A DNA stretch of 32,704 nucleotides from Lachnospiraceae bacterium. GTDB taxonomy: Bacteria > Bacillota > Clostridia > Lachnospirales > Lachnospiraceae. Below the pieces are notes generated by a model. That model was not told the DNA's origin and made no database searches. It saw only the letters and a list, made by a program, of their open reading frames with translations. The translations under genes and the position numbers were made by a program. The stretch covers positions 1-32,704 of the forward strand of contig JAGAFR010000077.1 of the NCBI GenBank assembly GCA_017612555.1. The letters are read 5' to 3'. Shown piece after piece: positions 1 to 32,704 of the stretch. The stretch's first letter is position 1. Every line of letters begins with the position of its first letter.

Positions 1-1430
1 GGATCATGACCTCCCTCCATGCCTATCTCCGTTCCGTAGAACATGCACACGCTCCCCGGCATCGTAAAGAGTGCCGCAAGTTCCTGTATAAAGATATCCG
101 GATCCTTTGTTCTCGTCATCAGCCGATCCGTATCATGTGAATCAAGAAGATTGAACAATACATTGTTCGTCTGTTGCTGATACATCGTATAACAGCTGTT
201 CACACGACAGGCGAAGTCATCTTTTGTAAGTGTATCATCCACAAAAAAATCATTGATCCCGCTTGTGAGCGGATAGTTCATAACAGCGTCATATTCATCT
301 CCGTAAAGCCATTGCGAAGCATCATGCCATATCTCACCGAGCAGGTAAAAATCATCCTTCTGCTCTTTGAGCACCCTGCGGAGTCTCTTAAGTAGCCGGT
401 GGCTGACTTCATTTCCAACATCAAAGCGGATACCGTCTATGTCATATCTCCTTATCCACTGTGTGCAAACCTTTTCGATATAATCGATGACTTCGGGATT
501 ATTCGTGTTCAGTTTAGGCATATTTGCAAAGAACGCGAACGAATAATACTGTCCGTCACGTGTGCTCTTTGTCATGTCAACAGGCCATTCATTTACCATG
601 AACCAGTCAAAATAGCGGGATGCCGGACCTTTCTCAACCACATCCGTCCACGGGAGAAAATTCGCCCCGCTGTGATTGAACACTCCGTCCATCATTATCC
701 TTATTCCCCTTGCATGTGCCTCATCTACAAGGTTTTTCATATCCCATTCGTTTCCGAATGACGGATCTATCGTTTCATAATCGGATGTATCATACTTATG
801 ATTAGATTCCGCCATACAGATGGGCGTCAGATATATGCCGTTTATTCCGAGGTCCTTAAGATAATCCAGTCTCTCGATTATACCTTTGAGATTACCGCCG
901 AACCGCTCCTCGTTCCTGACACTGCCTTTGCGCCACGGGATCAGATTCTCATCGCTTCCGCTGCCCTTGCCTCTGCAGAAACGATCGGGAAATATCTGAT
1001 ACCACACCGTTTCGTTTACCCAGTCCGGTGTACGGTTAACATCTGCCGGATTCATCCACGGCACGATAAAATACTGCAGCATCTTCCCGGGTACTTCCAT
1101 CTGCTCTTTCGTAAGGCAACCGTCTTCAAAATAATACAGCGTCTCTTCCCCGGAGCCGAGTTCGAAATAATACTTACATCTCTTGTATTCCGGTCTTATG
1201 GTGGTTGTCCACCATGTATGGTTCTTAAGTTTCTTCTTATAAAATATTTCCTCTCGCGTACCCGACCAGTTCTCTGCTCCTCCTGCGATACCGGCCTGGT
1301 ACGGATCTCCGTATATAAGGTACACATGATCAACATCATGTCCCGTCTTCAGATTTACTACCAGTTCATCTTCTCCAAAAGAGTAGCTCATCTGCTCACT
1401 TGTTCTGTGATAAATCGCGGATCTATCCAT
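1..1430 (-). CDS. GH13 alpha-glucan hydrolase (neopullulanase/cyclomaltodextrinase-like), C-terminus outside window
   Basis: This gene encodes an alpha-amylase-family (GH13) enzyme that hydrolyses alpha-glucosidic bonds in starch or malto-oligosaccharides. It is read from ATG at 1428-1430 and stays open to base 1, giving 476 codons, so the C-terminus is missing. The four GH13 signature regions are visible in order: DGVFNH (region I), GIRFDVGNEV with the nucleophile Asp (II), LLGEIWHDA with the acid/base Glu (III) and FNLLDSHDTDR with the transition-state Asp (IV). About 130 residues precede the barrel and look like the beta-sandwich N domain of the neopullulanase/cyclomaltodextrinase group (GH13_20). 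No signal peptide is seen, so it is probably cytoplasmic. It is divergent from a LacI-type regulator, which fits sugar-controlled expression. The ribosome binding site (AAAGAAAG) is weak. Family is certain; substrate is inferred. Confidence 0.93.
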   Translation of the reverse strand, partial: MDRSAIYHRTSEQMSYSFGEDELVVNLKTGHDVDHVYLIYGDPYQAGIAGGAENWSGTREEIFYKKKLKNHTWWTTTIRPEYKRCKYYFELGSGEETLYYFEDGCLTKEQMEVPGKMLQYFIVPWMNPADVNRTPDWVNETVWYQIFPDRFCRGKGSGSDENLIPWRKGSVRNEERFGGNLKGIIERLDYLKDLGINGIYLTPICMAESNHKYDTSDYETIDPSFGNEWDMKNLVDEAHARGIRIMMDGVFNHSGANFLPWTDVVEKGPASRYFDWFMVNEWPVDMTKSTRDGQYYSFAFFANMPKLNTNNPEVIDYIEKVCTQWIRRYDIDGIRFDVGNEVSHRLLKRLRRVLKEQKDDFYLLGEIWHDASQWLYGDEYDAVMNYPLTSGINDFFVDDTLTKDDFACRVNSCYTMYQQQTNNVLFNLLDSHDTDRLMTRTKDPDIFIQELAALFTMPGSVCMFYGTEIGMEGGHD

Positions 1431-1469
1431 CTTTCTTTACCGTGTACATGCTTGCGTTAATATTTCGTA

Positions 1470-1545
1470 TTGTTTCGTAACAACTGTATGATATTCCCAT
1501 TTCCTTGCTTTGTCAATATAATTTGTTTTAATTATTTTACGAAAC
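1470..1545. promoter_or_regulatory. Pair of inverted TTACGAAAC operator-like elements
   Basis: The 9-mer TTACGAAAC occurs on the plus strand at 1537-1545 and, exactly inverted, at 1472-1480. The second copy lies in a longer imperfect palindrome, TTGTTTCGTAACAA (1470-1483), with arms TTGTT/AACAA. It covers the predicted start point of the GH13 promoter. The other copy sits upstream of the GH13 -35 and just before the lacI -35. Centre-to-centre distance is about 65 bp, near six helical turns. LacI-family repressors bind such palindromes and can loop DNA, so the adjacent regulator is the obvious candidate. Binding itself is inferred. Confidence 0.5.
1488..1516 (-). promoter_or_regulatory. Promoter of the GH13 gene
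   Basis: On the minus strand TTGACA (1511-1516) is followed after exactly 17 bp by TATCAT (1488-1493), a near-consensus sigma-A promoter. The transcription start would fall near 1481, inside the operator-like inverted repeat at 1470-1483, about 50 bases upstream of the GH13 start codon. Confidence 0.7.
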
Positions 1546-1552
1546 TTTTTGG

Positions 1553-1581
1553 TTGATTATTTTCGTTTTTTGTTCTATACT
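1553..1581 (+). promoter_or_regulatory. Promoter of the lacI-family gene
   Basis: TTGATT (1553-1558) and TATACT (1576-1581) are separated by 17 bp. This would start transcription near 1588 and give a leader of about 157 nt before the regulator, much longer than usual for a LacI-family gene. Confidence 0.6.
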
Positions 1582-1606
1582 GTTATCTGAGATTGTTCCG
1601 ATGAAG

Positions 1607-1720
1607 GTACTGTAAAGTTTTCTATGAAAACTTTCAGTACGCAGGCCACGCTATATCACGTACGGAGTGCGTGATGCCGCCCGGCGAGGGACCGCGAAGC
1701 GGACTATAAATGGCGTGGCT
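1607..1720 (+). other. Structured 5' leader of the lacI-family gene (possible cis-regulatory RNA)
   Basis: Two strong RNA folds can be drawn by eye. The first is a hairpin at 1607-1640: GTACTG pairs with CAGTAC, then after one bulged T AAAGTTTTC pairs with GAAAACTTT, with a TAT loop (15 bp). The second is a multibranch element at 1644-1720, closed by GGCCACGC (1644-1651) pairing with GCGTGGCT (1713-1720, one G-U) and extended by TATA/TATA. It encloses a CACG/CGTG hairpin (1657-1673) and a CCGC-GAA-GCGG hairpin (1692-1702). It does not match any riboswitch class I recognise. No terminator T-tract follows, so if it is regulatory, translational control or transcript stability is more likely than attenuation. 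Confidence 0.4.
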
Positions 1721-1744
1721 CTCAATTAACGGCAGGGAATCGAT

Positions 1745-2740
1745 ATGGCAACGATAAAAGATATAGCAAATAAACTGAACATTTCGACGGGTACGGTCTC
1801 CAAGGGATTGAACGGCGCGAACGATATAAGCGAAGCGCTCCGTCATCAGATACTCGACACCGCGGCAGAACTCGGCTATACAAAGCGCGGGGCCGCCAGA
1901 CCCGAAAACAGAAAACTGTGTATTTTCGTCGAAAACATGGATTACTATCTTGAGGATGATTTCGGATATGATATCATACTTGGATTCAAACAGGCCGCAT
2001 TTAGCGAAAGCTGGGCTGTAGAAGTGATCCCGATAAGCCATCTTGTCCAGGAAAGACACACCTATGACCGTTTTATGATCAGCCAGGGGTTTTCGGGTGC
2101 TTTTATTCTTGGTTTTGCATACGATGATCCATGGATGTCATTCTTCGGGAACACGCATATCCCTACGGTGATCTTTGATCACTATCTCACAGGCAACCCC
2201 ATGGTCGGTTTCGTGGGAAGCGACAGCGAAGAAGGTATCGGACTTGCCGTATCGCATCTGACCTCATTGGGACACAGTAAGATCGCATTCCTGAGCGGTG
2301 AAGAGACTTCAATGATCTCGGAATTTCGTCTGAATGCTTTTCACGGAAGCATGAAAGCACATGGGCTCCCCCTTATGCCCGGACTATATGCCGCCGGCAG
2401 TTACAGCACGGGGGCTGATGACGACACAGTGATGTCGCTGATAAGCGCCGGAGCCACTGCGATCATTTGCGGAAGTGACATCATAGCATACAGTGTCATC
2501 CGTATCTGTAAAGAACATGGTATAAGCATACCCGATTCCGTCAGCGTTGTCGGATATGATGATCTTCCCGCATCAGCATCCACGATCCCCGCGCTGACCA
2601 CGGTCAGACAGGACAGACTTATGATCGGAAAATCAGGATATTATTCTCTCTACGCGATCATACAGGGCGTTACGCTCAGCAGGAATCTCATTCGTCCGAC
2701 ACTGGTAGTAAGAAATTCCACATCCCCGGTCACTCCTTAG
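1745..2740 (+). CDS. LacI-family transcriptional regulator
   Basis: This is a sugar-responsive DNA-binding repressor of normal family length (331 aa). The N-terminus (about residues 3-22, IKDIANKLNISTGTVSKGLN) is the LacI helix-turn-helix, followed by a hinge helix near residues 45-55. The rest is a periplasmic-binding-protein-like effector domain; its C-terminal part contains VVGYDDLP and a TTVRQD segment typical of the family. The gene is divergent from the GH13 glucan hydrolase, and operator-like inverted repeats lie between them. It therefore probably represses that gene, and perhaps itself, with a malto-oligosaccharide or related sugar as effector. The effector is inferred. The start has weak Shine-Dalgarno spacing (GGCAGGG about 8 nt upstream). 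The leader is unusually structured. Confidence 0.93.
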   Translation: MATIKDIANKLNISTGTVSKGLNGANDISEALRHQILDTAAELGYTKRGAARPENRKLCIFVENMDYYLEDDFGYDIILGFKQAAFSESWAVEVIPISHLVQERHTYDRFMISQGFSGAFILGFAYDDPWMSFFGNTHIPTVIFDHYLTGNPMVGFVGSDSEEGIGLAVSHLTSLGHSKIAFLSGEETSMISEFRLNAFHGSMKAHGLPLMPGLYAAGSYSTGADDDTVMSLISAGATAIICGSDIIAYSVIRICKEHGISIPDSVSVVGYDDLPASASTIPALTTVRQDRLMIGKSGYYSLYAIIQGVTLSRNLIRPTLVVRNSTSPVTP

Positions 2741-2840
2741 TGCAAATCCCTGCATATTCGTAACCGGCTCCCTCTATGGCAGCTTTGATCGCCGCCTCAT
2801 CAACTTCACCCGATACGTTGATCGTAACAAGATTTGGTTT
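2730..2840 (-). pseudogene. Remnant of a heavy-metal-associated (HMA, CopZ-like) domain
   Basis: Between lacI and the TIR gene the minus strand encodes 36 codons reading KPNLVTINVSGEVDEAAIKA and continuing through IEGAGYEYAGICTKE to a TGA at 2730-2732. This resembles the C-terminal half of an HMA copper-chaperone fold (beta strand, DEAAIKAAIE helix, AGYE). An in-frame TAA at 2841-2843 cuts it off, and the N-terminal half with the CxxC metal site is absent. It overlaps the last 11 bases of lacI. No start codon or ribosome binding site is visible, so it is most likely a decayed gene fragment. Call is by eye. Confidence 0.45.
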
Positions 2841-2902
2841 TTATTGCAGTCTGTCCCAAGTGCCCGGCTACCAGATCCGACCGTGACGCTTCGATAAACA
2901 CA

Positions 2903-4849
2903 TCAGGGCATATAATTTATATAATCGATCAGGGCAGAAACTTCCTGCGTGTATGGATGCTGCGCTCCAAGCATGCTCATTTGCGCCTCATAAGCCTTTG
3001 ATGACAGATCAAGCGCCTTTTCATATTCGCCCTTTTCGGTGTAAGCCTGCGCAAGATAATAGAGTATCCGCATCGTTTCGGGATGCTCAGGTCCCATGAC
3101 TTCCTTGTATTTTTCATGTACAAGCTGCAGCATCTCCAGAGCTATGTCATAGTTTCCGGTGTTCATGATATATACGGCAAGATTCTTAAATGAAGTTATC
3201 GTTTCGATGTTGTTTTCACCGAGAGTCTTTTGCCTTGCTTCATACACTTCCACGTATATCTTGGCTGCCTTTTTCTTCTTTCCCATACAGTCGAGTATGA
3301 GGGCCATTGCCTCGAGGGTGCAGAGCGAATCCCTGTCGTAAGGACCGAATACTTTTCTCTGGCGTTTATAGAGCTTTTGGGCCATCTTCAGCATCTTCTG
3401 TGATCCCTGGCCGGTGGAGATAAGGTCGAGGACCATGTTATACATGCTCGTCAATGTATCTCTGCTGTTGTATCCGCTGATACGTCCGCGGATCTTGAAT
3501 GCGCGTTTATGAAGTTCAAATGCTTTTTCCTGATCACCCGTCTGATCGTATTCAAGGGCAAGATTGTCCATGACCTCCAGCGTATCGGGGTTTTCGTCCC
3601 CGTACAGCGACCTGTATGCCTTATATACAGCCTCGTGCATCTGTATGGCCTTATCCCATTCTCTCTCATCGGCATAGCGAAATCCCAGCTCGTTCTGCAC
3701 CGATATGAGCTTCGGATCGTCATCATACAGCGTGGATCTGAGTATCTGTGCAAGCTCCTCCTCCCGGGAGGTTGCAAGAGGAAGATTCCTCTCTACGCCG
3801 ATACCTTCGTAGTACATATCCGACAGTTTCTCTACCGCCTCGGGAAGCCCTGCATCTGCCGCCTTTGTGATCAGCTTTACGGCGCGGACCCTGTCGGTTT
3901 CAACGTCTATACCGTCAAGATACGCCAGTCCGATCAGAAAATCATGCTCGGGAGTGTCATTACCGCTCCGGGCAGCTTTACCTACCGCTTTCTTAAAAAG
4001 CTGCCGAAACAGCTTCTCATCATCCGGGTTTACGCAGCCGGGAACTCCCGGAAACCTTTGCTCCAGGCGGTCATGATCGGTCTCTTCCATTTCCACCGGA
4101 AAGATCCCTATACCGGATTTTCTGGCACGGGGGTACTCTTCCGTCTGTACATAGTTTTTTTCGTTTACGAGATTGGGGGTAACGAGCAGAGTGAACAACC
4201 TGCTCTTTTTCATGGCCTTGACTATGGCTTCATCGAATTTTTCGCCCGGAACAAGGTACTCATCGTACCATATGGCTATATCCCGACAGACAGGATCCTT
4301 ATGGATCAGCCTCATAAGCTCATTTGCGTATGCCCTGTCCTTCTTGCGGTAACTGAGGAATACATATGCATCAAATGCTTTTCTGACACGCGCTGCAAGC
4401 TCGTCACCTACGAGCACGGCATCAAGATAATCCTTCAGCTTCTTCCTGTAATCAACGGCCGTCCTGTCCTTGCCGGTCATGTCAAGATACTGGATTGTGC
4501 CGAATTTATCATCCCTTTTATACAGGTAATCAAGTCCCGGCTCTATCATTATCGGAAGGACCGGGATGTGTTCCTTAAGTGACAGCGGAAGGACATGATC
4601 CATCGCAAATGAATGTTCCATCAGCAGATCAAAACTAACCGGGATAACAAACAGATTCATCCCGATCAGATCATGTACCAGCTGCTCGTGATCCTCCCTG
4701 TCCGCAAGTGAATAGACCGCGACATCATGTGAGCTGAATATATCGTTACAGATAACATCATAGCTTCTGTCATGATCCGCAGGGAAACAAGCAAAAAATA
4801 TTCTGGGTTTCCCCTTGGGATTTTCATCACCTTTGGTTCTGACGATCAT
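2903..4849 (-). CDS. TIR-domain protein with Sel1 and TPR repeats
   Basis: This 648-aa protein has a canonical TIR domain at about residues 158-255 (DAYVFLSYRKKDRAYA, WYDEYLVPGEKF, then SRLFTLLVTPNLVNEKNYV followed by QTEEYPRA). E237/E238 lies where TIR NADases carry the catalytic Glu. Residues about 15-105 (RIFFACFPADHDRSYDVICN; VIPVSFDLL) look like a second, degenerate TIR fold. Residues about 307-357 form Sel1-type repeats, and about 385-640 are kinesin-light-chain-like TPRs with repeated HE/HK..YK..YG..NPDTL patterns. Bacterial TIR-repeat proteins are often NAD-consuming effectors in anti-phage immunity or protein scaffolds; which applies here is unknown. There is no signal peptide or membrane segment. 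Its ATG overlaps the stop of the upstream zinc-ribbon membrane protein (ATGA), so the two are translationally coupled and probably work together. Confidence 0.88.
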   Translation of the reverse strand: MIVRTKGDENPKGKPRIFFACFPADHDRSYDVICNDIFSSHDVAVYSLADREDHEQLVHDLIGMNLFVIPVSFDLLMEHSFAMDHVLPLSLKEHIPVLPIMIEPGLDYLYKRDDKFGTIQYLDMTGKDRTAVDYRKKLKDYLDAVLVGDELAARVRKAFDAYVFLSYRKKDRAYANELMRLIHKDPVCRDIAIWYDEYLVPGEKFDEAIVKAMKKSRLFTLLVTPNLVNEKNYVQTEEYPRARKSGIGIFPVEMEETDHDRLEQRFPGVPGCVNPDDEKLFRQLFKKAVGKAARSGNDTPEHDFLIGLAYLDGIDVETDRVRAVKLITKAADAGLPEAVEKLSDMYYEGIGVERNLPLATSREEELAQILRSTLYDDDPKLISVQNELGFRYADEREWDKAIQMHEAVYKAYRSLYGDENPDTLEVMDNLALEYDQTGDQEKAFELHKRAFKIRGRISGYNSRDTLTSMYNMVLDLISTGQGSQKMLKMAQKLYKRQRKVFGPYDRDSLCTLEAMALILDCMGKKKKAAKIYVEVYEARQKTLGENNIETITSFKNLAVYIMNTGNYDIALEMLQLVHEKYKEVMGPEHPETMRILYYLAQAYTEKGEYEKALDLSSKAYEAQMSMLGAQHPYTQEVSALIDYINYMP

Positions 4850-5856
4850 TTCTTAATAAAGTTCGGCGCCATGATCAACGCCAAAAGACCGAGATAGAAT
4901 ACACCGCATACTGCCACTGCGATCTTCAGTCTCTTGTTCATTTTTCTGACTTTACTTCCTGCTTCATCCGCTCTCATCCCGGCAAGCGCACAGATGTCAT
5001 CAAAGCGTTCTTTTTCTTCTTTGTATGCTGAATAAACCGGGATGACCGGAAACATTATGAGCAGTATGACCGCCATAAAAAATGTAAAGATCATAACAGG
5101 TATACCGTAGATCGTAAATACCAGAAGACCGTTAAGAGTTATTATCTTCCCGGCCACCTTAAGCACTCTGCCTATCCCGGCAAAATAGAATATGGAGGCA
5201 AGCCATGCCACTCCGGCAGGGATCAGGATTATGATATCCACAGGATCCTGCAAGGCTCTGGGAAGTATCAGGTTCATAAGTGCGGCTATTGCAAAGAATA
5301 CTCCGGGCGACATCGCAACAGCCACCCCGAGAGTTTTCTTGTTAAGATTCTGATATGCTGCATCTATTTCAGTCGAATCCTCCTCATCAACGGAACCGAC
5401 TACATCCTCTATCTTTGTATCTTTTATCTTTTTGATCAGGTTACCCGCTGATTGGGTGAACATCTGAGCACTGACGCCCTCTGTGATCCTCTTTGTATTG
5501 ACCCTCTTGGCGGATCCTGCGGGCTTCTTTACAGCCTTCGGTCTGATCTCTTCTGATTCTTCGACTTCCCCGGTCTCTTCGACCTCATCGTCTTCTTCGA
5601 TCTCCTCTGTTTCTTCGTCTTCCTCGACCTCTTCGACCTCTTCGTCTTCTGCGATCTCTTCGGCATCTTCTTCGACTGTTTCGGTCAATCCTGTCTTTTC
5701 ATTTATGAGCTTTTCTACCTGATCACTGTCAAGATCATTGTATTCAAGTGTGGAAAGTCCCAGCGATACATATCCGGTTCCGCATCTTCTGCAGTCGCCT
5801 CCCTGTTCATCCAGAACATCCGTATATTTACACTTCGGGCATACATATACCAACAT
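4846..5856 (-). CDS. Zinc-ribbon membrane protein with acidic linker
   Basis: The 336-aa product begins with a zinc ribbon (C6, C9, C22, C25; CPKC and CRRC pairs). A strikingly acidic, Glu/Asp/Val-repetitive stretch (about residues 60-105) follows, then a basic Pro/Lys segment and about four hydrophobic helices: about 175-198, 205-228, a long one at 240-280, and a C-terminal one at about 310-332. It is therefore a membrane protein with its N-terminal ribbon probably in the cytoplasm. I do not recognise a characterised family. The strong GGAGG site about 10 nt upstream supports the start. It is the first gene of a unit with the TIR-repeat protein, which overlaps its stop, so it may anchor or sense for the TIR protein; that role is inferred only. 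Confidence 0.75.
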   Translation of the reverse strand: MLVYVCPKCKYTDVLDEQGGDCRRCGTGYVSLGLSTLEYNDLDSDQVEKLINEKTGLTETVEEDAEEIAEDEEVEEVEEDEETEEIEEDDEVEETGEVEESEEIRPKAVKKPAGSAKRVNTKRITEGVSAQMFTQSAGNLIKKIKDTKIEDVVGSVDEEDSTEIDAAYQNLNKKTLGVAVAMSPGVFFAIAALMNLILPRALQDPVDIIILIPAGVAWLASIFYFAGIGRVLKVAGKIITLNGLLVFTIYGIPVMIFTFFMAVILLIMFPVIPVYSAYKEEKERFDDICALAGMRADEAGSKVRKMNKRLKIAVAVCGVFYLGLLALIMAPNFIKK

Positions 5857-5893
5857 GCTACCTGCTCCTCCAAAACGGTTATTTGATCATTTG

Positions 5894-5902
5894 ATTATAC
5901 CA
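5894..5902 (-). promoter_or_regulatory. Extended -10 promoter of the zinc-ribbon/TIR unit
   Basis: TGGTATAAT on the minus strand is a perfect extended -10 located in the 48-bp gap after the upstream hybrid kinase gene. No good -35 is present at 17 bp. It suggests that the zinc-ribbon and TIR genes have their own promoter rather than depending only on readthrough from the kinase operon. Confidence 0.5.
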
Positions 5903-5904
5903 TA

Positions 5905-8076
5905 TCACTGTTTCAAACGGTTACATACATCCCGATAGGCTTCCATGAACGGCTTACTGTCGGAGTCAATAAAGTCCGTGTCAAGATTCGCGGCTGCGTT
6001 TTCGTGTTTTTTTGCCCGCTCACTGAGCTCCATATAACCGATGGATGCCATCAGTCCTTTGATCGAATGTGCAACGATCCCGTATCCTTCCCAATCTTTA
6101 TTATCGATACATTTCTGCATCTGTAGGGTCTTTTCTTCACACTCTGCGGCTATGACCGAGACGGTCTCCTTAAGGAGTTCTTCGTATCCTCCCGCAAATG
6201 CGAGTGCTGCTTCGTAGTCAAGACCTTCTATCGATTCAAGCTTACCTCGAAGATCCGAAGGGCTCTTCCCGGTTACAGGCGCGGGATCGGCCTTAAAGAC
6301 CACCATATCCTCCCCATCATCCACAGGCAGGATCTTATCTTCCGGAAGATACTTCTTGACGGTCTTCTCGAGAAGAAGGGCATCGAGGGGTTTGGTCAGG
6401 TAATCGGCAAACCCGGCATCTGCATATATCTTATCGCTTCCGGTAAGAGCATTCGCGGTCAGTACGACAGCCGGCGTTTCCCTGTTAAGGCCCGCCTCGT
6501 CATTTCGTATCAGTTCAAGAGTCCTGATACCGTCGGGGTCGGGCATCCTGTGGTCAAGGAGCAGCAGATCATACTGTTTTTCCTTACACATTTCTATCGC
6601 TTTCGTTCCGCTCTTGCACAGCTCCGGAACAATGTTCACGCGCTTAAGGAACAGACTGACTATCCTGAGGTTTGCCGCATTATCATCAACCGCGAGCACG
6701 CGGGCATCGGGTGCGATAAAATCGTTTTCCTCGCCTTCGGATCCCACGCTTCCCACCTGCTTCTCATAGTCCTCTTCAAGCGCCGTCCTGTCATATACCC
6801 TGACCGGGAGCTGCACGATGAATTCGGACCCTTCATGGAGCTTACTGTCCACCGCGATCTTACCGCCCATGGAATCGAGTATGCTCTTTACGATCGCAAG
6901 ACCCAGGCCGGTTCCCTCAATGCTGCGATTTTCTTTCAGATCCGCACGTGTAAATGCTTCAAACAGATGATTCTGGGCTTCTTCGCTTATGCCGCGTCCG
7001 CTGTCCTTAACACTCATCGTAAGAAGATATTCATCATCCTGCGTGTATTCTCCTCCGAGAACCAGCTTTACATATCCCTCGTCGGTATATTTGATCGCAT
7101 TGTTCAAAAGATTGATCAGCACCTGTCTGATACGGAATTCATCGGAAATAAGGCCGTTGGGAACCTCGTTTTCGATTCTGACGCTTAGCATCAGGCTTTT
7201 TTCCCCGGCCCTCTCCTGCAGCATCGGCATGATATTGTATAGAAGCGCAGCCATGTTAAACTCCGCTTCTCTTATCTCCATCTTTCCTGCTTCTATCTTG
7301 GAAAAATCAAGTACGTCGTTTACGAGCATCAGAAGCATCTGACCGGAATTCTTCACGCTTTCCGCGTACTCATCTATCACCGGATCCCTGTTCTCACGAA
7401 GGATCATCTCATTCATTCCGAGTATCGCATTGATAGGTGTACGTATCTCATGCGACATACTTGCAAGGAATTCCGTCTTGGCATCCGACAGCTCCTTGGC
7501 CTCCTCCGCATGCTTGATCTCGAACAGGACACTCTTATGATAACTGTACATGCTGATCACAACGATCGTCCCGTTGAACAGGAACAATAAAGGATAGCGG
7601 CTCATTGCTATCTCCGAATAGTGCGACTCCACAAGCTTTCTTGCGGGCGTGTAAAACAGAACGAAAAGAAAGATCTGAAAATATGCGGTGACTATGAACC
7701 CCACCTTTACCGAAAACAGGTAACAGTAAGTGATAGGGATCAGCATTGTCCACAGGTAGGCAAATCCGTTATCCGAAAAGATCATCATTGCCGACAGTGA
7801 AACAGTCGCAAGAGGAATTATGAATGCCCTGATCGCAAGACGGCTTTTGAATTTGATCGCAAGGATAAGATCAAGGATACCTCCCACAACAAAGATCAAT
7901 GGGTAAACCGCAATATGATACGCACCGTTTATGATATTTATAGATGAAATGACAGCTCCCAGCACTATAAGGAATACGCCGGTTATTACAGTGTTTCGAA
8001 GGTCGTTGTCCGCACGTTCTCCCACACTGATGCTCATATCAAGGGTACGTTTTATCTCACGTATCTTTTCGATCAT
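5905..8076 (-). CDS. Membrane hybrid histidine kinase (HisKA-HATPase-REC-Hpt)
   Basis: This 723-aa sensor kinase has about six membrane helices (residues about 28-180) and a HisKA box with the phospho-accepting H209 (SMSHEIRTPINAILG). The ATPase domain has an N box (LINLLNNAIKYTDEG), G1 (DSGRGIS) and G2 (GTGLGLAI). A receiver follows (AVDDNAANL; Asp in LLLLDHRMPDPDG; Lys in LTKPL), and the C-terminal Hpt domain contains AHSIKGLMASIG. It therefore carries a full internal His-Asp-His relay. An ORF extends 35 codons upstream, but I chose ATG at 8076: it has GGAAG 8 nt before it and does not overlap the previous gene, which ends at 8093. It is the last gene of the sensory operon. No separate ligand domain is seen, so the signal is probably sensed within the membrane. 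Confidence 0.9.
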   Translation of the reverse strand: MIEKIREIKRTLDMSISVGERADNDLRNTVITGVFLIVLGAVISSINIINGAYHIAVYPLIFVVGGILDLILAIKFKSRLAIRAFIIPLATVSLSAMMIFSDNGFAYLWTMLIPITYCYLFSVKVGFIVTAYFQIFLFVLFYTPARKLVESHYSEIAMSRYPLLFLFNGTIVVISMYSYHKSVLFEIKHAEEAKELSDAKTEFLASMSHEIRTPINAILGMNEMILRENRDPVIDEYAESVKNSGQMLLMLVNDVLDFSKIEAGKMEIREAEFNMAALLYNIMPMLQERAGEKSLMLSVRIENEVPNGLISDEFRIRQVLINLLNNAIKYTDEGYVKLVLGGEYTQDDEYLLTMSVKDSGRGISEEAQNHLFEAFTRADLKENRSIEGTGLGLAIVKSILDSMGGKIAVDSKLHEGSEFIVQLPVRVYDRTALEEDYEKQVGSVGSEGEENDFIAPDARVLAVDDNAANLRIVSLFLKRVNIVPELCKSGTKAIEMCKEKQYDLLLLDHRMPDPDGIRTLELIRNDEAGLNRETPAVVLTANALTGSDKIYADAGFADYLTKPLDALLLEKTVKKYLPEDKILPVDDGEDMVVFKADPAPVTGKSPSDLRGKLESIEGLDYEAALAFAGGYEELLKETVSVIAAECEEKTLQMQKCIDNKDWEGYGIVAHSIKGLMASIGYMELSERAKKHENAAANLDTDFIDSDSKPFMEAYRDVCNRLKQ

Positions 8077-8092
8077 CTGACAAGCTTCCTTT

Positions 8093-10822
8093 CTATACTT
8101 CCTGGAACAGAAGGCCGAACGTTCCGGGTCCGCAGTTAACGGCGATCGCAGGTGAAGCCTCCTGGTAGTAAACCGTATCAAAGCTTATCCGCTTTTCCAC
8201 TTCCGCCTTGATGAATTCAAGTTCCTTTGCGGTAAGGCCTACATATGTTACGAAAAGTATCTTACGATCTATCTTATGAAGCGGCCGAAGAGCCGTCGTG
8301 ATATAAGTCTCCCATGCCTTCTCTCTTGATTCAAGCAGCACTCTGGAAAGAGTGATCTTTCCGTTTTTCATTGAAATGACCGGTCTTGCGGAAAGCGATC
8401 CGAGTACCGATGAAAGACGGATCGGCACCTGTCCGCTCTTGGCAAGATATTCCGTACTGTCAACGATGAAGCTCGAGTGAACCTTTTCCCTAAAGGTGGT
8501 CAGCCTGTCCATTATCTTGTCCACACTCATACCGGTATTTGCCAGTCGGCAGGCTTCAAGCACGACAAGTCCGGTTCCCGATGACAGATGCATGGAATCC
8601 ATTATATGAACATTATCAAATGCCTGTGCCGCCTCCATCGCCAACAGATGTCCGCTCCTTCTGACTTTCTCCGAAACAGTCAGATGTATAAGGTTCTGGG
8701 CACGCCCCAGTTCATTCGTAAAGAATTCCTCATGTTCTTCAACGCTCGGCGAAGCCGAATTGAACCTTCCGCCGCTTTCGAACGCATACGACAACAGACC
8801 TCTCTGATCTATCTCAAGCGTATCCATGAAGACGCCTTCGTCAGTATGGATCTTATGATACAGTACATCTATATCGTATGCCCTGATCAGATCCAGCGGA
8901 AGATCGGCAACACTTTCGGTCGAGATAGCCAGATGCTTTCTCGTCTTCGCAGTGTTGAGCCAGAATTCATTCTTGTTCATCCGCTCATCATCTTCTTCGG
9001 GTATTATGACAAGAGATTCCGGAAGCAGCTTAAAGAGCTCCTTCTCAAGTTCATATCCGTCTACCGGTTTTTCAACATAACCGTCAAATCCCTCTTTTTC
9101 ATAATAAAGTTTGCTGTCGTTGCCTGCTTTTGCGGTACATGCGATCACCTTTGAATCCACACACAATCCGCCGGGCTGTACCCGCATCTTATGAAGCGTT
9201 TCAACGCCGCTCATTTCCGGCATCAGATCGTCCATCAGTATAACGTCGTAGTGATCATCAAGCGCTGCGGAAAGTGCATCCGCTCCGCTCGTGACTTTTT
9301 TGATCTGAACCTTTGTATCTCTAAGCAGCTTTTCCGTGACCATAAGGTTAGCTACATTATCATCGACTATAAGTACCTTGGCCTCGGGAGCTTCAAAACT
9401 CTTGCTGTATATCTTTCTGGGCTTGCTCGAGCGCTTCTCCTTAAGATCGATAACGCCCACAGTCTCTGCTCCGATCCTCTTCTGCGGGATCTCGATGGCA
9501 AAGGTCGTACCCTGACCGAGAACGCTGTTGACGGTGATATTACCGTTCATCTGATCCACGAGACGCTTGACTATGGACAGACCCAGACCCGTTCCCTCGA
9601 TCTTGCGGTTATTCTCCTCATCTATCCTCTTAAACGCGGTGAACAGATATGGTATGTTCTCCTTCTTGATGCCGGCTCCCGAGTCGGAAACGGAATAGAT
9701 GATGTTTACCATGTCACCGTCCGTTTCCCTGCATTCAACCTGGAGCGAAATATAGCCTTCCCTCGTGTATTTGACGGCGTTCTCAAGCACGTTTATGAGT
9801 ATCTGACGGATCCTGACGTCATCTCCTTCAAGCTGCGTCGGCAGGAGCGGCGATATACCCGTACGAAATTCCAGGCCCTTATTTCCCGTCAGTTCATGGA
9901 ACATGCTCACCAGCTCAGTGATCATATCCATGCTGTTATATGTCACGGGCACGATACTCATCTGTCCCGATTCAAGCTTGGACAGATCAAGAATGTCGTT
10001 CACGAGCTGGAGGAGTATCTTGCCGGCGGACCTGACGTTTTCAGCGTCCTCCGCAACTTCATCGGATATATCCTCACGAAGGATCATCTCATTAAGACCG
10101 ATTATCGTATTGACCGGTGTCCTGATCTCATGACTCATGTTGGAGAAAAAATGGTTCTGCGCATTAAGAAGATTCTCCACACCGTCCTTTTGATTCTCGA
10201 CTTCCATGCTGTATCTGATCTGTCTCTTACGGCTGAGTATATATGCAAGACCGATAAAGAACTGCGCGATGAAATAGACACAGTTGTCAATGATCCACCT
10301 TCGTCCCGAGCCTGCTATCTCGGGCGTATTCATCATTATCCAGAAAAAGCCGAGGCACCCTGCCACATCAAGCAGGGTATACGCTCCGGGCGAAAGATAA
10401 CTGCAGAGCGGTATGCTTATCATAACGGTCATGAACAGGTTAAGATTCACCTGCCCGAACAGATTCGCATCAAAGTATGTAAGTGTGAGAACCCAGAGAA
10501 TCACCAGAGCCGCAGATATTATACATGTGATCAGATACACTCTGTATCTGCTGCGCATGTTCTTTTCGGTCATAAAAACGATGCACAGGTTTGTCATGGC
10601 GAGAACGATGAGCAGACCGTACATAACGGCATATCTCATCGCCTGACCCGGATACACATCGGGTTTAAAAAGTGCAACGGCAAGGAAACCGTATTCAAGG
10701 AACATCAAAACGGTCCACAGTATGAGCGTTACGCGAACAGAGGATTGACACAGCCTGGCCAAAAGTTCCTTATCTCTGTTGTTTGATTCAATATCAAAAA
10801 CGTTCTTTAAGAACTCTTTCAT
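8093..10822 (-). CDS. Membrane hybrid histidine kinase with C-terminal DegV (fatty-acid-binding) domain
   Basis: The domains of this 909-aa protein are, in order: about six membrane helices (residues about 30-195), HisKA with H231 (NMSHEIRTPVNTI), HATPase (LINVLENAVKYTREG, DSGAGI, GTGLGLSI), and a receiver at about 490-610 (IVDDNVANL; Asp in VILMDDLMPEMSG; EKPVDG). From about 630 to the end lies a complete DegV domain: ISTESVADLPLDLIRAYDID, a HIMDSMHLSSGTG ligand-site segment and the terminal NCGPGTFGLLF motif. DegV/FakB proteins bind a fatty acid for FakA phosphorylation in Firmicutes. Fusion to a kinase output end suggests lipid-linked input or output; that is inference. I chose ATG 10822 because AGAGGTG precedes it by about 7 nt and it lies 4 nt after the upstream stop. 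The alternative start (10846) would overlap. Confidence 0.88.
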   Translation of the reverse strand: MKEFLKNVFDIESNNRDKELLARLCQSSVRVTLILWTVLMFLEYGFLAVALFKPDVYPGQAMRYAVMYGLLIVLAMTNLCIVFMTEKNMRSRYRVYLITCIISAALVILWVLTLTYFDANLFGQVNLNLFMTVMISIPLCSYLSPGAYTLLDVAGCLGFFWIMMNTPEIAGSGRRWIIDNCVYFIAQFFIGLAYILSRKRQIRYSMEVENQKDGVENLLNAQNHFFSNMSHEIRTPVNTIIGLNEMILREDISDEVAEDAENVRSAGKILLQLVNDILDLSKLESGQMSIVPVTYNSMDMITELVSMFHELTGNKGLEFRTGISPLLPTQLEGDDVRIRQILINVLENAVKYTREGYISLQVECRETDGDMVNIIYSVSDSGAGIKKENIPYLFTAFKRIDEENNRKIEGTGLGLSIVKRLVDQMNGNITVNSVLGQGTTFAIEIPQKRIGAETVGVIDLKEKRSSKPRKIYSKSFEAPEAKVLIVDDNVANLMVTEKLLRDTKVQIKKVTSGADALSAALDDHYDVILMDDLMPEMSGVETLHKMRVQPGGLCVDSKVIACTAKAGNDSKLYYEKEGFDGYVEKPVDGYELEKELFKLLPESLVIIPEEDDERMNKNEFWLNTAKTRKHLAISTESVADLPLDLIRAYDIDVLYHKIHTDEGVFMDTLEIDQRGLLSYAFESGGRFNSASPSVEEHEEFFTNELGRAQNLIHLTVSEKVRRSGHLLAMEAAQAFDNVHIMDSMHLSSGTGLVVLEACRLANTGMSVDKIMDRLTTFREKVHSSFIVDSTEYLAKSGQVPIRLSSVLGSLSARPVISMKNGKITLSRVLLESREKAWETYITTALRPLHKIDRKILFVTYVGLTAKELEFIKAEVEKRISFDTVYYQEASPAIAVNCGPGTFGLLFQEV

Positions 10823-10826
10823 AACT

Positions 10827-13472
10827 TCACCTCTTCTTTGCCGCAAAATGGATTATCTCACCGTCGTCGTCACTTTCAAATGTCTCCTTTGATACGGATG
10901 GGGACTTGGAAGCCTTTGGGACTTCCGGTGCACTCTGCGGCGCTTCACCCGGCTTAACATCTCCCGTAAGCGCAGTAGATATGGCATCCGCCAGGTTCAG
11001 ATAATCCTTAAGGAAATCGTCATATGTGGCCCTGTCCGGAAGATTTCCGGCTTCAGCTTCGTTCTCAAGCGTCTTGGCCTGATCGGATACACTCATGGCA
11101 CCGATCATCTTGGAAGAACTCTTTATGCCGTGTACGAGTATCTCAAAGTTCTTCACATCACGTGCTTCTATCGCCTTATCCATTCGGGCTCTTTTATCCG
11201 GTGCTTCGGATACATACTGATTCAGCAGCATCCGGTAAAAGTCCATATCGTCTCTTGTATACTTAAGTCCTTCCTTAACATCCACGCCTGCTATCGACAG
11301 TCCGCCCGGTGAAGGTTTGGCTTCCTGCGCCGGTGCATTTGCGCTGAACACAAAAACTTCTTCCTCTTCATCTTCTTCTGCTTTTGCTTCCGCTGCTTTT
11401 ATTTCCGCTTCTTCATGATCCACGTACTCTATCAGCCTTTCGGGAATGACCTTCTTCATCACTCTTTCAAGTTCGGTAAGGTTGACGGGCTTACTGACGA
11501 ATCCGTCAAATCCCTCCGAAGCAAACATCTCTCTTGCCGTACTCATCGTATTGGCCGTAAGGGCTACGATCGGCATTGAATCATCTTTCGGATCGCGGGT
11601 AGCCCTGATCTTCTTCATTGCTTCAACACCGTCCATACCGGGCATCATATGATCCATGAATACAATGTCATATTCATTGTCCTTACACATCTGTATGGAT
11701 TCAAAACCCGAAGACGCCGTACTGACTGTGATACCGTAGTACTTAAGAAGTCCCTCGGCAACGGTCAGGTTCATCGGTTCATCATCGACAACGAGAGCGC
11801 GGACAGTCGGCATCATCATGCGTTTTTCCGGACTTGATTCATCATCGACATCAATATTCAACACCGATACAACAGGGAAGCAGTAGAAAGGTTTTTCCAT
11901 GATCATGGCTCTGGAGCCGTACGGAAGCTTAAACTCTCTCGTTGCGACAACAACAAGCCTTACCTTCCTGGCCAGTTTTTCCATAAACTGCGGATCCATC
12001 TCATACTCGTTCCTGCCGACAAATATATGGGTGAAATTTTCTGTCTCAGACAGTTCCTTCAGTTTCTCAAGGCTGTCTATCTTCAGCATCTGTACGCCAA
12101 GGCCCTTTACTATGTTCATGACCATGCTGTTATAGTACTGTCTGACGTTAGGCGCGGCAAAGCTGTTGAGCTGCAGGAATGATCCAAGGCGAAGCTCCTT
12201 GCGGTTTCGAAGCGACATACAGCCCTTTTCATCGACAACCCTTTGAGGTATGCTGACCCTTACGGTAGTTCCCTTACCGGGTGCGCTTTCAATGGTGACA
12301 AACCCCCCGAGAGATGCAACAAAACCTGCCACAACGGACATTCCGAGTCCCAGTCCGTTCGAAGATCTGGCCCTTCCGGAATTGCCCTGATAGAATCCGT
12401 CGTACACATGGTCCTTCTGGTTCTTGTCCATTCCGCTTCCGGTATCGGTAACTTCAATACACAGATTGATACCGTATTCCTGCTTGAAAGCCGTGACCCT
12501 GACATATATACCTCCGCGCGAAGTGTATTTGATACCGTTCGTGATAAGGTGCCAGAGTATCCTCTTAATCTTGTCATGATCCGAATACAGCACGGACGGT
12601 ATAGACGGGGATACGTCTATGATCAGCTCCAGATCAGGCGGAAGATAATCCTTCAGTTCCGTCACCAGATCATGGAACAACGATGATATCATGTAGTTCT
12701 CGCAGTTGTTCGCGATCTTCTTTCTGTCTATCTCGGAATAATCAAGTATCTCTTCTATCTGATCGCATACTCTCTTTCCCGACTCCTTGATATTTCTTAT
12801 ATTCGCAAGGATCTCGGGATCCTTTGCCTTCTTGATGCATATGTCCGAAAATCCCATGATCGCATTGACCGGCGTGCGGATCTCATGAGATACGTTTGCA
12901 AGAAAATCATTGAATCTGGAAGTTGCGGATTTGAGTTCATTGATCTCGTTGCGCGATTCGAGTACCATATCTCCGCATCTGCTGATTATCGCTCTTCCGA
13001 GCCATCCGAGCATTGTTATCATTCCGACATGAAGAAGCGATCTTGTGACAGTGAGCACATCAAACTCAGCATCCTGAGCTATAAGAACAAAAACATCATA
13101 CAGAAATGTCGCGTAGAAAGTAAACTGACAGAGCGTTACAAACGATTTGATACCGGTCATGATATACAGGACGATGACCGCACTCATAACAAGTGCCATA
13201 TCAAATGTACTGGTCAGATGTATCCCGTAAAAAAAGTAAGTGACCATCATGAGAATGGAATATACCCACAGCCTGTGATAATCACTCAGTACCTGCCCGA
13301 AATGCATTCCCCAGCTTCCGGTTATTCCGATCGCCACAAGCAGGATCGCCCATGTCTCCCAGCCAAGCAGAAGTGACTCAGTGATAAGTATCACCGAAAA
13401 TATCGAATATGTCTTCAGTATCATAAGATGGGACGATTTGAATAATTCACTTTTCGCAAGTATGTCGTTCAT
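10827..13472 (-). CDS. Membrane hybrid histidine kinase (HisKA-HATPase-pseudoREC-REC-Hpt)
   Basis: In this 881-aa protein, membrane helices lie at about residues 20-165. HisKA H196 lies in NVSHEIRTPVNAIMG. The HATPase has DTGSGMD and NGLGLGMSVV; its N box (HLITNGIKYTSRG) is recognisable but diverged. A degenerate receiver follows (about 430-545), in which the Asp position reads HIFVGRNEYE, although EKP is kept. Next comes a normal receiver (VVDDEPMNLTVAEGL; Asp in VFMDHMMPGMDG; SKPVN), an acidic linker, and a C-terminal Hpt domain (LVHGIKSSSKMIGA). GGGAG lies upstream of the ATG. It is 34 nt after the stand-alone receiver gene and 4 nt before the DegV-linked kinase, so it is inside the operon. 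The relay components could exchange phosphoryl groups with neighbouring receivers. Confidence 0.9.
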   Translation of the reverse strand: MNDILAKSELFKSSHLMILKTYSIFSVILITESLLLGWETWAILLVAIGITGSWGMHFGQVLSDYHRLWVYSILMMVTYFFYGIHLTSTFDMALVMSAVIVLYIMTGIKSFVTLCQFTFYATFLYDVFVLIAQDAEFDVLTVTRSLLHVGMITMLGWLGRAIISRCGDMVLESRNEINELKSATSRFNDFLANVSHEIRTPVNAIMGFSDICIKKAKDPEILANIRNIKESGKRVCDQIEEILDYSEIDRKKIANNCENYMISSLFHDLVTELKDYLPPDLELIIDVSPSIPSVLYSDHDKIKRILWHLITNGIKYTSRGGIYVRVTAFKQEYGINLCIEVTDTGSGMDKNQKDHVYDGFYQGNSGRARSSNGLGLGMSVVAGFVASLGGFVTIESAPGKGTTVRVSIPQRVVDEKGCMSLRNRKELRLGSFLQLNSFAAPNVRQYYNSMVMNIVKGLGVQMLKIDSLEKLKELSETENFTHIFVGRNEYEMDPQFMEKLARKVRLVVVATREFKLPYGSRAMIMEKPFYCFPVVSVLNIDVDDESSPEKRMMMPTVRALVVDDEPMNLTVAEGLLKYYGITVSTASSGFESIQMCKDNEYDIVFMDHMMPGMDGVEAMKKIRATRDPKDDSMPIVALTANTMSTAREMFASEGFDGFVSKPVNLTELERVMKKVIPERLIEYVDHEEAEIKAAEAKAEEDEEEEVFVFSANAPAQEAKPSPGGLSIAGVDVKEGLKYTRDDMDFYRMLLNQYVSEAPDKRARMDKAIEARDVKNFEILVHGIKSSSKMIGAMSVSDQAKTLENEAEAGNLPDRATYDDFLKDYLNLADAISTALTGDVKPGEAPQSAPEVPKASKSPSVSKETFESDDDGEIIHFAAKKR

Positions 13473-13506
13473 TCCTTGATTCTCCCTGTTGATCCATGAA
13501 CCTGTA

Positions 13507-13884
13507 TTACTGCCGGCTGCCTGTGTTCTGTCTCACACTCTGTACCAAAACGTCCGGCAGGAACGGCTTTTCAAGAAAACCTACCGCTCCCAGCTGCATT
13601 CCGCGCTCTTTCGAATCCTCCCTTTCATCGGCTGAAAGAAAGATGACCGGAACCTCCGGCGCCTTGGGTCTTTGCTTAAATTCGGCAAGTGTCTCGAAGC
13701 CATCCATTTCAGGCATCTTGATATCAAGGAGCACCAGATCGGGGACTCCGTTTTTGTCGATATGTTTAAGGAACGCTTTCCCGGACTTAAAGCCCAGAAC
13801 ATCGAACCCCTCCTTGCTGAGGATATATCCTGCCGTATTTATGTTGTTTACATCATCATCGACTATACATACGGTTAGCGCCAT
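13507..13884 (-). CDS. Stand-alone receiver-domain response regulator (CheY-like)
   Basis: The 125-aa product is a single receiver domain: the acidic pair in IVDDDVNN, the phospho-acceptor Asp in LVLLDIKMPEMDG, the conserved Ser in FLSAD and the Lys in EKPFLPD. There is no output domain. The start at ATG 13884 has AAAGGAG 6 nt upstream; a TTG 18 nt earlier would include that ribosome binding site and is rejected. It lies between the HD-GYP gene (30-nt gap) and a hybrid kinase (34-nt gap). It probably shuttles phosphoryl groups among the operon's kinases or acts through protein contact. Confidence 0.9.
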   Translation of the reverse strand: MALTVCIVDDDVNNINTAGYILSKEGFDVLGFKSGKAFLKHIDKNGVPDLVLLDIKMPEMDGFETLAEFKQRPKAPEVPVIFLSADEREDSKERGMQLGAVGFLEKPFLPDVLVQSVRQNTGSRQ

Positions 13885-13914
13885 GATCTTCTCCTTTCGC
13901 AAGAGCCCGCGGCC

Positions 13915-15483
13915 CTACTGGTTTCTCTTTTCGCGAAGACCGTATACAACGTCTTCGGAAATGATCTCAAGCATTATGTCCGCAAATTCGGGGTCGAACT
14001 GTTTGCCCTTTCCCTTTCTTATCTCTTCCGCAACAACATCCTGCGGCAGCACATCCCTGTAACTTCTGTAACTGGTCATGGCATCGTATGCATCAGCGAC
14101 AGCGATGATACGTGCCTCCTCAGCGATGTTGTCTCCGGCAAGTCCGTCCGGATAGCCGCTTCCGTCATATTTTTCATGATGCCAGTGGGCACCTATCTTG
14201 AGCCTTGGCATCTCTTTTATCTTGTTGAGTATATTGAAGCCTATTACGGGATGGTTCTTGATAAGCGCAAACTCTTCATCGGTAAGCTTCGATGTCTTGT
14301 TTATCACTTCATCGGGCACACCGATCTTTCCTACATCGTGGAGAAGTCCCATCATGTATATCTCATCCTGATCCTTCCTGGAGTATCCGTATCTTCTTGC
14401 GATCTCTTTGGAGTATTGTGCCACACGTGTTGAATGACCGTTCGTGTATGTATCCTTGGCGTCGATCGCTTCGGCAAGAGTCTGAACGACATGGAATGAC
14501 AGCGACTCGTTCTCGGTGGTTTTTTTCCGCACTTCCGATGACAGATCCTTCTGAAGTCTTACAAGCTCTACCGTATTTTTGACACGAAGTGTCAGTACAT
14601 CCGGTGCGAACGGCTTCTTGATAAAGTCCATCGCCCCGAGCTGAAGACCCTTCATCTCCGATTTGTAATCATCGCTTCCGGTCAGGAAGATGACCGGGAT
14701 CTCATCTTTGCCCTCTTCCATCTCCCTGATCTTCTTCAGTGTTTCAAATCCGTCCATACCGGGCATATAGATATCAAGGAGGATAATGTCGGGTCTGTTG
14801 GTCTTTAAGAATCTGAGCAGTCTTTCACCGGAGGTGATACCCGTTACTTCCATTCCGTTCTCACTCAGTATCTTTCCCGCAGACACGAGATTGGTTTTGA
14901 TATCATCAACCACCACAACGTGCGTCGTCTGAGAAGGATCATCGTCATCCGCCCCCGATCCTGCCTCCGCCCCGTCGGTATCATCCTTGGTATCCATGGC
15001 ATTTTCGATCGTCTGGAGTATCCTCTCGTTCATCTTTTCGGAATACATCCTCTGTTCCTCGGATGCCGCGAGAAGGTCCTTTACCGTCTGCATGATGGTC
15101 GTGATGAGCAGGAAGATCAGACCGAAACCTATGAACCTTCCGAGCTTTGAAATGGGGACGAGCCAGTACCAGATTATCTCCATGAATGCGGTTATCAGCA
15201 TACCTATCATTCCGATAACCGTCATCTTGTATTCCCTGACTCTCCGGTTACGTATATCCATGATCACCGTAATGAATATCCAGAGAATGATAAGAACAGA
15301 CCAGATATGTGAATACCATATGGTGTAATAATAATCAACGATGTTGAGGAAGTTAAGCGCAGTATTGACGATCAGTTGAAGTACAAGAAGCGTTATAAGC
15401 GTATAATACGAACGGCGGTAACGGTGTTCCTGCACTTCGTCAAAATACAGTGCGCCGAATCCCGCTGAGGTCTCTATGAACAA
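13915..15483 (-). CDS. 7TM-REC-HD-GYP c-di-GMP phosphodiesterase, C-terminal part of a split gene
   Basis: This 522-aa frame has about five membrane helices (residues about 3-15, 25-48, 52-76, 85-109, 116-132) and a coiled linker. A receiver follows (VVVVDDIKTNL; phospho-acceptor D237 in IILLDIYMPGMDG; KKPF). The C-terminal HD-GYP domain has HD at 382-383, LLHDVGKIG and HHEKYDGSGYPDGL. HD-GYP proteins hydrolyse cyclic di-GMP. The only start at the 5' end is TTG 15483, without a ribosome binding site. The frame is continuous with the upstream membrane protein, interrupted only by one TAA (15487-15489). The ancestral protein was thus a single receptor of about 770 aa. Whether this half is made alone, by readthrough or reinitiation, is unknown. 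Confidence 0.85.
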   Translation of the reverse strand: MFIETSAGFGALYFDEVQEHRYRRSYYTLITLLVLQLIVNTALNFLNIVDYYYTIWYSHIWSVLIILWIFITVIMDIRNRRVREYKMTVIGMIGMLITAFMEIIWYWLVPISKLGRFIGFGLIFLLITTIMQTVKDLLAASEEQRMYSEKMNERILQTIENAMDTKDDTDGAEAGSGADDDDPSQTTHVVVVDDIKTNLVSAGKILSENGMEVTGITSGERLLRFLKTNRPDIILLDIYMPGMDGFETLKKIREMEEGKDEIPVIFLTGSDDYKSEMKGLQLGAMDFIKKPFAPDVLTLRVKNTVELVRLQKDLSSEVRKKTTENESLSFHVVQTLAEAIDAKDTYTNGHSTRVAQYSKEIARRYGYSRKDQDEIYMMGLLHDVGKIGVPDEVINKTSKLTDEEFALIKNHPVIGFNILNKIKEMPRLKIGAHWHHEKYDGSGYPDGLAGDNIAEEARIIAVADAYDAMTSYRSYRDVLPQDVVAEEIRKGKGKQFDPEFADIMLEIISEDVVYGLREKRNQ

Positions 15484-15486
15484 ATA

Positions 15487-16221
15487 TTAGAATATATTGG
15501 CATAAAACGGCGATCCGAACAGAAGCTGCCGTAACTGATTTTCACCGAGTGTCCACATTCCTATCTCGGCTGTCAGAATGCCCAGATACAGCACGGATCT
15601 GTTGATGCCGCTCTTACCGCTGAAGACGAGAAACGACAGGATGGATGCGACGCCTGCAATTATCATCAGCACGCCCATCGCTATGAACGGGATATTATTT
15701 CTGATATAGGGAAACCACGTGTCGTTGCCGTATGCATATGTCACGGAATAAAGACTCCCCATATTGCTGGCGTTTGGCGTTACAAGCACTTCGATCTTGC
15801 CGCCGGCATCCTCATCCCGGAGATTAAGGATGATAAACGTACTCATGGGAACTCTTTTGGTCAGGAAATTCCGCTTACCGTAATTCGACCGGAGCCGTCC
15901 GTTGATGGCGACCTTGGCATCAGACATGGCAACACGCGCATTGAGCGTCATTCCCGCCCTTATATCATCGGGAAGGGTGTTCTCAAACTTGATCGTCTGT
16001 CCCGGTTCCGTGTGCGACTTTGACGGAAGCTTGTAATCGTGTTCAACTGTTCCGTCCGGATATGTGACAGTCCATCCTTCGGATAATTCAATGGGATCAA
16101 ATGTCCCGATATACGCCTCGCCAAGTATGGGTTTGGAGAACAACGCATATATGAACAGGCCGGTCGCCCACAGAAGGAAACCTATCAGTATGATCTTCAG
16201 TAGATTACGGAAATAACGCAT
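15487..16221 (-). CDS. 7TMR-DISM-like receptor N-terminal half, ended by an in-frame TAA
   Basis: This 244-aa protein has an N-terminal membrane anchor (about residues 7-27), an extracytoplasmic beta-rich domain (about 28-170) resembling the DISMED ligand-binding module of 7TMR-DISM receptors, and two further helices. It ends abruptly at FGSPFYANIF. After TAA and one Tyr codon the same frame continues into the next gene, which supplies the remaining helices plus receiver and HD-GYP domains. It is therefore probably the N-terminal half of one receptor. ATG 16221 is preferred over TTG 16236. A TATACT box ends 6 nt before this ATG, but no good -35 accompanies it. It is the first gene of the sensory operon. 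Confidence 0.7.
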   Translation of the reverse strand: MRYFRNLLKIILIGFLLWATGLFIYALFSKPILGEAYIGTFDPIELSEGWTVTYPDGTVEHDYKLPSKSHTEPGQTIKFENTLPDDIRAGMTLNARVAMSDAKVAINGRLRSNYGKRNFLTKRVPMSTFIILNLRDEDAGGKIEVLVTPNASNMGSLYSVTYAYGNDTWFPYIRNNIPFIAMGVLMIIAGVASILSFLVFSGKSGINRSVLYLGILTAEIGMWTLGENQLRQLLFGSPFYANIF

Positions 16222-16295
16222 GTTCTCAGTATACAATAATAATAGGAAGAATGATACATATTTTTGGTATACCGGGCAAACATTTGCGATTCATT

Positions 16296-18185
16296 TCAAT
16301 AGGAATCAAACGGTTCGCATTGCTCCGGCAGAGCCAGGGCCAGCATTCTTCCGTCCTTCCTGTACATGAGCCAGTTGCGGCACAGAAAATCACATGCCGA
16401 CTCTATCTCCTCATGGGAATAAGTCATTCCAAGCACCTCAAAGACCTTCTTCTCGGAGGCGATCTCCTGCGTCAACGCGTACATTTCTCTCATTGCACCC
16501 TCAAGACGAAATACCTTCTTAAATTCATATCTTGTATCTCTTATTATCGTGCAATCGTCCGACTCTGTCTGTATAAGACTCTTTTTCAGCGCGGAATCGG
16601 CGATCCATTCTTCTCTTGCGCGGCTCAGTCCGGCGTAGCATTCTTCATGACGCTCGATATCGGGACTGCCCAGATAATTGGCGGTCCTTAACGAAAACTC
16701 CTCATCGGGATCCGCAGCTCTGTCGATCTCCCTTGCCAGTATCGTATGTACGCCGTAGGTATCGTGATCTTCATAAAAAACGCTGTTTCTGACAAGCATC
16801 ATGCAGGTGAACCCCGTCGAAGGCTGGAAATGATGGATATGCCTCATCAGTTCTATCATATCGTCGTACCAGGATGCCTTCTCACCGGGCAGTGCGTACA
16901 TCAAGTTCCAGAACAGCCTCACGCCGTATTTCTTCGCGTATTTAAGACACGCGAGCTGATCTATGACCTTCGCTCCCTTATTCATGTGCTTAAGCATATC
17001 ATCCGACAGAGACTCTATTCCCGGCTGCAGATAAATAAAACCATTATGCTTCAGAACCCGCATATCCCTGTCGGTCATATTTGACTTACACTCACCGACA
17101 AACCGAAGATGCCTGCGGTCATCAGGCGCCTCTTCCGGCAGTCTTTTGATAAATCCGTGATCCAGGATACAGTCTGCAAACAGGATGTAGTTAACGCCAT
17201 ATCTTGCCGCAAGTTCCTTCGCCTCGCTCCATATCCTCTCATCCGTCTTGGGTCTGTAATGTATCGACTCGTCCGAAAGGTGAAGTCCGCAGAATCTGCA
17301 CCTGCCCTTCTGTCCCCACCAGCAGCCGCGGGATGATTCCATGACAAGCCATCTTTTCTCGTTAGCAAACTCGTCACGACTGACCTGCTCAAAGTATTCG
17401 GAAAAATCCGGTATCGGGGAATCATTCAGATCTTCAAGACATCTGTTTACAACAGGGGCTCCCGCAACATGAAACCACGGATGCTCCGTCTTAAGCCTCT
17501 CGGTCTTACCGTCGATTATCAGGCGGCACCCCTTTCCCAGAGCCCCGTCGCCTTCACCGGTAAAAACATAATCCAGGGAAGGTATCCGCTGCGCATAAGC
17601 TGCTGCCACTCCTCCGGTGCAGCATGAACCGCCCATTATGGTAACGACACCCGGATCTCTTTCCTTCAGCCTCTTAAAAAGAGCGAACGACGCATTCCTC
17701 TGCTGTGTCATTACGGAGCTTCCGACTATCTTCGGGCGCCGCATCAATATCTCATCCGCAGTATCGTCAAGGAATCTCTCTGTTCTCGGTACCAGCTCAT
17801 TCCACAACTCCATGACTTTCTCATGATAGACCTCAGATTTGTATATCCTGCCATCCCTGGCTTTCATACGGTCAACCTTAAGACTTATGGATCTGAGCAC
17901 GTCCTCTGCCCTTTGTTGTGGAGTAAAATCGGTAAATGCGGCAAAGAGCAACTCCCATGCGGACAGATACGGCTCCAGCATGTTATCAGCCTCCTCATAC
18001 AGCTCTTCACCTATTGCTTTTACATATTTATGCGATGCATAGATGACCTCATTGGAAAGACCCTCACCGGTAAGATCCGATTTAAGAAGCCCAAGCGCAA
18101 GAGAAGGATTGAGCCAGGTATAAGGCATTTGCACCAGGACCACATCAGCCTGTTTTATTTCAATATCAGTATTCAGACCATTCAT
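16296..18185 (-). CDS. RiPP-maturation B12-binding radical SAM C-methyltransferase (rSAM_ocin_1-like)
   Basis: This 629-aa enzyme has an N-terminal cobalamin-binding-type region (about residues 140-215, IMGGSCCTGG and FTGEGDGAL). Its radical SAM domain has cluster ligands C288, C296 and C299 (CX7CX2C in RGCWWGQKGRCRFCGLH). That CWWG..C.FCG signature is characteristic of RiPP-maturation radical SAM C-methyltransferases found with NHLP precursors. It would transfer methyl groups to unactivated carbons of the core peptide, using methylcobalamin and S-adenosylmethionine. It is the last gene behind the three precursor genes, 84 bp after precursor C, with an apparent terminator in between. Expression is therefore probably lower than that of the precursors. 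Class is confident; the methylated residues are unknown. Confidence 0.9.
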   Translation of the reverse strand: MNGLNTDIEIKQADVVLVQMPYTWLNPSLALGLLKSDLTGEGLSNEVIYASHKYVKAIGEELYEEADNMLEPYLSAWELLFAAFTDFTPQQRAEDVLRSISLKVDRMKARDGRIYKSEVYHEKVMELWNELVPRTERFLDDTADEILMRRPKIVGSSVMTQQRNASFALFKRLKERDPGVVTIMGGSCCTGGVAAAYAQRIPSLDYVFTGEGDGALGKGCRLIIDGKTERLKTEHPWFHVAGAPVVNRCLEDLNDSPIPDFSEYFEQVSRDEFANEKRWLVMESSRGCWWGQKGRCRFCGLHLSDESIHYRPKTDERIWSEAKELAARYGVNYILFADCILDHGFIKRLPEEAPDDRRHLRFVGECKSNMTDRDMRVLKHNGFIYLQPGIESLSDDMLKHMNKGAKVIDQLACLKYAKKYGVRLFWNLMYALPGEKASWYDDMIELMRHIHHFQPSTGFTCMMLVRNSVFYEDHDTYGVHTILAREIDRAADPDEEFSLRTANYLGSPDIERHEECYAGLSRAREEWIADSALKKSLIQTESDDCTIIRDTRYEFKKVFRLEGAMREMYALTQEIASEKKVFEVLGMTYSHEEIESACDFLCRNWLMYRKDGRMLALALPEQCEPFDSY

Positions 18186-18203
18186 TCAGAGTACCTTGAT
18201 AAG

Positions 18204-18238
18204 AAAAAGCTGCAGGAAGCCGTGCGGGCTCCTGCAGC
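18204..18238 (-). terminator. Intra-operon Rho-independent terminator/attenuator after the precursor genes
   Basis: On the minus strand GCTGCAGG and GGCT-type arms form a 12-bp stem with one bulge (18209-18221 with 18227-18238) and a 5-nt loop, followed directly by TTTTT. It lies between precursor C and the methyltransferase start (18185). It should terminate most transcripts after the precursors and leave readthrough for the enzyme. Confidence 0.8.
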
Positions 18239-18269
18239 ATGAAAACCCAAAAACGTTCGATAGGGATCA

Positions 18270-18584
18270 TTACTTAAAGGATGCGTTAGCTCCACAAGCA
18301 TTCCCCACGCAACAATGCCCCTGACACATACCACCCGCCATTGACTGCAGGTCTTCTTCCGAGAGTTCTTCGCCGGCCATCGGTGGCAGAAGGAATGTTG
18401 CCTGATACGAAGGATCTTCCTCAATGATACGGATCTTGTAATCCGCAGGAATCTCCTTGCCCGTAGCCTTGGATATGGTTGCATTGGGATCTGCAACAAG
18501 TTCCTTTCTGAAAGCCTCATCCGTGATAGCTTTCTGAACCAATTCCTGATAGCTCTTTTCCATTTCTTCCTGTGTCCAGCTCAT
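18270..18584 (-). CDS. NHLP-leader RiPP precursor C (Cys-rich core)
   Basis: This 104-aa precursor has a long nitrile-hydratase-like (NHLP) leader: WTQEEMEKSYQELVQKAITD at the start, ELVADPN mid-leader and LSEEDLQSMAGG at the end. The GG at residues 84-85 marks the expected C39-peptidase cleavage site. The predicted 19-residue core is MCQGHCCVGNACGANASFK, with four cysteines and the CX4CG motif shared by all three precursors. The leader is very similar to that of precursor A (18998-19312), indicating recent duplication. AAGGAGG lies about 8 nt before the ATG. It is the third and last precursor before the terminator hairpin. Confidence 0.93.
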   Translation of the reverse strand: MSWTQEEMEKSYQELVQKAITDEAFRKELVADPNATISKATGKEIPADYKIRIIEEDPSYQATFLLPPMAGEELSEEDLQSMAGGMCQGHCCVGNACGANASFK

Positions 18585-18613
18585 TTTCTACCTCCTTGAT
18601 TAAACATATTGTG

Positions 18614-18961
18614 TTATGATGCGTGAGCACCGCATACATCAGCAAGACAATCTCCTCCGCCGATAGCTGCTCCGCAGATAGACAAGATCAGCGCAAAGGA
18701 TATTCCGCCCGCCATGTTTGAAAGATCATCCTGCGACAGTTCTTCGCTGATAAGATCGGGTATAACAAACGTTGCGGAATAATTCGGATCCTGCTCTACG
18801 GCCTTTACGGTGAAGCCGTCCGGAAGCTTTTCTCCCGCTATCTTTTCAATGGCAGCATTGGCATCGGATAACAGTTCTTCTCTGAACTTCTTATCCGTTG
18901 CGGCTTTTTTCTGTACCTGTGCATAAAGCTTATCGAGTTCTTCCCTGGTCCATTCTTTCAT
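18614..18961 (-). CDS. NHLP-leader RiPP precursor B (longer hydrophobic core)
   Basis: This 115-aa precursor has an 86-residue NHLP leader (starting MKEWTREELDKLYAQVQKKA, ending DLSNMAGG) that is clearly more diverged than the leaders of A and C. The predicted 29-residue core starts ISFALILSICGAAIGGGDC and ends LADVCGAHAS. It is hydrophobic, Gly-rich and has cysteines at core positions 10, 19 and 24; the last two form the shared CX4CG motif. The long aliphatic segment resembles the epimerised or methylated stretches of other NHLP products, so it may be the preferred substrate of the radical SAM enzymes. That is inference. The start is supported by AAAGGAG about 11 nt upstream. Confidence 0.93.
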   Translation of the reverse strand: MKEWTREELDKLYAQVQKKAATDKKFREELLSDANAAIEKIAGEKLPDGFTVKAVEQDPNYSATFVIPDLISEELSQDDLSNMAGGISFALILSICGAAIGGGDCLADVCGAHAS

Positions 18962-18997
18962 GATTTGTCAGACTCCTTTCTTCATGGATGCTTTACT

Positions 18998-19312
18998 CTA
19001 TTTAGGGGTGTTCTTACCACATTTAAATACGGGACATGAATCGCCGTGACAGATACCGCCGGCAATACTCTTAAGATCATCCTCCGAAAGATCCTCGCCG
19101 GCAAACGGAGGCAGCAAAAATGTAGACTGATAAGATGGATCATCCTCTATGATACGGATCCTGTAGTCCGCAGGAATGCTCTTTCCGGTAGCCTTGGATA
19201 TAGCTGCATTCGGATCAGCCACAAGTTCCTTACGGAAAGCCTCATCGGTTACGGCCTTCTGCATCAGATTCTTATATATACTGTCCATTTCTTCCTGTGT
19301 CCATCTTTCCAT
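18998..19312 (-). CDS. NHLP-leader RiPP precursor A (Cys-rich core)
   Basis: This is the first gene of the precursor transcript; the product is 104 aa. The NHLP leader (MERWTQEEMDSIYKNLMQKA at the start, EDLSEDDLKSIAGG at the end) ends in a GG site at residues 85-86. The predicted 18-residue core is ICHGDSCPVFKCGKNTPK. It matches precursor C in layout ([IM]C[HQ]G, then C, then CX4CG). It has a very strong Shine-Dalgarno (AAAGGAGG about 11 nt before ATG). A promoter with the cluster's direct-repeat element lies 40-75 bp upstream. The peptide would be modified by the neighbouring radical SAM enzymes and exported by the NHLM transporter. Confidence 0.93.
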   Translation of the reverse strand: MERWTQEEMDSIYKNLMQKAVTDEAFRKELVADPNAAISKATGKSIPADYRIRIIEDDPSYQSTFLLPPFAGEDLSEDDLKSIAGGICHGDSCPVFKCGKNTPK

Positions 19313-19351
19313 TTGAGATCTACCTCCTTTGTTATAAAATCAACTGGTAAA

Positions 19352-19386
19352 ATAGTATCAAATGAAGTGGGACAAAAGTGGGACAA
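19352..19386 (-). promoter_or_regulatory. Activator-type promoter of the precursor operon with 11-bp-period direct repeat
   Basis: On the minus strand two TTGTCCC units (complements of GGGACAA at 19380-19386 and 19369-19375) are repeated with an 11-bp period, then exactly 11 bp separates the second from TACTAT (19352-19357). No TTGACA-like -35 exists at 17 bp, as expected for an activator overlapping the -35. The same arrangement precedes the exporter operon at 29556-29590. Response regulators with OmpR/SARP-type winged helices commonly bind direct repeats of this period, so the cluster's regulator (29645-30421) is the likely binder. Confidence 0.75.
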
Positions 19387-19398
19387 AATACCTTTTTT

Positions 19399-20730
19399 TT
19401 ATGAGATTTTGAAATATTTTTCCGGTATACGACGAAGATACCCTCCCTTATGGATCATCTGCATTTTTCCGCGTATCATTTCGAGAACGAATCCACTCAC
19501 TCCCAACCGGTCTCCTATCTCTGTCAGTGATATCCCGTTCTGTGTGAGCATCGATACGCTTTTGATGAACATATTGTCTCCGGTCATGGTCAGTTCCGAA
19601 GCATCTCCGGTAAATACCGCCTTGTTCCCGTCAGTCTTAACGGATACACCGTGGGAAAGCAGGAGCATATCATCATTTTTGATCTCGGCCGAAGCACATT
19701 CACCCATGAGTCTGTTTGCGGCCTCTTTGAAGGAGCGCTCATCGGTAAAGAACACCTTATCATATATCCTCTCTCCCGTTGGAAAATCATCGCACGGGAT
19801 CTCCGGCTCCTCATAAACGATGCTCTTTTCAGTCATGTTCACACGCAGTCCCGCAAGGCAGGATATACTGTAGCCCACTCCGTCTGCTCCATCCTGCCTG
19901 GCCCTTCCCGATAAAGAATAGCGATTCACCGATTCGGGATTGTTGGGAAGCAGCTCTGTCTCTTCAAGCTCCTCCGGCGAGAATTCCGACATGATCTTGT
20001 AGAACTGTTCCTTAGTCCTGATCGATATCCTTATTGCCGCATTCTCTTGCTCGCTTTTTTCCATTGATGAGATAAAAGCCTTTAATCTCCCGGGATCTCT
20101 TTCCGCCACGGCAGTAGTCGTCTGCGGTATATGTCCGAGTATATCGTGATAATCTTTGATGAAAAGCTCGTAATCGGGATTATCAAAAGGCTCTGTCGCA
20201 AAATAACACGCCCCTGTTACCGCAGCTTCTCCTATGATCTCCTTCGCCGCGTGCAGCACGCCTTTCCACAATGCGGCATTTTCATCCGTATACCTGAACA
20301 GTCCCGATAAACCGGGGGCATCAAAGCCGCAGAACGGACAGCCCACACTGCATCCACGGGCCAGTTCAAATACTATCGGAAAATACCTGATATTGTTGTG
20401 AAGTCTTATAAGCCTGTTTTCTACACACATCCGGTTTCTTGTGATACGTCCGACCTCGTACATATCCCTGCTGACGTATTTATCACGCTCAAGCCGGCTG
20501 TCCGTTTCCTCTCCGATCCTTTTTGCCTTGGGAAGGTATATACCAAAGTACGGGTTTTCGGATCGATCGGCTATGCTCATCTTCCCGATGAGTTCCATAG
20601 CCTCATCCGCTTCAATATCTACTCTGATGCGTTCGAGCACTGTGCGAGTATCCGATGCCAGATCGCGGGCAAAATCCGGATCCACGGAAGTGCACTCATA
20701 CAGTCTCTTTATCACCGCCCACGACGCCAT
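19399..20730 (-). CDS. Radical SAM RiPP amino-acid epimerase (PoyD-like)
   Basis: The radical SAM motif of this 443-aa enzyme is C127-C131-C134 in ARGCSVGCPFCGFDAPG. This matches the CSxGCxFCG pattern of the PoyD-type RiPP epimerases. The first 110 residues are family-specific and probably bind the leader. Further Cys residues downstream (in SISCLAGLR, IPCDDF and GECASAE) include candidates for the hydrogen donor that completes L-to-D inversion. A helix-turn-helix-like tail (NGISLTEIGDRLGVSGFVLE) is notable. It lies 3 nt after the SPASM enzyme and directly upstream of the precursor promoter, with no terminator between, so readthrough into the precursors is possible. Epimerase assignment is by signature; substrates are unknown. 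Confidence 0.78.
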   Translation of the reverse strand: MASWAVIKRLYECTSVDPDFARDLASDTRTVLERIRVDIEADEAMELIGKMSIADRSENPYFGIYLPKAKRIGEETDSRLERDKYVSRDMYEVGRITRNRMCVENRLIRLHNNIRYFPIVFELARGCSVGCPFCGFDAPGLSGLFRYTDENAALWKGVLHAAKEIIGEAAVTGACYFATEPFDNPDYELFIKDYHDILGHIPQTTTAVAERDPGRLKAFISSMEKSEQENAAIRISIRTKEQFYKIMSEFSPEELEETELLPNNPESVNRYSLSGRARQDGADGVGYSISCLAGLRVNMTEKSIVYEEPEIPCDDFPTGERIYDKVFFTDERSFKEAANRLMGECASAEIKNDDMLLLSHGVSVKTDGNKAVFTGDASELTMTGDNMFIKSVSMLTQNGISLTEIGDRLGVSGFVLEMIRGKMQMIHKGGYLRRIPEKYFKIS

Positions 20731-20733
20731 ATC

Positions 20734-22053
20734 TTACGCCTCTGCTTTCATCTTGTGCTCATAATGCAGCTCAAGCAGATCGTCGAGATGATCCCTGAAG
20801 TAAGAACAGCAGTCTCTGTTTCCTCCATCCATCAGGTTCTTGAGCCTTATCTTGTGACAACCGCCGTCGCACACAGGGAAATAAAAACACTCCTTACACT
20901 CAGGAGAATCAAGATAGGAGCAACCCACCATACTCCTTGCTATCAGCGCGTTGTTCCAGTTCGTCATATCGTCTATACGCCCGACCACCATCTCCGGGAT
21001 CCCCACGTCATCCCAGCACTTATACAGTTCTCCGTCGGGCCCTACCACATAGGCGCATCTCTTGGTAAGTGTACATCCGAACAGGGAAAGCTTCGGGATC
21101 AGGGGCATCGCGCTGATATCATCATTCTCCGCCAGATCGGCAACGAATTGTCCCGTTAGTGAAGAGTCAAAGAAGCAGCTCGCGTCTGGGTGTCCGTCAC
21201 CTTTAACATATCCGGGATACACTGTTATCCCCTCTCCGAATTTATCGGGATATCTGTCCTTTATGAGTGTATAGACGTCCTTGAATTCATCCCTGTTCCT
21301 CATATCGATGTTGACGCGGATATGTACCTTGCCCTTATAGTCGGAAGCCATAAGCTTATCCAGGTTATCAAGTATCACATCAAAGGAGCCCTTACCGCTT
21401 ACCTGATACCGGCGGCTGTCGTGAGTTTCCTTATTCCCATCAAGGGTTATCTGGATCATCGATATGTTCAGATCGTTCAGATCCTTTATTATATCTTCCT
21501 TCAGAAGGTACCCGTTCGTCACGAGCAGTGCATCGTATTTGCGTCCCTTTTCCCTGAGCCTGCGATCTATACTCCTGATCCTGTCGATGGCAAGAAGCGG
21601 TTCTCCTCCATACCATGTGATAAAGAGCTGATCCTGTCTATTATGCATATCAATAAAATCGAGAAGTTTATCCTCCACTTCCTCTGTCATCGGCAAACCC
21701 GTCCGGTTTCCTTCGAAGCAGTATGAACAGTTGAAGTTACAATTCCTCGTCACTGCTATCGTAAGGAGCAGCGTTCTCGTAACATAGTTGCCGCTTATGC
21801 GTTTCATCTTTATGATATTAAAGAAGTCATCATCCTGGGTATCCTCTACGATGAAGCCTCCTCTGCGAAGCGTGATGTACAGACCCGGGTCACCTGAGAA
21901 GTCGAAATCACCAGGAGATTTGCTTATCTTATCGATCATCTCAACGGCTTCATCCTCTATCTTAAGGAAAAATCCCGAGGCGGAATTATAGAGAAGCCAT
22001 CCGTTCCTTTTTGACTTGAAAAAATGACTGTAACGCGACCACTTCATAGTCAT
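20734..22053 (-). CDS. Radical SAM/SPASM peptide maturase
   Basis: This 439-aa enzyme has an N-terminal leader-binding-like region (about residues 1-90) and the radical SAM CX3CX2C at C105, C109 and C112 (TRNCNFNCSYCFE). The radical SAM core includes TWYGGEPLL. The C-terminal SPASM domain, with auxiliary Fe-S ligands, shows CAYVVGPDGELYKCW and ECKECFYFPVCDGGC. SPASM enzymes of this type install Cys-carbon thioether or carbon-carbon crosslinks. The Cys-rich cores with a shared CX4CG are plausible thioether substrates; this is inferred. Two starts are possible (ATG 22053, 4 nt after GGAGG, or ATG 22047, 10 nt after). The gene lies 1 nt after the GNAT gene and 3 nt before the epimerase gene. Confidence 0.9.
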   Translation of the reverse strand: MTMKWSRYSHFFKSKRNGWLLYNSASGFFLKIEDEAVEMIDKISKSPGDFDFSGDPGLYITLRRGGFIVEDTQDDDFFNIIKMKRISGNYVTRTLLLTIAVTRNCNFNCSYCFEGNRTGLPMTEEVEDKLLDFIDMHNRQDQLFITWYGGEPLLAIDRIRSIDRRLREKGRKYDALLVTNGYLLKEDIIKDLNDLNISMIQITLDGNKETHDSRRYQVSGKGSFDVILDNLDKLMASDYKGKVHIRVNIDMRNRDEFKDVYTLIKDRYPDKFGEGITVYPGYVKGDGHPDASCFFDSSLTGQFVADLAENDDISAMPLIPKLSLFGCTLTKRCAYVVGPDGELYKCWDDVGIPEMVVGRIDDMTNWNNALIARSMVGCSYLDSPECKECFYFPVCDGGCHKIRLKNLMDGGNRDCCSYFRDHLDDLLELHYEHKMKAEA

Positions 22054-22054
22054 T

Positions 22055-22963
22055 CTACCTCCATGTTAAAACCATCCGTTTATCACTGCTTTCTCTGATG
22101 CTCTCAGAAAAAACATTTCTGATAAAAGCGAGCATCGGTCGGTTATCGGCCATCACCTTTGCCACTCCCCTGTCGTAAGATGACGCAAGCCTCCTCAGCA
22201 TATATCCTGCGAAAAATACACCTGTGGCTTTCCTTCTTCCGTCGGATATCACATATAATCTTGCGATCTCAATGCAGCCCTCTTCCTTATCTCTGCAGAT
22301 CACCCAGCCTATTACCTCATCCTTTTTTTTGTCTATGAGGAACAGACTGTTATCCTTGTTCTGCACAGTACCGTCAAACGGGCTCAAAGAGCGCATCAGC
22401 TCATCCCCTCCGGCGAGCATTGCCTCAACCATACCGCGGCGGGCTTCATCGATATCCGTACATCTTATAAGCTCAAGGTTCCCTCTTTGAAGGAATTCTT
22501 CACCGCAATACTTGAATCTCGGCTGAGCACTTATCATTTTTTTCAGATCGATTTCAAAATTATGACAGAGGACCTCGGCCTTTGCTGTTATATCCTTTAA
22601 ACCTTTGCAAACCTTGAAGTACGGATCGGCACCATCTCTTTTTTCCATATGGTATTCCCATATTACACTTGAGAGTCGCTCTTCTTTTCTTGCCTCACGG
22701 ATCAACGCTTCAAGCAGCATTCTGATATTGGAAATACCTCTGTGCTCCGGCACAAGATATACGATATGGATCCTGCAAAAACCGGTACCGTCCGGAATGT
22801 ACCCGGCTATCATTCCCGTCGCAGTATTATCCGCGAAGCTTTTTATGACTATCATCTGCTCATCGCGTATATCTTCAAACTCCCGGGGAATATCAAGCAG
22901 GAAGTCATCATACAGTGCTTCTATTGCCTGCCTGTCTCTTACCCTTTCCGTTGTTTCATGCAT
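22055..22963 (-). CDS. Tandem GNAT-family acetyltransferase-like protein
   Basis: This 302-aa protein appears to contain two GNAT folds. The first covers about residues 10-150, with IHIVYLVPEHRGISNIRMLL as the acetyl-CoA-binding beta4/alpha3 segment. The second covers about 155-302, with IEIARLYVISDGRRKATGVF. GNAT enzymes acylate amines of small molecules or peptides. Its position inside the NHLM operon, between the second ABC gene (20-nt gap) and the SPASM gene (1-nt gap), suggests a role in peptide modification such as N-terminal or lysine acylation, or self-protection. Both roles are inferred. Precursor A has core lysines and precursor C one near its end. Confidence 0.8.
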   Translation of the reverse strand: MHETTERVRDRQAIEALYDDFLLDIPREFEDIRDEQMIVIKSFADNTATGMIAGYIPDGTGFCRIHIVYLVPEHRGISNIRMLLEALIREARKEERLSSVIWEYHMEKRDGADPYFKVCKGLKDITAKAEVLCHNFEIDLKKMISAQPRFKYCGEEFLQRGNLELIRCTDIDEARRGMVEAMLAGGDELMRSLSPFDGTVQNKDNSLFLIDKKKDEVIGWVICRDKEEGCIEIARLYVISDGRRKATGVFFAGYMLRRLASSYDRGVAKVMADNRPMLAFIRNVFSESIRESSDKRMVLTWR

Positions 22964-22983
22964 AGCTGATGCTTCCCTGTTCT

Positions 22984-25566
22984 TTAGCTTATCTGCCGCT
23001 TCGCAAGTTCGTAGAACATTCCCTTCTTCGCCATGAGTTCATCATAACTTCCCTGTTCCGCAATGGTTCCCTTATCCATCACTATTATCCTGTCACAATC
23101 CTTTATCGTTGACAGTCTGTGGGCTATCACGACCTTGGTGGCATCCAGTCCTTCCAGAGTCTCCACGACCTGCCGCTGCGTCATGTTATCAAGAGCAGAG
23201 GTCGCTTCATCAAGGAATATGATCCTGGGCTTACCCACTATAGCTCTGGCTATCAGTATCCTCTGACGCTGTCCACCCGATATGGTGCCTGCGCCCTCGG
23301 ATATAACGGTATGGATCCCCATGGGCATACGACGTATGTCATCGGCAAGTCCCACCTCGTCTATTGTTTCTTCAACACGCTTCATGTCAACAAACGGCGA
23401 TGTGATCGTGATATTGTCTCTTATGCTTCCGGACAGGAGTCCTCCTTCCTGTAGCACCACACCGAATTTCTTTCTCAGTTCTCTCTTATCGAGTTCGTCA
23501 ATATCCTTATTGTCATAGTATATTTTTCCGATCTGGGCCTTCTCGAATCCCAGCAGAAGCTTAAGCAGTGTGGATTTTCCGCAGCCTGATGCCCCGACGA
23601 TCGCTACATACTCGCCGGGATTTACATGGAGGCTGAAATTCTTTATTATGGGCTCCCTGTTGGGCGAATATGCAAACGTTACGTTGTCCACCTCGATCTC
23701 TCCCCTAAGTTCTCCCGGAACTTTTGCCTCCTCACTGTTTTCCGGCAGGGCATCAAGGATCGGCTTGGCATTATCGTATGCAGGTATTACCTGATTGACG
23801 TTAAACAACTGGCTTGCTATAGTCAGCATCGCCGTCGAAAAAGAACCGAAAGCAGCCATGAAGGCGGAGAACTTTCCGATGGACAGGTTCACCTTCTTAT
23901 CTATCATCATGTAGTACAGCACCATTGAAAACAGGAGTGGCGCCGACTGGGTTATCGTAGTCACCATATTGAAGAGCCGCTGCTTCTTTTCGTTGGTCTG
24001 CTGGGAGCTGACCATCTTTTCCGTATACCGAAGCAGTGCTCTGTCTTCCGTGCCGGATATCCTTATCTTGGAGATTCCCGATACGAACTGGAACAGTCTC
24101 GATCCCGCCTCTATGTCGGTCTTGACCTGTTTCTTCTCATATTTGATGTGGAACCTTGCCATTACGATGAGCAGAATGACTACCGCAAAAGTCATAAGTA
24201 CCGCCGTCTGTGTCAGGTCTTTGGAGTATTCGTGCATCCTGATCAGATACAGCAGGGAGAATAATGACGAGAATATCGTATCCATGATCCCGTTTGTAAG
24301 GACAGAGTATACCGTTGCAAGTCCCATCGCTCTCTGTCCCAGATCCGCAGAATCATAATCCCTGTAAAAGCTCTCCGGCAGATTGAAAAGGCGATCGAAA
24401 GCGGCAGACTGTACCGCATACTTCATTGAGTTCATGGAACGGAAAGTCGCGAAATTCTTCACGATTGTAAACACCACATTACCCATGGAACAGGCAAGGA
24501 GTATGGCACCGATCTGCAGGAGCGCAGGCGTGTTTCCCATGGGGATGAACTTATCATATGCCTGCTCGTTCATGTAGGGTATCAACAGCCCGGTAAGCGT
24601 TCCGACAAGAGCAAGCAGCAGAAGTCGCACAATATCAGATGTATAGACCTGCCTCATGCCGAATCCGATCACGTCAAAAACATTCAGCTTCTTTTTCGGG
24701 AAAGGCGGGTATGCCATATAAGCATTGACCTTAAGGCCCGCGGCGACTTTTGCGTTAACCTTTTTCTTTCTGCCGGTTACGGGATCGTATAAAAGATAGC
24801 TGCAGGGTCCGTTAGGCACGCAGACCACAGGGCTTTGATCCTTCTCGGTAAAGGCAAGGAAAGTTCCGCAGTCCTGACGGTACCATTTTCCCTCAAGTAC
24901 TATCTCCCTCACGGCAAAATGTGAAACACGGGCTATGTCCTTTATATCGAACCTCCTGCCGCTGCAGGTCCGGATCTGTTCAATGGGGGCTATATCCATC
25001 TTAAGGTGGCTGCACATAAAAGTCATGGCATCATACAGTGGATTGCCGGTCTCTGTAAGATCGTCGGTCTTATCCGCTGCGGAACTGTTGTCAAAAACAT
25101 CTATTACGATATCCTTGAGCCGTTCCCGGGTGCGAAGCCTCTCCTTCGAAATGGCGTACATGTATACGTCGTCCTTGACCATTTTGAGCTCATACCGCTC
25201 TATCACGGCTTCGACAAACGCCTTCTTTACATCCTTATCATCTGAGGTCTCCATAAAAAGACCGGCGGACGAAGCGAAGTCGGTAATCTTTTCATCACTA
25301 AAGCTGTCAAGGCCGGTCTCAAACTCCGCCTCATCAAGCGCTATGAAGACAAATCTCCATTCGACACCATCAGGGCGCTTCTCGTAAAATCCCGGGATCT
25401 CTTTATCCGTACCGAAAGATCCGAGAAGTATCCTGCGACCGTTCTTTCCTTCCCTGCGGGGCACGATATATACAAGCATCTCCCCCTTGGTCACCCTGTA
25501 TGAACAGTCCGAGCTTTCCGTATAATAGACGTTTCCGCCCTTTATTTTTTCCCTGTTTTGTTCCAT
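22984..25566 (-). CDS. NHLM bacteriocin-system ABC transporter, ATP-binding protein without peptidase
   Basis: This 860-aa half-transporter matches the second ABC protein of NHLM systems. A long N-terminal region (about residues 1-290) lacks a C39 protease. About six membrane helices follow (about 310-590). The ATPase has Walker A GASGCGKST (about 655), signature ISGGQRQR, Walker B IIFLDEAT and the H-loop VIAHRLS. It starts 5 nt after the stop of the C39-containing ABC gene. Paired with that protein, it probably forms a heteromeric exporter of processed NHLP peptides. The N-terminal extension may recognise leader or cargo; that is inference. Confidence 0.92.
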   Translation of the reverse strand: MEQNREKIKGGNVYYTESSDCSYRVTKGEMLVYIVPRREGKNGRRILLGSFGTDKEIPGFYEKRPDGVEWRFVFIALDEAEFETGLDSFSDEKITDFASSAGLFMETSDDKDVKKAFVEAVIERYELKMVKDDVYMYAISKERLRTRERLKDIVIDVFDNSSAADKTDDLTETGNPLYDAMTFMCSHLKMDIAPIEQIRTCSGRRFDIKDIARVSHFAVREIVLEGKWYRQDCGTFLAFTEKDQSPVVCVPNGPCSYLLYDPVTGRKKKVNAKVAAGLKVNAYMAYPPFPKKKLNVFDVIGFGMRQVYTSDIVRLLLLALVGTLTGLLIPYMNEQAYDKFIPMGNTPALLQIGAILLACSMGNVVFTIVKNFATFRSMNSMKYAVQSAAFDRLFNLPESFYRDYDSADLGQRAMGLATVYSVLTNGIMDTIFSSLFSLLYLIRMHEYSKDLTQTAVLMTFAVVILLIVMARFHIKYEKKQVKTDIEAGSRLFQFVSGISKIRISGTEDRALLRYTEKMVSSQQTNEKKQRLFNMVTTITQSAPLLFSMVLYYMMIDKKVNLSIGKFSAFMAAFGSFSTAMLTIASQLFNVNQVIPAYDNAKPILDALPENSEEAKVPGELRGEIEVDNVTFAYSPNREPIIKNFSLHVNPGEYVAIVGASGCGKSTLLKLLLGFEKAQIGKIYYDNKDIDELDKRELRKKFGVVLQEGGLLSGSIRDNITITSPFVDMKRVEETIDEVGLADDIRRMPMGIHTVISEGAGTISGGQRQRILIARAIVGKPRIIFLDEATSALDNMTQRQVVETLEGLDATKVVIAHRLSTIKDCDRIIVMDKGTIAEQGSYDELMAKKGMFYELAKRQIS

Positions 25567-25571
25567 ATACC

Positions 25572-27716
25572 CTATATATTCCGAATAAGATTCTTATAAT
25601 GCCCTTCTATTTGGGCAAGTTCCTCATGAGTTCCTCTTTGGACCACCTTTCCCTGACTCATCACTATGATCTCATCGCAGTCCCTTATCGCGGACAGACG
25701 ATGGGCCACGATGATGCAGGTGCAGCCTCTCTTCTTTATATTGTCTATGACCTTTTTTTCCGTTATGGGGTCAAGTGCACTGGTCGCTTCATCCATCACT
25801 ATGATGCTGGGATTGGTGGCAAGCGCCCTTGCTATCTCGAGTCTCTGTTTCTGTCCTCCCGACAGTTCGCTGCCGCCCTCCGACAGCTCATAGTCATACG
25901 CACCCGGCTTGGAAGTGATCACGTCATGTATGCAGGCATCCTTTGCGGCATTTATCATATCCGCATCATCAATGTATCTGTTCCACATGGTGAGGTTATC
26001 TCTTACCGTTCCCGAGAAGATGGTTATCTCCTGGCTCACCGTGGATACGCTTGAAAAGAACGTCTCTACAGGAATGTCCTTTGAATCAACGCCGTCAAAC
26101 CAAAGCTGCCCGGACCAGGGTATATAAAGCCCCGAGCAGATCTTGGCCACTGTTGACTTGCCGCTTCCCGACTCTCCAACGAATGCTATGGATTGACCGC
26201 TTTCAAGGTTGAATTCAAAGTCTTCTATGAGGGGATTTTCCAATACGTTATAGCCAAAGGATATTCCCTCGAGCGTGATCTGCCCCGTAAGCTTCGTATC
26301 GATGATCTGCTTTCCGACGTTGCTGAACCTTACATCCTCCTTGTACTTCATCACGTCGTCCACGCGGTTCATATCAGCCTTCATTGTCTGTATCCTTTGT
26401 ATGAAGCCTGCAAGTGAGCTGACCGGCGCGGAAAACGAAGACATAAGTCCGGTATATGCCACAAGCATTCCGGATGTCATATCTCCTCTTATAACAAGTA
26501 TGCCTCCTACAACGAGCGTTGCCACTGTCAGCAGCTGGTTCGACACCGACGGTATCGCGTTGAGTAATTCCTGTCTCAGTCCTACTACCTGCTCCATCTG
26601 TATGTTTTTGGCATAGTTACCCAGCAGACGGCTTATAAACTCATTCTCACTTCCGGACGCTTTGAGCGTGTCCGTTACGGACAGTCCCGAAAAGAGGGTG
26701 CCCACAAGCTTTCCCTGTTCCTGCTGCGACCTGATGGAAACATCCTTGATAGCACGTGCGCACGATGCCATGAGAACAAGATTGACCGTCGTGAACAGCA
26801 GTCCGATCGCCGTCAGAAGCGGAGAGTATATGAACAGAAGTATCAGATAGAAGGCCGCTACGAAACAGTTGAGAATGTTCTCGGCAAGATCGCTCGTTAA
26901 GAACATATTGACATTATTGTTATTCGTAACACGTTGTGAAAGATCTCCCGCGTATCTTTGATCGAAAAAGCTGATGGGAAGTCTTAAGAGATGTGCGAGC
27001 ATCTTCTGGGAACTTATAAGCATCATCTTTTTCTGCAGGCTTATAAGCGTTCTTCCCCGGAACCACGAAAGAAGGAACTTGACGATGAAGGTGCCCAGCA
27101 TTACGGCCGTAAGCGCGGGCATCCACTCCCATTGTCCGTCAAGCAGGACAGTATCTATGAAGATCTGAGAAAATATCGGTATCAGAAGCCCGGGCAGCAC
27201 AAGGAACAGTCCCATGACGACAAGTGCCGCCAGCACACTGTACTCACTCTTGAGTCTGTCCATTATGAAGGCCAGCAATGTGCTTGGCTTCTTTGATCTT
27301 TTGAATTCAGAGGTGGGCTCGAAGGTCAGGACTATACCCGTATAACACTGGTCAATGTCATTTAACGTAAGCTTCCTTCTGCCTATGGCGGGGTCGTTTA
27401 TTATGTAGTAATCGCCCTTACGGCCTTCCCACACCACGAAGTGATTGAAATTCCAATAGAGTATGCACGGCACCGGCAGTTTAAACAGACCATCAAGATC
27501 CTTTCTCAGGCCATGCACTTCGAGACCGAACTTTTTGCCGGCACGTACTATATTGTTGGCGTTACAGCCGTCTCTGGATACGCCGGTTTCTATGCGCATC
27601 TGCTCAAGCGGAACATAACGTCCATAGTAACCCAGTATCATGGAAAGAGAAGCAGCTCCGCATTCGGTAGCTTCCATCTGATAGACGGTAGGAGTCTTTG
27701 CGTAGTGCCTCGCCAT
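25572..27716 (-). CDS. NHLM bacteriocin-system ABC transporter with C39 leader peptidase
   Basis: The N-terminal C39 peptidase of this 714-aa protein has the catalytic Cys19 in YQMEATECGAASLSMILG, His92 in NHFVVWEG and Asp108 in IINDPAIG, so it appears active. It would cut the precursors after GG. Membrane helices occupy about residues 165-440. The ATPase has GESGSGKST (about 505), ELSGGQKQR and IIVMDEATSALD. Its ATG overlaps the stop of the HlyD-like gene by one base (TAATG). Together with that adaptor and the second ABC protein it forms the dedicated export machine for the three NHLP precursors. Confidence 0.95.
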   Translation of the reverse strand: MARHYAKTPTVYQMEATECGAASLSMILGYYGRYVPLEQMRIETGVSRDGCNANNIVRAGKKFGLEVHGLRKDLDGLFKLPVPCILYWNFNHFVVWEGRKGDYYIINDPAIGRRKLTLNDIDQCYTGIVLTFEPTSEFKRSKKPSTLLAFIMDRLKSEYSVLAALVVMGLFLVLPGLLIPIFSQIFIDTVLLDGQWEWMPALTAVMLGTFIVKFLLSWFRGRTLISLQKKMMLISSQKMLAHLLRLPISFFDQRYAGDLSQRVTNNNNVNMFLTSDLAENILNCFVAAFYLILLFIYSPLLTAIGLLFTTVNLVLMASCARAIKDVSIRSQQEQGKLVGTLFSGLSVTDTLKASGSENEFISRLLGNYAKNIQMEQVVGLRQELLNAIPSVSNQLLTVATLVVGGILVIRGDMTSGMLVAYTGLMSSFSAPVSSLAGFIQRIQTMKADMNRVDDVMKYKEDVRFSNVGKQIIDTKLTGQITLEGISFGYNVLENPLIEDFEFNLESGQSIAFVGESGSGKSTVAKICSGLYIPWSGQLWFDGVDSKDIPVETFFSSVSTVSQEITIFSGTVRDNLTMWNRYIDDADMINAAKDACIHDVITSKPGAYDYELSEGGSELSGGQKQRLEIARALATNPSIIVMDEATSALDPITEKKVIDNIKKRGCTCIIVAHRLSAIRDCDEIIVMSQGKVVQRGTHEELAQIEGHYKNLIRNI

Positions 27717-29506
27717 TACGTGTTGCTCTCCTTCTTCTTGTTCGGATCCGCATCAAGCTTTTCCTTGATATAGGGGATTATCATGCTGATGGGTGCCTTC
27801 TCTTCTATTACCGTATCGGTAGCAACTATGGTTCCCGGATCTATCGTTATCACGGCACCCTTCTTACTCGACCATTTATAGCCGCTTGCCGTTGAAGGGT
27901 CTTTTTCAAGCTCACATACAACTTCAACGACTGCACCTTTCTGAAGGAAAGTGTTTACCAATGCCGAGTTGCCGAGCTGATTCATCATCTCCTCCTCAGA
28001 GGTGACATAGTTCGCTACGTCAGTAACCACAGCCTTCATATGACCGTATTCCTCTTTATTTATGGTCGAAGGATATACTTTGACTTCCATGCCGGGCTTT
28101 ATCTTTCTTCCGTCCGAAGCAGGAACATAACATATAACCACATCTTCATCGTATACCACGGTGTCATCAAATTGATCTTTAACGGAAGTCTTGGCAGCAC
28201 CGGCATTCACCCTTACCTCGTGGTTCTTCTGTGATATGCTGCACACGGCGGAGCCCTGCTGAACAGGATTTCCTATGCTGATGTTAAGGTCAACTATGTA
28301 GCCGCTCAATGTGGATCTGATCTCGGTGTCATCAAGCTGCTCCCTGGCCTTTCTTATCTGTTGATCGAGGCTATCAAGTGCCGTGGCTTTGGCACTCTCA
28401 AACTGTTTCTCCAATGCCTCATACTGATTGCCTACCCCCAAGCCCTCGGATGAAACCTGTACTTCAAGCTGTGCGACTGCATCCTCGAGGCTTCGCAGCT
28501 GAGACAGCTGCGTATTGTAATCATTTAATGCAAGGTTATAATTGTCGGACTGCTGAGAGGCGAAGGTCTGCTTGGCAAGCCTTAATTCCTCAGTGTAGAT
28601 ATATGCCTGTGCCGTAGTGTAAAAACAGCTTTCGGCACTTCCGAGATCATTGCTTCTCCTGTCGACCTCAGCCTGTAATTCGCTCTCCTGTGATTTTAGC
28701 TGAGCAAGGGCTTTCTTGGCATCATCGCGCTCACCTTCAAGAGAAGTATCTCCTTCATCGATCGCTTTGTTCAGCTCCTTTATCTCCCGTTCCAGCTGCT
28801 TCATCTTCTCATCATTTTGAGCTTTGAAATCAACAAGAGTGGTCTTTGCAGATTCATACAAAGTACTGGCTCCGCTGTACCTTGATGACGCTGTCTGATA
28901 TTCCAGCTGTTCCTTGGTGTCCGTACCGGGGTTCATGGTCGCATAGAACATATTGTGCGCAAGTTGCATCTTGCCCTGCGCATCGTTTGTTTTTTTCTGC
29001 TGCTCTGCAAGCTGTTTTCTGCGCATCGCAAGCATTTTCTCACTGCCCGTCAGATTTGCGCTTATCGTAAGAAGCTGTGCCTTGGTGTCAATAAGTCCCT
29101 GATTATCACCGGTCGCTATATCGCCTTCCGAGGTGAGGGTAACTGCCTCGACTTTTGATTTTCTGTCAGTGAGGAGTTCTATGTTCTCCTGTGCTTTCTC
29201 GGTGTTGTACCTTGCTATTACCTGACCTTCGGTTACCGCGTCACCCTTATCGACGTAGATCTCTTCCACTATACCCGCAGTCTTGGAATACATTGTGTGT
29301 ATCCCTCCCTTGCTCATATAGATACCCGAAGTCTGTACGTCTATGGGGAGCCTGCCGAGAATAGACCAGATCAATAAGACACTCAGTATGATTACACCGC
29401 CCAACGCCGCAAGCCAGAAGCTCGGAGATATGATCCTTATCATAGCGTCAAGCTGTTCCGGAGAAGCCTGCTTGTCCAATGCCGCTTTTCTGTATATTAT
29501 CGCCAT
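27716..29506 (-). CDS. NHLP bacteriocin-system secretion protein (HlyD-like adaptor)
   Basis: This 596-aa membrane-fusion-type protein has a short cytoplasmic N-terminus and one transmembrane helix (about residues 31-52, LAALGGVIILSVLLIWSILG). A biotinyl-lipoyl-like half-domain follows (GIVEEIYVDKGDAVTEGQVI). A long Gln/Lys/Glu-rich coiled coil (about 95-395) is next, then the second lipoyl half (RSTLSGYIVDLNISIGNPVQ) and a beta-barrel C-terminus. It links the ABC exporter to the cell envelope. It is the first gene of the export/modification operon, with an operator-bearing promoter 50-85 bp upstream, and its stop overlaps the C39 ABC start. Confidence 0.93.
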   Translation of the reverse strand: MAIIYRKAALDKQASPEQLDAMIRIISPSFWLAALGGVIILSVLLIWSILGRLPIDVQTSGIYMSKGGIHTMYSKTAGIVEEIYVDKGDAVTEGQVIARYNTEKAQENIELLTDRKSKVEAVTLTSEGDIATGDNQGLIDTKAQLLTISANLTGSEKMLAMRRKQLAEQQKKTNDAQGKMQLAHNMFYATMNPGTDTKEQLEYQTASSRYSGASTLYESAKTTLVDFKAQNDEKMKQLEREIKELNKAIDEGDTSLEGERDDAKKALAQLKSQESELQAEVDRRSNDLGSAESCFYTTAQAYIYTEELRLAKQTFASQQSDNYNLALNDYNTQLSQLRSLEDAVAQLEVQVSSEGLGVGNQYEALEKQFESAKATALDSLDQQIRKAREQLDDTEIRSTLSGYIVDLNISIGNPVQQGSAVCSISQKNHEVRVNAGAAKTSVKDQFDDTVVYDEDVVICYVPASDGRKIKPGMEVKVYPSTINKEEYGHMKAVVTDVANYVTSEEEMMNQLGNSALVNTFLQKGAVVEVVCELEKDPSTASGYKWSSKKGAVITIDPGTIVATDTVIEEKAPISMIIPYIKEKLDADPNKKKESNT

Positions 29507-29555
29507 TTTATGCCAACCTTGCCCTTTTTACCTGAGATTGTATTTACGGTTAGAC

Positions 29556-29590
29556 ATTGTAACACATAAAACGGGACAAAAGCGGGACAA
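29556..29590 (-). promoter_or_regulatory. Activator-type promoter of the export/modification operon with 11-bp-period direct repeat
   Basis: On the minus strand TTTGTCCCGCTTTTGTCCC is followed by exactly 11 bp and TACAAT (29556-29561). The two TTGTCCC units correspond to GGGACAA at 29584-29590 and 29573-29579, with an 11-bp period. The layout is the same, base for base in spacing, as at the precursor promoter (19352-19386). The element lies between the exporter operon and the divergent regulator gene, so it may also influence the regulator. Confidence 0.75.
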
Positions 29591-29609
29591 ACGGTTTATT
29601 TTTTTGGTT

Positions 29610-29638
29610 TTGTAATGCCTTATGTTTTAGGTTATACT
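29610..29638 (+). promoter_or_regulatory. Promoter of the regulator gene, probably giving a leaderless transcript
   Basis: TTGTAA (29610-29615), a 17-bp spacer and TATACT (29633-29638) are followed by only 6 nt before ATG 29645. Transcription would then start at or near the A of the start codon. No Shine-Dalgarno sequence precedes this ATG, which agrees with leaderless translation. Confidence 0.55.
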
Positions 29639-29644
29639 CTATCC

Positions 29645-30421
29645 ATGAATATTCTGTTGGTGGACGATGAACCACAAGTATTAAAACAAATGAAAAAGAT
29701 CGTTTCCGCTGCTGTCCCCGATTCCAACATATGGACAGCGGGCAACGGTAAAAAGGCTGTAGAACTCGTGGAAGAGGTTTATCCCGAAGTCGTATTCCTT
29801 GACATAATGATGCCGGGGCAGAACGGACTTGAAGTTGCAAAAGCCGTACAATCCGTAAATCCTCTGACGAACATCATCATGGTTACGGCACACGGGGAAT
29901 ATGCTCTTGATGCGCTCGATCTCTTCGTCAGCGGCTTTATATTGAAACCAGCGGATGAGGAGGGTATAAGACGCATGATGGCAAACCTCCGACATCCTGC
30001 TGCGGCGGTGCATAAGGGACTTTATGTCAGATGCTTTGGAAATTTCGAAGTCTTCAAGGACGGAGTCCCGATCAGATTTGAGCGAAGCAGATCCAAGGAA
30101 GTATTCGCTTATCTGGTTGACAGATGCGGCGCTGCCGTAAGCGTAAGCCAGATATGCGCCGCAATATGGGAGGACACTCAGGGAAAGAGTTCCAGCTATT
30201 GCCGTAAGCTTTTGCGAAACCTGTACAAAAGGTTCGAAGAGCTGGGGTACTCCGAGGTGCTCAGCTTCGACCGGAATTCCTATGCAGTCCTTACGGATAA
30301 GCTTCCGTGTGATTACTACAAAATGCTCAGAAGCGATCATCCAAGGAAGCATGTTTCGGAATACATGAACCAGTACAGCTGGGCCGAATATACCGCAGGA
30401 AGCCTGTCCGAACCCTCCTGA
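29645..30421 (+). CDS. Response regulator with SARP/OmpR-like winged helix; likely cluster activator
   Basis: This 258-aa protein has an N-terminal receiver (LLVDDEP, phospho-acceptor D53 in VVFLDIMMPGQNG, Thr in VTAHG, Lys in FILKPAD). After about residue 125 comes a winged helix resembling the DNA-binding part of SARP/BTAD proteins (CFGNFEVFKDGVPIRFERSR, VSVSQICAAIWED, KLLRNLYKRFEELG, then a beta hairpin). I chose ATG 29645 because it places the receiver's first strand at the N-terminus. The upstream ATG 29615 overlaps the promoter. No kinase gene is adjacent, so the partner is unknown; the hybrid kinases at 5.9-13.5 kb are candidates. The 11-bp-period repeats at 29573-29590 and 19369-19386 are its likely sites. 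It is followed after 42 bp by the HExxH protein gene. Confidence 0.9.
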   Translation: MNILLVDDEPQVLKQMKKIVSAAVPDSNIWTAGNGKKAVELVEEVYPEVVFLDIMMPGQNGLEVAKAVQSVNPLTNIIMVTAHGEYALDALDLFVSGFILKPADEEGIRRMMANLRHPAAAVHKGLYVRCFGNFEVFKDGVPIRFERSRSKEVFAYLVDRCGAAVSVSQICAAIWEDTQGKSSSYCRKLLRNLYKRFEELGYSEVLSFDRNSYAVLTDKLPCDYYKMLRSDHPRKHVSEYMNQYSWAEYTAGSLSEPS

Positions 30422-30463
30422 TCGGGCCGGACAAGATAATACAAATAATGGCAGGGTGAGAAA

Positions 30464-31369
30464 ATGGAAGAACTTCACGGAACCGAAGTGCTGACCCGGC
30501 TGGCAAAGGTGTATCAGCAGCTGTATATCGCACCGGGCCGGGACAAAACAAGCGAATATGATGATGTCGTAAAGAGAGGGCACGAAATATCCGAAGGGAG
30601 CCTGAGTCACTTTACAACAAGCGAAAAAGACAGTCTGGTATATGAGGATACTCCCGCAGGCAAGGTATGTGTGATAACCTTATATCACAGGCAGGATTTC
30701 GTTACATTCCTGCAGATAATGGCGGGGCGCTGCGAACTTACGGATATTCCCGACACTCAAGGTGCTTCCATAATAGACGGTGTAGCAAACTGGGAAAAGA
30801 TACGTGCCCATAAGGATGATTTTTACAAAGAAGAGAACGCAAAGGGAAATCCCTGCCCCGACTGGCCGGCCGAATTCAGGCGGTTTACTTCGGATAAAAA
30901 GAATTATCTTGATACTCTTATCGTGTTGTCAGTCGGACCATACAGCGGTGTAAGCGCAGACAGGATGGGACTGTCAGAGGACGAGTGGCTGCCTCTTTCC
31001 CACACGATCAGAAAGCACCACGAATGCACGCACTTTATCTGTCGCAGGAAATATCCGGATCTGAAAGATGCGATATGGGACGAACTCGTGGCTGATGCAG
31101 TGGGTATCTACGCAGCATTTGATCATTTTGACCCACAGATGGAGAAAATCTTTCTCGGCATAGAGGGTGACCATTATACGAAAGGCCGGCTTGAAAACTA
31201 TGTCGAAGCTTCCTCCGACTCGGAAAAGCTTGTCAAGATCGAAGAAATGACAGGCAAGATCATACGGGTACTTGAACAGTTCGAAAAAATCACATCAGAT
31301 AATCCCTGCCCGGATCCCTATGATATAGCCATAATGCTCGAAGAGTCAGCATTTTCTCCTTTTGCATGA
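30464..31369 (+). CDS. Putative zinc metalloprotease (HExxH) of the RiPP cluster
   Basis: I do not recognise a named family for this 301-aa protein, but it has HECTH at residues 186-190. A DELVADAVG segment follows 16 residues later, with E207 as a candidate third zinc ligand, the gluzincin-like arrangement HExxH...E(x)xAD. There is no signal peptide or membrane helix, so it is cytoplasmic. It has an AGGGTGAG ribosome binding site and follows the regulator in the same direction, 42 bp downstream, apparently co-transcribed. Possible roles are leader trimming, degradation of mis-modified peptide or self-immunity; all are inferred. Its 3' end overlaps by 24 bp the convergent FeoB-associated gene. 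Confidence 0.72.
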   Translation: MEELHGTEVLTRLAKVYQQLYIAPGRDKTSEYDDVVKRGHEISEGSLSHFTTSEKDSLVYEDTPAGKVCVITLYHRQDFVTFLQIMAGRCELTDIPDTQGASIIDGVANWEKIRAHKDDFYKEENAKGNPCPDWPAEFRRFTSDKKNYLDTLIVLSVGPYSGVSADRMGLSEDEWLPLSHTIRKHHECTHFICRRKYPDLKDAIWDELVADAVGIYAAFDHFDPQMEKIFLGIEGDHYTKGRLENYVEASSDSEKLVKIEEMTGKIIRVLEQFEKITSDNPCPDPYDIAIMLEESAFSPFA

Positions 31370-31504
31370 CTTGCACTCTCCTTTGCAGGAAGAGCTACCA
31401 TTCTTTTTATCTTTTATCATTTTGAAGATCACGGCCGTTACCATGGCAATGAGTATCAGCGACACAACTATATTTCCGATATTTGCCGTTATCCATGTGA
31501 TCAT
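31346..31504 (-). CDS. FeoB-associated Cys-rich membrane protein
   Basis: This 52-aa product has one transmembrane helix (residues about 5-28, ITANIGNIVVSLILIAMVTA) followed by a Lys/Cys tail (KDKKNG...CKGECKSCKRRKC). This is the classic layout of the small protein found next to FeoB ferrous-iron transporters in Firmicutes. GGGGG lies 6 nt before ATG 31504, a strong ribosome binding site. No feoB is present in the window, which is unusual; upstream on its strand is a 140-bp non-coding stretch. It converges with and overlaps the end of the HExxH gene. Confidence 0.8.
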   Translation of the reverse strand: MITWITANIGNIVVSLILIAMVTAVIFKMIKDKKNGSSSCKGECKSCKRRKC

Positions 31505-31541
31505 CCGATACCCCCTTCGTATGCTATCTTGATCATATCGT

Positions 31542-31569
31542 CTATCCCTGCTTCTTCGAAGCAGGATAG
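31542..31569. other. Hairpin upstream of the FeoB-associated gene
   Basis: CTATC-C-CTGCTTC, a TTC loop, then GAAGCAG-GATAG form a 12-bp inverted repeat with one bulged C. No T-tract follows on either strand, so it is not a typical terminator. It would sit in the 5' leader of the FeoB-associated gene. Confidence 0.4.
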
Positions 31570-31574
31570 CCCCA

Positions 31575-31596
31575 GGTATCAGTTTGGTATCAGTTT
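31575..31596. repeat. Perfect tandem 11-bp direct repeat
   Basis: GGTATCAGTTT occurs twice head to tail with no gap (31575-31585, 31586-31596). The 11-bp period is what a tandem-binding regulator would use. Its sequence is unrelated to the RiPP-cluster element. The rest of the 31505-31645 gap holds only the hairpin described above and nothing else I can call. Confidence 0.5.
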
Positions 31597-31645
31597 TTCT
31601 TAAGCCAGAACAGTGGGATGACTATCGCTCTTTTCACCCCCTAAA

Positions 31646-31837
31646 TTAATTCGCCTTTTTTATCGGAGAAACACTGAACATATTAAACTCATTAACAGTT
31701 AGATCATTCATGGTTTTACCGGTCTTCTTCAAATAATCGCGTAGTTTTTTTATATTGTAAGGGAACGGATGGGATCCATACGGATTGCCCTGTACAGATA
31801 CATATAAACCGGTCATATCATCAATATTGTTTTTCAT
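31646..31837 (-). CDS. Small hypothetical protein
   Basis: This gene encodes 63 aa, starting MKNNIDDMTGLYVSVQGNPY and containing a basic helix (YNIKKLRDYLKKTGKTMNDL). I do not recognise it. ATG 31837 is preferred because GGAGG lies 9 nt upstream; an ATG 6 nt earlier is only 3 nt from that site. The start lies inside the 3' end of the broken GNAT-like gene (17-nt overlap), so it was probably translationally coupled to it. No membrane segment or cysteine motif is visible. Confidence 0.55.
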   Translation of the reverse strand: MKNNIDDMTGLYVSVQGNPYGSHPFPYNIKKLRDYLKKTGKTMNDLTVNEFNMFSVSPIKKAN

Positions 31838-32363
31838 AGTCATATTCCTCCACGAGTTTCTTCGCCACATCTTCCCATAAAACTATCGTATAAGCGTAAC
31901 CATTGGAAATCGGAAACTCTTCTGCCCCAAGTTTTTCAATGTAGTGCTGCATGATTCTCTTGTTGGACGGATGCCCCAATATGACGCCATCATAACCATA
32001 TGAAATCGAACAATCCACAGCAATGGCAAATAAATGTGCTCCCACACCAATGTATTTCTTAGGCTTACCGTTAAGCTTTTCCGGATTATTCCACGGTGCC
32101 GCAACCGCCCAACTGAAGATTGCCGTTTCAGCCTCCATGTCATTTTCTATTGCTGCAAGCCCCTATATCTCTCCATCTTCAGTTTTCAAAGCATAAACCT
32201 CATTATGGGCAAGTAGCTTGGCCCAATTCACATACCATTCCTTTGAATTGAACCCTTTCAAATCCTTTGGGTTTTCGATTCTCGACACAAGGGTTCTAAC
32301 TTCTTTTCCTGTCCCCAAGTCAATCAAGCACCGGGTAATGTCATCTATGTCAATATCAAGCAT
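31821..32363 (-). pseudogene. GNAT-like gene interrupted by an in-frame TAG
   Basis: The frame from ATG 32363 (GGGGG 7 nt upstream) runs to TAG at 32163-32165 after ALKTEDGEI. It then continues in the same frame, GLAAIENDMEAETAIFSWAV, to TGA at 31821. Read through, it is one protein of about 180 aa. A GVGAHLFAIAVDCSISYGYD segment and YIEKLGAEE resemble the acetyl-CoA-binding and C-terminal parts of a GNAT acyltransferase. A CAG-to-TAG change would explain the break. The second half has an internal ATG at 32138 but no good ribosome binding site. It is probably inactivated, unless the stop is a sequence error. Confidence 0.6.
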
Positions 32364-32392
32364 TCTTTTTCCCCCTATTTCTGAGCATATTT

Positions 32393-32401
32393 ATTATATC
32401 A
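32393..32401 (-). promoter_or_regulatory. Extended -10 promoter of the broken GNAT-like gene
   Basis: TGATATAAT on the minus strand is an extended -10 about 30 bp upstream of ATG 32363. A matching -35 is weak. Confidence 0.45.
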
Positions 32402-32493
32402 AATTAAATGCTATATGGATACAACGGCTTTATCGCATTCCCGGCTGTACTTTTCCAGTAATCACTCCTGTTACTCTCTCGGTCAGGTGTATG

Positions 32494-32703
32494 TCATGGC
32501 TCATTTCCATTCGCCTCCCCTTTCTGTTTTTTCTCCACTGCTCTGTCGATTGTCTGCCGGTGGATACTATCTATATCAGAAAGAATCCCATCCTTGATGA
32601 TTTTGCCGAGGTTGATAGGTGTATATCCGCAAACATTCGCCGCTAGGTTGATATGCTTGCATCCCTCACGATACGCCTCCATACAATTATGATCGTGTCC
32701 ATG
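32494..32703 (-). CDS. C-terminal end of an unknown protein, cut by the window edge
   Basis: The minus-strand frame is open from the window edge (HGHDHNCMEAYREGCKHINL and onward) to a stop at 32494, giving about 69 codons. It begins with a His-rich turn, then a predicted helical region (INLGKIIKDGILSDIDSIHR) and a basic tail. The internal ATG at 32682 has no ribosome binding site, so the start is probably outside the window. I cannot assign a family. Confidence 0.4.
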   Translation of the reverse strand, partial: HGHDHNCMEAYREGCKHINLAANVCGYTPINLGKIIKDGILSDIDSIHRQTIDRAVEKKQKGEANGNEP

Positions 32704-32704
32704 A

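Follow-up and report, generated by a model that had tools for sequence, protein, structure and literature searches.

The DNA analysed here (the window; 32,704 nucleotides in all) covers positions 1-32,704 of contig JAGAFR010000077.1, forward strand, of the Lachnospiraceae bacterium assembly GCA_017612555.1, which comprises 2,513,865 bases in 94 contigs and is 89.7% complete. In it, the same direct repeat stands ahead of two groups of genes of one peptide cluster. This poses the question whether a single regulator, encoded beside one of the repeats, switches on both groups. Matches above the NCBIfam cut-offs to TIGR03793 (three times), TIGR03794 and TIGR03797 identify the locus as an NHLP-leader RiPP cluster, and the PoyD-type epimerase (TIGR04517) and the C-methyltransferase (TIGR03975) likewise score above their cut-offs. 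The cluster genes are:

16296..18185, minus strand: radical SAM C-methyltransferase (B12), TIGR03975
18270..18584, minus strand: precursor peptide 3 with NHLP leader, TIGR03793
18614..18961, minus strand: precursor peptide 2 with NHLP leader, TIGR03793
18998..19312, minus strand: precursor peptide 1 with NHLP leader, TIGR03793
19399..20730, minus strand: PoyD-type radical SAM epimerase, TIGR04517, last gene ahead of operator 1
20734..22053, minus strand: radical SAM/SPASM maturase, below the curated cut-offs of named SPASM families
22055..22963, minus strand: GNAT acetyltransferase, Pfam
22984..25566, minus strand: NHLM ABC transporter subunit 2, TIGR03797
25572..27716, minus strand: export ABC transporter, putative subunit 1, an open reading frame with a peptidase-like N-terminus by eye and a below-cut-off match to the NHLM ABC second-subunit model (TIGR03797)
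27716..29506, minus strand: NHLM HlyD-type secretion protein, TIGR03794, first gene downstream of operator 2

Leader family, epimerase, C-methyltransferase and NHLM exporter are shared with known NHLP/proteusin-type clusters (TIGR03793, TIGR03794, TIGR03797); the control by a receiver-SARP protein that we propose below would set the window's cluster apart. Behind operator 2 the genes run HlyD-ABC1-ABC2-GNAT-SPASM-epimerase, and operator 1 sits within the 86 bp separating the epimerase stop from the first precursor. Because of this gene order, we divide the cluster into two putative operons, one for the precursors and one for export and modification, with the operon limits placed accordingly.

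On the minus strand, site 1 (19386->19352) reads TTGTCCC ACTT TTGTCCC ACTTCATTTGA TACTAT and site 2 (29590->29556) reads TTGTCCC GCTT TTGTCCC GTTTTATGTGT TACAAT. Both therefore carry the same direct repeats at the same spacing from TACTAT or TACAAT, as an earlier note on this DNA had claimed. The promoter elements are:

19352..19360, minus strand: extended -10 of the precursor promoter, TGA TACTAT, 8 bp from the box, no -35
19366..19387, minus strand: operator 1, a 22-bp box, TTTGTCCC-ACT / TTTGTCCC-ACT, also found in relatives
29556..29564, minus strand: extended -10 of the export/modification promoter, TGT TACAAT, no -35
29570..29591, minus strand: operator 2, a 22-bp box, TTTGTCCC-GCT / TTTGTCCC-GTT, by sequence reading

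Common to both promoters is a conserved 8-bp half-site, TTTGTCCC, inside an 11-bp unit, and in both the second unit stops 8 bp short of the -10. The earlier note had also stated that neither promoter has a -35, and a sigma-70 promoter scan lists none; no promoter in its list has either -10 as the second hexamer, which ruled out a cryptic -35 at both places. The note had overlooked the TGN that makes both promoters extended -10 promoters.

Divergent from the export/modification operon lies a regulator gene:

29610..29638, plus strand: putative regulator promoter, TTGTAA-N17-TATACT, 9/12 consensus matches, from the promoter scan
29645..30421, plus strand: response regulator with a receiver, a SARP-type winged helix and the first part of a BTAD, from sequence and predicted fold
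30464..31369, plus strand: DUF7005 protein (Pfam), next gene past the regulator

The -10 of the putative regulator promoter ends 6 bp ahead of the ATG at 29645, and a comparable promoter layout is seen by eye at a 65%-identical ortholog. The protein is a response regulator by its receiver (PF00072, E 2.8e-22), in which D7, D8, D53, T81 and K101 are invariant among 20 aligned regulator sequences; we take these to be the acidic pocket, phospho-Asp, Thr and Lys of the receiver. In a structure comparison, the predicted DNA-binding part aligns full-length with EmbR and AfsR and fits them better than any OmpR-type domain among the matches listed. In the predicted fold, the winged helix runs on into BTAD helices as in EmbR and AfsR, which assigns it to the SARP type, and the predicted structure holds just the start of the BTAD, about its first 40 residues. 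When the full-length model is compared, OmpR/PhoB-family response regulators come up first. These share the receiver and winged helix with the window protein, whose DNA-binding part differs in continuing into BTAD-like helices, nearer EmbR and AfsR. In one published Pfam-based definition, a SARP combines PF00486 and PF03704 (PMC10663231). The PF00486 winged helix matches the window domain below cut-off (E 0.074) and 20 of 30 members of the regulator family at E<=10 (best 2.6e-7), and PF03704 is absent from the 14 families matched by these 30 members at E<=10. By its predicted fold, the protein joins a receiver to a winged helix of the SARP type, in agreement with the receiver plus SARP/OmpR-like winged helix of the earlier note.

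The published promoter rule for SARPs describes direct repeats spaced by 11 or 22 bp, the 3' one lying 8 bp from the -10 (PMC10936776). At the afsS promoter, AfsR is reported to contact base pairs 1 to 8 of every repeat and to leave the last 3 bp free, and the upstream repeat overlaps the -35. There, sigma region 4 rests on both protomers of the side-by-side AfsR dimer, which takes the place of its -35 contact (PMC10936776). Some SARP sites have three repeats (PMC10972967). The window boxes agree with every sequence feature of the rule, and the earlier note had named this fold as one that binds direct repeats of about 11 bp. The likeness to the promoters of AfsR (afsS) and PimR comprises the 11-bp repeats, the 8 bp to the -10 and a missing or poor -35; it further includes occasional three-repeat operators, which we found in two relatives (L086, L102), and the full-length fold match to AfsR and EmbR. 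The window regulator is unlike SARPs in its N-terminal receiver, its BTAD of only about 40 residues and its Firmicutes host, and its promoters differ in the half-site TTTGTCCC and the extended -10.

Our reading, to which we give a probability of roughly four in five, is that the receiver-SARP regulator encoded in the cluster uses the repeats as its operator and would activate both operons when phosphorylated. Upon phosphorylation of the receiver, two protomers would bind side by side on the two 11-bp units, each reading one 8-bp half-site TTTGTCCC. They would occupy the place where sigma region 4 would otherwise hold a -35 box and recruit sigma-A RNA polymerase to promoters with an extended -10 only. 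The precursor operon, with three peptides and the C-methyltransferase, would be switched on concurrently with the export/modification operon, with HlyD, both ABC proteins, GNAT, the SPASM enzyme and the epimerase. Since the regulator would bind at both promoters, one phosphorylation signal would turn both operons on together. The signal would presumably come from a kinase; no kinase gene adjoins the window regulator, in contrast to, for example, L035 and L193. Beside the regulator of the nearest relative (G336) lies a 451-aa protein, which we took as a kinase by its likeness to the L193 kinase. This putative kinase has four matches in the host genome, the best 28% identical.

If the repeats belong to this regulator, they should be rare elsewhere in the genome. 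The host genome was searched as the earlier note had suggested, and the repeat is not common there: at <=1 mismatch, the whole assembly (2,513,865 bases, 89.7% complete) holds no operator beyond the window's two, and the reversed control gives 0. By our own arithmetic with uniform bases, about 0.02 exact operators would be expected genome-wide. Besides the two exact sites there are none at one mismatch and four at two; at <=3 mismatches the count (26 sites, 29 for the reversed pattern) is at chance level. The proposed two-promoter regulon of the cluster is upheld in that both sites are unique in the assembly; what did not hold is a restriction of the operator to this cluster, as described below. 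That just two copies exist, both in one cluster, would also suit a recent duplication of a promoter cassette inside the cluster, explaining their identity without a maintained regulator site. We consider this very improbable, as the window's two regions differ beyond box and -10, and ten chosen promoters, once aligned, agree in boxes, TG and -10 amid diverged flanks.

We scanned 84,980 species genomes for TTTGTCCC-N3-TTTGTCCC-N11-TANNNT, leaving TGN out of the pattern, and 58 stretches matched. The regulator family was sought at E<=1e-40 in 31 genomes behind those stretches. It was present in 21 of the 23 whose titles led us to class them as clostridial, Firmicutes or mollicute, absent at this threshold from the other two (the clostridial G350 and G356), and found in 0/8 other, unrelated genomes. 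TGN, which was free to vary, occurs in 31/34 operator sites of regulator-positive genomes, in 2/10 of regulator-negative genomes and in 0/15 of those outside the regulator test. The latter comprised fifteen further stretches, including L078 (Clostridiales) and L096 (Eubacteriales), whose sites both lack TGN. These numbers bear on an origin of the repeats by chance or low complexity. Such an origin could draw on the abundance of TTGTCCC alone (6 copies in the window, 3.4 expected) and on single occurrences of the pattern in unrelated bacteria; it is hardly credible given two exact sites where about 0.02 are expected, the lack of the regulator in all 8 unrelated genomes tested and TGN in only 2/25 sites outside regulator-positive genomes. 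Chance as the origin of the paired operators was thus rejected by assembly uniqueness, mismatch control and TGN distribution. The bases ahead of the -10 in these CCC sites (T 0.88, R 0.73, T 0.91, G 0.94) resemble the -16 motif TRTG carried by Bacillus promoters.

Because the contrast across 84,980 genomes is confounded with taxonomy, the comparison was repeated within the window's own family. Here (N11-TANNAT, <=1 mismatch) the motif occurs in 9/299 genomes, with a modest excess of 12 sites over 3 reversed. In three of the nine genomes (G191, G211, G318) the sites look like chance. At least 49/150 sampled family genomes hold the regulator, a lower bound because at most 17 candidates were scored per genome. 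When this subset was equated by genus numbers with genera g1-g150 of the 299-genome scan, the regulator was present in 6/6 motif genomes vs 43/144 others (p 0.001), and in 5/5 without the host genome (p 0.003). G167 is doubtful as a genuine member of the 6/6: neither of its two sites has TGN, and both fall in a duplicated stretch ahead of a DUF6514-like gene. Site and regulator lie on one stretch in 10 relatives and on separate contigs in four genomes (G053, G097, G110, G340); the MAGs among the relatives are incomplete, and the contigs that bear several of the sites lack the regulator.

These data also bear on whether the repeats are read by some other DNA-binding protein, be it another response regulator or a one-component factor, with the neighbouring receiver-SARP as a bystander. 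OmpR-type proteins generally bind direct repeats of similar pitch, about one helical turn, and in several genomes a site lies away from any regulator of the window family, as another reader of the repeats would allow. We nevertheless regard another reader as unlikely in view of the association of site and regulator within the family (p 0.001), their co-occurrence on one stretch in 10 relatives, the layout variants that adjoin some other members of the regulator family, and the clustering of the CCC label on the regulator tree (both below).

We return to the cluster's own regulator and to the genes its relatives may control. The nearest relative, G336, is a Lachnospiraceae MAG (contig JAFTAP010000102.1) with a regulator 65% identical to the window's; its regulator locus contains homologs of the window's two ABC exporters (40%, 37%), as well as three sites that share the window's layout. 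Elsewhere, the CCC operator is found at L035, where sortase/pilus-like genes are accompanied by a kinase and a regulator of their own (the pilus assignment scores below the family cut-off), and upstream of an InlB-repeat protein gene (L143). At L193 it precedes genes for large proteins, one of them a beta-helix protein, whose starts resemble signal peptides by eye; the regulator and a PF06580 kinase are close by. The operator thus recurs in rumen and gut Clostridia beside relatives of the window regulator at exporter, pilus-like and secreted-protein genes. Its confinement to NHLP clusters was rejected, given its presence also at sortase/pilus-like, beta-helix, InlB-repeat and other signal-peptide-like protein loci. 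Thirty NHLM transporter loci of ~5 kb each (149,938 bases) yielded one unconvincing site only, a weak test because the window's own locus, one of the 30, has its operators outside the 5 kb. Of three export loci from the same genus that hold this regulator family, L333 and L334 carry a GAT/GAT site before the regulator operon only when two core mismatches are allowed, and L332 has none.

Such variants raise the question whether the layout outlasts the letters. A letter-free layout (a 7-mer, its repeat 11 bp on with <=1 mismatch, 8 bp, TGN, TANNNT) was sought in 40 loci (690 kb) picked by the regulator alone. It gave 13 hits in 11/40 loci, vs 2 in 321 kb of other stretches from the same genomes and 0-5 in each of ten shuffles. 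Among 11 loci from the same genus, L044 alone had hits, four in number. With period and offset left free, hits peak at period 11 and TG offset 7-8 (18 and 17 hits), a scan that is not clean alone because period 12 gives 8-12 hits at offsets 4-9. In about nine of the 13 letter-free hits the core is TGT and the letters behind it differ. A TTGT core derived from these hits and then counted on the same loci, which is partly circular, gives 15 sites in 14/40 loci (<=1 mismatch, gap 10-12): 11 with gap 11, 9 with TG and 13 intergenic. The other 26 loci have no recognisable site under these settings. In the same-genus loci there are 8 sites in 4/11 (two overlap at one place in L054) and 0 in 20 controls. 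The gap from TTGT-core pairs to the -10 peaks at 11 (6/13 pairs, <=1 at other gaps) in the 40 loci; 15 pairs at period 12 show no -10 peak.

This peak helps to weigh a repressor, in which the regulator's box would cover the -35 position until the signal arrives. A protein bound there could block polymerase; extended -10 promoters can function without a -35, and none is present to block. A repressor would also not need the gap, which peaks at the spacing of SARP activators. Repression is therefore quite unlikely, and activation remains our preferred reading.

Other members of the regulator family show the layout with other triplets after TTTGT (GAC, TGC, AAC, TGG). Several sites in one locus tend to one triplet (GAC in L044, TGC in L252), and L197 has TTGCAAA four times. 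Family-wide, a scan partly independent of the 40-locus derivation found TTTGTN6TTTGTN11TGNTANNNT at 65 sites in 35/299 genomes vs 7 reversed (summed from the table). The pattern does not demand equal triplets; they are identical in 27 of 61 listed sites. One genome alone has 17 sites, 10 of the 13 listed beginning TTTGTTGC. A TTTGTTCAYA class among them, with one site in the host genome (C55), may belong to a different regulator. Grammar-positive genomes hold the regulator in 14/19 cases vs 35/131 others (150-genome subset; p 1e-4). On a tree of 33 regulators, with triplet labels assigned by hand and near-copies contributing to the clustering, the CCC label needs 5 changes vs 9.4 in shuffles (0/500 as low) and all labels 18 vs 21.3 (1/200 as low). 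TGC and AAC reach 58/500 and 27/500, and GAC and TGG are unclustered on this tree (500/500 each). Inspection of the recognition helix by eye gave no triplet-to-residue code. We lean slightly towards a grammar shared by this gut-Firmicutes receiver-SARP family, (TTTGT-xxx-N3)x2 - N8 including TGN - TANNNT, in which the triplet xxx (CCC, GAC, TGC, AAC, TGG and others) would be each regulator's specificity.

One literature search yielded no paper combining proteusin, response regulator and promoter, and the part of the literature covered describes neither this operator nor this regulator family. SARP-type promoter activation is known; its use by receiver-SARP proteins in Firmicutes would be a new variant. 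The RiPP cluster gains a testable switch, with one regulator and two boxes for both operons. As the same layout stands beside related regulators in other gut bacteria, some candidate target genes are predictable from sequence, and the promoter grammar could predict targets, without expression data, for a regulator family that at least 49/150 sampled genomes of the window's family carry. Our results suggest that the kind of promoter activation studied for SARPs in Streptomyces operates behind a receiver domain in gut and rumen Firmicutes. If the code is true, one could read regulons of secreted proteins, pili and peptide clusters off the sequences of many genomes, and Actinobacteria and Firmicutes would have SARP-style activation in common.

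Sites with the operator's layout were found together with members of the regulator family beyond the window. Eight CCC-type sites, each with at most one mismatch, occur in an Acholeplasmatales-labelled MAG (G337; L145 and L146) in which the regulator is likewise present, and the spacer is ATG in all eight. In two same-genus genomes (L333 7336-9040 and L334 6351-8020), exporter homologs adjoin a member of the regulator family, which also stands beside a small peptide with VTGGV/VNGGV, and the operon is preceded by a GAT/GAT site if two mismatches to the core are allowed.

When the triplet was left free in the family-wide scan (299 genomes), the highest number of grammar sites per genome was 17, found across the whole genome of G196, where the first unit is mainly TTTGTTGC among the matches listed. 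The window's own genome contains a TTTGTTCATA x2 site (C55:28815-28850) with unchanged spacing and the TGN present, and the same scan returned similar sites in several further genomes. These TTTGTTCATA-type sites perhaps belong to a different regulator. In Prevotella (L057, L069 and L085), CCAGTTTGTCCC occurs in tandem arrays without TGN, which seem unrelated to the operator.

Partner-switching-like proteins accompany NHLM-type exporters in L143 and L144 (G336:C57):

SpoIIE phosphatase with Cache/HAMP
STAS protein
STAS protein with an APH-like domain
MatE protein with a weak HATPase match

SpoIIE/HAMP adjoins the regulator in L193 (8900-10549) too.

Immediately 3' of the window's regulator gene lies:

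30464-31369, + strand, DUF7005 protein (E 1.5e-60)

At the gene's other end (29610-29645), 6 bp separate the end of a possible -10 from the ATG, and a -10-like TATCAT is similarly placed ahead of the ATG in the 65%-identical ortholog (L143 4160-4210). Given this proximity in both sequences, the regulator mRNA may be leaderless.
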